From a virus, in the IMG/VR virus record IMGVR_UViG_3300042731_002594, positions 1 to 41,462 of that record: DNA of 41,462 nucleotides; one strand, written 5' to 3'. Shown here piece by piece: positions 1-41,462 of this stretch (the first letter of the stretch is position 1; each line of letters starts with the position of its first letter). Position numbers and translations under genes: made by a program. The notes under the pieces were generated by a model. The model saw only the letters and a list, made by a program, of their open reading frames with translations, had not been told where the DNA came from and ran no database searches.

Positions 1-125
1 TTCCTGTGGACGCCTCGCCCGGCATTCCCGAGGTGGACGAGCTTCCTGTGGACGCCTCGCCCGGCATTCCCGAGGTGGACGAGCTTCCTGTGGACGCCTC
101 GCCCGGCATCCCCGAGGTGGACGAG
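1..125. repeat. 42-bp in-frame tandem repeat, 3 copies, cut by the window edge
   Basis: Copies occupy 1-41 (missing the first base), 42-83 and 84-125. The first two are identical where both are present and the third differs by one base. The unit is a multiple of three and keeps the methylase frame open. More copies may lie outside the window. Confidence 0.95.
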
Positions 126-572
126 CTGGCCGTCTACGACCTGCCACGGACCTTTCCCGCTGCAAAATTCGCTTCCTATCCAACAGCAGATCCCCCAGAC
201 CCACCACCCGGCTATTTTTGCGTCGTAGTAATCCGGGTCACCCTCGAGGAGTGGAGTCAAACTTTCCCGCTGGTTGATCAACCACGCGTGACGCGCATGG
301 AGATCATTTTCGTTCACAGGCCAATCTGCGTAACGAGCCACTTCGCTAGGATCAGACGATACGGATCTCCAAAAGTTGGCAACAAATCCGTCCAGGTCGT
401 TGATCGTTTCTGTCCTGTTAACGCGCGGAGAGCCGAGCAATACAGCACCAGATCCGAAAAACGGTTCAACGTAATTGTCAACCTGGCCAAATCTTTTCCA
501 GACAAGATCGGCGACCATCGACTTTCCGCCAAACCATGGGAACGGGGCCTTTAGCGGTTCATCGGATCTCAT
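1..572 (-). CDS. D12-class DNA adenine (N6) methyltransferase, partial
   Basis: Putative Dam-type enzyme transferring a methyl group from S-adenosylmethionine to adenine in DNA. The minus-strand frame from ATG at 572 shows PWFGGK at residues 12-17 and EPFFGSGAVL at 36-45, the hallmark AdoMet-binding region of the MethyltransfD12 family, then INDLDGFVANFWR at 57-69. The catalytic DPPY motif is not in the window because the gene runs off the left edge. From residue 150 the protein enters three in-frame copies of a 14-residue unit (L-V-H-L-G-N/D-A-G-R-G-V-H-R-K), which lies where these enzymes vary. The start overlaps the upstream hydrolase gene by 14 nt. Likely role: protection against host restriction or marking of phage DNA. 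The family call is firm; specificity is unknown. Confidence 0.9.
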   Translation of the reverse strand, partial: MRSDEPLKAPFPWFGGKSMVADLVWKRFGQVDNYVEPFFGSGAVLLGSPRVNRTETINDLDGFVANFWRSVSSDPSEVARYADWPVNENDLHARHAWLINQRESLTPLLEGDPDYYDAKIAGWWVWGICCWIGSEFCSGKGPWQVVDGQLVHLGDAGRGVHRKLVHLGNAGRGVHRKLVHLGNAGRGVHR

Positions 573-1077
573 CGATCACCGTCCTGATTGCGCTGCGGAC
601 CTCTGGAGTCCAAACGATGTTTTCGTGGTTCGTGCCTTCGACCAGGGTATTGATCGCTCCGTATCCAGATACATCCACACCCTTCGGTGACGCGTCCCGC
701 TGGTACAGGTTGATCGTCTTATGAGAGACTTTCTTCGCCTTCACAGCGTGACCAAACAGACCGTGTAGTACGCTGGTAGGGTCAATCGATATGACGCGCT
801 CTACGCGCTCCCAGCGGTCTCCAGCGTTGAGCATGCGGAACATCCGTACCGCTCCGAGGGATTTGCCGATGCACACAACACCTGTCCAGTCCACAAAAAA
901 AGTGTCGAACAATCTTCCCATTTCTCGAGTTGACGTAATTGGGAAAGTATAAAAATATAAGCCTCCAACTTCTTCCCTGACGACATCCTTCACCGCCCTG
1001 GCGACATCCGCCACCGCGTCATATAGCGGAGTGTCCCCGCTGCTCGAAGCAGCGCCCTCGAAACATATGATCCTCAT
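559..1077 (-). CDS. Putative alpha/beta-hydrolase-like serine hydrolase
   Basis: A 172-residue protein with a nucleophile-elbow motif G-K-S-L-G (Ser73) after a hydrophobic strand (VVCIG), followed by Asp99 in ISIDP and His151 in the NHENIV segment. This order and spacing fit a Ser-Asp-His triad of a small alpha/beta-hydrolase. No signal peptide or membrane segment is seen, so it should act in the cytoplasm or during lysis. The substrate is unknown; esterase or lipase-like lysis help is one possibility, but it is not recognisably LysB. The start ATG overlaps the stop of the 40-residue gene upstream (ATGA), and its own 3' end overlaps the methylase start, so it sits in a coupled operon. Confidence 0.6.
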   Translation of the reverse strand: MRIICFEGAASSSGDTPLYDAVADVARAVKDVVREEVGGLYFYTFPITSTREMGRLFDTFFVDWTGVVCIGKSLGAVRMFRMLNAGDRWERVERVISIDPTSVLHGLFGHAVKAKKVSHKTINLYQRDASPKGVDVSGYGAINTLVEGTNHENIVWTPEVRSAIRTVIDEIR

Positions 1078-1196
1078 TTCCTAATCACCGAAGTCCCTTC
1101 AAAAGAATATTTCCGGCCGCCGACTTCAACCGGCTCTTTTACTGCGTTTTCTGCCAACCCGATTATTGTGTCCAGTCCGTCTTTCAACCAAGTCAT
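1074..1196 (-). CDS. Small hypothetical protein (40 aa)
   Basis: Short frame starting M-T-W-L-K-D-G-L-D and ending S-V-I-R-K. It is preceded by an excellent ribosome-binding site (AAAGGAGGA), and it overlaps by ATGA both the gene before it and the hydrolase gene after it. The strong translation signals and double coupling are the reason to call it real. No domain recognised. Confidence 0.65.
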   Translation of the reverse strand: MTWLKDGLDTIIGLAENAVKEPVEVGGRKYSFEGTSVIRK

Positions 1197-1540
1197 TTCG
1201 ATCCTCCTTTGTGCGCCTCAAGGTGCGCTTCAATACTCAATTGATCTGCCATTGGAATGCTCCCTATTCCATCCCTGGAGATGGTCACAAATCCAGTCCG
1301 TGGTATGTCTCCACCTCGTTTCAGATCGACTTCGCATTCTATTTGGGCCTGAGCCCTGGAGCCATCTGAAGGTGGCTTGAGCTTGATTTTGAGCGTTACA
1401 GTTCTGGTCTTTGTCGGGTGCGTGTTCGGATCTGCGATGTCCTTTGTTGCCTGCTTCAGTGCGTGATCTACATCCGCCACAACCCCTTGGTTTGCTGTAA
1501 TTGCAGCGAGGCATATTTCTTCATACGGTAGCATCCCCAT
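1193..1540 (-). CDS. Phage replication-terminator-like protein
   Basis: 115 residues from ATG at 1540 (M-G-M-L-P-Y-E-E-I), chosen because AAAGGAA lies just upstream, inside the last codons of the lytic transglycosylase gene. The centre carries D-P-N-T-H-P-T-K-T-R-T-V-T-L-K-I-K-L-K-P, which closely resembles the conserved NTDPxKKRxITLTIKLKP stretch of the protein annotated as replication terminator in many siphophages. It is followed by a strand-rich region ending with G-F-V-T-I-S-R-D-G, also typical. The biochemical role of this phage family is poorly established, so the name is by family resemblance from memory. Confidence 0.6.
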   Translation of the reverse strand: MGMLPYEEICLAAITANQGVVADVDHALKQATKDIADPNTHPTKTRTVTLKIKLKPPSDGSRAQAQIECEVDLKRGGDIPRTGFVTISRDGIGSIPMADQLSIEAHLEAHKGGSK

Positions 1541-1544
1541 TGTC

Positions 1545-1985
1545 TTATTCCTTTCTTTGAGACATTCGTCTCCACGTCCGAAGGCGCTGTTTGATTGTTT
1601 TGACTCCACGATTGCATGAGCCTGTGGCGTACCTTCGAAGCCCTTCTTCCAGAGAGCCGCAGAATCGCCTTGATTCGTCCATCAACATGGCCATGCAGTA
1701 GATGCCGCCTCGATAGGTTGCCGGGTTGTAGCCGCCATCCTCGCAGCGCTGGCGGGCAACCCCGTGGTATTGTCCGAGCCCTACCTCTCCAAGTTTCCCG
1801 GTCCGGTCTGTCCTGATGCTGCTCTCGCGATATGCCCAGTACACAAGCAGGGTAGGGGGCACGTCGTATTGCAGCCCAGCCGCCTCGAAATACCCGGACA
1901 CCTCTGCTCTCAGAACGGGGTCGTGGAGCTCGTGGCGCGGCGTCGCGGCGATGAGCATCAGGATTAGTTGGGCTACGGCGATCAC
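1545..1985 (-). CDS. Lytic transglycosylase (SLT-like endolysin)
   Basis: 146 residues starting at a GTG that overlaps the stop of a small membrane ORF. A hydrophobic N-terminus (about residues 2-14) could be a signal or anchor. The core matches the soluble lytic transglycosylase fold: catalytic Glu54 in the E-S-S motif, G-E-V-G-L-G-Q at 66-72, then A-T-Y-R-G-G-I-Y-C-M-A and a late R-Y-A-T-G segment. Expected role: cleavage of the MurNAc-GlcNAc bond of peptidoglycan at lysis. A virion-associated role is less likely because the gene is far from the tail genes. The terminal codons supply the ribosome-binding site of the next gene. Confidence 0.8.
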   Translation of the reverse strand: MIAVAQLILMLIAATPRHELHDPVLRAEVSGYFEAAGLQYDVPPTLLVYWAYRESSIRTDRTGKLGEVGLGQYHGVARQRCEDGGYNPATYRGGIYCMAMLMDESRRFCGSLEEGLRRYATGSCNRGVKTIKQRLRTWRRMSQRKE

Positions 1986-2059
1986 CTCAGCACCTCCAAT
2001 GCGATCTCCCCCGCCGCAGCCAGCAGGAGGAGGTAGATTGAAACTCCGGTCCGGTTCAT
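1982..2059 (-). CDS. Very small one-TM ORF next to the endolysin
   Basis: 25 codons (M-N-R-T-G-V-S-I-Y-L-L-L-L-A-A-A-G-E...), with a hydrophobic stretch at residues 6-16. A strong GGAGGTGATG Shine-Dalgarno lies directly upstream, encoded by the end of the preceding gene. The stop overlaps the GTG start of the transglycosylase. It could be a minimal holin-like peptide or simply a leader for coupling; function is not shown. Confidence 0.4.
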   Translation of the reverse strand: MNRTGVSIYLLLLAAAGEIALEVLR

Positions 2060-2577
2060 CACATCACCTCCAGTATCCATATGAGGTACTTCTCGAGCGC
2101 GGCGTACCTGGCGGCGTCGCTGATGGCAACACGGGAAGCGTCCCTGGCGGCGTCGCTGATGGCAACACGGGAAGCGGCCCTGGCGGTGTCCCAGACAGCG
2201 TCCCAGGCGGCGGACCTGGCGGCGGCCCTGGCGGGGTTCCAGACAGCGTCCCAGGCGGTGTTCCAGGCGGTGTCCCAGGCGGTGTCCCAGGCGGCCTCAT
2301 ATCCGGTCACCAGATACCACCAGACCACGTCCGGACAGCCCCAGTATGGCTCCACGTCCAGCGCGATTCGTCGCGCCACTCGGTTTGCTCTCCACGGCGA
2401 GTGAGCGTGAAGCATCTCCGACAAAGCCCAAATCCGGTCGAGGACCGGGATGTCTAGCCCCGCGATGTCGTCTTGGGTGAGAATCTCGCGCCCTGCCCAC
2501 AGCTCTCGGACCCGCTCTTCGGGGTAGTCGTCGCAAGGACCGAAAGACATGATATCTTCTACGGTCGCGGTCAGCAT
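2059..2577 (-). CDS. Conserved phage protein with Ala/Trp repeat domain (copy A)
   Basis: 172 residues from ATG at 2577 (TGATG overlap with the gene before). The first ~95 residues (ending V-V-W-W-Y-L-V-T-G-Y-E-A-A) and the last 13 (E-K-Y-L-I-W-I-L-E-V-M) are strongly similar to the product of 9293-9772, so the two are paralogs. Between them lies a region built of short A-W-D-T and A-S-R-V-A-I-S-D-A-A-R-D repeats. N-terminal family resemblance is to a phage protein of unknown function common in temperate phages. No catalytic motif is seen. The last codons double as the Shine-Dalgarno of the next gene. Confidence 0.75.
   Translation of the reverse strand: MLTATVEDIMSFGPCDDYPEERVRELWAGREILTQDDIAGLDIPVLDRIWALSEMLHAHSPWRANRVARRIALDVEPYWGCPDVVWWYLVTGYEAAWDTAWDTAWNTAWDAVWNPARAAARSAAWDAVWDTARAASRVAISDAARDASRVAISDAARYAALEKYLIWILEVM
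2102..2300. repeat. Coding short tandem repeats inside copy A
   Basis: Two near-identical 36-bp units at 2102-2137 and 2138-2173 encode a 12-residue repeat. A block of degenerate 12-bp units around 2245-2300 encodes A-W-D-T type repeats. All units are multiples of three. Confidence 0.85.
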
Positions 2578-2813
2578 CACTCCACCCCCCTCGCCGGGTC
2601 GCACATGCGCTTGCCCCGCGTCCCGTTTGTTTCGCCGGTTTCCTCTGTTGCCACCTGCGCGGCGATGGATAGTCGCACTCGCTTGATCTCCGCGTCCTTC
2701 GATGAGATAAACCTATTGAGTCCGTGCAACTCCTCGATCATCTTGCTTCGCGCTCGGTCCATATCGTCACGTTGCGCGATGAGCTGTTTCAAAAGTTTGT
2801 ATAGGTCAGTCAT
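2577..2813 (-). CDS. Hypothetical coiled-coil protein (78 aa)
   Basis: The N-terminal 50 residues are helical and charged with heptad-like hydrophobics (L-Y-K-L-L-K-Q-L-I... then M-I-E-E-L-H-G-L). The C-terminus is Gly/Thr-rich and probably disordered. It overlaps the gene before by 8 nt and the one after by TGATG. No family recognised. Confidence 0.6.
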   Translation of the reverse strand: MTDLYKLLKQLIAQRDDMDRARSKMIEELHGLNRFISSKDAEIKRVRLSIAAQVATEETGETNGTRGKRMCDPARGVE

Positions 2814-3228
2814 TGTTTTCTCGCTTCCTGATCAACCTGTCGATTTCGGCTGCAATCAGAGCCCCCGCCTTTTCAAGGGTCCGTATTCCTATACCGGGTT
2901 CGAAGCTGTCATCATCCCAATCGGAGGGATAAATTGCCGTGGCTTCCTCAAACCAGTACAGGTGGTACAATAGATAAGATGCGGCAGCCCTAACCAACTC
3001 ACCCCTATCGTGCCAGTCGTCTTCCTCCTCTGTATAATTCTCAACGTGTATTTGTCGCATCCTCTCGGTGTATATTCTTCCGACACCTGTATCACGTGGT
3101 GTTGCGTTTCTGGGTAAGGCCTGTGGTCCATCATCTTTCTTGAGCGCACCGCAGCAAAGGCACCAGTGGATTGTCCCCATAACTCGGCTCATCGGGATGT
3201 TGCACGTTTCGCAAATATATTTATCCAT
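2806..3228 (-). CDS. Zinc-ribbon phage protein with conserved E-R-M-R-Q-I domain
   Basis: 140 residues from ATG at 3228 (a GTG one codon earlier is possible; GGAG lies just upstream). An N-terminal pair of C-x-x-C knuckles (C-E-T-C, then C-L-C-C) suggests a zinc ribbon. The rest matches a widespread phage protein of unknown function: Y-T-E-R-M-R-Q-I-H-V-E, D-D-W-H-D-R-G-E-L-V-R-A-A-A, I-Y-P-S-D-W-D and finally L-E-K-A-G-A-L-I-A-A-E-I-D-R-L. Fusion of the ribbon to this domain is the notable point. Role unknown. Confidence 0.7.
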   Translation of the reverse strand: MDKYICETCNIPMSRVMGTIHWCLCCGALKKDDGPQALPRNATPRDTGVGRIYTERMRQIHVENYTEEEDDWHDRGELVRAAASYLLYHLYWFEEATAIYPSDWDDDSFEPGIGIRTLEKAGALIAAEIDRLIRKRENND

Positions 3229-3234
3229 CACTCC

Positions 3235-3348
3235 TCACTTTCCAATCGCGTAGATCTGAGCGTCTGCGATTATGCTGTTTTTTCGGTACGGGTATTCGAT
3301 CGAGACGATGTCCTCCCCGATCTTCCCTTGGTTCCAGCGCGGCCTCAT
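3235..3348 (-). CDS. Small hypothetical protein (37 aa)
   Basis: Frame M-R-P-R-W-N-Q-G-K-I-G-E-D-I-V-S... ending A-I-G-K. It starts by ATGA overlap with the zinc-ribbon gene upstream, and the GAGGAG after its stop serves the next gene. Called on coupling and close packing only. Confidence 0.5.
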   Translation of the reverse strand: MRPRWNQGKIGEDIVSIEYPYRKNSIIADAQIYAIGK

Positions 3349-3524
3349 TTCGACACATCCCTCATTTCGCACTCGCTTTCGAACATGACTATATTTCCGC
3401 AGTGCGGACAGTCACAATCGTCATTTGATTTGAACGCCCACATTGCGTAGATAAAGCATCCGTTTAGACAATTATATATCTCAGACCACTCTCCGCATTT
3501 TGGGCATTTCGCTTCTGTTGTCAT
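3345..3524 (-). CDS. Small zinc-ribbon protein (59 aa)
   Basis: M-T-T-E-A-K-C-P-K-C-G-E-W ... then D-C-D-C-P-H-C-G-N: two C-P-x-C-G knuckles, the usual rubredoxin-like or zinc-ribbon arrangement. GGAGGGATAGGGT precedes the ATG. Small Zn-ribbon proteins are frequent in phage early regions and may bind nucleic acid or host proteins; none can be assigned here. Confidence 0.65.
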   Translation of the reverse strand: MTTEAKCPKCGEWSEIYNCLNGCFIYAMWAFKSNDDCDCPHCGNIVMFESECEMRDVSK

Positions 3525-3527
3525 ACC

Positions 3528-3818
3528 CTATCCCTCCAGTATCCGTCTCATGATCTCAGCCTTGGCCTCAGACTTTGCCTGTTCATATTCTATCCAATCC
3601 CGTTCCAGGAAAATCAGGTTCCTCGGAAGAACCTCTTTGAGAGTTCCGTCATCAGCTTCGACGATTGCAACCGTCTGGTTTCCGACCCCGCCGTCAAATT
3701 CTTCGAAGTAACAACCCCAGCAATGAAAAATACCCTCTCCGCGTTCTTGTGACCAATGTCCTTTAGTTTCGGCATCGGCGGGGACATATCTATTCAAAAC
3801 GTATTTAACTCTTCTCAT
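3528..3818 (-). CDS. Hypothetical protein (96 aa)
   Basis: The start at 3818 (M-R-R-V-K-Y-V-L-N) is chosen because GGAGGAG lies 6 nt upstream. Contains F-H-C-W-G-C-Y-F-E-E-F and ends in a charged helix. The first half reads like a single beta-sheet domain. No family recognised. Confidence 0.65.
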   Translation of the reverse strand: MRRVKYVLNRYVPADAETKGHWSQERGEGIFHCWGCYFEEFDGGVGNQTVAIVEADDGTLKEVLPRNLIFLERDWIEYEQAKSEAKAEIMRRILEG

Positions 3819-3852
3819 GGCATCTCCTCCCACATGCGACCGTCGCACCACT

Positions 3853-4104
3853 CTATTCCGGTTTTTTGTCCCATTGTTTCATCCTCCTGTTCATCCCGAG
3901 CCTCTCGATGTCGATCCATCTGCGCGGCGGGCTGTTCCGAGTCTCATCCGACAAACCGCATCCAAACTGGTCCTCGCACGTCCCACATGAGAGATAGTGA
4001 TAAGCCCCAATCCCTGGTTCACCGCGCATTAAATCAGTTGGCACGTGAGAGATGTGCCCGTCTCGGTCTATCTTCAGCGCGGTGATGCGGGGGCGGTTTA
4101 TCAT
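3853..4104 (-). CDS. Hypothetical Cys-containing protein (83 aa)
   Basis: Starts by ATGA overlap with the gene upstream (M-I-N-R-P-R-I-T-A). Contains C-G-T-C-E-D-Q-F-G-C-G, a possible metal knuckle. No recognised family. Coupled to the neighbouring small Cys-rich genes. Confidence 0.6.
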   Translation of the reverse strand: MINRPRITALKIDRDGHISHVPTDLMRGEPGIGAYHYLSCGTCEDQFGCGLSDETRNSPPRRWIDIERLGMNRRMKQWDKKPE

Positions 4105-4289
4105 TTTAGTTTTTTTCCAAAATCAAGCTGCTGCGGAAAAGACCCGATTGTAAAAGGATCCGGATCGTCCTCTTCTGGCTGGCATTGGCCGTACATCGCA
4201 TTGCAGCACACAAGTTGCCTAATTCCATCTACCCAAAACCAGGATAATCTTGCTCCACATATGTGACATCTTGCCACTTCTTCGCTCAT
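4101..4289 (-). CDS. Small Cys-rich protein (62 aa)
   Basis: M-S-E-E-V-A-R-C-H-I-C-G-A-R-L starts with a C-x-x-C-G knuckle, followed by V-C-C-N and C-Q, consistent with a zinc-binding fold. ATGA overlaps at both ends. Function unknown. Confidence 0.65.
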   Translation of the reverse strand: MSEEVARCHICGARLSWFWVDGIRQLVCCNAMYGQCQPEEDDPDPFTIGSFPQQLDFGKKLK

Positions 4290-4894
4290 CTTACACCTCT
4301 CGCCGTTTCTGCAATTCCGATCAAAACATCCCTGAATTCTAATGGCGTTGCAGCAGCCGTCGCCTTGCCTACCCTTGGACGTTTGTCAAATTTGTTTGTG
4401 TGGTTTCCGCACCAGCTGACCAGTGCTGTCGACGCCGTATCCGGCGTCGAACCCCATTTCAAAGACGGCAGTTCTGTTCCGTAGGCATAGAGCCACGTTG
4501 CTTTTTTCGCCGGGTGTCCATATCTCCCCTGTTCGACATGGCATGACCAACCACCACACAAGCCGCGCTGCCATCCTCCATGGCGACCCGGAACAGGTAG
4601 ATCAAATGCGTTCCACGCGTCGGAATAGGCAGGGTGCTCAAGAACTCCACCAAAGCTCCTGACAGAGATCAGTGCCGATTCAAAGCACCCACCATCATCT
4701 CCTCGCTTATGTCCCCATCTCGCCTCTACAAGGCCAGCCAGACGGCACCATCTAGAACATGGTGGGTGGGCGACAACAGGTAATGGTCCATTGTACAGGC
4801 GGGCATCACGTTCTTCGTCCCATGGGTCGACGTTTGGTAGCCCAAAATAAATCCCGTTTTTGTGGACAAACAGAGCTGCTATTTTAATACTCAC
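4286..4894 (-). CDS. Conserved phage protein with P-P-C-S-R-W motif (DNA methylase-like?)
   Basis: 202 residues from a GTG at 4894 that overlaps the stop of the replication-type gene (GTGA). Key segments: V-V-A-H-P-P-C-S-R-W-C-R-L near residue 42, S-F-G-G-V-L-E-H-P-A-Y-S-D-A-W near 82, G-H-P-A-K-K-A-T-W-L-Y near 127, and a C-terminal T-P-L-E-F-R-D-V-L segment. This is the pattern of a conserved phage protein often loosely annotated as a DNA (cytosine-5) methyltransferase because of the P-P-C. I cannot see the AdoMet-binding F-x-G-x-G motif, so catalysis is doubtful. Confidence 0.6.
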   Translation of the reverse strand: MSIKIAALFVHKNGIYFGLPNVDPWDEERDARLYNGPLPVVAHPPCSRWCRLAGLVEARWGHKRGDDGGCFESALISVRSFGGVLEHPAYSDAWNAFDLPVPGRHGGWQRGLCGGWSCHVEQGRYGHPAKKATWLYAYGTELPSLKWGSTPDTASTALVSWCGNHTNKFDKRPRVGKATAAATPLEFRDVLIGIAETARGVR

Positions 4895-6039
4895 TCCGCT
4901 CCTCCCGTCTTCAGACTCTCTCGGCAAATCCGCCGTATTTCCTCCGGCGTCGCCTCAACCCTCGGAGAGGACAGCGTCTCCGCCGTCTCTCCCGTCACGT
5001 AGTGCGCCGCTCTTTCGATTTTTCCGCTTCCCGGCCGTCTCTCTACCCACCCGGAAGAAACGGACTTGTCGACCAATCTCGTGACGCTCAGGGGGATTCG
5101 TTGCCCATCCTCAACGGCCGTGTTATACGCAAGCACCAATTTATCCGGATCTATCGCCAATCCCCGATCGATGCACTGCTCAACGTACTTCATGGCGTTG
5201 TATCCGACCGTTGCTGCGTCCGGTCTACCCGGCTCGGCTTTGAGCTTGTATCTCCGCGAGTAGTCTCGAGCCTTGCCGTTGACAAATGTTTTGACGTCTC
5301 TCCAACAACCAAGCGCAAGGCCCCTAGCTGCCACATCTGTTCTGATCTGCTCAAGAATGGCGTCGATGTCGGTGTCTGATTTGCAGTAGGACTCACGGAG
5401 CAATACCGCGAAGGCCGGACCGTCCAGCGGGTCGTAACACTCACCGGCAAGATCGGTCACCAATGCGTCAATCTTTTTCGCAGTGGGATCTTTTACCACT
5501 TCGATGTCTCGTCTATTCGACTCCGACAACGATGTCTTGTCCGATTCGACTCTCGTAGAAGAAAATATATGTTTGTTTTCAGCACAGTTAGGCACAGTAC
5601 GGGTAAGAGTGACGCGCTGTGACGCGCTGTGACGCGCCGTGACGTTTTCGTTCGTTTTGTGACTGCATGTCACGTTTTGTGACGCATCGAGCCGCGCCTT
5701 CGCCTTCCTCTTCTCCCGAGATGTCCTCGCTCTTTGCGCGTCGCTCTGTGATGCTTCCTGCGCATCAGCAAAATTCGGCCAGAACAAACCGTCTTCGACG
5801 ATGGTCCAAACGTTTTTCTCAAGGAGGCGTCTGAGCCCCTTCTCAGCTGTTTCTACCGGGAAACCGTAGCCAATCATCACGGCGACATCCTCGCCGTTGT
5901 AGACGTCGTCTACGAGCCCTGCGCGGTCAAATCGCCTGGCCAATAATGTCATCACGGCTTGTGCCTCCCATCCGAGGAGCTTCCACGTTTTGGTGTCCCT
6001 CGTGTAAATCCTCACATATCGTTCGTTCGACCAGTCCAA
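4891..6039 (-). CDS. Putative phage replication-initiation protein
   Basis: 382 residues from a TTG at 6039 just after the stop of the small basic gene. The first ~95 residues (starting M-D-W-S-N-E-R-Y-V-R-I-Y) look like a winged-helix-type domain: W-E-A-Q-A-V-M-T-L-L, V-A-V-M-I-G-Y-G-F, L-R-R-L-L-E-K-N-V-W-T-I-V. A basic, Ser/Thr-rich linker follows (about 95-165) and then a helical C-terminal domain. This architecture is common in phage replisome-organiser proteins (O/DnaD-like). No DnaC-type loader is recognisable nearby. Function is by architecture only. Confidence 0.5.
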   Translation of the reverse strand: MDWSNERYVRIYTRDTKTWKLLGWEAQAVMTLLARRFDRAGLVDDVYNGEDVAVMIGYGFPVETAEKGLRRLLEKNVWTIVEDGLFWPNFADAQEASQSDAQRARTSREKRKAKARLDASQNVTCSHKTNENVTARHSASQRVTLTRTVPNCAENKHIFSSTRVESDKTSLSESNRRDIEVVKDPTAKKIDALVTDLAGECYDPLDGPAFAVLLRESYCKSDTDIDAILEQIRTDVAARGLALGCWRDVKTFVNGKARDYSRRYKLKAEPGRPDAATVGYNAMKYVEQCIDRGLAIDPDKLVLAYNTAVEDGQRIPLSVTRLVDKSVSSGWVERRPGSGKIERAAHYVTGETAETLSSPRVEATPEEIRRICRESLKTGGAE

Positions 6040-6042
6040 TCC

Positions 6043-6300
6043 CTACGCCTTCAACGCCTCCGGCTCGTTGTAGGACCGGTCCATCTCTTCGATGATCGTC
6101 GCGTCTCTCTCAAAACGCCTGTGTGAATTGAGTTTGCGTCGACCAAGTGGCGCCCGGTTGGCAACCCAGCCCTCGTGTTTCAATCTCGCCTTGGCTCTCT
6201 TTTCGTTGCGCTTGCGAAGCCTGCGGCGGCGGTTTCTCTCGTTGCGATAATCAAGCAAATCTTTCAACATGGTCCCAATTGTCACTTTCGTACCGTCCAC
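6043..6300 (-). CDS. Small very basic hypothetical protein (85 aa)
   Basis: A GTG start at 6300 is preferred because GGAGGTGG lies at the right distance. An ATG at 6333 in the same frame has no good site. The sequence has an Arg/Lys block (R-N-R-R-R-R-L-R-K-R-N-E-K-R) followed by a less basic tail. Likely nucleic-acid binding, but no family is recognised. It is the first protein gene after the structured-RNA locus. Confidence 0.5.
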   Translation of the reverse strand: MDGTKVTIGTMLKDLLDYRNERNRRRRLRKRNEKRAKARLKHEGWVANRAPLGRRKLNSHRRFERDATIIEEMDRSYNEPEALKA

Positions 6301-6351
6301 CTCTCCACCTCCTGCTGCGTCTGTGTATTTCATTTTACAATATCCGAATAG

Positions 6352-6478
6352 TGGGCCGGGCAGGGCTCGAACCTGCAATACGTGTTTCCCCTTCATTCAA
6401 CCTCGATGAGGTGGAGTAGGGCGGGGTGCAACGAGCTGTCCCTACCAGGCATGCGTCTGCCAATTCCGCCACCGGCCC
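6352..6478 (-). tRNA. tRNA-Leu-like gene, over-long (127 nt)
   Basis: Perfect 7-bp acceptor stem (GGGCCGG with CCGGCCC) and A discriminator. T8 G9 are followed by a D-arm typical of leucine tRNAs (GCGG-AATTGGCAGA-CGC), and the T-arm is GCAGG-TTCGAGC-CCTGC. The region between D- and T-arms is about 40 nt too long for a class II tRNA. A possible anticodon stem is GCCT (6450-6447) with AGGT (6403-6400) enclosing 43 nt (6404-6446). No 7-nt loop with T33 can be read, so the anticodon is not assigned. It may be intron-containing, degenerate, or a tRNA-like RNA. CCA is not encoded. Confidence 0.6.
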
Positions 6479-6483
6479 AAGTT

Positions 6484-6503
6484 GCCCCAATCGCTCCAGG
6501 GGC
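6484..6503 (-). other. Hairpin C plus AACTT spacer before tRNA-like gene
   Basis: GCCCC (6503-6499) pairs with GGGGC (6488-6484) around a 10-nt loop. The five bases AACTT (6483-6479) then lead straight into the acceptor stem at 6478. Same layout as hairpin B before the tmRNA. Confidence 0.65.
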
Positions 6504-6528
6504 ATCGGAGAACAGCTGCCAACTGTTG

Positions 6529-6805
6529 TGGAGGCGCCGGGAGTCGAACCCGGGTCCATCTTCCCATTCAGGTACCGATCATTCACGTGCGTAGTCTCAC
6601 AGACAGTAAAGAAAAATGTGAATTGATTCCCGTAAAATGGCGCCGCATACGATACACGGGAACTCTCGCATGTGACGGAAGGTCTAAGCCGCCTTCTGTT
6701 GTTGTACGTCTTCGACGATTCTGAGTTTACGGATTTTTGCCCTGATTCCGTCACCAGGGGCACGCACGATATCTTTCTGTTGGATGTCGAAACCAGTTCG
6801 CCCCC
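6529..6805 (-). ncRNA. ssrA: Phage-encoded tmRNA (ssrA)
   Basis: The 277-nt minus-strand RNA has the tRNA-like ends of tmRNA. The acceptor is GGGGGCG paired with CGCCTCC (one G-U) plus A. The D-loop-like CTGGTTTCGAC follows the 5' strand, and the T-arm is CCGGG-TTCGACT-CCCGG. A clear H-type pseudoknot follows at RNA nt ~45-77: CCCTG/CAGGG is stem 1, ACGGA/TCCGT is stem 2, and there is an A-rich loop. The TAG stop is at 6686-6684. If tagging resumes at GTC (6716, RNA nt 90, as in E. coli), the tag is V-E-D-V-Q-Q-Q-K-A-A; an upstream GCA (6740) in the same frame is an alternative. A 7-bp stem TTCCCGT/ACGGGAA lies after the tag. CCA is not encoded. Confidence 0.88.
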
Positions 6806-6810
6806 AAGTT

Positions 6811-6828
6811 GCCCCGTACACCCGGGGC
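6811..6828 (-). other. Hairpin B plus AACTT spacer before tmRNA
   Basis: GCCCC (6828-6824) pairs with GGGGC (6815-6811) around an 8-nt loop. AACTT (6810-6806) follows and the tmRNA acceptor begins at 6805. A processing or spacer role is inferred from its exact repetition. Confidence 0.65.
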
Positions 6829-6939
6829 CACGGTGGCTGTGTACAGCCATAGCCATTTCACATGTTTTAGACTTAGTCTTTTTCAGTAGCCCGGTGGAAC
6901 CACCCCCTTTCGGATTTTTATATTTGTTAGGGTTAAACT
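6829..6939 (-). other. Unassigned non-coding stretch between hairpins A and B
   Basis: About 110 nt without a credible ORF. It contains small foldbacks on the minus strand: GGTGG-TT-CCACC, AGACT/AGTCT, and GGCTG-TACA-CAGCC. By position it could be a further RNA of the cluster, but no tRNA arms were found. Confidence 0.4.
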
Positions 6940-6957
6940 GCCCCGTATGCCCGAGAC
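6940..6957 (-). other. Hairpin A (degenerate relative of hairpin B)
   Basis: GTCTC pairs with GGGGC (two G-U pairs) around an 8-nt loop, followed by AGTTT. The stretch from CCGTGG through TACGGGGCA matches hairpin B with a few substitutions that keep pairing. Confidence 0.5.
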
Positions 6958-6966
6958 CACGGCTTC

Positions 6967-7046
6967 GTGCCAATCGGTAGACCGTACGGTTGCCATATTT
7001 ATGGCGTGCTGTCGCAACTCGATGCACTCCTGGTGCCGATTGACAC
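6967..7046. ncRNA. 80-nt closed multi-arm RNA structure, unassigned
   Basis: An 11-bp terminal stem (6967-6977 with 7036-7046, one G-U on the minus strand) encloses foldbacks GTGC..GCAC and GCCAT-AAAT-ATGGC and a weak ACC/GGT, giving a cloverleaf-like outline. No T-loop consensus is seen, so it is not a standard tRNA. It lies 2 nt after the long tRNA-like gene. Strand is uncertain; minus fits its neighbours. Confidence 0.4.
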
Positions 7047-7048
7047 TG

Positions 7049-7183
7049 TCCGGCCACTACGAATCGAACGTAGCTTTCCACCTCATGCGAGCGCCCAATA
7101 TTACCAGCCTGTTTTGTATCGCATCCCATGCGACACGATACACTGATAGCAGTAGGCAGATGGGCTTGCACCATCATGGCCGG
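7049..7183 (-). tRNA. tRNA-like gene, over-long (135 nt)
   Basis: Perfect 7-bp acceptor stem (CCGGCCA with TGGCCGG), A discriminator, T8 G9, and a standard T-arm CTACG-TTCGATT-CGTAG. The D-arm would be ATGG-TGCAAGC-CCAT, without the usual GG in the loop. GCCT (7157-7154) and AGGC (7110-7107) can pair around 43 nt (7111-7153), the same length as in the leucine-like gene. Inside it is a strong hairpin TCGCAT-GGG-ATGCGA. The remaining 33 nt before the T-arm are also longer than usual. Identity cannot be assigned. It begins 8 nt after the stop of the annealing-protein gene. Confidence 0.5.
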
Positions 7184-7191
7184 GTCGTTTG

Positions 7192-8403
7192 TCACTTCTG
7201 CTCCTTCGCCGCCGCCCTGGGCTCCATCTCGCTGATCGCCCAGGTGAGCTGCTCTTTGGTCGCGGACATCACCGCAAAGTTCTGTTTGCGGCAAAACTCG
7301 GACAGCTTCACCATGTTGTTATCGCTGCCCCATACGCGCTTTGAAAGATCGATGAGCCGCTGGCGAAGTTCCCCTGTCGCATCGGGTGCAGCCTTTGGTT
7401 GGTCCGGTTTCTCCGGCTGCTTCTTCTCATCCGTGATCCGCCTGTTATCTTCGGCGATGGTGGAGAGAGTCGGCTTCGGCTTCTCTTTCGGTGCATCATC
7501 ACCGTTGCCCTCTCGCTCTTCGCGGACCTCTTCAATTACGGCCTTCCATGTTGTTTCGCCGCTCTTGATTGCCTTGTGAAGCTGGCGCATATGGTCAATC
7601 TGCGCAGGAGACAACTTGTCGAGATCATCGCCTGCATACTCTTCGAGGTCTCCGGGGGTAACGTTAAGCGCGGCAAACGCGTCTATCATCCGTTTCCGAG
7701 CCCCGTCCGGATCCTTGGCCGCGTCGCCATGTCTAATCTCCATGATTCGGCGTCGGCATTCGGCCTGGATGTCACCCGGAACGAGCCGAAGAATTGCGTT
7801 TCTGATCGCCTTGGACTCGGCCGAGCTCTGCTTCTTCGTCATCTCTGCCTCATCTGCCGGGAGGATGTAGTTGACCTTGTTTGATGATGTAACACGTGTT
7901 CCAAGCGCAACCTCTCCCCTCTTCACAAATCGGCGCTCCATCGTCTTTTCGAGAACGGTTTGTTTTGGGATCGCGATATTGTTCTCGATGTCGAATACGG
8001 TCACTTCTATGATTCTTTTTTTGTCGTCCTCCCATAGAATGGATGACTTTACGTCGAGGTTCCCCATAACCCTCATGCACTCCTCGGCAAACCGAATGGA
8101 AAACCCCTCTGCGTTGTCGTATCCGGGGAGCTTGTACCAAGCCGATCCAGGCTGTTTTCCGTTTCCCTTGTCGATGTCGGAATCAGCAAACCCAGGGCGC
8201 TCAACGGCCTTCAGGAGCTTCGAGCGGACGGCGTCCATGCTCCTCGGGAATTTCTTTGCAACCACGAACCGGGCTTCAACCATCGCTTTCTCTCGAGCCG
8301 CCATTACCGCCTCGACGGTCGACCCGGTAGTCTCTATCGATTGTTCTGAAAAGCCATCCCGGGCGACTATTGCGCCGCCTGTGTGTTCGGTTTCTTGAAT
8401 CAT
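7192..8403 (-). CDS. Putative phage recombination / single-strand annealing protein
   Basis: 403 residues from ATG at 8403, which overlaps the stop of the YqaJ gene (ATGA) and has AGGAGGAAAAGGG upstream. The N-terminal 250 residues follow a conserved phage pattern: S-I-R-F-A-E-E-C-M-R-V-M-G-N, R-I-I-E-V-T-V-F-D-I-E, T-V-L-E-K-T-M-E-R-R, S-K-A-I-R-N-A-I-L-R-L-V-P, and P-D-G-A-R-K-R-M-I-D-A-F. This is followed by a K/P/E-rich linker and a C-terminal helical segment. Pairing with a YqaJ nuclease gene is the usual context of RecT/Erf-type annealing proteins. I know the family from phage genomes but cannot name its experimentally proven role. Confidence 0.6.
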   Translation of the reverse strand: MIQETEHTGGAIVARDGFSEQSIETTGSTVEAVMAAREKAMVEARFVVAKKFPRSMDAVRSKLLKAVERPGFADSDIDKGNGKQPGSAWYKLPGYDNAEGFSIRFAEECMRVMGNLDVKSSILWEDDKKRIIEVTVFDIENNIAIPKQTVLEKTMERRFVKRGEVALGTRVTSSNKVNYILPADEAEMTKKQSSAESKAIRNAILRLVPGDIQAECRRRIMEIRHGDAAKDPDGARKRMIDAFAALNVTPGDLEEYAGDDLDKLSPAQIDHMRQLHKAIKSGETTWKAVIEEVREEREGNGDDAPKEKPKPTLSTIAEDNRRITDEKKQPEKPDQPKAAPDATGELRQRLIDLSKRVWGSDNNMVKLSEFCRKQNFAVMSATKEQLTWAISEMEPRAAAKEQK

Positions 8404-9293
8404 ACCCTTTTCCTCCTCATCGTTCGAGATGTTGTTGGCTTGACGGTGCACGTATACCCCTTTCGCGTGGTGGTCGTGAGCGTCAAAATTGTTCCGTCTG
8501 GAAGAGCGCCGAATGTCGCGTCTCCAATCATGGCGCGGAGCTTGGCCTCAAGCTCGTCCAGCGACCTCTTGCAGCTCGTGATATTCTCCTTGGCCTGCTC
8601 CCATTCGTTCGCCAGCTCTACTGCATATGAGTCGAGGGGAACCGTCTCGCCGTTGTCCTCAGGGTAGAGCCTCTTGATTGCATCGAGGCACTTCGGTGAC
8701 GAGACGGGCGGCGGATCCTTGTCAATGATTCGCTGCCGGAATATCTCGAGCCGTGGGATCATTGATTCAATGAAATCATCGTTTCGATCCATGTCGCCGA
8801 GGTGGATCTCAATCCCTCCGACGACTCCGCAGTAGGCCCCCCACGAAGCATCTTTGCAGGCAACCTGGGTCTGAAGCTGTATCTGCAACCAAATGGGAAT
8901 GTCCCCGTCCCACTCGCGGCGTTTCATAAATCCGGCGTGCTTGATCTCGAGCGGGGAAGGGGGATCGAGCATTGGATCTTCGTCGATGTCCCATGTGTCC
9001 CGGTCCACTGTCGCACCGAGCCACGGTATCGACGGGTGGATGGTGATGTCGGTTGCTCCCGTGTCGCGCACATATCGCCCCGTTTTGGCCGCGTAGACGT
9101 TCGCTATTCCGTCCTCTAGCTCCCTGCCGAGGAGCATGGCGTCATTGTCCTCGATCTCTTCTCCGGTCACTTTTGAGACGTAAACATCAAGCGCCGTCCG
9201 ACGCGGATCGAATCCAAGGATCGCCGCAACGTCGGACGCGGTGATAAGCTCTCGGCGCTTGGCCAGCCATTCGGCGCGGGATATGGTTTTCAT
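8400..9293 (-). CDS. YqaJ-like viral recombinase / exonuclease
   Basis: 297 residues. The N-terminus I-T-A-S-D-V-A-A-I-L-G is typical of YqaJ (lambda-exonuclease-like, PD-(D/E)xK) proteins. Expected active-site elements are visible: L-G-R-E-L-E-D at 55-61, D97 in A-T-V-D-R-D, E116-x-K118 in P-L-E-I-K-H-A, and W-L-Q-I-Q-L-Q at 135-141. The C-terminus is helical, then basic. Role: 5'-3' resection of DNA ends to feed the annealing protein encoded next. The start ATG overlaps the TAA of the gene before (TAATG). Confidence 0.88.
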   Translation of the reverse strand: MKTISRAEWLAKRRELITASDVAAILGFDPRRTALDVYVSKVTGEEIEDNDAMLLGRELEDGIANVYAAKTGRYVRDTGATDITIHPSIPWLGATVDRDTWDIDEDPMLDPPSPLEIKHAGFMKRREWDGDIPIWLQIQLQTQVACKDASWGAYCGVVGGIEIHLGDMDRNDDFIESMIPRLEIFRQRIIDKDPPPVSSPKCLDAIKRLYPEDNGETVPLDSYAVELANEWEQAKENITSCKRSLDELEAKLRAMIGDATFGALPDGTILTLTTTTRKGYTCTVKPTTSRTMRRKRV

Positions 9294-9772
9294 TACATCA
9301 CCTCCAGTATCCAGGACATGTATTTTTCAAACGCCGAAGGAACATCGGATGACAGGTCGGCGGCCCAGGAGATACACATGGGGCACCCGTCTGCGTTGCC
9401 AACGGCGGCGTTAAATGCGGCGTAGCTGGAAGCCCCCCTGTGAGCCTTGGTGGCCCTGGCGGCGGCCATCAAGGCCGCCTTTCTTGCGGCCTCGTATCCG
9501 GTCACCAGATACCACCAGACGATGTCAGGACAGTCCCACAGGTGTGCTACGTCAAGCGCGACACGCCTCGACACTCGGTTGGCTCTCCACGGCGAACGGT
9601 CGTAGAGCATGCGTGACAGCACCCATATGCGGTCAAATAAATTGACATCGAGCGCGGCGATCTCGTCCTGTGAGAGCTTCTCGCGACAGCCCCAGAGCCA
9701 GCGCAGCCGTCCCTCTGTGTAGCCGGCGCACGGGCCGTATGACAGGATCTGCTCTACGGTCGCGGTGATCAC
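9293..9772 (-). CDS. Conserved phage protein, paralog of 2059-2577 (copy B)
   Basis: 159 residues from a GTG overlapping the stop of the ATPase gene (GTGA). It shares with copy A the N-terminal segments I/L-T-A-T-V-E, F/Y-G-P-C, S-P-W-R-A-N-R-V, D-V/I-V-W-W-Y-L-V-T-G-Y-E-A-A and the C-terminal E-K-Y-x-x-W-I-L-E-V-M. The middle is different: no A-W-D-T repeats, instead a shorter Ala-rich stretch. A 19-bp block at the 3' end is identical between copies. Function unknown. It sits inside the recombination operon. Confidence 0.75.
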   Translation of the reverse strand: MITATVEQILSYGPCAGYTEGRLRWLWGCREKLSQDEIAALDVNLFDRIWVLSRMLYDRSPWRANRVSRRVALDVAHLWDCPDIVWWYLVTGYEAARKAALMAAARATKAHRGASSYAAFNAAVGNADGCPMCISWAADLSSDVPSAFEKYMSWILEVM

Positions 9773-11193
9773 TTCGTCACCTTCATCTCACCGCCATCCA
9801 CGCGGGCGATGAACGCAGTGGCGCCGGCGGCCTTCAGCTCGGCTACGAGGGCTTTGAAGTTGTCCGGGTCCAGCTTCTCCGCGTCGTCGATGAACACCGG
9901 TTTGAACCCGTCTTTGAATCGCAGCGTGGACAACGTGACGGCCGTCTTGAGCTTCGCGGCGCTGTTTACCGTTGGCCATGCGACGCCGTCGATGTACATC
10001 TCACCGTCTTTGATTTCGAGACCGTCGATCGGTATGTTCTTGGCAAGCTCTGACCGAAACAGATCTATCTCTTTGAGTGCTGCGGTCATCCGATCGCTGA
10101 GCTTCTTCAACTCTTCAGCACCCTGTTCATTTTCGTCCGCGATGCGTGCGGTGTTTTGGAGCTGGAGAATGTGCTTCTCCCGCTCGCGTAGCTCGGCAAG
10201 ATCTGCGGCCAGCTGGGATGCCCGCTCGCTATCGGCTTCGACCTGGGAAAGCTCCGCGAGGCGGACATCGTCGGCGATGGCGTGTGCGTCTCGGTATTCG
10301 GCCTGAGCGTCGCCCATTTCGGCGTCTGCCAAGGCGCGGCGATCTTTCAGCTCGGCTTCCATCTCGGCCCTGAGTTTCGCCTCGAGCTGCGCCAAGTCGT
10401 CTCTGAGCTCGGCCTCCTTTGCGTCCAAGGCCCTTGCCGCTTCGACTTTACGCGCCTTGCATTTTCCATCGATGCTTTCACGTCGCGTCGCCACAGACTC
10501 GCGGATCGCCTGCAGCTCGGCGTCAATCTCGGCGATGCCCTCGACGGTCGGCATCTCTGCGGGGAGGTCTCTCCGTAGCTGCTCCGCCGTTTTCTTCTTG
10601 CCTTGGTGATCGACGTTCACGCCCGTGCGGGCCTTGTAAATGACCCCCCTTATCCGGTCTATCTGCTTGAGGGGATGGATCCCCGTGGGAACTGGATCAA
10701 AACCGGCGGGGTCAAAACCGATCCGTTCCCACAGGGAGGTGGGGTTGAACTCAATTGGCATGGCTTCCAGGAGTAGCTCTATGCGCCGCTCCTTTTTGGC
10801 GGCAATGAACTCTACCGGGTTCATGGATGGGCCGTCGAAAAGGGCGTCAAGCACCTTCTGCGGCGCGTTGACTTTTTTGAATGCCTGGGAGTCTCCGACC
10901 TGCTGTTTAACGGTCAGCTTGTTGTTGATCTTCTCGATGATCATCCGTCCGGCATCGCCGTCGAGCACCAGCACGCCCTCGGCGGGCTCATCCTCGGGGG
11001 CGTCTTTGCTCTTTAGGGTAGCCAGGTTTCCGCCGCCAATGAGGCATTTATAACCTTTCAAGACCGACGATTTGCCGACGCCGTTCTCTCCGGATAGGAT
11101 GGTAACTCCGGATTCCATGTCCACGCTGAACTCTCGGATACCGAGAATGTTTTTCAGTGTCATGCTGACAGCGTAAATCTTCGGGGCGGTCAT
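9769..11193 (-). CDS. RecF/SbcC-like AAA ATPase with coiled coil
   Basis: 474 residues. Walker A G-E-N-G-V-G-K-S-S lies at 35-43 after an N-terminal strand typical of ABC/SMC-like recombination ATPases. A long charged coiled coil spans roughly residues 205-375. Walker B-like P-V-F-I-D-D-A-E is near 432-439. It is shorter than SbcC and lacks a recognised zinc hook. With YqaJ and the annealing protein it forms a recombination or replication-repair module, probably acting on DNA ends. The ATG overlaps the stop of the upstream gene. Confidence 0.82.
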   Translation of the reverse strand: MTAPKIYAVSMTLKNILGIREFSVDMESGVTILSGENGVGKSSVLKGYKCLIGGGNLATLKSKDAPEDEPAEGVLVLDGDAGRMIIEKINNKLTVKQQVGDSQAFKKVNAPQKVLDALFDGPSMNPVEFIAAKKERRIELLLEAMPIEFNPTSLWERIGFDPAGFDPVPTGIHPLKQIDRIRGVIYKARTGVNVDHQGKKKTAEQLRRDLPAEMPTVEGIAEIDAELQAIRESVATRRESIDGKCKARKVEAARALDAKEAELRDDLAQLEAKLRAEMEAELKDRRALADAEMGDAQAEYRDAHAIADDVRLAELSQVEADSERASQLAADLAELREREKHILQLQNTARIADENEQGAEELKKLSDRMTAALKEIDLFRSELAKNIPIDGLEIKDGEMYIDGVAWPTVNSAAKLKTAVTLSTLRFKDGFKPVFIDDAEKLDPDNFKALVAELKAAGATAFIARVDGGEMKVTK

Positions 11194-11630
11194 GATACCA
11201 CCTCCATCTCATCGGCCTGGTCTCGGGTGAGGAGCTTGAAGTCAACGAGCTTGTCACCGATATCGGCGATCCCCTTTTCGGTCGTGTATTGGTAACCCGC
11301 CACGAGGGCGCTCGCCGGGTTTTTAAACGGCTTTCTACTGACCAGTTTTCCGCCAAATGTCGCGAAATATGCCGCCTCACATGCGGCGTTGATGCGCTTC
11401 CTGGCCATCTCGTAACTGGTTGCGGTCCGAGGAATCTCGAAGACATCAGTCCGGCCGTTTTTCTTGGCAATCTCGCGGGCGCGGCCAAGGTACCCGACCG
11501 CGTAGAAAAACACCCTGTCCTCGACGACCATTACGCCATCGACAGAGTCGTACTGGTAGTGTCGAGAGTTCATCCAGTCGCAGAAACGCGACCAGTCATC
11601 CAGTCTTAAATCGTGTGCCCTTGATTCCAT
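11190..11630 (-). CDS. Hypothetical protein, first gene of the leftward operon (146 aa)
   Basis: The start at 11630 (M-E-S-R-A-H-D-L-R) is chosen for the GGAGGA 6 nt upstream. The protein is mixed alpha/beta with R-V-F-F-Y-A-V-G-Y-L-G-R-A and a segment S-Y-E-M-A-R-K-R-I-N-A-A-C-E-A-A-Y-F. No family is recognised. It heads the coupled run of genes that continues to the left edge. Being first after the control region and next to the ATPase gene, it may assist recombination. Confidence 0.6.
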   Translation of the reverse strand: MESRAHDLRLDDWSRFCDWMNSRHYQYDSVDGVMVVEDRVFFYAVGYLGRAREIAKKNGRTDVFEIPRTATSYEMARKRINAACEAAYFATFGGKLVSRKPFKNPASALVAGYQYTTEKGIADIGDKLVDFKLLTRDQADEMEVVS

Positions 11631-11650
11631 TGATTCCTCCGTTGAAAAGG

Positions 11651-11688
11651 CGGTGGCCGGGCCAATTGACGAACCAGCCCGGCCACCG
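11651..11688. promoter_or_regulatory. 12-bp perfect inverted repeat in the leader of the leftward operon
   Basis: Arms CGGTGGCCGGGC (11651-11662) and GCCCGGCCACCG (11677-11688) with a 14-nt spacer. It lies 21 bp upstream of the first leftward start codon. As RNA it would be a stable leader hairpin; as DNA it could be an operator. There is no U-run on either side to make it a simple terminator. Confidence 0.6.
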
Positions 11689-12132
11689 AGTCCCATCTTC
11701 GGAGGGAAAGGTGGGATCCTAAACGCGCGTCATTGTTTCATATTTGCCTGTCTGTCTTTCCTCCGAAGACACCAGCTATTAGTGCACGGCCTGTGCCACG
11801 AAAACGCCCTAGTAATTTCGGATATTTACAGATTTGTCGTTTTCATGGTTGCAACAAGGACTTGACATAATATATCGATTATGCGTAACAGATTTCGAAA
11901 CTGCCCTAATTTGTTAAAGAAATAGCGTCATTGCAATACTGTTATTCTTTTTTTCAGATTTGAAACCGTGATTTTGATAATCATGTAATTTGCAAGGTAT
12001 CCCAAAACAGTGTGCACGCGGTGGATCTTCGCAGACTCCTGGAGACATGTCAAAAAAATAAACGGTTGCGAATACCAAAATGATGGATTATGTTTCTGAA
12101 CAGGCGAACCGAAACGCGCGGAGGAGGGAATA
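11689..12132. promoter_or_regulatory. Divergent intergenic control region
   Basis: About 440 bp without a credible gene between the leftward recombination operon and the rightward lipoprotein pair. It is visibly more AT-rich around 11860-12070. A TTGACA on the plus strand (11862-11867) could be a -35 box for the lipoprotein gene, but no good -10 follows at 16-18 bp. GGAGGAGGG sits directly before the lipoprotein start. Promoter positions are not resolved. Confidence 0.45.
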
Positions 12133-12654
12133 ATGAGATCGATAATCTTTGTGATGGCGCTTGCGCTCGGTTGCAGCGAAGAGCCCGACACGTACTGGGT
12201 CGGTGACGGTGACGACACCGACACGGAGACGGTGACGATGTTCGGCGACACGGATGCCGATTCCGATACGGACGCCGATGGCGACGGCGACATCGACGCG
12301 GATACGGATTCCGACGCGGACGCGGATTCCGATGCGGACGCGGACGCCGATGGTGACACCGGTATTGAGATCGGGACTGATACGGGGCCGGATTTGAGTC
12401 ACTGCGAAGGGGACGACAGAGAGTGTGCCATGGGTTTTGAGCAAGCAGATATTTGCGAAGATCGCGGGGGCACCCTGGTAGCTGCTGGTGGCTGTAACTG
12501 CTGTCTATACGCCCCAATTTGCCCCACCGATCAATCCGGCTACGAGTGCTTTCAGGGTGATAACGGAGCCCAGGATTGTCGAGACGCCGGTGGAAGCGTA
12601 ACCAAGGACTTCAGGTGTGACCCGTCTGTCGGCGGGTACTGCTGCGAGGTGTGA
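12133..12654 (+). CDS. Lipoprotein with Asp-rich stalk and Cys-rich C-terminus
   Basis: 173 residues. The N-terminus M-R-S-I-I-F-V-M-A-L-A-L-G-C is a short type II signal peptide with the lipobox Cys at position 14. Residues ~24-85 are a low-complexity Asp stalk with Thr, Ser, Ala and Gly. The C-terminal ~85 residues carry many Cys in pairs (C-N-C-C, Y-C-C-E-V), suggesting a disulfide-bonded exported domain. The type is common among Myxococcota surface lipoproteins. GGAGGAGGG precedes the ATG. It is on the opposite strand to its neighbours, with its own control region, as expected of a moron gene altering the host surface, for example superinfection exclusion. That role is inference. Confidence 0.75.
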   Translation: MRSIIFVMALALGCSEEPDTYWVGDGDDTDTETVTMFGDTDADSDTDADGDGDIDADTDSDADADSDADADADGDTGIEIGTDTGPDLSHCEGDDRECAMGFEQADICEDRGGTLVAAGGCNCCLYAPICPTDQSGYECFQGDNGAQDCRDAGGSVTKDFRCDPSVGGYCCEV

Positions 12655-12655
12655 C

Positions 12656-13078
12656 ATGGCCAAAAACGCTGGGGCGAGCGTTGGATCAATAGTTACGGTA
12701 CTGATTCCGATTGTGATACTTTTCATGATCGTCGATACAGTTGGATGGCTTACCGTTATCGCCGCCGTAGTGGTCGGAATAGTGCTTCTCATATTTTTAA
12801 ATTCCAGGTCGAAGAAGCAACACAGAAAGGCACTTGCCCAAAAGTATGGATCAGACCTCGAGATTTTCGAGCGGATTATTGGTGGTACTGTCTGGATGGG
12901 GGAGACAGCGGAGCAGCTCACCGACTCAATAGGTTATCCGGTGGCGGTTGACCGCAAAATTCTGAAGACCAAGATCAAGGAGATCTGGAAATACGATCAC
13001 CTTGGGAACAATCGATTTGCGATGAGGGTCACTCTCGAAAATGACATTGTTGTTGGATGGGACCAGAAGGACGCGTAA
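12656..13078 (+). CDS. Two-TM membrane protein with small C-terminal domain
   Basis: 140 residues from ATG at 12656, just after the lipoprotein stop. Two adjacent hydrophobic segments (about 9-26 and 28-46) are followed by a basic S-R-S-K-K-Q-H-R-K stretch that should face the cytoplasm. The C-terminal domain holds W-M-G-E-T-A-E-Q-L-T-D-S-I-G-Y-P, L-K-T-K-I-K-E-I-W-K-Y and V-V-G-W, a pattern shared by many small bacterial and phage proteins of unknown function. It may act with the lipoprotein. Its TAA directly abuts the stop codon of the convergent gene. Confidence 0.65.
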   Translation: MAKNAGASVGSIVTVLIPIVILFMIVDTVGWLTVIAAVVVGIVLLIFLNSRSKKQHRKALAQKYGSDLEIFERIIGGTVWMGETAEQLTDSIGYPVAVDRKILKTKIKEIWKYDHLGNNRFAMRVTLENDIVVGWDQKDA

Positions 13079-13576
13079 CTACCTGAACCGCCTTCGTCTC
13101 CACGCATCAGAACGCGCGTAGGTCCCCTCCTCAAGGCAGCTGCCTCGGTATGGATCCTCACCCCTCAGCCACGCCACAAAAACCGACAGGGCGTAGAACA
13201 GGGGCCACGCGACGAGCCACATGGCGAGGCACAGGATCCAGTTGGCGCCTGCGGCCAATGACGCACCGGCCGCAACCGCTGCGAACAGCTCCACCACCTC
13301 GTATTGCTCGACGTGGTCGTTCTCGTGGTACTCGATTTCCGTGTCAATCCCAGGCCCCCCCTCGTGGCCCTCCAGGATGAGCCCGCCGTGCCCGAGGGTT
13401 ACGCCGTGAGCTCCACGCATCGGCACCCTGGCGAGCCATGATCCGCTTTTGACGATACACCAAAGCCCGCGGTTCCATCGGAGGCCCCTGCCCCATGCTG
13501 CTCGGCAGAGCAGAATCAGGAGCCAGACCAGCGCATCCCACCCAAAAGACCAGAGATAAACGAGATAGGTTTTCAT
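13079..13576 (-). CDS. Membrane protein with HExxH metallopeptidase motif
   Basis: 165 residues with hydrophobic segments near 9-26 and about 96-136. H-E-N-D-H at residues 84-88, followed by V-E-Q-Y-E, matches the H-E-x-x-H-V-x-Q-Y-E zinc-protease signature. The later L-E-E-G-T-Y-A-R-S-D-A-W-R-R-R-R could give the third ligand, as in small secreted or membrane peptidase-like proteins found in phages and bacteria. It is the last gene of the late operon. It could act at lysis or on an envelope protein. Activity is not demonstrated by sequence alone. Confidence 0.6.
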   Translation of the reverse strand: MKTYLVYLWSFGWDALVWLLILLCRAAWGRGLRWNRGLWCIVKSGSWLARVPMRGAHGVTLGHGGLILEGHEGGPGIDTEIEYHENDHVEQYEVVELFAAVAAGASLAAGANWILCLAMWLVAWPLFYALSVFVAWLRGEDPYRGSCLEEGTYARSDAWRRRRFR

Positions 13577-15000
13577 ATTGATCCTCCCGGGTTTACAAAG
13601 CGATAGACGAGACCGTCATAGGTGACCAACCAGATGTCGATTCCGTCGAAGAGCACGTTTCCTGAAACGTGATCCACGGCTCCAAAGGCCGTCACGGAGT
13701 TTGTTCTAGCCACGGACTCTCCTATGAACGCAGGCGACGGAGATGATCCACAGTCAGAAGACATCTCCGCTATTCGCCTCTTGTGAATCAGCCAGTAATC
13801 CTCTCCAGATGGCTGCGAATTTTCGAGAAACGCCATGTGGAAGTGAGTGTGATCCGAGCCAATCATGACGCCGTATTGAGTCTGGTTTTCCATTACCGTC
13901 AGGGTCGACGAGTTGTAGGTCCTCGCTGTGGCCTCCCCGGTCCTGTGGATAAAAACCTCGCCTTGATTGCTCGTTGCAACAATCAGATCTCTACCGTGAA
14001 CCAAACCTGTCGGGTGCTCTTCGTAGTCAGAGCTGTTTGAAGATTTTATCGAATCATCGTACTGGGTTGACACATCGGATATCTCAGCCCATAGCAGGCT
14101 GAAAACTCGGGGGACAGATCCGCCGTCATGCCCGAGTGTGTAGAGATAGGTCCCGTCAGATACAAGCTTGGCCAGCTTGTCTTCTGAGTAGAAGGCCGAA
14201 AAGCTCTGGATGCTACAGCTTGCGAGGGTCTTGGGAAGCACCCCAATATGTGGCCTCGCCGGAATACCCTGGACCAGGATTCCGATGTTGTCTGAATCAG
14301 CAACACATAGCCTGCACCCTTCTGACCCACTGTTTTGCTCTACGCCTGTGTCGCGCGTGGCAAGCTCGGTTCCTGTCCATGGATTTATTGCAAACCTGGA
14401 GACCTGAACGTCTCCGCCTGTCACGTCCCACGCTACGTAAAGATAGTTTCCGTCGCAACATATCGCATAGATTTTGTCAGGTGTTGTTCCCCACGAGAAC
14501 GAAAGCGGTGAGCCAAGCACCGGCGCTTGAGAGTAGTCGATACACCCGGTAATCTTCGCGATGGACGTGGTGCCGTAGAGAATAAACAGAAAGTGCTTGC
14601 CAATCGACGCATCCCACCCAATGCAGGAATCCCGGATGGTCTCGCCTGTGTCCAGATAATTGAGTGCGGCGTTCGGATTTGCCCAGTCAGCATCTACGAG
14701 TCCAGAGCATATGTCGCCCGGTGTCGCGGCAGGGTGGCGTGTCGATTTTGCAAAAAGCACATCAAGGGCGTTCAAGTTTTGGTTTGTGAACGCGTCGTCG
14801 ACGACCCCGTTTGCGACTATTCCGGCGCGTGCTCGAAGGCCCTGAGTGAGACCTTCAATATCATTGCCCCATGCTTTTTCCAAAGGCGTCCCGTCGTTCA
14901 TTCCCGAAACGGTTTCGTTTTTGATGCTTCCGTCTGGGTAGGTGTTTGGGTCCTTTCCCGTGGCCCTTCCTGGGTATTTGTCGTAGATGCTGATAGACAT
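13573..15000 (-). CDS. Tail fibre-like / receptor-binding protein (475 aa)
   Basis: The N-terminal 70 residues (D-G-T-P-L-E-K-A-W-G-N-D-I-E-G-L-T-Q) resemble phage fibre attachment regions of the type that names the construction of the particle component. Residues ~95-475 read as repeated beta blades (L-Y-V-A-W-D-V, Y-L-Y-T-L-G-H-D, D-L-I-V-A-T-S, I-W-L-V-T-Y-D-G-L-V-Y-R-F), suggesting a beta-propeller. It is encoded with other fibre-like genes at the end of the tail operon. The start is at ATG 15000; the stop overlaps the metallopeptidase-like gene. Confidence 0.5.
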   Translation of the reverse strand: MSISIYDKYPGRATGKDPNTYPDGSIKNETVSGMNDGTPLEKAWGNDIEGLTQGLRARAGIVANGVVDDAFTNQNLNALDVLFAKSTRHPAATPGDICSGLVDADWANPNAALNYLDTGETIRDSCIGWDASIGKHFLFILYGTTSIAKITGCIDYSQAPVLGSPLSFSWGTTPDKIYAICCDGNYLYVAWDVTGGDVQVSRFAINPWTGTELATRDTGVEQNSGSEGCRLCVADSDNIGILVQGIPARPHIGVLPKTLASCSIQSFSAFYSEDKLAKLVSDGTYLYTLGHDGGSVPRVFSLLWAEISDVSTQYDDSIKSSNSSDYEEHPTGLVHGRDLIVATSNQGEVFIHRTGEATARTYNSSTLTVMENQTQYGVMIGSDHTHFHMAFLENSQPSGEDYWLIHKRRIAEMSSDCGSSPSPAFIGESVARTNSVTAFGAVDHVSGNVLFDGIDIWLVTYDGLVYRFVNPGGSI

Positions 15001-15004
15001 GGTA

Positions 15005-15475
15005 CTATTCCTCTGTGTCGTCGACTACTGCGTCAATCGCCATAAGGGCGTCGGCGAACTGCGCCCCGATTGCCTGGAGCTGCTCTTTTCCGACACCGTT
15101 TTTTTCATCCATGGGTAAGGATTTCAGGTTGTCGCAGATCTTCGAAAGCTTCATTTTGTACGGCTCGAATTCGACCTCTTCTTTGAGCGCGTTTCGAAGG
15201 GCGTCATCGCCGCTTTCGATTTGATCCTTGGTGGGCTCCTCGATTTTTTCTGCTGCGCCGTCTTTGTTTTTTTTCGTACGTGGCGTCGGTCTTTCGTTTC
15301 TTATTTCCGTGGCCCAGCACATCGGCTCCTTGTCGATTTCCTCCCGAAACTGCTTAAGGGCGTCCACAATGCGGTCCAGGTTTTTTCCCGTTCCGTAGTT
15401 CGTTGGAAAGTCCCCGCGCCCTTTGGCCTCCCTGAGTGCGTACTCAGCATTCAATAACAATCCGATCGTTTTCAT
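15005..15475 (-). CDS. Hypothetical protein (156 aa)
   Basis: Predicted largely helical, with a basic middle (P-R-T-K-K-N-K-D) and an acidic C-terminus. It starts M-K-T-I-G-L-L-L-N-A-E-Y-A-L-R-E and overlaps by 4 nt the membrane-protein gene before it. The style resembles small phage structural-accessory or lysis-region proteins, but no family is recognised. Confidence 0.55.
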   Translation of the reverse strand: MKTIGLLLNAEYALREAKGRGDFPTNYGTGKNLDRIVDALKQFREEIDKEPMCWATEIRNERPTPRTKKNKDGAAEKIEEPTKDQIESGDDALRNALKEEVEFEPYKMKLSKICDNLKSLPMDEKNGVGKEQLQAIGAQFADALMAIDAVVDDTEE

Positions 15476-15903
15476 TTTCGTTTGCCTTTCATTTTTGTCA
15501 GTTCTTTGAGTGCCCGTTTTATCTCATCGATGTCGTCGGTTGTTACCTCGGTTGGAACGTCAAGCGATGTCTTTAGTTCATGCTGTGCTGTCACCACGCG
15601 GTCAACCGTGTCTGAGACCTCGACTATCTTGGAGCCGACGTTGTCGAGACCGTTTTCCATCCTGGTAACTCGCTCGGCAGCTGACCACGCCATCACCGCA
15701 ATAGACACCAAAGCTCCAAGTAAGGTGATCGTGATTCCCATCCACCACCTGGTCCAGCGCTGGATACCCATTTTTAACTCCTCTATAGTGTGCTCCTGCC
15801 TGCATGCCGCAGCATCGGCCCTGGCCTCTTCTACGCCCTTCTCGAGCGTCTCAAACTTGACCTTGGCCCAGTGATACTGGGCGTATTGCTGCGGTGGCGA
15901 CAA
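15472..15903 (-). CDS. Single-TM coiled-coil protein
   Basis: Up to 143 residues from a TTG at 15903; the start is uncertain because no good ribosome-binding site is seen. An N-terminal helical region is followed by one strong TM segment (about residues 54-73, I-T-I-T-L-L-G-A-L-V-S-I-A-V-M-A-W). A C-terminal coiled-coil-like region follows (M-E-N-G-L-D-N-V-G-S-K-I-V-E-V). Position near the end of the late operon allows a holin or spanin-type role, but neither signature is clear. Confidence 0.5.
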   Translation of the reverse strand: MSPPQQYAQYHWAKVKFETLEKGVEEARADAAACRQEHTIEELKMGIQRWTRWWMGITITLLGALVSIAVMAWSAAERVTRMENGLDNVGSKIVEVSDTVDRVVTAQHELKTSLDVPTEVTTDDIDEIKRALKELTKMKGKRK

Positions 15904-15904
15904 T

Positions 15905-16261
15905 TCACTTAGTCCACGAGATGTCTTTCGCAGACGCCTTTAGTGGATCCTTCTTGGCCATCTTGGCGCATTGTCGGGAAAGATCCAGACCAATCACATC
16001 TTTGACCGCGTTCAGAAAGTTCTCCCAAGCCGGAAGAACGACCTTTTCGAAGTCTTCTCCGCCGATCTCAACCCTGGTCGGGAAGATGGCACCTCCGACC
16101 GATTGACAATTGGAATCGTCGGCTGATTTTGAATCGGCGTAGACGCCAAGCTCGAGGGAGAACCTCCCGGAGTCGGTGTTGACTTTCCCCGTCCTCGGTT
16201 TCACCGCAGCGGCCGGTAGACTGATGCCCATGTTCGTTTCAATTTTTCTTGTGAATTTCAT
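15905..16261 (-). CDS. Hypothetical protein (118 aa)
   Basis: Good ribosome-binding site (AGGAG) before ATG at 16261. M-K-F-T-R-K-I-E-T-N-M-G-I-S-L-P starts a probable beta-rich first half, with helices in the second half (L-P-A-W-E-N-F-L-N-A-V-K-D). No family recognised. It lies among fibre-like genes. Confidence 0.55.
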   Translation of the reverse strand: MKFTRKIETNMGISLPAAAVKPRTGKVNTDSGRFSLELGVYADSKSADDSNCQSVGGAIFPTRVEIGGEDFEKVVLPAWENFLNAVKDVIGLDLSRQCAKMAKKDPLKASAKDISWTK

Positions 16262-16272
16262 TTTTTCTCCTG

Positions 16273-16761
16273 TTAAATTGGACTACACAAACTCTGTAGA
16301 CCGTTTTTACTGTTTCCCCAAAGTGACATTCTGGTGCTCTTGGTTCCAACGCTAAACCCTGACCCTGCGGGATTTGGTGCCGTGAATGATGAATATGTCG
16401 CGGATTTGTATCTTAGATTTCCGAGATCGGCGCTCACTGAAATAATGTCTGAAGACTCAGGATTGTAACCGAGCCAGATATACTGACCAACCTCAACCCT
16501 GTAAAAAACGTCTACAGGCACGTAGACCACAGATGAGCCGATATATACACCGGAGTCATCTGACCAAATTAAAGCTCCAGGCTCTACGCCTGATTGCTCA
16601 TAGATGCTGAGTTTTAAATTCCCGCTACCCGTGCCCTTGTCTATTCGTAATGATCTGATTACTCCGCTTTTTGTGCACAAATATTGATTCAGAACAAACA
16701 GATCAGTTTGACTTCTAGAGTCATCATATGTTCCGGTGTCCCCAAGCAGCTTAACTCCCAT
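16273..16761 (-). CDS. Beta-rich fibre-associated protein (162 aa)
   Basis: The sequence alternates short beta strands and loops (L-K-L-S-I-Y-E-Q-S-G, G-A-L-I-W-S-D-D-S, Y-I-W-L-G-Y-N-P-E) in the manner of carbohydrate-binding jelly-roll modules. A GGTGGAG site precedes the ATG. It directly follows the large fibre gene and probably serves as a fibre tip or second adhesin. The function is inferred from composition and position. Confidence 0.5.
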   Translation of the reverse strand: MGVKLLGDTGTYDDSRSQTDLFVLNQYLCTKSGVIRSLRIDKGTGSGNLKLSIYEQSGVEPGALIWSDDSGVYIGSSVVYVPVDVFYRVEVGQYIWLGYNPESSDIISVSADLGNLRYKSATYSSFTAPNPAGSGFSVGTKSTRMSLWGNSKNGLQSLCSPI

Positions 16762-16764
16762 CTG

Positions 16765-19212
16765 TTACACTCCACCTATATGAGACCCGTAATACTTGTC
16801 AGTATTCGCGTCGTAGACGAATGAGAAAATCCCGACCTCACTGTGACCTATTTCCACAGCCCCTGGGTCCCCGTTTGGCCAATAAACATTTGCGGGCCAT
16901 CCATCGATTGTGATTGTTCCGCCTGGGTTATTGGCTTCTATAATTAGATGGCATCCAACCGCGACTCCGTTCGGATCGGCGAATGATACAGATGTGATGT
17001 TACCGGTTGCCGTGCATTTCTGGAGCGGCTTTCCGGTTGCCCATTGTACCGAAAGAGATGAACTGTAAGAGTATAATGTGGGAGTGCCTCCGAAGCTAAA
17101 GTTTAGGCAATCCCTCACTGAGATAGCGTTTAGATCTATTTCACTTGCCCCTGAAAAACCTATTGAATCATCGCATGTAAAAAGTATTCTGGAATAGCTT
17201 CCATAGGCATAGACCTGGATATTTGCGTAATGCGACCCGTCGTTGTTTTTTGCGTACAGTTCGGATTTTAAATGAGTCAATCCAAGTGCAGACACACCAC
17301 AATTGGCGGATGCACCGGTGTTTTTGCGAAATACCCAAAGCTCACCATCCTCATTGGCGATGCTGTGAATGTTGTCTGGAGACGTTCCTCCGTTTATCAG
17401 AATATCCCTTGGTCCATCCCACTGCTGGCCGTACAGGGCGCAACCCGTGTTGTATATATTTATTACCCCAGGCCTGTTTGATGTATCCGTCTGACTCAAG
17501 TACAGGCAGACGGATCCGTCCCCTGCGGATGGAATATAGATCGCACCTTTGCCGGTAGAGATGTTGAAGTTCGTTCCATTGTGCTTGATCAGGCCGTATT
17601 TATCGGGGTCCGTTGCGTCGGAAGCGTGAAAAATAAGAGCGGGGTTGTCCTGCATCGGGTACCCAAAATCTGTCGCAACGTCAGCCTGCTCGCAGATAAT
17701 GATCGTCCTGGATGAAGAGGGGGTTGATATCATGAGGGCGTCGAATGTCTGCGCCGTACTGTATCTCATGCTCGCGTCAAACCCTTCGCCGAAGTACACC
17801 GGGACCGCATCCTGAACCATGAATCCGGCCTGACACTCTATGTATCCGTGGACATAGAGATCGTCATCTGAATTGCAGAGTACGGGTGCACCGTCCCCGA
17901 GATGGATTCCGCACGCCGCAGCGCCGGAGGTCCGGTTGATATTCAGAAAGTCGTTGACGCTGTCCCACTTGAACGTTGACTCGCTATCGACTCCGGACCC
18001 GGTTCCATAAACGATCTGGCCCGCCGGTTCGGAAACCCCGCCGGAAGCTCCGTAGAGTTGGTGAAGGGCGTTGATGATGGACACCTGCCCGAACTCACTT
18101 TCAAACGTAGCCCACTGTGCGCTCCCGTCTCCAAGTAGAATGTAGGGCGTCGTCCAATTCGTTATGATGTAGTTTCCGGTGAATCTGATATCCCCATCGG
18201 CCGTTGGGTAAAGAACGATTGATGCTTTGTTGTTCCCCGATTCGAGCCTGACAACTTCGGAGGCGTCCAACAAAATGTCTCCGTTGGAAACGAGATTGAT
18301 TTCTCCGTTGTTCGCCCCCTGCGCTGTAGCAGTGAGGTTGATTACCGCATCACCGCCGGCGGCTGAGTAAACCGGAGCGGCCTCGATGTCTACCTGACAA
18401 TTCGTATCGGTATCGGTAGCTGTAACTCCGAAGGTTGCCCCGGTGTAGTAAAAATTGGCCCCGTCAGTGTTGAGCTTCTTCGTTGCGTCGAACCACGGCA
18501 CCCCGTTATCGTCGTAGCTGTAGCCGTAGAGCCAAACTCCGATATGGGCGGTTCCAACCGTCTCGAAGTCAAAGCAAAAAACATCATCATCCGAAAACAC
18601 GTGAGACGGAGATGATGCCCCCATGTGAAGACCGCATGCTGGAGCGGCACCGCCACGGTTGATTCCGAGAAAATCATTCGTGTCGTCCCACCAAAGGCTG
18701 TTTGGGTCCTCATCGAGGTCCCCTGTGGCGCTTCCAAACTGAATAGCGCCAGGCGTTAGCCCTGACACCCCCCCGGATGAAATGGCGTCCAGAGCGTCGT
18801 CTATGCCCTTCAGATGGGACGCCAGGTGATCGACATGGGAAGAGGTGGGGGCAACCGCTGGGGTGTAGTAGCTCGGCGCGTAGTCGATGTCCAGTAAGTC
18901 TCCGTCGATTTCGTCCGCTCCGCCTCGGATGTGTCTTGCCGCGTGGTCTGATACGTCAACCCCATCGACGAGGCTTACGTCTGTGATGTTCTGCGAGTGC
19001 ATGTTGAGATCGCCGGAGGTAATGTCAAGCGTCGTCACGCGGGCCGGCTTGTTCTTCGCGAGGAACTTCGTGACATTTCCGTCTCCGTCTTTGCCACCCC
19101 ACATCTTGAAGCCGAGGTCTGAATCTGCGATGTCCTCGACGGCGAGCTGCGTATTGAGAATCGAGCTTATATCGTCTTCGATGTGGAATATTCTTTTTTC
19201 TTCGAGGGCCAT
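16765..19212 (-). CDS. Large tail fibre protein (815 aa)
   Basis: The N-terminal ~140 residues carry H-S-Q-N-I-T-D-V-S-L-V-D-G-V-D-V-S-D-H-A-A-R-H and repeated H-A/L-x-x-H segments seen in many tail fibres. The body has at least two related modules: W-W-D-D-T-N-D-F-L-G-I-N-R-G-G near residue 170 and K-W-D-S-V-N-D-F-L-N-I-N-R near 410. Each is followed by C-G-I/L-H and a display of short beta strands. It ends Y-Y-G-S-H-I-G-G-V. Expected role: trimeric adhesin binding the host surface. It is downstream of the baseplate genes, as in Mu-like phages. Confidence 0.75.
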   Translation of the reverse strand: MALEEKRIFHIEDDISSILNTQLAVEDIADSDLGFKMWGGKDGDGNVTKFLAKNKPARVTTLDITSGDLNMHSQNITDVSLVDGVDVSDHAARHIRGGADEIDGDLLDIDYAPSYYTPAVAPTSSHVDHLASHLKGIDDALDAISSGGVSGLTPGAIQFGSATGDLDEDPNSLWWDDTNDFLGINRGGAAPACGLHMGASSPSHVFSDDDVFCFDFETVGTAHIGVWLYGYSYDDNGVPWFDATKKLNTDGANFYYTGATFGVTATDTDTNCQVDIEAAPVYSAAGGDAVINLTATAQGANNGEINLVSNGDILLDASEVVRLESGNNKASIVLYPTADGDIRFTGNYIITNWTTPYILLGDGSAQWATFESEFGQVSIINALHQLYGASGGVSEPAGQIVYGTGSGVDSESTFKWDSVNDFLNINRTSGAAACGIHLGDGAPVLCNSDDDLYVHGYIECQAGFMVQDAVPVYFGEGFDASMRYSTAQTFDALMISTPSSSRTIIICEQADVATDFGYPMQDNPALIFHASDATDPDKYGLIKHNGTNFNISTGKGAIYIPSAGDGSVCLYLSQTDTSNRPGVINIYNTGCALYGQQWDGPRDILINGGTSPDNIHSIANEDGELWVFRKNTGASANCGVSALGLTHLKSELYAKNNDGSHYANIQVYAYGSYSRILFTCDDSIGFSGASEIDLNAISVRDCLNFSFGGTPTLYSYSSSLSVQWATGKPLQKCTATGNITSVSFADPNGVAVGCHLIIEANNPGGTITIDGWPANVYWPNGDPGAVEIGHSEVGIFSFVYDANTDKYYGSHIGGV

Positions 19213-19227
19213 GTCAAACCACCTTTT

Positions 19228-20040
19228 TCAAAATTTGTCCTGTAGGTCGTCCGGGAACGACGTTCCGTCCTGCAACCACGTATCGGACGTGTAGGTGTCC
19301 TGGATGTCAAATTCGGTATCAGGCTCAGGGTCTATGTACAGAATGACCCTTGTGTGAACCGGCTTGACCTTGTAGATCATTCGAATCAGAGTCCTCACTC
19401 GAGACTCCGGAACAATTGCCCTATCCGGATATGGCTCACCCGGCAACCATTCCTCCCCGCAGACGTACCAATAGACCGGATACTCGCTTGGTATGTCTGG
19501 GCACGGGTATTGCTTCCCGATGAGCAGCTGCCCATCGTAGGCGCCAAACGAAACGCTCTCGTCCCCGACGAATTGCGCATCGTTTCCAGACGACTGGAAC
19601 TGATACAGGTAGTCTCTTTCGCCATGATACAGGTCATTGACCAGCACGTAAGAGATCGGAACCAATGGAATGGGATTCCGGGCTTCAACCGGATTGCTCC
19701 CGGGAACCCACCACTCGTGGACATAAACGTCGAACCCGGCGGACCTCAGATAGTTCTGGATGTAGTGGGGAGACTGCCCGCCAAAGGCCCCCCATTCGGC
19801 GTCAAGCTCTACGTCTGTCATGGTGACCGGTGAACCGAATTGCTTCGACCAGTCAACGAGCCTCGACGTGCTCAGCGGAAACGCCTCCAGCAGCAACGAT
19901 TGAAAATGCTCGTGGATTGTCTTTGGAAGGATCGCGAGGCCGTGAAAAAACTTTCTCAGCGTGCGGTCGATGACGAGGCCCCACGCGCGACTGCGCGGAA
20001 GCAGTTTGTCAAAAACTTTTACCCAGCGATCCAGATCCAT
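19228..20040 (-). CDS. Mu gp48-like tail/baseplate protein (DUF2313-type)
   Basis: 270 residues. The start K-L-L-P-R-S-R-A-W matches the L-L-P-x-G-R-A-W opening of the family that follows baseplate J and gp46-like proteins in Mu-type phages. It also has T-M-T-D-V-E-L-D-A-E-W and a central region on folded strands. It is longer than the usual ~200 residues, with an apparent insertion in the centre. Role: P2 gpI-like baseplate component linking to the fibres. Here it is separated from baseplate J by three accessory genes. Confidence 0.72.
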   Translation of the reverse strand: MDLDRWVKVFDKLLPRSRAWGLVIDRTLRKFFHGLAILPKTIHEHFQSLLLEAFPLSTSRLVDWSKQFGSPVTMTDVELDAEWGAFGGQSPHYIQNYLRSAGFDVYVHEWWVPGSNPVEARNPIPLVPISYVLVNDLYHGERDYLYQFQSSGNDAQFVGDESVSFGAYDGQLLIGKQYPCPDIPSEYPVYWYVCGEEWLPGEPYPDRAIVPESRVRTLIRMIYKVKPVHTRVILYIDPEPDTEFDIQDTYTSDTWLQDGTSFPDDLQDKF

Positions 20041-20496
20041 TTATTCCTCGACGCACCGCTCTGGGTGGTTGTTGCACCATCCGACGCGCTTTCCAGGGTA
20101 CTCACCGCCTGTTGCCGTGATGAGAGCCCTCATCGCGGTATACGTCCCATTGGTTGCCCAGTACGGGCCGTAGTAGGTGGTCAAAAAATAAGTTACCCCA
20201 GTGGGAGGGCTTTGCGCTTCGGCTTCGGCGTAATTCGAAAAGTCGTCGGTAAGCTTTTTGATAATCCCTCGGTTGACCTCATCCATTCGCACGCACTCAG
20301 GGATGCTGAAACACCCGGTGGTGAGCGGCTCCGAAAGCTCTCCGACGACAACGCCGTTGATGATCACGTCCTCTTTTTCAACGGTGACAATCTTGCCGTC
20401 CTGCATGGCGTCGACGATAAAGTTCTCATCGACCTTCTTGGTCTCAGGCTCGCACGCGCAAAGCGAGACAACGATTACTAAAGCGATCCATTTCAT
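20041..20496 (-). CDS. Small lipoprotein inside the tail operon (151 aa)
   Basis: M-K-W-I-A-L-V-I-V-V-S-L-C-A-C is a signal peptide with lipobox L-C-A-C (Cys15). The mature part is beta-rich, then contains C-F-S-I-P-E-C and a C-terminal C-N-N-H-P-E-R-C, so disulfides are likely. GGGAGAAGAAG precedes the ATG. Lipoproteins in late operons can be o-spanins or superinfection-exclusion factors, but this one is large for an o-spanin and has no adjacent i-spanin. Confidence 0.65.
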   Translation of the reverse strand: MKWIALVIVVSLCACEPETKKVDENFIVDAMQDGKIVTVEKEDVIINGVVVGELSEPLTTGCFSIPECVRMDEVNRGIIKKLTDDFSNYAEAEAQSPPTGVTYFLTTYYGPYWATNGTYTAMRALITATGGEYPGKRVGWCNNHPERCVEE

Positions 20497-20508
20497 TTCT
20501 TCTTCTCC

Positions 20509-21381
20509 CTATTCATTTACTGTCACCGACCATCCATTACCCAACAGGGCAATCAACGCGGCGTCACTTGCCGATGTTCTGGAAGCGTTGTTTCCGTCAA
20601 TCTTCAGGGTGCCCCCCGTGCCTCCTGCGTCATTTAGTTTATTCAGGCAGTTGTCGACCTCTGTTGATGTCCAGTTGCAATTATGAGCCTGGAGAGTGAT
20701 ATTGCCCCATTCCGCCAAAGCGTCCGTCGTGCACCCGATATCAGTATTATAGACCCAGAGGTGTGTTAGATTCGTGAGTGCCGACAAATCAGACAGATCC
20801 CCTGTGACAGGATCATCTCGAAGAGCCATCTGTATGGTCGCGGTCAACTCCGACAATGATGACAGGTCGCCAACGACTTCAGAATCCTGCAAAAAGATAT
20901 ACTGCAGAGATGTAAGCCCGGCGATGGATGAGAGGTTGCCACCGATCTTGGTCCCCTGAATTTCGACATATGTAAGACCAGGAAAGCTACGAAGGCTTTC
21001 AATGTCGCCCACAAGGTTTGAATCGTTCACCGTCTTCAGGTAGTCGAGGTTTTTTAGAGCGTTGAGGTTGTACGCCGTTAGCCCTTGGCTGTTGCTCGAA
21101 AACCTTGTAACCGCATCGATGTTTCCAGAGATGACGATCCTCTTTGTTCCAGACACGCCGGTGTAATCGTGGTTCCAGGTCGCATCTGTTCCAGGGCCGA
21201 GAAGCGTTACTTCGTCGACAGCCGACCCGTCACCTGCGGCTACCGTTATCACCTCGCCGTTCGTTCCTCGAAAAACCAATGCTGTCGCAGACTCTTTGAC
21301 CGTTTCGACCCACGCTGACACATTGGCCGCAACTGATGCGATTGATCGCTGCTTCAATACATGGTGCGGAAGCAGAATCAT
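20509..21381 (-). CDS. Leucine-rich-repeat tail-associated protein
   Basis: 290 residues from ATG at 21381 (ATGA overlap with the gene before). Residues ~100-260 contain irregular leucine-rich repeats of bacterial type: L-N-A-L-K-N-L-D-Y-L-K-T-V, I-E-S-L-R-S-F-P-G-L-T-Y-V-E-I, L-S-S-I-A-G-L-T-S-L-Q-Y-I-F-L, L-S-D-L-S-A-L-T-N-L-T-H-L-W-V. The first ~90 residues may be an attachment domain. The C-terminal W-T-S-T-E-V-D-N-C-L-N-K-L is another common surface-protein motif. No signal peptide. A role as virion receptor-binding protein is inferred from its place between baseplate and fibre genes. Confidence 0.7.
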   Translation of the reverse strand: MILLPHHVLKQRSIASVAANVSAWVETVKESATALVFRGTNGEVITVAAGDGSAVDEVTLLGPGTDATWNHDYTGVSGTKRIVISGNIDAVTRFSSNSQGLTAYNLNALKNLDYLKTVNDSNLVGDIESLRSFPGLTYVEIQGTKIGGNLSSIAGLTSLQYIFLQDSEVVGDLSSLSELTATIQMALRDDPVTGDLSDLSALTNLTHLWVYNTDIGCTTDALAEWGNITLQAHNCNWTSTEVDNCLNKLNDAGGTGGTLKIDGNNASRTSASDAALIALLGNGWSVTVNE

Positions 21382-21701
21382 GACGGGCTGTACCTCGTCA
21401 GCTTTGTGATTTGAAGCGTTCCAGCCGATGCCGAAGATCCCTTTATCGCCGCAACCTTCAGCGCCGCCGAAGGCGTGAAGTAGTAAGGCATGTTCGCAAC
21501 GAGCCTCACGTTGGCGGTTGTCGCTGTCGGGGTCTCTCCGAAAACGATGTGGCAATCCTGGTCAGACTGAAACATGTATACCAATCCGGCCTCAAGCGCG
21601 GAAGCCGTCGCTACACTGCCGTCAAACGAAATTTCAACCGGCGTTCCCGGCTCGCCGATGAGCGGCTCTCCTGCCTCGAAGTAGGGGCTTTCTCTTTTCA
21701 T
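21378..21701 (-). CDS. Small beta-rich virion protein (107 aa)
   Basis: The start at 21701 (M-K-R-E-S-P-Y-F-E) is preferred for the upstream GGAGAAG. The body has strands such as V-E-I-S-F-D-G-S, C-H-I-V-F-G-E, A-L-K-V-A-A-I-K-G and L-Q-I-T-K-L, consistent with a small jelly-roll. It may be an accessory baseplate or LRR-partner protein. No family recognised. Confidence 0.55.
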   Translation of the reverse strand: MKRESPYFEAGEPLIGEPGTPVEISFDGSVATASALEAGLVYMFQSDQDCHIVFGETPTATTANVRLVANMPYYFTPSAALKVAAIKGSSASAGTLQITKLTRYSPS

Positions 21702-21712
21702 TTCTTCTTCTC

Positions 21713-22942
21713 CTATTGGACCCACGAGAGTTGTCCCAGCTTGGCCTTCTCGCCCTCCTGGAGCTGGTAATAACCCTGAGTCAATCCGGATACCTCCACG
21801 CCTTTTATGTAGCCCCCGTATGCAGCCGCGATCCTTGCCGCGACTCCGGCGACTATTCCATCGCTTATAATGTCTTCCTTCGGCATGAGTGACACGCCGG
21901 TGATAAATGGCTCGAAGTCAAGAAACAGCTGAGTGAGTGCATCCTGGATCGCTGTTTTCGCGGCGTCCTCATCCTCTGAGACGAGCCCTATGACGTCCAC
22001 GTCAAACGCTGTTCTCGAGATGGGGAAAACCTTCACGTATGCGTTGATATTTCTGCGATTGGGCCAGACGGTTGTCCCGTCGCCTTCGAGGTGTTCCCAG
22101 ACGTCTTGACAGACCCCAGAAGATTCGGGATCTGATGGCCTCCCACTTCCATCGGGATTTATCGCCGGTGGAATGCCGTCATTGTCAGAAGCACTCTCGA
22201 CAAACACAAACACCTGGCCCGCGTGGCTATCCGGTATCGTGATGTCGTACCATCCAGAATATGGATAGGCGTTTCTGACCCCGACCACCTCCTCAGCCCA
22301 GTCCTTGTAATCGGCATACGCTCCACCTTGGGGACGAGCGGCGTATCTTTCGAGGATGCGCTCCCTGAAGACTTCAGTGTCTTCCGTGTCTACACCGCTG
22401 GCCGATGTAGTGGTGACGGTTGCGACCTTCTCAACGCTCGACGGTGGGTTCATGAAATGGATCTCTTCGAACTCATCCATGTTGCCGAGCTCTCCGACGT
22501 CCACCGCTCGGATCGTCGCCGTCTTCGTCGCCGCATCGAGGGGTACGTCTCCAATCAAGACGTAGATCATTTTCGTGACCGGGTTGATAAAACGTGTCCC
22601 GCTCGTCAAGCTTCCGGTCTGATTGAGAACGGTGATGGTAATGTTCAATTCTGCCCGCTGGCCAGGCTTTTGGAAGATTTCAACCAGCTCACCCCATAAC
22701 TTCAGCGGTGTGAGCGTAACCCCGCCGATGGTCACCTCCACATTGCTCGCGGTCTTGACGAACATTTGGAGCATGATCCAGCTGGCGTACTGGTAGAGCA
22801 GCACAAACACGCCGCCGAGAACCTTCGCGAGAACCCTGACAAACGACTTCGGAAGTATCGGGATGGAGCGATTCAGGCTCGTCTCGAGCTGGATGATTAT
22901 CATCTCCGAGATCTGGGCTGATGTTTTTCTTGTCATGCTCAT
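21713..22942 (-). CDS. Baseplate J-like protein (Mu gp47-like)
   Basis: 409 residues. Central motifs of the Baseplate_J family are visible: A-T-I-R-A-V-D-V-G-E-L-G-N, E-D-T-E-V-F-R-E-R-I-L-E-R-Y, Q-G-G-A-Y-A-D-Y-K-D-W-A, then V-V-G-V-R-N-A-Y-P-Y and G-Q-V-F-V-F-V-E. Residues ~240-285 (P-P-A-I-N-P-D-G-S-G region) form a loop rich in Pro/Gly/Ser. Role: wedge of the contractile-tail baseplate. The start ATG overlaps the stop of the gp46-like gene. Confidence 0.9.
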   Translation of the reverse strand: MSMTRKTSAQISEMIIIQLETSLNRSIPILPKSFVRVLAKVLGGVFVLLYQYASWIMLQMFVKTASNVEVTIGGVTLTPLKLWGELVEIFQKPGQRAELNITITVLNQTGSLTSGTRFINPVTKMIYVLIGDVPLDAATKTATIRAVDVGELGNMDEFEEIHFMNPPSSVEKVATVTTTSASGVDTEDTEVFRERILERYAARPQGGAYADYKDWAEEVVGVRNAYPYSGWYDITIPDSHAGQVFVFVESASDNDGIPPAINPDGSGRPSDPESSGVCQDVWEHLEGDGTTVWPNRRNINAYVKVFPISRTAFDVDVIGLVSEDEDAAKTAIQDALTQLFLDFEPFITGVSLMPKEDIISDGIVAGVAARIAAAYGGYIKGVEVSGLTQGYYQLQEGEKAKLGQLSWVQ

Positions 22943-23439
22943 GCTTCACCAACTGGCAATGTCATCTCCACGGGGACAATTTCCCCTCCGAAAATAGTGA
23001 TCGCAACACTGATGCTCACGGTTTTGTTTCTCGGCATCGATACCGACACGGAAACCGCGACGGCGTATCCACCGTCAATCAAAAGAGTCTCGAGCTGCGA
23101 TTGCGCCACTCCTTGAAGCTCTGACAGTGTTTTACTCGTAAGCGGCGATCCCTTTATGATCGATTGAAACTTGCTTCGGTACTGTCTGTTTTGTGGCTCA
23201 CCCTCGTTGCCCCACCACTGCAGCGTTGAGGCGGCCTCGCTTCCGTCGTCTCCGTCGTTTCCTCCGACCAGCTCGAGATAAACCATTGTCTCAAAAAGCT
23301 CTGTCATCTCCACAAGCGAAGACGTCGCCCCTGTAGACGGATTGTATCCACCGACCAAGCTGATGTCCCCTCCGTCGCCTACGTCGAACATGAGGACGTC
23401 TCCGGCCTGTGTCGCGTTGTTGCCGTAGTCAGTGCTCAT
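22939..23439 (-). CDS. Mu gp46-like baseplate protein
   Basis: 166 residues from ATG at 23439 (ATGA overlap). Signature stretches of the phage GP46 family are present: V-Y-L-E-L-V-G-G-N, then W-W-G-N, followed by R-S-K-F-Q-S-I and A-Q-S-Q-L-E-T-L-L. It is a gp25-type wedge component found between the gp45-like spike and baseplate J. Confidence 0.85.
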   Translation of the reverse strand: MSTDYGNNATQAGDVLMFDVGDGGDISLVGGYNPSTGATSSLVEMTELFETMVYLELVGGNDGDDGSEAASTLQWWGNEGEPQNRQYRSKFQSIIKGSPLTSKTLSELQGVAQSQLETLLIDGGYAVAVSVSVSMPRNKTVSISVAITIFGGEIVPVEMTLPVGEA

Positions 23440-23957
23440 TGGTCCGCCTTTAGATTTGTGGATGCGATAGAGCCAATTGCTGGCCATGAAGCATCAAGAG
23501 CCGCAATAATATTTTCCTTGAACGCGGCACCACCGTCTGCCGATCCAACCGCTGCTACGCTTATCGCGGTTTTGATTGCCTCTATTTTTGCGTCCGTTTT
23601 CGTCGCCATCGCCACGAAGTCGATCCCGTTCCCAATGTTCGCGGTCATTCCTTGTCCCGGCTTGATCTCTATGGTTCCGTCCGCCTTGAGATGAACGATA
23701 GCGGTAATGACCCCCGGAGCGCTTCGCGAGAATATGACCGCCTCACCTGGCCCTGCCTGGTTGTCCTCTGAGAACACCGCAGAGATGCAGATCTCCTGCC
23801 CGGACCGATGGAACAAAACCGAGTCGCCTGGCAGCGGCTGGAAATCGAGCGATCCCATCGGCATCACTGTTGCCGTCACCGCAGGGCCTGCGCCGGTCTC
23901 TATCGTCGCCACAACCTGCCCGTCTCCGACGGTGACACTCTTGATGTGACCGATCAT
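23436..23957 (-). CDS. Baseplate spike / gpV-like protein (Mu gp45-like)
   Basis: 173 residues if it starts at the ATG overlapping the hub gene stop (an ATG two codons earlier is equally in frame). The N-terminal OB-like beta domain has V-V-A-T-I-E-T-G and L-P-G-D-S-V-L-F. The central G-T-I-E-I-K-P-G is the spike beta helix seen in gpV/gp45 proteins, and a helical C-terminus follows. It forms the central puncturing spike. Flanked by hub and gp46 genes as expected. Confidence 0.82.
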   Translation of the reverse strand: MIGHIKSVTVGDGQVVATIETGAGPAVTATVMPMGSLDFQPLPGDSVLFHRSGQEICISAVFSEDNQAGPGEAVIFSRSAPGVITAIVHLKADGTIEIKPGQGMTANIGNGIDFVAMATKTDAKIEAIKTAISVAAVGSADGGAAFKENIIAALDASWPAIGSIASTNLKADQ

Positions 23958-25174
23958 TGCCATGGGAGGGCCTCCGGTATCTCCCCGCTGTACACCCCAG
24001 GGAGAACCAGGCGAAGCGATGTTGTACGGGATTCTGCGCTTTGTACGCGTGTCACATCGGCTATAAGAAACTCGAATGAGTCATTGATAAAATCCTCTTC
24101 GGATTTGAATCTGACGGTCGTGTTCGGCTTATAGAGATTGCCGCTGTCGTCCCTCCACGTTGCGAGATGGACGGTGATTGAGAAGATGTCCGAGAACAGT
24201 CTTCCGGCTACGGTCTTGACGGCGGCCTCCAACTCTCCTTCATCGATGTCCGGAAGCTCAACGGTGAAGGGCCTTACTTGGTCCGTCGCAAATGGGTTTT
24301 GGACGGTAAGCTCTGCGCCTCGCCCGTTTGATTTTTTACCCCGGCGCTTGGTTTTGGCTGGGATGTATCCGGTCACCGACGAATAGAATTTCGACTCGTC
24401 AATCACTGGCGGCTCGACCGCGTAGACCGGCGCTCTCCCCTTCTCGAGGTCGGACACCGGTCTACCGGCTGAAACGCCTGTCCATACAACGAGCTTCCCG
24501 TCGTCCCCTGAGCTGATGACCGGGCCTCGCTGCCTGGCGAGGTCTGACAGGAACCCGAGGACCTCCTGATTTTCTTGGATGTCGACGCGCTTGAATACCG
24601 GCCCCGGCTCGGCTCTAAAATCGCACCCGACACCATGGTGAAGGCACAGGTCGTTCGCAATCCTAGTCAGATCAGAGTCGGTCCACTCGAGGGGCATCGC
24701 CGAAATTGGAGGCATACTGAACTCAAGGACCCCGGGGTGAGCATATGCCGACACCATTAGGTTTCTACTGTTGCCGCCCTGGACGGTCTCCGGGGTCACT
24801 CCTCGCCCCGACAACAGGACCTCCCCGTCAACCGATATGTCGATTTTTGGGGCCGACAACGGGCGAAAGAGAGCCCTTATCTCCGGCTCATTTGGAACGA
24901 CAAAGCGGGCCTTTGCGACTGCGTCGATAGACTCGGCAACCTCGAGCCCGTCCCACGTTCCGAGCGCCTTTCCGTTGACAGAGATCTGAACGCCGGGAAT
25001 GTCCGCCGGGGACCCTTCGATTTCTTCCGGAATTTGCAGAGATGTCCCGGCGGCGATGGGCGCCAGCACTCCGGGGTTTGCCTGCTGTATCCTCGCGGCG
25101 TCGAGATCGTCGCCGGTCGTGACCCTGGCGATGTCGCTCCACGTCTCCCCCCCTGAAGCAATGTGCCTACCCAT
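23954..25174 (-). CDS. Baseplate hub protein with N-terminal LysM (Mu gp44 / late control D-like)
   Basis: 406 residues. Residues 1-55 look like a LysM module (G-E-T-W-S-D-I-A-R, I-Q-Q-A-N-P, I-A-A-G-T-S-L-Q-I-P). The rest matches the hub family of gpD/gp44: K-A-R-F-V-V-P-N, G-V-T-P-E-T-V-Q-G-G-N-S-R-N-L-M-V-S-A-Y, S-V-T-G-Y-I. The protein should form the hub ring over the spike. The LysM part may replace a separate tail-X-type protein. It overlaps by 8 nt the gene before. Confidence 0.82.
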   Translation of the reverse strand: MGRHIASGGETWSDIARVTTGDDLDAARIQQANPGVLAPIAAGTSLQIPEEIEGSPADIPGVQISVNGKALGTWDGLEVAESIDAVAKARFVVPNEPEIRALFRPLSAPKIDISVDGEVLLSGRGVTPETVQGGNSRNLMVSAYAHPGVLEFSMPPISAMPLEWTDSDLTRIANDLCLHHGVGCDFRAEPGPVFKRVDIQENQEVLGFLSDLARQRGPVISSGDDGKLVVWTGVSAGRPVSDLEKGRAPVYAVEPPVIDESKFYSSVTGYIPAKTKRRGKKSNGRGAELTVQNPFATDQVRPFTVELPDIDEGELEAAVKTVAGRLFSDIFSITVHLATWRDDSGNLYKPNTTVRFKSEEDFINDSFEFLIADVTRVQSAESRTTSLRLVLPGVYSGEIPEALPWQ

Positions 25175-26495
25175 ACCACACCACCTCTCTACCCTTTGGA
25201 ATCAAGATGTGTTCGTCACCAGCGATCTGGTTGGTCAGCAAAAACATGTCCATCGTATCCGGCGCCGTTGTTCCGTACAGCTCGAAGCAAAGATCGATTG
25301 GCGTCCGCTCGCGCGTGAGCGCGGCCCTGAACTGCGTCTTGGCCTTCAGGGATGCTGTTATCAAATCAGATATGGAGGCCCTGACAACCTCTCTAAGCTC
25401 CGGAACTCCGTCACCGGTGTCAGACGTTGACTCGTCTATTTCGCCGCCCTCGACGGCCGTGTAGTTGCTGTCGTGCCATTCCTGGTAACCGTCTTCGAGC
25501 GCCTTGAGCCCATCGACCGCGGAAATAAAATCGGATCTGCTCTGAAACTCTCCCGAACCATCGGCGGCCATCATGGCTGAGTTCGCAATGAGAGCCGATG
25601 CGATCACCTTGTTGAGGTGGAATGTGTTGATCGAATCGTTCGAGTATTGTCTTACCTCGGCATCTGTTCCGCCGAATATGTCATTTGCAAGGTTTTTGTA
25701 TCCGGCGAGCTTCGTCTTTGTCCCTTCTGCCTGGCGGCGCGGCTCGCCTACCATGATCTGAACCTGGCGTGCGAGAGCCAAGGGCTTCCCGATGACGGTG
25801 TCAATACCTCTGTCAATCGAGTCTCCGACGTCTTCCATCCCCTGGGTCACCGCTCCGACGCCTGCCGAAGCCTTATCCATCACATCGCCGATTTTTTTCA
25901 CGGCCTTCAGGACCTTGTCCATAAACCCGGCTTTGTCTACTGGGTCTGAGAGCTTGGCCTTGTTGGAGAAGTCAACCGCCGACGCATCGAGAAGCGAGTC
26001 AAACAGCGACTTTCTGCCGCTGTCCCCTCCAACCTGCAATCCGGTCGTTTCGAAAAACGACACATCGAAAATTACTTGTCCGGCGCCGCTCTTGTAGGGG
26101 TCGGTCCTGGTGACTTCTCCGACGAGCACGACGGGGATGTCTTGGCGATACGACGGGTGAGATAGAACGCCCTCTCCTGGCTCCAGGATTGCGCTCAAAA
26201 ACGCTTCGGCCTTGTCCCTGTATCCTGAGCCTGAGAAGAACACCCGCATCGGGAACCGCCCACCGGTGCGCTTGCCTGGTTGCACATAAGTGCCGTTTCC
26301 AGATGCCAACTCGAACGGCGCGGACTTCGACTCTACACTCGATGTGAGGTCCTCAAAGTCAAACGGAACCTTGAGCCCGCTGGGGCTTTTGTAGACGGCT
26401 TTCTCCGGGAAAACCATGGGCTCGCCCTCAAACCTCTTCGGCCCGGAAAAGATGTCCTTAATGGCGTTGATCGTGTTGGTGACGGGGTTGCTCAT
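25167..26495 (-). CDS. DNA circularisation-type tail protein (Mu gp43 / gpN-like)
   Basis: 442 residues from ATG at 26495, which overlaps the stop of the tape-measure gene (ATGA). The N-terminal ~130 residues (P-S-G-L-K-V-P-F-D-F-E-D-L, F-P-M-R-V-F-F-S-G, A-E-A-F-L-S-A-I-L-E-P-G-E-G-V-L-S-H-P) match the DNA_circ_N family of Mu gpN proteins. The remainder is mostly helical. Despite the family name, this position marks a tail/baseplate component between tape measure and hub. Confidence 0.82.
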   Translation of the reverse strand: MSNPVTNTINAIKDIFSGPKRFEGEPMVFPEKAVYKSPSGLKVPFDFEDLTSSVESKSAPFELASGNGTYVQPGKRTGGRFPMRVFFSGSGYRDKAEAFLSAILEPGEGVLSHPSYRQDIPVVLVGEVTRTDPYKSGAGQVIFDVSFFETTGLQVGGDSGRKSLFDSLLDASAVDFSNKAKLSDPVDKAGFMDKVLKAVKKIGDVMDKASAGVGAVTQGMEDVGDSIDRGIDTVIGKPLALARQVQIMVGEPRRQAEGTKTKLAGYKNLANDIFGGTDAEVRQYSNDSINTFHLNKVIASALIANSAMMAADGSGEFQSRSDFISAVDGLKALEDGYQEWHDSNYTAVEGGEIDESTSDTGDGVPELREVVRASISDLITASLKAKTQFRAALTRERTPIDLCFELYGTTAPDTMDMFLLTNQIAGDEHILIPKGREVVWYG

Positions 26496-28126
26496 TGCGC
26501 GGCCCCCGTGTGGACGAGGTTGAGAGATGTTCCTCCGCCACGGCGTCCGCTCTGCTTCACGGATGCCCGGCCGGTCTCGTCCTTGATGTTGATCTCGACC
26601 TCGGACCTGTTGACCGTTTCGGTCCTGGATGTGGACACCGTTGGGGTTGACACCGGAAACGGTTCCTCCCACGGGGCGACGTCTCCAAAGCTTTGATTAG
26701 GCGCGTATCGCTCCTTGTTCTGCTTGGTGTTCAATGCTGACTGAAGCTTTTCGCGATTGTATTTCGCACCCTCCATGCCGAGGTTCTTCCACGTATCCAT
26801 TCCAGGGAGATAGTTCAGGAGCACGTTTTTCTCTATCTCGGCCTCGGCCTTGTTTACCGTTTTGATGTCCTGCTGAAGCTGCGCCGTGTTTCTCTTTGAT
26901 AGGTCACGCCCCATCGTGTCATTGATGTCGAGCGATAGATCATAAAGACGCTGGTTGGCCTCCATAAGCGGCTCTACGAGCTTGTCATGGATAATCGTCC
27001 CGATCTCCCACCCGACCGCGAACGCGGCGAGCGCTCCCATGGCTCCCTGGATCTTCCCGATGGATCCGGCGGCGGCATTCGCCTTGCCGGGTATCGCGTC
27101 GATTTTCGCCCCGGCCTTTCCGACGCCTCCGACACTGAGCGCCGCCGCCTTCGACGACGTATTGAGCAGCCACATCGCCGCGCTGGCGACTTTGACCGCT
27201 GCGGACAGTCCGTAAAAAACGGCGACGTATTTGGCGATCTTCTTTCCCCAGTAGGCGATATCCTCCATGTACTCGGGGACCTTTTTGATAAACTCCAAAA
27301 ACTTGGTGCTGATAATCCCCTTGTTTGCAACCATCCATTTACGGGTTGAGTCGGCAAGCTTTGTAAGCTCGGGGAGCAGCGGGCTGATAACGTCAACGAG
27401 GAACCCCTTCACCGTCCGTCCAAGGCGATTCATCATGTCGTTGTACTCTTCGGCCTTGGCCGCTTGTTCGGCCGTCACAATGCCGTTCTCTTCCTGCTGA
27501 CGCATGAGGCGTCCGATCTCTCCGGTCCCCGCGTTGGCGAGGTTGATCATGTCCATCCCGGAGCGACCAAAGCCGGCCGTCGCCATCGCGGCCTTTCCCA
27601 TCGCCCCGGGGGTCTTCTCGATGGCACCGAGGTACAACTTGAAAGCATCGCTCACGTCGTCGGTATCCTTGAGCTGCTTCAACAACTCCGGGTTGGTCTT
27701 CTTGAGAGCGGTGTACATGGCGCCGTATCCGCCCTTCAGCTCCCCGACCGTCTTCGTGAACTTTTGTAACGACTTATCGAAGATCTCCGTCTTCACCCCC
27801 GATTGCTCGGCAGCAAATTGGAACTTTTGATACTCCTCGATTGGGAAGTCCATCGCCCTTGTTTTTTTGGCGAGCGCGTCCATTGACTCAGTCGTTCGGT
27901 TGACGGCGTGGAAGACACCGGCGAGCGCGGCCCCTCCGGCGAGTGCCCCGTATTTGAGCCCACGGGTGAGGTGACCCGAAATGGTTGACATCGCACGGTT
28001 GACGCTTCGAAGGGCCATCGATGCCCGCGCACTGAACCGCATAATCTTTCCCTGGATTCCTGAGATGACCCGAGAGGACTTGTCGACGGCCCTGAACGTG
28101 GTCTTTATTTCGAGGTTCTTACTCAC
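26492..28126 (-). CDS. Tape measure protein (544 aa)
   Basis: Starts with I-K-T-T-F-R-A-V-D-K-S-S, the usual opening of Mu-type tape measures, then long helices with hydrophobic stretches (A-L-A-G-G-A-A-L-A-G-V-F-H). Y-N-D-M-M-N-R-L-G-R-T-V-K-G-F-L-V-D is the typical core. Length sets the tail length, and this is a fairly short tape measure for a myophage. It starts at a GTG inside the end of the chaperone frame (8-nt overlap). Confidence 0.88.
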   Translation of the reverse strand: MSKNLEIKTTFRAVDKSSRVISGIQGKIMRFSARASMALRSVNRAMSTISGHLTRGLKYGALAGGAALAGVFHAVNRTTESMDALAKKTRAMDFPIEEYQKFQFAAEQSGVKTEIFDKSLQKFTKTVGELKGGYGAMYTALKKTNPELLKQLKDTDDVSDAFKLYLGAIEKTPGAMGKAAMATAGFGRSGMDMINLANAGTGEIGRLMRQQEENGIVTAEQAAKAEEYNDMMNRLGRTVKGFLVDVISPLLPELTKLADSTRKWMVANKGIISTKFLEFIKKVPEYMEDIAYWGKKIAKYVAVFYGLSAAVKVASAAMWLLNTSSKAAALSVGGVGKAGAKIDAIPGKANAAAGSIGKIQGAMGALAAFAVGWEIGTIIHDKLVEPLMEANQRLYDLSLDINDTMGRDLSKRNTAQLQQDIKTVNKAEAEIEKNVLLNYLPGMDTWKNLGMEGAKYNREKLQSALNTKQNKERYAPNQSFGDVAPWEEPFPVSTPTVSTSRTETVNRSEVEINIKDETGRASVKQSGRRGGGTSLNLVHTGAAQ

Positions 28127-28355
28127 GTGGTGCGCTTTCCGCGATCAGCCTCGGACGAATTCCGTCGTAAAAAAACTCGATTTCATCGAGGTCCATCGTC
28201 CGAACATCCGGCAACCCTGGATAGTGGAGGCATATTTCGAGAATCATCGTTCTCATAACATTGAGCCTCGTATGCATCGGGTTCCCATTTCTGTCTTCTC
28301 TCAGTCGCTGCTCCCGTCCGTTTCGAACAAGTAACGGATGTGTTATCTCACTCAT
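28119..28355 (-). CDS. Tail assembly chaperone, second frame (78 aa)
   Basis: Short frame that overlaps the end of the first chaperone frame by 8 nt and lies directly before the tape measure, as the lambda T or Mu gp42 region does. It has its own ATG at 28355 but is more likely made also as a C-terminal extension of the upstream protein by frameshifting. The sequence is helical with a conserved-looking M-D-L-D-E-I-E-F-F-Y-D-G. Confidence 0.7.
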   Translation of the reverse strand: MSEITHPLLVRNGREQRLREDRNGNPMHTRLNVMRTMILEICLHYPGLPDVRTMDLDEIEFFYDGIRPRLIAESAPRE

Positions 28356-28364
28356 CCAGAAAAA
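28348..28364 (-). other. Candidate programmed frameshift site (-2) in tail chaperone overlap
   Basis: The first frame reads CTT TTT CTG GAT GAG TGA. TTT moved back by two bases re-pairs perfectly on the T5 run (28364-28360) and enters the second frame as TTC TGG ATG AGT. The two frames differ by +1/-2, the relation known for phage Mu. Confidence 0.45.
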
Positions 28365-28755
28365 GGTAGAACACCTCCTTCACCATCTTGATGTCATGCT
28401 GCTCGAGCTTGGCCAGTCTCGAAGGGGCGATATTCGTCACCCTGGCGAGCCAGGCGTCCTCTTTCTCCTCGACGTGGGTGAGCTTGCATGTATCCATCGC
28501 CTTTCTATCGCCCTGCCTCGGGCGACGGGTAAAGACGACCTCCGGCAGCGCTTCGCTTTCGGTGCTGCATGTCACCGCTCCGTCTTCGTCTACGGCGATG
28601 CGTCCCTTCATCACATTCTCGATGAAGTGCTGTCGGTACGTTTCCATTTTTTCCTGAGCAGACTCGCTCCGAAACGAATCCATTTCGAGCCGTGCGAATT
28701 CGGCGAATCTGTCGAACTCCGCGACGGCAACCTCTCTTGAAATCTTCTCATCCAT
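28348..28755 (-). CDS. Tail assembly chaperone, first frame (Mu gp41-like)
   Basis: 135 residues from ATG at 28755 with GAAAGG upstream. The helical N-terminus, the T-N-I-A-P-S-R-L-A-K-L-E motif and the final M-V-K-E-V-F-Y-L-F-L-D-E fit the small chaperone made between tail tube and tape measure in contractile phages. It is expected to coat the tape measure during tail assembly, with the frameshifted longer form in lower amount. Confidence 0.72.
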   Translation of the reverse strand: MDEKISREVAVAEFDRFAEFARLEMDSFRSESAQEKMETYRQHFIENVMKGRIAVDEDGAVTCSTESEALPEVVFTRRPRQGDRKAMDTCKLTHVEEKEDAWLARVTNIAPSRLAKLEQHDIKMVKEVFYLFLDE

Positions 28756-28773
28756 GATCTTGCCTTTCAAAAC

Positions 28774-28819
28774 GCGCCGCCCCTTTTTTCGGGGTGAAAG
28801 GCGGCCCCGAGGGCGGCGC
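28774..28819. terminator. Strong hairpin between tail tube and chaperone genes
   Basis: Nine-base arms GCGCCGCCC / GGGCGGCGC (28811-28819 and 28774-28782) with an inner 6-bp stem TCGGGG/CCCCGA. On the minus-strand transcript it sits just after the tube gene. No U-run follows directly, so it may be an attenuator or an mRNA-stabilising 3' structure that lets tube protein be made in excess. Confidence 0.6.
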
Positions 28820-28836
28820 TTAAGTCCTGCCTTTCG

Positions 28837-29211
28837 TTATGTCCTCTTCAGGTCTCCCGTGCCGGAAACGTCGAATGTCGCCGTCGCCTTTGCCGGGTTG
28901 TATTTGATCGTTCCGGACGGGCCTCCCTCGGTTCCTACGAGAACGACGCCGTCGTGAAGCTCGATGGCGACATCGCCATCATCAGCCGAGTTTTTGATCT
29001 CAATGAGACGGTCGAACTTTGCGGCGTTGCATTCGACAGTGCATCCGTTTGCCATCCACGGACCGACCTTGACGATCTTCCTGGCTGTCTTGTCCGCGTT
29101 GCTCTCACGGGTGACCTCAATTCCGTCATCGATTTCGGGCTCGTTGTCTCCGGTGAATTTGAACGACTCACCCCCGAAGGCGATCGTTTTTGGCGTTCCT
29201 CCAACAATCAT
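28837..29211 (-). CDS. Tail tube protein
   Basis: 124 residues, directly after the sheath gene with ATGA overlap. Opening I-V-G-G-T-P-K-T-I-A-F-G-G and strands G-W/V-T-V-E-C-N-A and T-I-K-Y-N-P-A-K-A-T-A-T-F-D fit the small beta-barrel tube proteins of Mu-type phages. Position is decisive: sheath-tube-chaperone-tape measure. Confidence 0.78.
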   Translation of the reverse strand: MIVGGTPKTIAFGGESFKFTGDNEPEIDDGIEVTRESNADKTARKIVKVGPWMANGCTVECNAAKFDRLIEIKNSADDGDVAIELHDGVVLVGTEGGPSGTIKYNPAKATATFDVSGTGDLKRT

Positions 29212-30704
29212 GACTGGCCTCCATAGTAGAATCCGAATTGCAGCGTGATGGGAAGCACGTTGACATTTCCGGACAGTTTGAATGTTGCGATGATGTCGAG
29301 CCGCTTCGGGTTTGTTGACGAGATCGTGGCCGTGCTGTTTGCAATCGCGAAGTCGACATCAGAGATGATCGCGGCTAGGCCAGCGTTGGCGTAGATTCTC
29401 GCCATTGCCGAAACAGCGTCCTTCGGCTTCTTTGCGGCGTCGTTGTCCGTCGCCTGACCGTTTGGAAGGAGTGGGACACCCTTCCATTTTGTGCTGTTGA
29501 ACTCCAGCTCGAAGTTGTAGATCATCGTCGCGATCTTCTGTTGGTCCACCGCGTAGGCGTAGGCCGGAGGATCTTCCCCGGTCGGGTGATAGCAAGTGAC
29601 CGTATCAGAGATTTGAACCTCTCCGTCGACGATCTCGACGGTGGAGCACCCGGCCTTGACCGCCGTATCACGCTGATTGCTTCCCCATTGGACAGAGTCC
29701 AGACCAGGGGTAAGCTCTGGGCATGCAAGCCCGGCGTAATCGTACGGGGGATTTTCATTTGCCCGCTTTGCCGACCGCCTCACATGGTCCGCCGCGATGA
29801 CGAACGGAAGGTCGTTCGAACCCGGATTGGCGATGATGCAGTTCGTTCGGTCCGTCTTTCGCGCGTCTGTAACGGCTGTGACCGTTGCCAGCGTGGCCTC
29901 GTTTGTCCCTGTGAAGACGAGCAGCGGCTTTCGGACTTCCGGAGCCCATCGCCCCTCGCCAAACGCCGAGAACGAGTCCAGGTTGGTCGTGTCGTCGTAG
30001 TCGAGGGCGTTTACAATGTGCGTGTCCCATGCCTCTCCGATGAGGTTGAGACCCTCGCCAGCCGCTTCCACGCTGATTGTTCCGCCGCCGCCGGTCGGCT
30101 GCGTGTATGCGAAGCTCAGCTCGGCATCATCCGGAGAGACCATCTCCAGGTAGACGTTGTCTCCTGTGTCTCCGTCCCATCCGACTGTGAAATCGAGCTT
30201 TGTTGTCCCATCAGACGCCGCACCGGGCATGCCGAGCTTTCCATTGATGGCTGCAATGGCCTTCGTGATGAACTCGGATACGCTGTCCCCGGATACAATG
30301 ACGATCGGATTGGACAACACGTTGTTGATCTTCGCGTAGTACGTCTGCGTCTTTGTCGCTGTGCCGGTCGGGGTAATGTCCCCGACTGACTGAAGCGGTG
30401 TGCCGGTAACCGAAATCGGATATACCCACACTGGGATGCTCCCGACGCCGTCACCGTTCGATGGAAGCAGCGATCGGACCATCAGGTAGAGCGGGCTCGT
30501 GTAGCCGTACAGTGACCCGACCTCATCGGCCGTGAACACCTGGCGCTTGGCCATCGAGTCCGAGTAGCTCGCGTCCGCCTGGCCGAATACCGCAATGCGA
30601 ACCGGTCGATACCTGGTCCCCGGGTTTCCGAGCTGCTTGTATTCGGTCTTCATTGCGAAGCCACGAGCCCGCCAATCTTGTGGAAATGCTGTTGATGCAG
30701 TCAT
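29208..30704 (-). CDS. Contractile tail sheath protein (Mu gpL-like)
   Basis: 498 residues with an AAGGAG site upstream. Features of Mu-type sheath proteins: an opening with P-V-R-I-A-V-F-G-Q-A, the F-T-A-D-E-V-G-S-L-Y-G segment with the G-x-G-S/P-L stretch after it, the V-W-V-Y-P-I region, and a C-terminal N-V-L-P-I-T-L-Q-F-G-F-Y-Y-G-G. Role: contraction driving the tube through the envelope. This fixes the phage as a myophage. Confidence 0.88.
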   Translation of the reverse strand: MTASTAFPQDWRARGFAMKTEYKQLGNPGTRYRPVRIAVFGQADASYSDSMAKRQVFTADEVGSLYGYTSPLYLMVRSLLPSNGDGVGSIPVWVYPISVTGTPLQSVGDITPTGTATKTQTYYAKINNVLSNPIVIVSGDSVSEFITKAIAAINGKLGMPGAASDGTTKLDFTVGWDGDTGDNVYLEMVSPDDAELSFAYTQPTGGGGTISVEAAGEGLNLIGEAWDTHIVNALDYDDTTNLDSFSAFGEGRWAPEVRKPLLVFTGTNEATLATVTAVTDARKTDRTNCIIANPGSNDLPFVIAADHVRRSAKRANENPPYDYAGLACPELTPGLDSVQWGSNQRDTAVKAGCSTVEIVDGEVQISDTVTCYHPTGEDPPAYAYAVDQQKIATMIYNFELEFNSTKWKGVPLLPNGQATDNDAAKKPKDAVSAMARIYANAGLAAIISDVDFAIANSTATISSTNPKRLDIIATFKLSGNVNVLPITLQFGFYYGGQS

Positions 30705-30728
30705 TTCGCTATTTCTCCTTGCGGCCCA

Positions 30729-31412
30729 TTAGCCGCTGTGGTCGTACTCGAGCTCGGCGATGACCTGACCACCGACCTCGTGGTAAAATTTCACGTTGAT
30801 GATTTCGATAACGCTCGGGTCCTCGAAATCGATTGTTTCGTTGTGCTCCACGGCAAGCGTCAAACGAGCCGCGCGGACGTGCTCTACAGGCTGATTTCCA
30901 ATGCTCGGCTGAAACGGCGTGATCTTTTCAATCCACCTGCTCCAGATGAATCCAGCACCGAGCAGCCCGAGATATCCGTACTTGTCGTGCATCAAGATGT
31001 TTCGAACGAGCCTGACAGTTCTGTGACTCAGGATGGCTGATTGCATGTCTCCGGGAGTGTGCCCGCCAGCGGTCTCCTCTGATTCTGCGTAGGCGTAGAC
31101 GTCGATGTTGTATCTGCTGGTGTGCTTCTGGCGATCGGATCTATTGGAAGTCCCCTCGTCGGGGCCGCTGTCGTCGAAAAACACGTTGACGATTGGAGAG
31201 GGCAGGGCGCCGCCTTGGAACTCTTCCCATGGATTGTCCCGCTCGAGATAGACACGAAATGACCACTCGGTCGGATCGGTCTTCCCGGCCGCCGTTGCTT
31301 TTGCAACTTGATCGGCCCCCTCGGCGGCGAGTATCCAAGCGATTTTGTCGCGGATGACTTCGAAGCCGTCCTGGCTGTCAATCAGGGGGATGCTTTGGGA
31401 CTCCTGCGTCAT
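30729..31412 (-). CDS. Tail terminator / completion protein (Mu gp37-like)
   Basis: 227 residues between head-tail connector and sheath genes, where Mu-type phages encode the tail-terminator gene. Contains I-V-N-V-F-F-D-D-S, K-H-T-S-R-Y-N-I-D-V-Y-A-Y-A and a C-terminal V-I-E-I-I-N-V-K-F, consistent with a compact alpha/beta fold. Assigned mainly by position. Confidence 0.6.
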   Translation of the reverse strand: MTQESQSIPLIDSQDGFEVIRDKIAWILAAEGADQVAKATAAGKTDPTEWSFRVYLERDNPWEEFQGGALPSPIVNVFFDDSGPDEGTSNRSDRQKHTSRYNIDVYAYAESEETAGGHTPGDMQSAILSHRTVRLVRNILMHDKYGYLGLLGAGFIWSRWIEKITPFQPSIGNQPVEHVRAARLTLAVEHNETIDFEDPSVIEIINVKFYHEVGGQVIAELEYDHSG

Positions 31413-31792
31413 AGCGGCGTATACCCCTCGAGCATAAGAACCATCGATCCGTGACTTCGGTCCGGATGGTGCGCGACGACCTTGAAGGTGTGCTGGTGTC
31501 CATTGGCGTCGACCGTTTCAACAACCCACGGCTTCGATGCGCTTTGGGCTACGCCTCGAACGCCTTCGAATCCGACATCTTCTAGATCGCGAATAGAAAC
31601 AGAAACAGAGCATTGACGCCCGGTCACGGTTTCTCCGGTACCGGGGTCCATCGCGAGGTGAATGTCACTCGAGAATGCCTTGAACTGATGTAACTCAGAC
31701 GCGGGCGAGATGATATCAATGTCAATTCCGCCCGTGTCCTCGTCGTGGAGGATTTCGAGATAATCCGCGTGGGCTGTTCCAATCAGGCTCAT
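31409..31792 (-). CDS. Head-tail adaptor (lambda FII-like position)
   Basis: 127 residues, beta-rich, with D-I-D-I-I-S-P-A-S, V-S-V-S-I-R-D-L and H-T-F-K-V-V-A-H-H-P-D-R. Size, position after capsid and FI-like gene, and ATGA coupling on both sides support a head-completion or connector protein joining the filled head to the tail. Confidence 0.55.
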   Translation of the reverse strand: MSLIGTAHADYLEILHDEDTGGIDIDIISPASELHQFKAFSSDIHLAMDPGTGETVTGRQCSVSVSIRDLEDVGFEGVRGVAQSASKPWVVETVDANGHQHTFKVVAHHPDRSHGSMVLMLEGYTPL

Positions 31793-32091
31793 TTCTGAAC
31801 CAACACCCCTTTACTGACCCAGAAGTTCAGAGTCGATTGTCCGCCGGGAAATGTTTCCGCCGTCACTCCGCCGATGCGAGTGGACGTTTCGTGATCGAGA
31901 ATCCCGGCCTTGGTTGAGAGCGCTGGCTTGCCCTCGGCGATGATCCACCGTGGCGGCCCTTCTTCCTTCGGTTTATCTTCCGGCTTCACGTCGGGCTCTT
32001 TCGACTCTTCTGCCGATGCCTCTTCCGGCTTCTCTTCCGGCTTCTCTTCCGGCTCGTCGTTGCGCTTGGCTTTTTTCCATCCCTTTGCCAT
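31789..32091 (-). CDS. Small charged protein in lambda FI position (100 aa)
   Basis: The first half is a low-complexity Lys/Glu/Pro region with E-E-K-P repeats. The second half is a short folded domain ending F-W-V-S-K-G-V-L-V-Q-K, like many small head-assembly proteins. It lies just after the capsid gene. Role in head completion or DNA packaging is inferred from position. Confidence 0.55.
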   Translation of the reverse strand: MAKGWKKAKRNDEPEEKPEEKPEEASAEESKEPDVKPEDKPKEEGPPRWIIAEGKPALSTKAGILDHETSTRIGGVTAETFPGGQSTLNFWVSKGVLVQK

Positions 32092-32093
32092 GA

Positions 32094-33200
32094 CTAGAAT
32101 CCCTTCGTTGTGATGCAGCCGAAACGATCACGGGTGATGGGGCACAGCGCTGGACGGGTTCCAACTCCGAAGTTGAATACCTCGCGGTCCGGGCTGAACC
32201 ACATGTTGTAGGAAAGATCGACCAGGCCGGACCTGGACGTCGCGCGACCCACTCTGCGAAGTACCGCTGCGGCCTCCGTGTCGATCCCGAACTTGTTGAT
32301 TGCTCCGAATGTGGCGTCCAATCGGGGGCTGGCCTCCAACAGGAACTTTGTGTCACCGATGTATTCGGTCTTGGTTCCAGACGCGTTTTCGTGCCACTCG
32401 TCATAGATGTAAAGGTCGATTTTCCGAGCGCCGCGAATTTTGAGAACACCCACGAAGATCGCGCCGTTGTTGAGCCTCGGGTGAACCGGTTCCGAAGTTT
32501 CGTCGAGCCTGTAGATCTCTCCGGTGTAGTCCTTCGAGGCCCCGTTCTTGAATTGTGTGGTGGCCTTCATTTCGTCGAAACACGAAGAGTTGCAGATCGC
32601 TCGACGCACTCTCGATTTCCCGTCCCTTTCGATCACGTCACAAAGGTTTGCGATGTCGGTAAACGGAACCGCCGATCCCGCGGTTGTCCACGCGACGGAC
32701 GCATTCGGAAAGTGAGTGCTCAAAACCTCGAAATCCTCTGAATAGACCGTTCCTGTCCCATCTGTGAGGGTGACTTCTCCGGTGGTGAGAATCTGGGATG
32801 CCTGGATCTCGATGGCCCGCTTGATCATCTCGATGATCTCGGTAATCGTCGGGGCGACTACCTCTTGAACGCGAGCCATGAAGGCCGGGTTTTCGTACGG
32901 CGTCCGATTGAACGAACGTCCAGACATGACCTCGTCCGCTGATGCCGAAACGCCTTCTTTGTAGGTGGTCGGCTTGATTTGCTTGATGTCGAACCCCTTC
33001 AGGCCGTTCATGCGATATCCGGTGGTCGCGTCCCGTTGCGGATATGCGATTTCGCGGGAAGTTCTGCGAATGTGGAACTCGACCTTGTCTTTGTTGTGAA
33101 TCCCGTCCGGAGGCACGGAAAACATGCTCGACAGGAGGAGCGGACCTTCGTCTTGCTCGACGTAGGGCGCTACAAGTTGAATGGTTTCTGTTACTGACAT
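32094..33200 (-). CDS. Major capsid protein (lambda gpE family)
   Basis: 368 residues with a GGGAGGACG site upstream. Opening F-S-V-P-P-D-G-I-H-N-K-D-K-V-E-F-H and later T-T-Y-K-E-G-V-S-A-S, I-Q-A-S-Q-I-L-T-T-G, D-L-Y-I-Y-D-E-W and C-terminal F-S-P-D-R-E-V-F-N-F-G-V-G-T-R-P-A-L are typical of the Phage_cap_E group. Adopts the HK97 fold in that family; preceded by decoration, protease and portal genes in lambda order. Confidence 0.88.
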   Translation of the reverse strand: MSVTETIQLVAPYVEQDEGPLLLSSMFSVPPDGIHNKDKVEFHIRRTSREIAYPQRDATTGYRMNGLKGFDIKQIKPTTYKEGVSASADEVMSGRSFNRTPYENPAFMARVQEVVAPTITEIIEMIKRAIEIQASQILTTGEVTLTDGTGTVYSEDFEVLSTHFPNASVAWTTAGSAVPFTDIANLCDVIERDGKSRVRRAICNSSCFDEMKATTQFKNGASKDYTGEIYRLDETSEPVHPRLNNGAIFVGVLKIRGARKIDLYIYDEWHENASGTKTEYIGDTKFLLEASPRLDATFGAINKFGIDTEAAAVLRRVGRATSRSGLVDLSYNMWFSPDREVFNFGVGTRPALCPITRDRFGCITTKGF

Positions 33201-33214
33201 CTCGTCGTCCTCCC

Positions 33215-33925
33215 TTAGCTGATCTCGGATACGCTGAGATCGTTCACCGATTGCAGCGTGATGCCGGTGTTCTTCAGCAGCTTGTCGAAGACGAGCGTGT
33301 CGATTGCCGTCGCGTCGTCGAGCTTGCTGAGTTTGGTTTTGTTGAGCTTCCCGGACTTGATTACTCGCGTCCGAAGATCGCCGCTCGCGGCGAACGTGAG
33401 CGCTTCTCTGAGCACCGCAACGGGCTCATTTGTTCCTGTGCCGCCGCCGTCGACGTACGGGACAAGCTTCTTGGTGGAGCTGTTCCGGGCCAGTAGGGTT
33501 CCCTTGGGCCAGGTCGCGGATTGACCGGTGCCTGCCACTGCCGTGTCCCAAACCATCGTTGCCGTACCGGCGCCGATGGCGATGGTGGTGCCGAGCCCGC
33601 CAATGTCGTTGACGATGACGACGTGCCCGCTTCCGTCCACGTCCGCGTGACATCCGACGCACTGGTCATTGATGGCGGCTGCCTTCTCGAGCGCGGTGTC
33701 AGTGCTCGCCGGGTAAGTTACCGTCTGCGCGACGCCGTCCCATGCCTGTCCGGATCCATCTGTGACGGTCAGAATCAGCGTCTTTGTCGAGTCGTCGTCG
33801 GTCTCACCGCTGGCGCTCGTTACCGATGCCGCCGTACCGGTGAGGTCGGCTGTCAGAGTCTCATCCTCGAAGGTGCACGGACCGAGAAGGAGATCGTCCC
33901 TTGTCTCTTGTTGGGTTTCCATCAT
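33215..33925 (-). CDS. Head decoration protein D-like with inserted domain
   Basis: 236 residues, about twice the size of lambda gpD. The ends fit the decoration family: N-terminal D-D-L-L-L-G-P-C, and W-P-K-G-T-L-L-A-R-N-S-S followed by P-V-A-V-L-R-E-A-L and a C-terminal L-L-K-N-T-G-I. Residues ~35-135 form an extra module with L-I-L-T-V-T-D-G-S-G-Q, A-A-A-I-N-D-Q, H-V-V-I-V-N-D and T-A-T-M-V-W, resembling the repeated beta modules of phage and flagellar hook proteins. The insertion probably stands out from the head surface. Confidence 0.7.
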   Translation of the reverse strand: MMETQQETRDDLLLGPCTFEDETLTADLTGTAASVTSASGETDDDSTKTLILTVTDGSGQAWDGVAQTVTYPASTDTALEKAAAINDQCVGCHADVDGSGHVVIVNDIGGLGTTIAIGAGTATMVWDTAVAGTGQSATWPKGTLLARNSSTKKLVPYVDGGGTGTNEPVAVLREALTFAASGDLRTRVIKSGKLNKTKLSKLDDATAIDTLVFDKLLKNTGITLQSVNDLSVSEIS

Positions 33926-34269
33926 TCCACCTCGATTCCGGAGTGCGCCGCCTCATACGCGGCCTTGGCCTTCGCGTCGGTTTCGGCATCGTCACCGGTC
34001 GTGCTTTTGCCCGCGCCGATCTCTGGCGGGTCGTCTTCCTGGCGTTCCTGGCGCATGCCGCGCTTCATTGCCGCCGAATAGTGGGTTGAGGTAATCAGCG
34101 GAGTGATCCCTGTTCCCTCCCTGATCGCCTTGTGCGCCGCCTCGATGTCTCCGCTGCCCTCAGCGAGGACCAGGTGAGCGCATGCTTGCTCCCGCTCTGC
34201 CTTCCTGCCCGCCTCGTAGATGGCGTCGTAGGTTTCGCGGTGCTCCTCTTTGAGGGTTTTCGCGTCCAT
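33922..34269 (-). CDS. Nested scaffold protein (lambda Nu3-like) inside protease gene
   Basis: In-frame ATG at 34269 (protease residue 254) preceded by AAGGAG at a good distance. It would give a 115-residue product starting M-D-A-K-T-L-K-E-E-H-R, mostly helical and acidic to the end. Exactly the lambda C/Nu3 arrangement; existence of the separate product is inferred. Confidence 0.55.
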   Translation of the reverse strand: MDAKTLKEEHRETYDAIYEAGRKAEREQACAHLVLAEGSGDIEAAHKAIREGTGITPLITSTHYSAAMKRGMRQERQEDDPPEIGAGKSTTGDDAETDAKAKAAYEAAHSGIEVE

Positions 34270-35028
34270 CTTGTCTCCTTGGTTTGCCGCCGGTTTGGCG
34301 GTTGGTTTGTTTACGCCTATGGCGTCAATCATCTTGAGCTGAAGGGCTTTTCTCGCCGTCATCACGGCGCCTTGCCCGTACTCGTTTTTCACGGTTTCGG
34401 TTGATACCTTTCGGCCGATTGCGATGTTTTCGGCGAGCACCTGAAAAATGTCGTCGAGTTGCTCTCTCGCATTGGCCTTTCCTTCCGGAGTCGACAGGTC
34501 ATTGTCCTTCTTTGGGCTGTCGGTATTGGTGACGGTGTGCGTCTTGAAAATGCTCGCCTGGCTCGTCTTCACCCCGACGCTTCCAATGATGGACAGATCG
34601 TTTTCCGCGACGATCTCGCCGGTCTGACTGGCCAGCATGTAAGCCGCCGAAGCCATCGTCGGACCTGCTATTGCTCGCGTCTTTACAGGGGCCTCGCGAA
34701 TTGCCGCCATGGTCCCGTGAATTCCATCGACAATTCCGCCCGGTGAGTTGATGTCAAAGTCGATGCGCCTCGCGCCCTTGGAAACCGCCTCTGTAATCTG
34801 GCTTCTGATGTCTCCATATGTCGTGTATTCGGAGCCGAAGTAATCGAGCATACGAGATCTCTCGTTGAGGAGAGGCCCCTTTACCGATATCGTGGCGACC
34901 TTTCCGCGACCCATGCGCATCGGCGCGGATGCATGAACCGCATCGTCGAGATCGTCTTGAGCGACGCGCTCTCGCATGATTGCTTCAATTCGTTCGACAG
35001 CGTCAGGCAGCATGAGCCAAAGCGTCAT
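33922..35028 (-). CDS. Head maturation protease, S49 family (lambda gpC-like)
   Basis: 368 residues. N-S-P-G-G at 94-98 and A-S-A-A-Y at 126-130 (Ser127 nucleophile) and I-I-G-S-V-G-V at 147-153 are the S49 signatures. The C-terminal third is charged, helical and looks like a scaffold domain. The protease should cleave the scaffold and itself during prohead maturation. ATGA overlaps with portal upstream and decoration gene downstream. Confidence 0.86.
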   Translation of the reverse strand: MTLWLMLPDAVERIEAIMRERVAQDDLDDAVHASAPMRMGRGKVATISVKGPLLNERSRMLDYFGSEYTTYGDIRSQITEAVSKGARRIDFDINSPGGIVDGIHGTMAAIREAPVKTRAIAGPTMASAAYMLASQTGEIVAENDLSIIGSVGVKTSQASIFKTHTVTNTDSPKKDNDLSTPEGKANAREQLDDIFQVLAENIAIGRKVSTETVKNEYGQGAVMTARKALQLKMIDAIGVNKPTAKPAANQGDKMDAKTLKEEHRETYDAIYEAGRKAEREQACAHLVLAEGSGDIEAAHKAIREGTGITPLITSTHYSAAMKRGMRQERQEDDPPEIGAGKSTTGDDAETDAKAKAAYEAAHSGIEVE

Positions 35029-36707
35029 GATTCAATCTCTCTTTCTGTGGACATCGCGGCCGCGAGCATGGCCGGGGCAATGCGTGACATCGCCTCAACC
35101 GCGTCGGTTCCGTATTCCTTATGGAGTTCAAGAAGCGGACGCATCGCGGCGACCTTCTGCTCGTTCTCCTTCGCGACCTGCTTGATGTTGTGCGACCACT
35201 TCGACCCGTTGATTTCCCTGGCCGTCCGCGTGTTGGTCGTCCATCCTTCTGTCACTTGTGTTTTGTAGGCGGCGGCCTGTTTTACCGGGTCTACAGACGG
35301 CTCGACCTGTCCGAACCATTCCGTTTGCAACCATGCCCGCTTGATGTCGTATTGTTTCGGATCGCTGTAAGCGGATAGGAACCCTTGTGCCTCAATTTTC
35401 CCGAGGAGAAGTTCGGATACGAACCACTCTTCCCAAAGGTTCTTGCAATGGGCGGCCGCAAAGCGGGGCCGCTCCTTGGCCTTGAACGTGCTCCATTTGT
35501 TGTTCGCCGCCTGAGATGCCGAATAGTTTTTGTTGAACGACATCATGAGGATCTCCGGAGGACAACCGAGAGACCACGCGAGCCCGACCATCACCGCCGC
35601 CTCGAACGCGCCGAAGTTGATGTCACTTCCGTCTCGGAATACGGTCGGCTCTTCTCCCACCGCGAGGCGCTCCATGAACAGCCCAGGCATGATCTTGTTG
35701 AGCTGAAGCGGTCCAGCGGTACCGGCCGGATCTACAACCGTGTCCTTCCGGGTCGCTGCCTTTCCAAATGGCATCGTTCCAGGCGCGGCCTTGTCGCGCT
35801 TGATAAATCCAATGATGTACGAAGAAATTTCGGCCTTGAGCTGAGCGGCTCCGCGCTGTTTCAGAATCGAGTTGAGGGGCTGTATTGCAATGGAAAGCAG
35901 GGGCTCTCCACGTACGCCGTCCTCGCGCTTGTCGATACCGTAGACCATCCACGCGATGAGCCGGTTTGACTTGGCGCCGCGAGCCGAAACATAGGTGTAT
36001 CGGTCGTCGAAGACTTCGTTTGTCCCCTCGTATACCCAGTAACCGAGGTGGCGTCCGTTTTTGTCCCGGTGGACTCCATCAACCACGGACTCATCCAGTG
36101 CCTTGTCCGGTGGCGTCTGGATTCGGTCACCGTTGACTATCGAGATCTGCGGTAGGTTTGTCGCCCTGTCCTGGCGACAGATGACCAGGCAATCCCCGGA
36201 GACCAATGCCTCCGTGTAGATCTGAGCCTGTAGCTGACCGTCCTCGCGGCTGCCCTTTGCGTCGATGATCTCCTTGGACTCACCGTAGATGCGCCAACGC
36301 TTTTCGAGCGTTTCCGTCCACGACGGGGCACCGTTGGCCGATACGCCGGAAAGGGCGTCCTCCGGAAGACCGAGAATCGACTCCTCGGGGATGGACTCGG
36401 GACACAGTCCGGTATTGATGATGTCGGTGACAAAACGACGGACTATTCCGCGCCCGTACGAGTTTCCGTAGAACAGTGCCGCAGACCGGCGCCGCAGCTT
36501 CCAGTAGTCGAGCCCGCGTAGCTCCTCGAGAGTTTCGCCGATGCCGTCGAAAAACTGGCTACCGTCGTAGTATCCCGAGCCGTTGGAAAAATTGACCGTC
36601 GATGCGGTCGCCGGTGACGGCTGCTCGACTGCGTCCGTCGACTCCGGCCACGTCCAGGGCAACTCTTCCTCGGCGGCCAGGCGGCGGTCTCGTCTCCAGA
36701 GCGCCAT
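35025..36707 (-). CDS. Portal protein (lambda family)
   Basis: 560 residues. Contains the lambda portal features: L-R-R-R-S-A-A-L-F-Y-G-N-S-Y-G-R-G-I-V-R, E-A-L-V-S-G-D-C-L-V, G-F-I-K-R and the segment S-F-N-K-N-Y-S-A-S-Q-A-A. It forms the 12-mer gate at one capsid vertex for DNA entry and exit and bears the connector. It starts by TGATG overlap with the gpW gene. Confidence 0.9.
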   Translation of the reverse strand: MALWRRDRRLAAEEELPWTWPESTDAVEQPSPATASTVNFSNGSGYYDGSQFFDGIGETLEELRGLDYWKLRRRSAALFYGNSYGRGIVRRFVTDIINTGLCPESIPEESILGLPEDALSGVSANGAPSWTETLEKRWRIYGESKEIIDAKGSREDGQLQAQIYTEALVSGDCLVICRQDRATNLPQISIVNGDRIQTPPDKALDESVVDGVHRDKNGRHLGYWVYEGTNEVFDDRYTYVSARGAKSNRLIAWMVYGIDKREDGVRGEPLLSIAIQPLNSILKQRGAAQLKAEISSYIIGFIKRDKAAPGTMPFGKAATRKDTVVDPAGTAGPLQLNKIMPGLFMERLAVGEEPTVFRDGSDINFGAFEAAVMVGLAWSLGCPPEILMMSFNKNYSASQAANNKWSTFKAKERPRFAAAHCKNLWEEWFVSELLLGKIEAQGFLSAYSDPKQYDIKRAWLQTEWFGQVEPSVDPVKQAAAYKTQVTEGWTTNTRTAREINGSKWSHNIKQVAKENEQKVAAMRPLLELHKEYGTDAVEAMSRIAPAMLAAAMSTEREIES

Positions 36708-36991
36708 CAGCCGTTACCCCGCAGATAGAGGCCCTCGCCGTTGATTCGGTTGTCAAGGTAGTCAAGGCGGGCGTAGAGGGAGTCAATAAACATCTGGAGG
36801 GACGCCAGGTTGCGCTTGGTGACGGTCTGCGTGGTCTGGCCGGTGTCGATTGTGTAGGAGGCGAGCGTACCGGCCGATAGGGCGAGCATGGCGGTTTCGG
36901 CCGCCTCGATCTGCGCCTGGACGGCCTCGAGGCGGGACTGGAGCCATGCGTCTGTGATAGATGTCGCCATAATGCACTTGCGGAGTCGCAA
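36707..36991 (-). CDS. gpW-like head-tail joining protein
   Basis: 94 residues from TTG at 36991, which has AAAGGAG 8 nt upstream; ATG at 36970 gives 87 residues but lacks a site. Short helical protein with A-E-T-A-M-L-A-L-S-A-G-T and S-Y-T-I-D-T-G-Q-T-T-Q-T-V-T-K-R-N-L-A-S-L, the gpW pattern seen just before the portal in lambda-type clusters. It is the first gene of the leftward structural operon after the plus-strand island. Confidence 0.65.
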   Translation of the reverse strand: MRLRKCIMATSITDAWLQSRLEAVQAQIEAAETAMLALSAGTLASYTIDTGQTTQTVTKRNLASLQMFIDSLYARLDYLDNRINGEGLYLRGNG

Positions 36992-37349
36992 AAATGATTC
37001 TCCTTTGTTACTATATGGCGACTATTGCTGCTAACCATCAAGGCAAAAACGCAACAAAGGTAGCAAAAACGCGCCTCGCAAAAAGGTAATGCGCAGTATG
37101 ACAGAAATGTCGTAGCCTACAAAGTCTTGTATTTATTAGACTATTCTGTTTTTGAACCCAGGTTTACGCGGTTCAGTATGATCCAAATGTCGTGATAAAT
37201 GCGGATGGCTGGAAAGACGTTCGCTTCGAAGCATCCGGTAAGTCGTTGTTTTTGTTTGCAAATGTAGTTTTGTGCGCCATGTCTTGCGCATTGGCATACG
37301 CATTGCACTGTTTAGGGGCATGAACGGCAACGAAACAAAGGAGAGGAAA
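36992..37349. promoter_or_regulatory. Divergent promoter region between gpW and the plus-strand island
   Basis: About 360 bp with no credible gene. It must carry a promoter for the leftward structural genes and another for the rightward small genes. GCAAAAACGC occurs at 37043-37052 and 37063-37072 (20 bp apart), with related copies near 36990 and 37078. A pair of 22-bp repeats is listed separately. No clear sigma-70 promoter was found. Confidence 0.5.
37094..37195. repeat. Pair of 22-bp direct repeats, 80 bp apart
   Basis: 37094-37115 and 37174-37195 share CAGTATGA, three variable bases or nearly so, then AAATGTCGT. Conserved ends with a variable centre in a divergent promoter region suggest binding sites for one regulator or two similar late promoters. 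Confidence 0.6.
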
Positions 37350-37547
37350 ATGAGAAAAGTAAAAGAAATCAATAACCGATGCGCCCTCAACCATGCGGTA
37401 GACTGTCTACTCAATCAAATCGGAGAGTCCGAGAATGCACTCGGAGAGTCCTATGAGGAAACCGCAGACCGAATCGATGATGACCACCCGCGAGCCGCTC
37501 AGTATCTCCGCGAGGCGGAGACTCGTTGGTTCGAACTGGGCGACTGA
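37350..37547 (+). CDS. Small helical hypothetical protein (65 aa)
   Basis: Start at 37350 (M-R-K-V-K-E-I-N-N-R) with AAAGGAG upstream. Acidic helical content with C-L-L-N-Q-I-G-E-S-E-N-A-L-G. First gene of a rightward island embedded in the leftward late cluster. Followed by hairpin H1. Function unknown. Confidence 0.6.
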   Translation: MRKVKEINNRCALNHAVDCLLNQIGESENALGESYEETADRIDDDHPRAAQYLREAETRWFELGD

Positions 37548-37562
37548 CTTCGACCTCCACTC

Positions 37563-37585
37563 CGCTCGCCTCCCCGAGGCGGGCG
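37563..37585. terminator. Hairpin H1 between plus-strand island genes
   Basis: Arms CGCTCGCCTC (37563-37572) and GAGGCGGGCG (37576-37585), ten pairs including one G-U, loop CCC. The left flank CCTCCACTC matches the larger hairpin H2 downstream. Confidence 0.6.
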
Positions 37586-37622
37586 GCGATGGACGCCGAA
37601 ACGGCACAACAAGGAGGACAAA

Positions 37623-37919
37623 ATGAGACTTACAGGACAAGACGCAATAAAGGCAAAGAATATTCTAAAATCTACGGTGCTGTGCAAATTTGGAGACCCG
37701 GTAGAGGGTCCTAAGTCTGACATCGAAACAGAATTTGCCGAGGATGTTATTCGCGAAGACCCGCAACTCGTATACACAGACGTGGATCTAGAGGCGCTCT
37801 GGTGGGCATGGCACGACCAGGATATGGATAGGTGGTCGCCTACTGTAGAAGAGGCGGAACAGCGATGCATAAAGTGGGTCGACGGAGGGTCGGATGATGG
37901 CCCGGATATAGAACGGTAG
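37623..37919 (+). CDS. Small acidic hypothetical protein (98 aa)
   Basis: Starts M-R-L-T-G-Q-D-A-I-K-A-K-N with AAGGAGGA upstream. Contains L-V-Y-T-D-V-D-L-E-A-L-W-W-A-W-H-D-Q-D and a C-terminal C-I-K-W-V-D-G-G. No family recognised. Its stop lies 5 bp before a perfect 25-bp inverted repeat. Confidence 0.6.
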   Translation: MRLTGQDAIKAKNILKSTVLCKFGDPVEGPKSDIETEFAEDVIREDPQLVYTDVDLEALWWAWHDQDMDRWSPTVEEAEQRCIKWVDGGSDDGPDIER

Positions 37920-37924
37920 TACGA

Positions 37925-37977
37925 TTTAGGCCTCCACTCTGCCCGCCTCGAGGAGGCGGGCAGAGTGGAGGCCTAAA
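37925..37977. terminator. Hairpin H2: perfect 25-bp inverted repeat with 3-nt loop
   Basis: Left arm 37925-37949 and right arm 37953-37977 are exact reverse complements, separated by GAG. A related shorter hairpin follows the previous gene. In RNA it would be a very stable hairpin, but the next gene's AAAGGAG comes 2-8 nt later and there is no U-run, so it may be a transcript-processing or insulating element. Confidence 0.75.
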
Positions 37978-37991
37978 CAAAGGAGAGAAAA

Positions 37992-38396
37992 ATGCCAAAT
38001 AAAAACCTATCTTTATCACCCACAACCATCGGTCTGCTCGCGAAGCTCGGCAACGCAAGCGGCTACGTTGAGTCATCGATATCAATGAGGTGGCCGCGCG
38101 TTATCCAAGCGCTCGAGCACCTCCGAGCCCGGGGATGGCAGAGTAACGAGATCCTCGCCGCCTGCGACGTGCTCAACGGGTGCTGGATGTTCGTCCATGA
38201 TCCGACCTGGCACGGGGCATCCATGACTGACGGCCAGGAGTACGCCGTGAAATGGGATATATCAGAGAAACGGTGGAAGGAACTGGCCCGGGTCGTGTCG
38301 GAGAGCGCCGGCGTGGCGTTCGCACTGGACCTGGTCGTGTCCGAGTTCTGGACGGGGAACACCTACCTGGAACGGCTCATCAGGGGGGCCGAATGA
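37992..38396 (+). CDS. Hypothetical protein (134 aa)
   Basis: AAAGGAGAG precedes the ATG. Helical N-terminal half with W-P-R-V-I-Q-A-L-E-H-L-R-A-R-G-W and A-A-C-D-V-L-N-G-C-W-M-F. The region S-M-T-D-G-Q-E-Y-A-V-K-W-D looks like a second small domain. No family recognised. Overlaps the next gene by ATGA. Confidence 0.6.
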   Translation: MPNKNLSLSPTTIGLLAKLGNASGYVESSISMRWPRVIQALEHLRARGWQSNEILAACDVLNGCWMFVHDPTWHGASMTDGQEYAVKWDISEKRWKELARVVSESAGVAFALDLVVSEFWTGNTYLERLIRGAE

Positions 38397-38749
38397 GTTA
38401 CACGGCAGAAGAAGCCGCGACTGCGTCGAAAAACCGGGCAGAGCGGGAGGCGCGGGAGTCGGCCCGATGGGAATTCTCGGTCGGAATCAAAAAGCCTAAC
38501 CCGATGGCGTGGTCAATCCGCTCCGTCAACACAATGGCGGAGCGCATGATTCAGATCATTCGCAAATCCCGAGGCACCATCGTCACCCGGGTCACACGGC
38601 TCATGGACGCTGAAGACGATCCGCTCGATGACGATGTGCGGTTTGTGATCGATCTGCTGATGGCCGCCGAGCAACCCGGATCCGATCGGTCAAAAGTCCT
38701 CGACGCGATCCAGAGAAACTCCCAGAGATCATACGCAAAATCAGCGTAA
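38393..38749 (+). CDS. Hypothetical protein (118 aa)
   Basis: Start at 38393 (M-S-Y-T-A-E-E-A-A-T) by ATGA overlap. Basic helical N-terminus, then S-V-N-T-M-A-E-R-M-I-Q-I-I-R-K, and an acidic D-D-P-L-D-D-D-V-R segment. Last gene of the rightward island; its TAA directly abuts the terminase stop on the other strand. Confidence 0.6.
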   Translation: MSYTAEEAATASKNRAEREARESARWEFSVGIKKPNPMAWSIRSVNTMAERMIQIIRKSRGTIVTRVTRLMDAEDDPLDDDVRFVIDLLMAAEQPGSDRSKVLDAIQRNSQRSYAKSA

Positions 38750-40741
38750 TCACGCCGCCTCGAAGAACGCCCCCGCCTTGCAGGCCCCCCAGAAATAGGA
38801 CCAGTCAACCACCACCTGGCCGTCCGGAACGTCCTGCGCCTGCTTGCACATGAGCCACGCCAGGACTTCCACCGATGCATGGGCGTAGACCATGAGGTCC
38901 CACAGCTCCTGTGGCGCGTTCCCAGGGCGGTGCCAGACCCATTTGTCCTGGCCGTTTGGGCGTCGCTCGTGGCGCTTCACCTCGCGGGTGAGCTCCCGGA
39001 GCTCGTCGTCGGTCGTGTCCACCGGGGCGTTGAAGGTGTAGGCCTCCTGGTTTCCGTCGTCTGGTCTCCACGTGCGCCTGAGCACCGGGGCGAGCCGGTC
39101 CTTGTAGTAGTCGACGAAGATGTGATACCCGAGCGTCCCGAGCTGGGTGGTGTATGGGCGCCACTCCTTCGGGCTATTCCGAGTCGTCTCCCGACCCATG
39201 ATCGGGTAGACACCTCCCGCATACTCAGAGCAAAAACCGGTCACCGTCGGAGAGTACGGGTTCGCGTCGATAAACGTCACGACTATGCTGTATTTTTTGC
39301 CGTTGTCCGAGATCCACTCCCCCTCCTCGATGAGCCGACGCAGCTCAGACCAGACCGGCGACTCGGGAAGGGAGACGCCCTCGGGGGTGTCGGTGTCGTC
39401 GTAGATCCGATTGTAGCTCACGAGCCAACAGACAAAGTCGAGCCCGGACATGGCCCACCCCCAGACCGCGACGGCGAGGTTGTCGCCGTGGACGTCGACG
39501 GTGCAGGTGAGGAAGAGGATCTCGGAGTCGCAGTGCTTCGCTACCTCGACATTTTTGATCTCGTCCTTGCGGTACCACACCCGGCGGTGAGCGGACGCCA
39601 TCGAGAACGCCACCTTACCGGTGTAGACCGTGAAGGTCTCGGCAAGGAAGTTGTTGTAGAAAACCTGAAGCTTGGCAGGATCCTTGATTTTTCCGTTCTT
39701 GTCGACGGCGGCGAGCCAACGCATCACACCGGAATACCATTTTCCGCGACGACTCATCATCCCCGTGACCTGGTAGCTCCGCATCTCCGGTATAACCGGG
39801 TCCGCGGTCGGCTTCCAAAACGCGTTATCCCTGGTGATAAGCCGGACCTTGTCGTGTTCCATGTGGGGATTGTCACAGTTTTTACAGTGATACCGTACCG
39901 TTTCGATGTCGAGCGTCTCATTTTTGGCGCCCTTGTAATCCCACGCGAGCCCGTATTTCGATCCGTTATCACGCTTCCCGGAGAACCTCAGAATCTGCGG
40001 CATTCCGCATTTCAGACACCGAACATTGTATTGACGCTGGTCCCCTTTGAGATATTGCTCCTTGATGAAGCTCATCCCCTCGATTGTAGGGGTGCACCCG
40101 AGGAATGCCTTGTAGACGTCCTTGAATCCCTCCGTGCGGTCCTTGAACAGCTGGATAGTGTCTCCATCAGCCACCCTTGCGTAATCGTCAAGCTCGTCCA
40201 TGAGGAGCAAAAGGATCGCAATCTCGCGGGCCATGCGCGGATTCTGCGCCCCCCTCGGGACCAGGTACCCGCCTCCGACCCACTGGAGTTCGTCCTTTGT
40301 GATTCCGCGCTTTCGGCTGTTGCCCGCGTCGGACGACTGGAAAATGTCACCGAGCCCGGACTGCTGAAACATCGGAATGTAGTTGCGCTTGATGCGAGCC
40401 CGGGCCGCGTCGATGGTGGTGTTGACGTACATGCACGGCGCCGTGCGGATATGGGCGGCATAGTACAACAGGATTGACTCAAGGATCGTTGAGTAGGCCG
40501 TTTGGACGGCCTTCATGATGGCGACCTCTCGGACTGGAGAGCGGACGTCGAAGCACTCGAGCGGCTCTATCCAGTACGGCGTCCGATCGAAGTTGATGTA
40601 CCCTGGGTCTGCGGTCACCGATGCCGGAAGAAACCGGCGCCGCTGGTTGAACTCTACGGGTGAGAGCTGAACAATCTCATGGGTCAGCCCATCGGCCATC
40701 TCTCCGGCCCACGAAGAGCCAATCACATCAATGTTGCACAT
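38750..40741 (-). CDS. Terminase large subunit (lambda GpA-like)
   Basis: 663 residues. GpA landmarks in order: P-G-Y-I-N-F-D-R-T-P-Y, the P-loop position M-K-A-V-Q-T-A-Y-S-T (76-85), S-G-L-G-D-I-F-Q-S-S-D-A-G-N-S-R-K, Walker B L-L-L-L-M-D-E (177-183), and a zinc-ribbon insertion with C242-x-x-C245 and C286-x-x-C289. The nuclease half contains F-L-T-C-T-V-D-V-H-G-D-N (the D of the metal site). The P-loop lacks the canonical G-K-T/S, as in a subgroup of GpA proteins. Role: ATP-driven DNA packaging and cleavage. Start overlaps Nu1 by 14 nt. Confidence 0.92.
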   Translation of the reverse strand: MCNIDVIGSSWAGEMADGLTHEIVQLSPVEFNQRRRFLPASVTADPGYINFDRTPYWIEPLECFDVRSPVREVAIMKAVQTAYSTILESILLYYAAHIRTAPCMYVNTTIDAARARIKRNYIPMFQQSGLGDIFQSSDAGNSRKRGITKDELQWVGGGYLVPRGAQNPRMAREIAILLLLMDELDDYARVADGDTIQLFKDRTEGFKDVYKAFLGCTPTIEGMSFIKEQYLKGDQRQYNVRCLKCGMPQILRFSGKRDNGSKYGLAWDYKGAKNETLDIETVRYHCKNCDNPHMEHDKVRLITRDNAFWKPTADPVIPEMRSYQVTGMMSRRGKWYSGVMRWLAAVDKNGKIKDPAKLQVFYNNFLAETFTVYTGKVAFSMASAHRRVWYRKDEIKNVEVAKHCDSEILFLTCTVDVHGDNLAVAVWGWAMSGLDFVCWLVSYNRIYDDTDTPEGVSLPESPVWSELRRLIEEGEWISDNGKKYSIVVTFIDANPYSPTVTGFCSEYAGGVYPIMGRETTRNSPKEWRPYTTQLGTLGYHIFVDYYKDRLAPVLRRTWRPDDGNQEAYTFNAPVDTTDDELRELTREVKRHERRPNGQDKWVWHRPGNAPQELWDLMVYAHASVEVLAWLMCKQAQDVPDGQVVVDWSYFWGACKAGAFFEAA

Positions 40742-41294
40742 CTTGAAGCTTCAGCGCCCTCTGAATTGAGTCTTTGAGCGGACCGATGAATGAGGTCAGC
40801 TCGGATCGTATGGCCACCTCGATCTCTTCTCGGGTACCTCCAGATTTAGCGAGGGGGTACACAGTCGACGCCATCGTCTTCGCTCCGTCCGTCAATATTC
40901 GAACCAGAAACGTCTCCAGTGGGTTCCACACGCCACGGATCATCACCTCGCGGGCAACTAGCCTGCCCTCAATCTGTGCGTTCTTCAGCTCGATTTGCTG
41001 GGCCTGGGCAGCAAGCTTTCGGCGGGTGAGGGTGTCCTTGTCGACCAGGCCTGAAATGTCAACGTCGTCCGGAGGGGTAGGACGGCCACGCCCCTTTCTT
41101 GACGGTCGCTTCGTCTTCTTCGGCTTGGCGCCCGGGTTGATGCCCTTCTTGGCGAGGTAGGACTGGACGTCGTTGTCATCGGTATCGATGCCGCCTCCCG
41201 ACACCGGAAGCCTGCCCCTGGCGATGAGCTTGGAGACAGCGGACGGGGAGATTCCGGCCAGCTCTGCGAAGTCGCGCTTTGACACAACACCCAT
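40728..41294 (-). CDS. Terminase small subunit (Nu1-like)
   Basis: 188 residues from ATG at 41294 (M-G-V-V-S-K-R-D-F-A-E-L-A-G). The first 50 residues form the Nu1 winged-helix (G-I-S-P-S-A-V-S-K-L-I-A-R-G-R-L-P), then a basic linker K-K-T-K-R-P-S-R-K-G-R-G-R and a helical region containing L-T-R-R-K-L-A-A-Q-A-Q-Q-I-E-L. An earlier in-frame ATG at 41321 lies within the candidate promoter, so it is less likely. Role: recognises packaging-site DNA and recruits the large subunit. Confidence 0.85.
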   Translation of the reverse strand: MGVVSKRDFAELAGISPSAVSKLIARGRLPVSGGGIDTDDNDVQSYLAKKGINPGAKPKKTKRPSRKGRGRPTPPDDVDISGLVDKDTLTRRKLAAQAQQIELKNAQIEGRLVAREVMIRGVWNPLETFLVRILTDGAKTMASTVYPLAKSGGTREEIEVAIRSELTSFIGPLKDSIQRALKLQDVQH

Positions 41295-41300
41295 ACTGTA

Positions 41301-41329
41301 CTTATGTCCACTTGTTGACATTAGGTCAA
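41301..41329 (-). promoter_or_regulatory. Candidate sigma-70-type promoter for terminase genes
   Basis: TTGACC (41329-41324) and CATAAG (41306-41301) with 17 bp between. The predicted transcript start is at or next to the Nu1 ATG, so the message may be leaderless. Confidence 0.5.
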
Positions 41330-41420
41330 CTCATGGGTTGACAGTCAATCAGCTACAGATGTGTGCTCTTGTCGTACATCAAAAGACAAGAACGGCCGAT
41401 TCTGGATGTCAACTGGTTGA
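41314..41420. promoter_or_regulatory. Cluster of TTGAC/GTCAA palindromes (operator candidates)
   Basis: GTTGAC-N5-GTCAAC at 41314-41330 overlaps the -35 box. TTGAC-N-GTCAA is at 41338-41348, and TCAAC-TG-GTTGA at 41409-41420 has the half-sites reversed. No gene is seen between 41330 and the right edge. Confidence 0.5.
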
Positions 41421-41462
41421 AAAACCTCGCAGAGCGTGAAAGGCGGCGGGCGCATACAAACA

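Follow-up and report, generated by a model that had tools for sequence, protein, structure and literature searches.

A compact one-piece tmRNA with a rare K-A-A tag ending in the genome of a contractile-tailed phage

Why do phages keep a tmRNA of their own? The question is touched by a locus whose short tmRNA carries a clear, unusual and directly testable tag. It lies in the IMG/VR virus record IMGVR_UViG_3300042731_002594, of which the whole analysed stretch of 41,462 nucleotides is called the window here. A first-pass annotation, made from the letters alone, had placed a phage-encoded tmRNA at 6529-6805. The Rfam model RF00023 matches the minus strand of 6526-6805 over its full length (model positions 1-374) with 85.1 bits (gathering score 47, E value 9.3e-32), and the same Rfam scan returned no other match at or above the gathering score anywhere in the window. 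The region encodes a well-formed, compact one-piece tmRNA (ssrA) of 280 nt as aligned, which confirms the earlier observation. Of the span first given, the 5' end at 6805 is correct, whereas position 6529 is the discriminator A and the encoded 3' end is at 6526. As a yardstick, the model was applied to 79 bacterial genomes (39 + 40), whose tmRNAs scored 117.5-209.5 bits among the matches listed; matches below the cut-off, mostly tRNA-sized, reached at most 44.5 bits among those listed. The score found here is therefore well outside tRNA noise and below that of a typical bacterial tmRNA.

The order of the parts in the gene, with the 5' acceptor strand first and the 3' acceptor strand last, is colinear with RF00023. 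This rules out a two-piece, circularly permuted tmRNA, and the corresponding model RF04321 gives only 22.6 bits, below its gathering score of 47. Two further candidates were set aside: an archaeal RNase P match inside the tmRNA (20.5 bits against a gathering score of 84) was taken as spurious, and a 319-aa ORF (6335-7294) that spans the RNA cassette, matching no Pfam family, was taken as a chance frame. A search of 5900-7400 gave no sigma-70-type promoter. The tmRNA at 6526-6805 escapes ARAGORN at default settings, so that the ARAGORN run proposed earlier as a check would have misled.

The tRNA-like domain is built from a 5' part, GGGGGCGAACUGGUUUCGAC (6786-6805, minus strand), placed by sequence and by the RF00023 alignment, and a 3' part (6530-6553, minus strand) with the T-arm CCGGG-UUCGACU-CCCGG and the acceptor strand CGCCUCC. 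In the acceptor GGGGGCG/CGCCUCC, with the RNA numbered from window position 6805, G3 stands opposite U274, which makes the G3-U70 pair, the identity pair for alanyl-tRNA synthetase. The discriminator A at 6529 (A277 of the RNA) is followed by CAA; the CCA end is thus not fully encoded and needs trimming and repair. Helix P2 includes CGUGCGU (RNA 38-44, 6762-6768) on its 5' side and ACGCACG (RNA 214-220, 6586-6592) on its 3' side, both on the minus strand. The exact 20-nt 5' end also occurs in 37 genome contigs, mostly of Planctomycetota, Deltaproteobacteria including Anaeromyxobacter, and Aminicenantes, and it was rejected as a means of naming the host because it is too unspecific. The tmRNAs closest by sequence share mainly the 5' and 3' ends, which occur across many phyla.

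The elements that set the reading frame follow on the same strand. Pseudoknot 1 (PK1; 6729-6759) is of the H-type, and the stems noted in the first reading do form this arrangement at RNA 47-77: CCCUG/CAGGG pairs 47-51 with 62-66 and ACGGA/UCCGU pairs 55-59 with 73-77. The tag frame (RNA 90-122, 6684-6716), GUC GAA GAC GUA CAA CAA CAG AAG GCG GCU UAG, encodes VEDVQQQKAA. Its resume codon GUC at RNA nt 90 lies 12 nt beyond the end of PK1 at 77, and the independently made Rfam alignment assigns this GUC to its resume-codon column, in agreement with the resumption point and tag that had been predicted. A valine codon is unusual at this position, as most tags start with Ala. Four nucleotides before it stands A86 (6720), the frame determinant, within G85, A86 and A87. 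In E. coli tmRNA, the distance from PK1 down to the resume codon is likewise 12 nt; A86 is indispensable, U85G does no harm, and position 87 favours a purine (PMC2481249). By these data, G85 and A87 are of the types tolerated. The frame closes in GCG GCU UAG, as first read, and the loop of a P5-like hairpin GAAGG/CCUUC (6678-6696, minus strand) holds the stop codon, as in E. coli. Only 0.34% of random frames in the contig end a peptide of 7-34 aa in Ala-Ala-stop. Further downstream, a candidate second pseudoknot (RNA 134-180, 6626-6672, minus strand) combines a 7-bp stem (134-140/154-160) with a 9-bp stem (143-151/172-180). It is plausible, but suggestive at most, since 35 of 300 shuffles hold a comparable H-type fold of 7 + 7 bp somewhere.

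The surroundings of the gene are those of a phage. A 53,031-base IMG/VR contig (G001) includes the entire window at 100% identity and has the tmRNA at 18094-18373; it may come from the same sample as the window and is not counted as independent support. The gene content is that of a contractile-tailed phage, with terminase subunits, portal, head maturation protease, major head protein, sheath, tape measure and baseplate; the proteins are most similar, at about 36-47% identity, to those of Shewanella phage SppYZU01, Aeromonas phage AeroV_348, Acinetobacter phage Scuro and vibriophages. The neighbours of the tmRNA itself serve recombination or are otherwise non-structural, with a RecE-type exonuclease (8400-9293) and a phrog_3657 gene (7192-8451) just upstream of the RNA cassette. 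With positive controls that worked, no SmpB and no tyrosine integrase were found in the window or the 53-kb record, and Pfam scans of the main ORFs gave no serine integrase. Two features of the wider window were also noted. Positions 1-127 hold a tandem repeat of about 42 bases per unit that runs on in the 53-kb contig, and 2291-2400 and 9486-9595 are 84% identical, within ORFs 2059-2604 and 9293-9772 that look like paralogues.

Given that tmRNA genes are known as attachment sites (PMC3029335; PMC11915505) and that the locus occurs in no independent isolate, it might be asked whether a host ssrA was caught here at an integration site or by misassembly. This is highly improbable. The tmRNA has phage genes on both sides and lies within the 53-kb record with more than 18 kb of sequence to one side and 34 kb to the other, neither record has a tyrosine integrase, and both the score and the length of the tmRNA fall outside those of the sampled bacterial tmRNAs. 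An integration site was rejected on the missing tyrosine integrase and the internal position. The locus is phage sequence on a myovirus contig, and the designation as a phage-encoded tmRNA is borne out by the covariance-model match, the RNA structure, the phage genes around it and the enclosing contig.

Among the records examined from this phage group, the tmRNA stands alone. None of the 33 terminase-family records examined (30 viral contigs, many of them fragments, and 3 named phages) has a tmRNA above the cut-off, the only other copy found is that in the identical 53-kb contig, so that there is one distinct sequence in all, and the cassette DNA has no similar record in the phage collection. 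In G003, the nearest relative covered over its length, RecE and the 7192-8451 gene have orthologues in the same order; the second of these is overlapped at its end, over four bases, by the ORF that comes next, with no match to any RNA family further downstream. The absence of the tmRNA from relatives and the overlapping ORFs of G003 make the tmRNA and its tRNA-like neighbours, about 0.8 kb in all, look like a lineage-specific cassette of cargo.

One of these neighbours (6351-6478, minus strand; RF00005 33.7 bits) has a Leu-type D-arm and an intact T-arm and acceptor, with some 70 nt between D-arm and T-arm that hold a GGTAGGG/CCCTAC hairpin; ARAGORN accepts it only when a 36-nt intron is allowed. 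A weaker tRNA-like element (7050-7183, minus strand), delimited by sequence and fold, has the acceptor CCGGCCA/UGGCCGG, the T-arm CUACG-UUCGAUU-CGUAG and an unusually long middle, and is recognized by neither Rfam nor ARAGORN. The tmRNA and the tRNA-like element downstream of it are both preceded by GGGGCAACUUGGG, which lies across the 5' end (direct repeat 6476-6488/6803-6815). Upstream of the tmRNA, a 24-nt imperfect direct repeat (6810-6833/6939-6962) is GC-rich and hairpin-forming. This repeat and the shorter leader common to the tmRNA and the tRNA-like gene are possibly RNA processing signals. A relative, G029, carries at 36160-36282 (L213 1501-1623) a 119-nt tRNA (RF00005 48.2 bits) whose D-, T- and acceptor arms are intact and whose CCA is encoded, with the anticodon region expanded by a long insert; a 17-bit match to this tRNA was rejected as a tmRNA. 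Expanded tRNAs may recur in this phage group.

Is the tmRNA still functional? Its score is below not only those of bacterial tmRNAs but also those of three other viral tmRNAs (104.8-132.7 bits), which, together with the ARAGORN miss, makes a decaying copy conceivable. Such an RNA would tag nothing, or would compete for SmpB and EF-Tu in the manner of the TLD-only tmRNA of mycobacteriophage DS6A. The degenerate look of the neighbouring tRNA-like genes points the same way, as does the length of 280 nt, since the shortest of 86 sampled bacterial tmRNAs measures 341 nt. Other viral tmRNAs are nearly as short (284-300 nt), however, and PK1, A86, the closed Ala-Ala frame and the P5 stop hairpin have all been retained, unlike in DS6A, so that decay or a decoy role is unlikely.

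How unusual the tag is was judged from two pattern scans of viral contigs read by ARAGORN, which gave 104 distinct tags, a sample biased to pattern-matching, ARAGORN-readable tmRNAs and including a few doubtful tags. An Ala-Ala ending is present in 83 of these 104, preceded by L in 52, M in 11, V in 6, I in 6, A in 4, Q in 3 and K in 1. Lysine at position -3 is accordingly found in one of 104 distinct viral tags, and in none of 64 distinct bacterial ones. The lone viral case, ADSYYQLKAA, is an independent one and belongs to a tmRNA at 8458-8810 of a 53-kb phage contig (IMGVR_UViG_3300025307_000067, here L271), which scores 132.7 bits with RF00023 and has exonuclease and terminase genes nearby. 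The K-A-A ending is rare, not unique; the tag called non-standard at first reading deserves that name for its rarity and is not the first of its kind. Two other compact viral tmRNAs (289-290 nt; L056 6844-7132 and L096 2311-2600) were seen to resume at a Val codon and to carry one and the same tag, VNDDVEFESYALAA. They have the 5' end in common with the tmRNA described here; the body and the tag are not clearly shared.

What would become of a protein that carries VEDVQQQKAA? The tag lacks the AANDxxY part, which SspB reads in E. coli; SspB is not universal. The structure of E. coli ClpX with an ssrA tag revealed direct contacts to Ala-Ala-COO-, and mutating either alanine raises KM, whereas a change of the antepenultimate Leu raises the KM of ClpXP only modestly (PMC7652416). 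Natural ClpXP C-motif-1 substrates with NAA, PAA and EAA ends are listed in PMC9775585. The dominance of Ala-Ala-COO-, the modest role of Leu at -3 and these substrates lead to the expectation that VEDVQQQKAA is a degron: in a host with an E. coli-like ClpX it probably acts as one, possibly weaker than LAA.

By the same evidence, the earlier idea that K-A-A may change the fate of tagged proteins gains little. In its full form, phage tags with Lys at -3 (VEDVQQQKAA and ADSYYQLKAA) would have evolved to weaken or redirect ClpXP recognition; the phage tmRNA would compete with that of the host, ribosomes would be rescued, and tagged proteins would be stable or passed to another protease, sparing the phage's own truncated proteins or steering those of the host. 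The lysine, the Q-rich and Tyr-free tag in place of the usual YALAA, the rarity of K at -3 in both tag samples and its occurrence with K-A-A in a second, unlike phage tmRNA speak for such selection. With the terminal Ala-Ala kept, the antepenultimate residue of modest weight for E. coli ClpXP (PMC7652416) and NAA, PAA and EAA ends among its natural substrates (PMC9775585), escape from or redirection of proteolysis is quite unlikely. The first reading also offered support of translation late in infection as a possible benefit; the genes next to the tmRNA are for recombination and other non-structural functions.

Ribosome rescue together with host SmpB is the likeliest role, because what has been conserved serves charging, entry and frame choice. 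To this reading, that of a phage ssrA which host factors charge and load and whose K-A-A tag is a ClpXP-type degron, we assign a probability of roughly 70%. The gene, the anatomy of its RNA, the predicted frame and the place in a phage genome are direct readings; expression and the steps that follow are predicted from them. Once expressed, the tmRNA would probably receive alanine from the alanyl-tRNA synthetase of the host, be bound by host SmpB and enter ribosomes that have stalled on a broken or non-stop mRNA. Translation would resume at RNA nt 90, adding Ala from the charged tmRNA and then V-E-D-V-Q-Q-Q-K-A-A, after which the ribosome would be released. KAA would stay a ClpXP-type degron, perhaps a weaker one than LAA, and the main benefit expected is extra ribosome rescue during infection.

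Phage tmRNAs as such are already known. They have been described from mycobacteriophages (Bxz1, Cali, Catera, Wildcat and others), Bacillus phage G and DS6A (PMC4131195) and from huge phages (PMC7162821); of 18,146 phage genomes, 402 carry one, about 2.3% (PMC9004378). On their role, two of these papers go no further than proposals (PMC9004378, PMC7162821). Both of these surveys used default ARAGORN (PMC9004378, PMC7162821); as this program at default misses a clear tmRNA here, ARAGORN-based phage tmRNA counts may be too low. With E. coli ssrA and bacterial one-piece tmRNAs in general, the present RNA shares a TLD with G3-U70, P2, PK1, the resume codon at nt 90, A86 and the stop in P5; it differs in having one candidate further pseudoknot in place of three, a Val resume codon and a tag ending in KAA and not LAA. 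Like the known phage tmRNAs it is a phage-borne ssrA that presumably uses the host's machinery, but it comes from another group, a myovirus with structural genes related to SppYZU01 and Scuro. The tmRNA of phage Melnitz is two-piece, the one described here one-piece. L271 offers a phage context and a tag ending in K-A-A as well, but its tmRNA has 353 nt, a longer body, the higher score given above and an Ala resume codon, and the terminase is of a different family. The TLD-only tmRNA of DS6A (PMC4131195, PMC11915505) is also phage-borne and reduced, but is without a tag frame, whereas both the tag frame and PK1 are present here. New to the known phage tmRNAs is thus a compact one-piece member with a rare tag.
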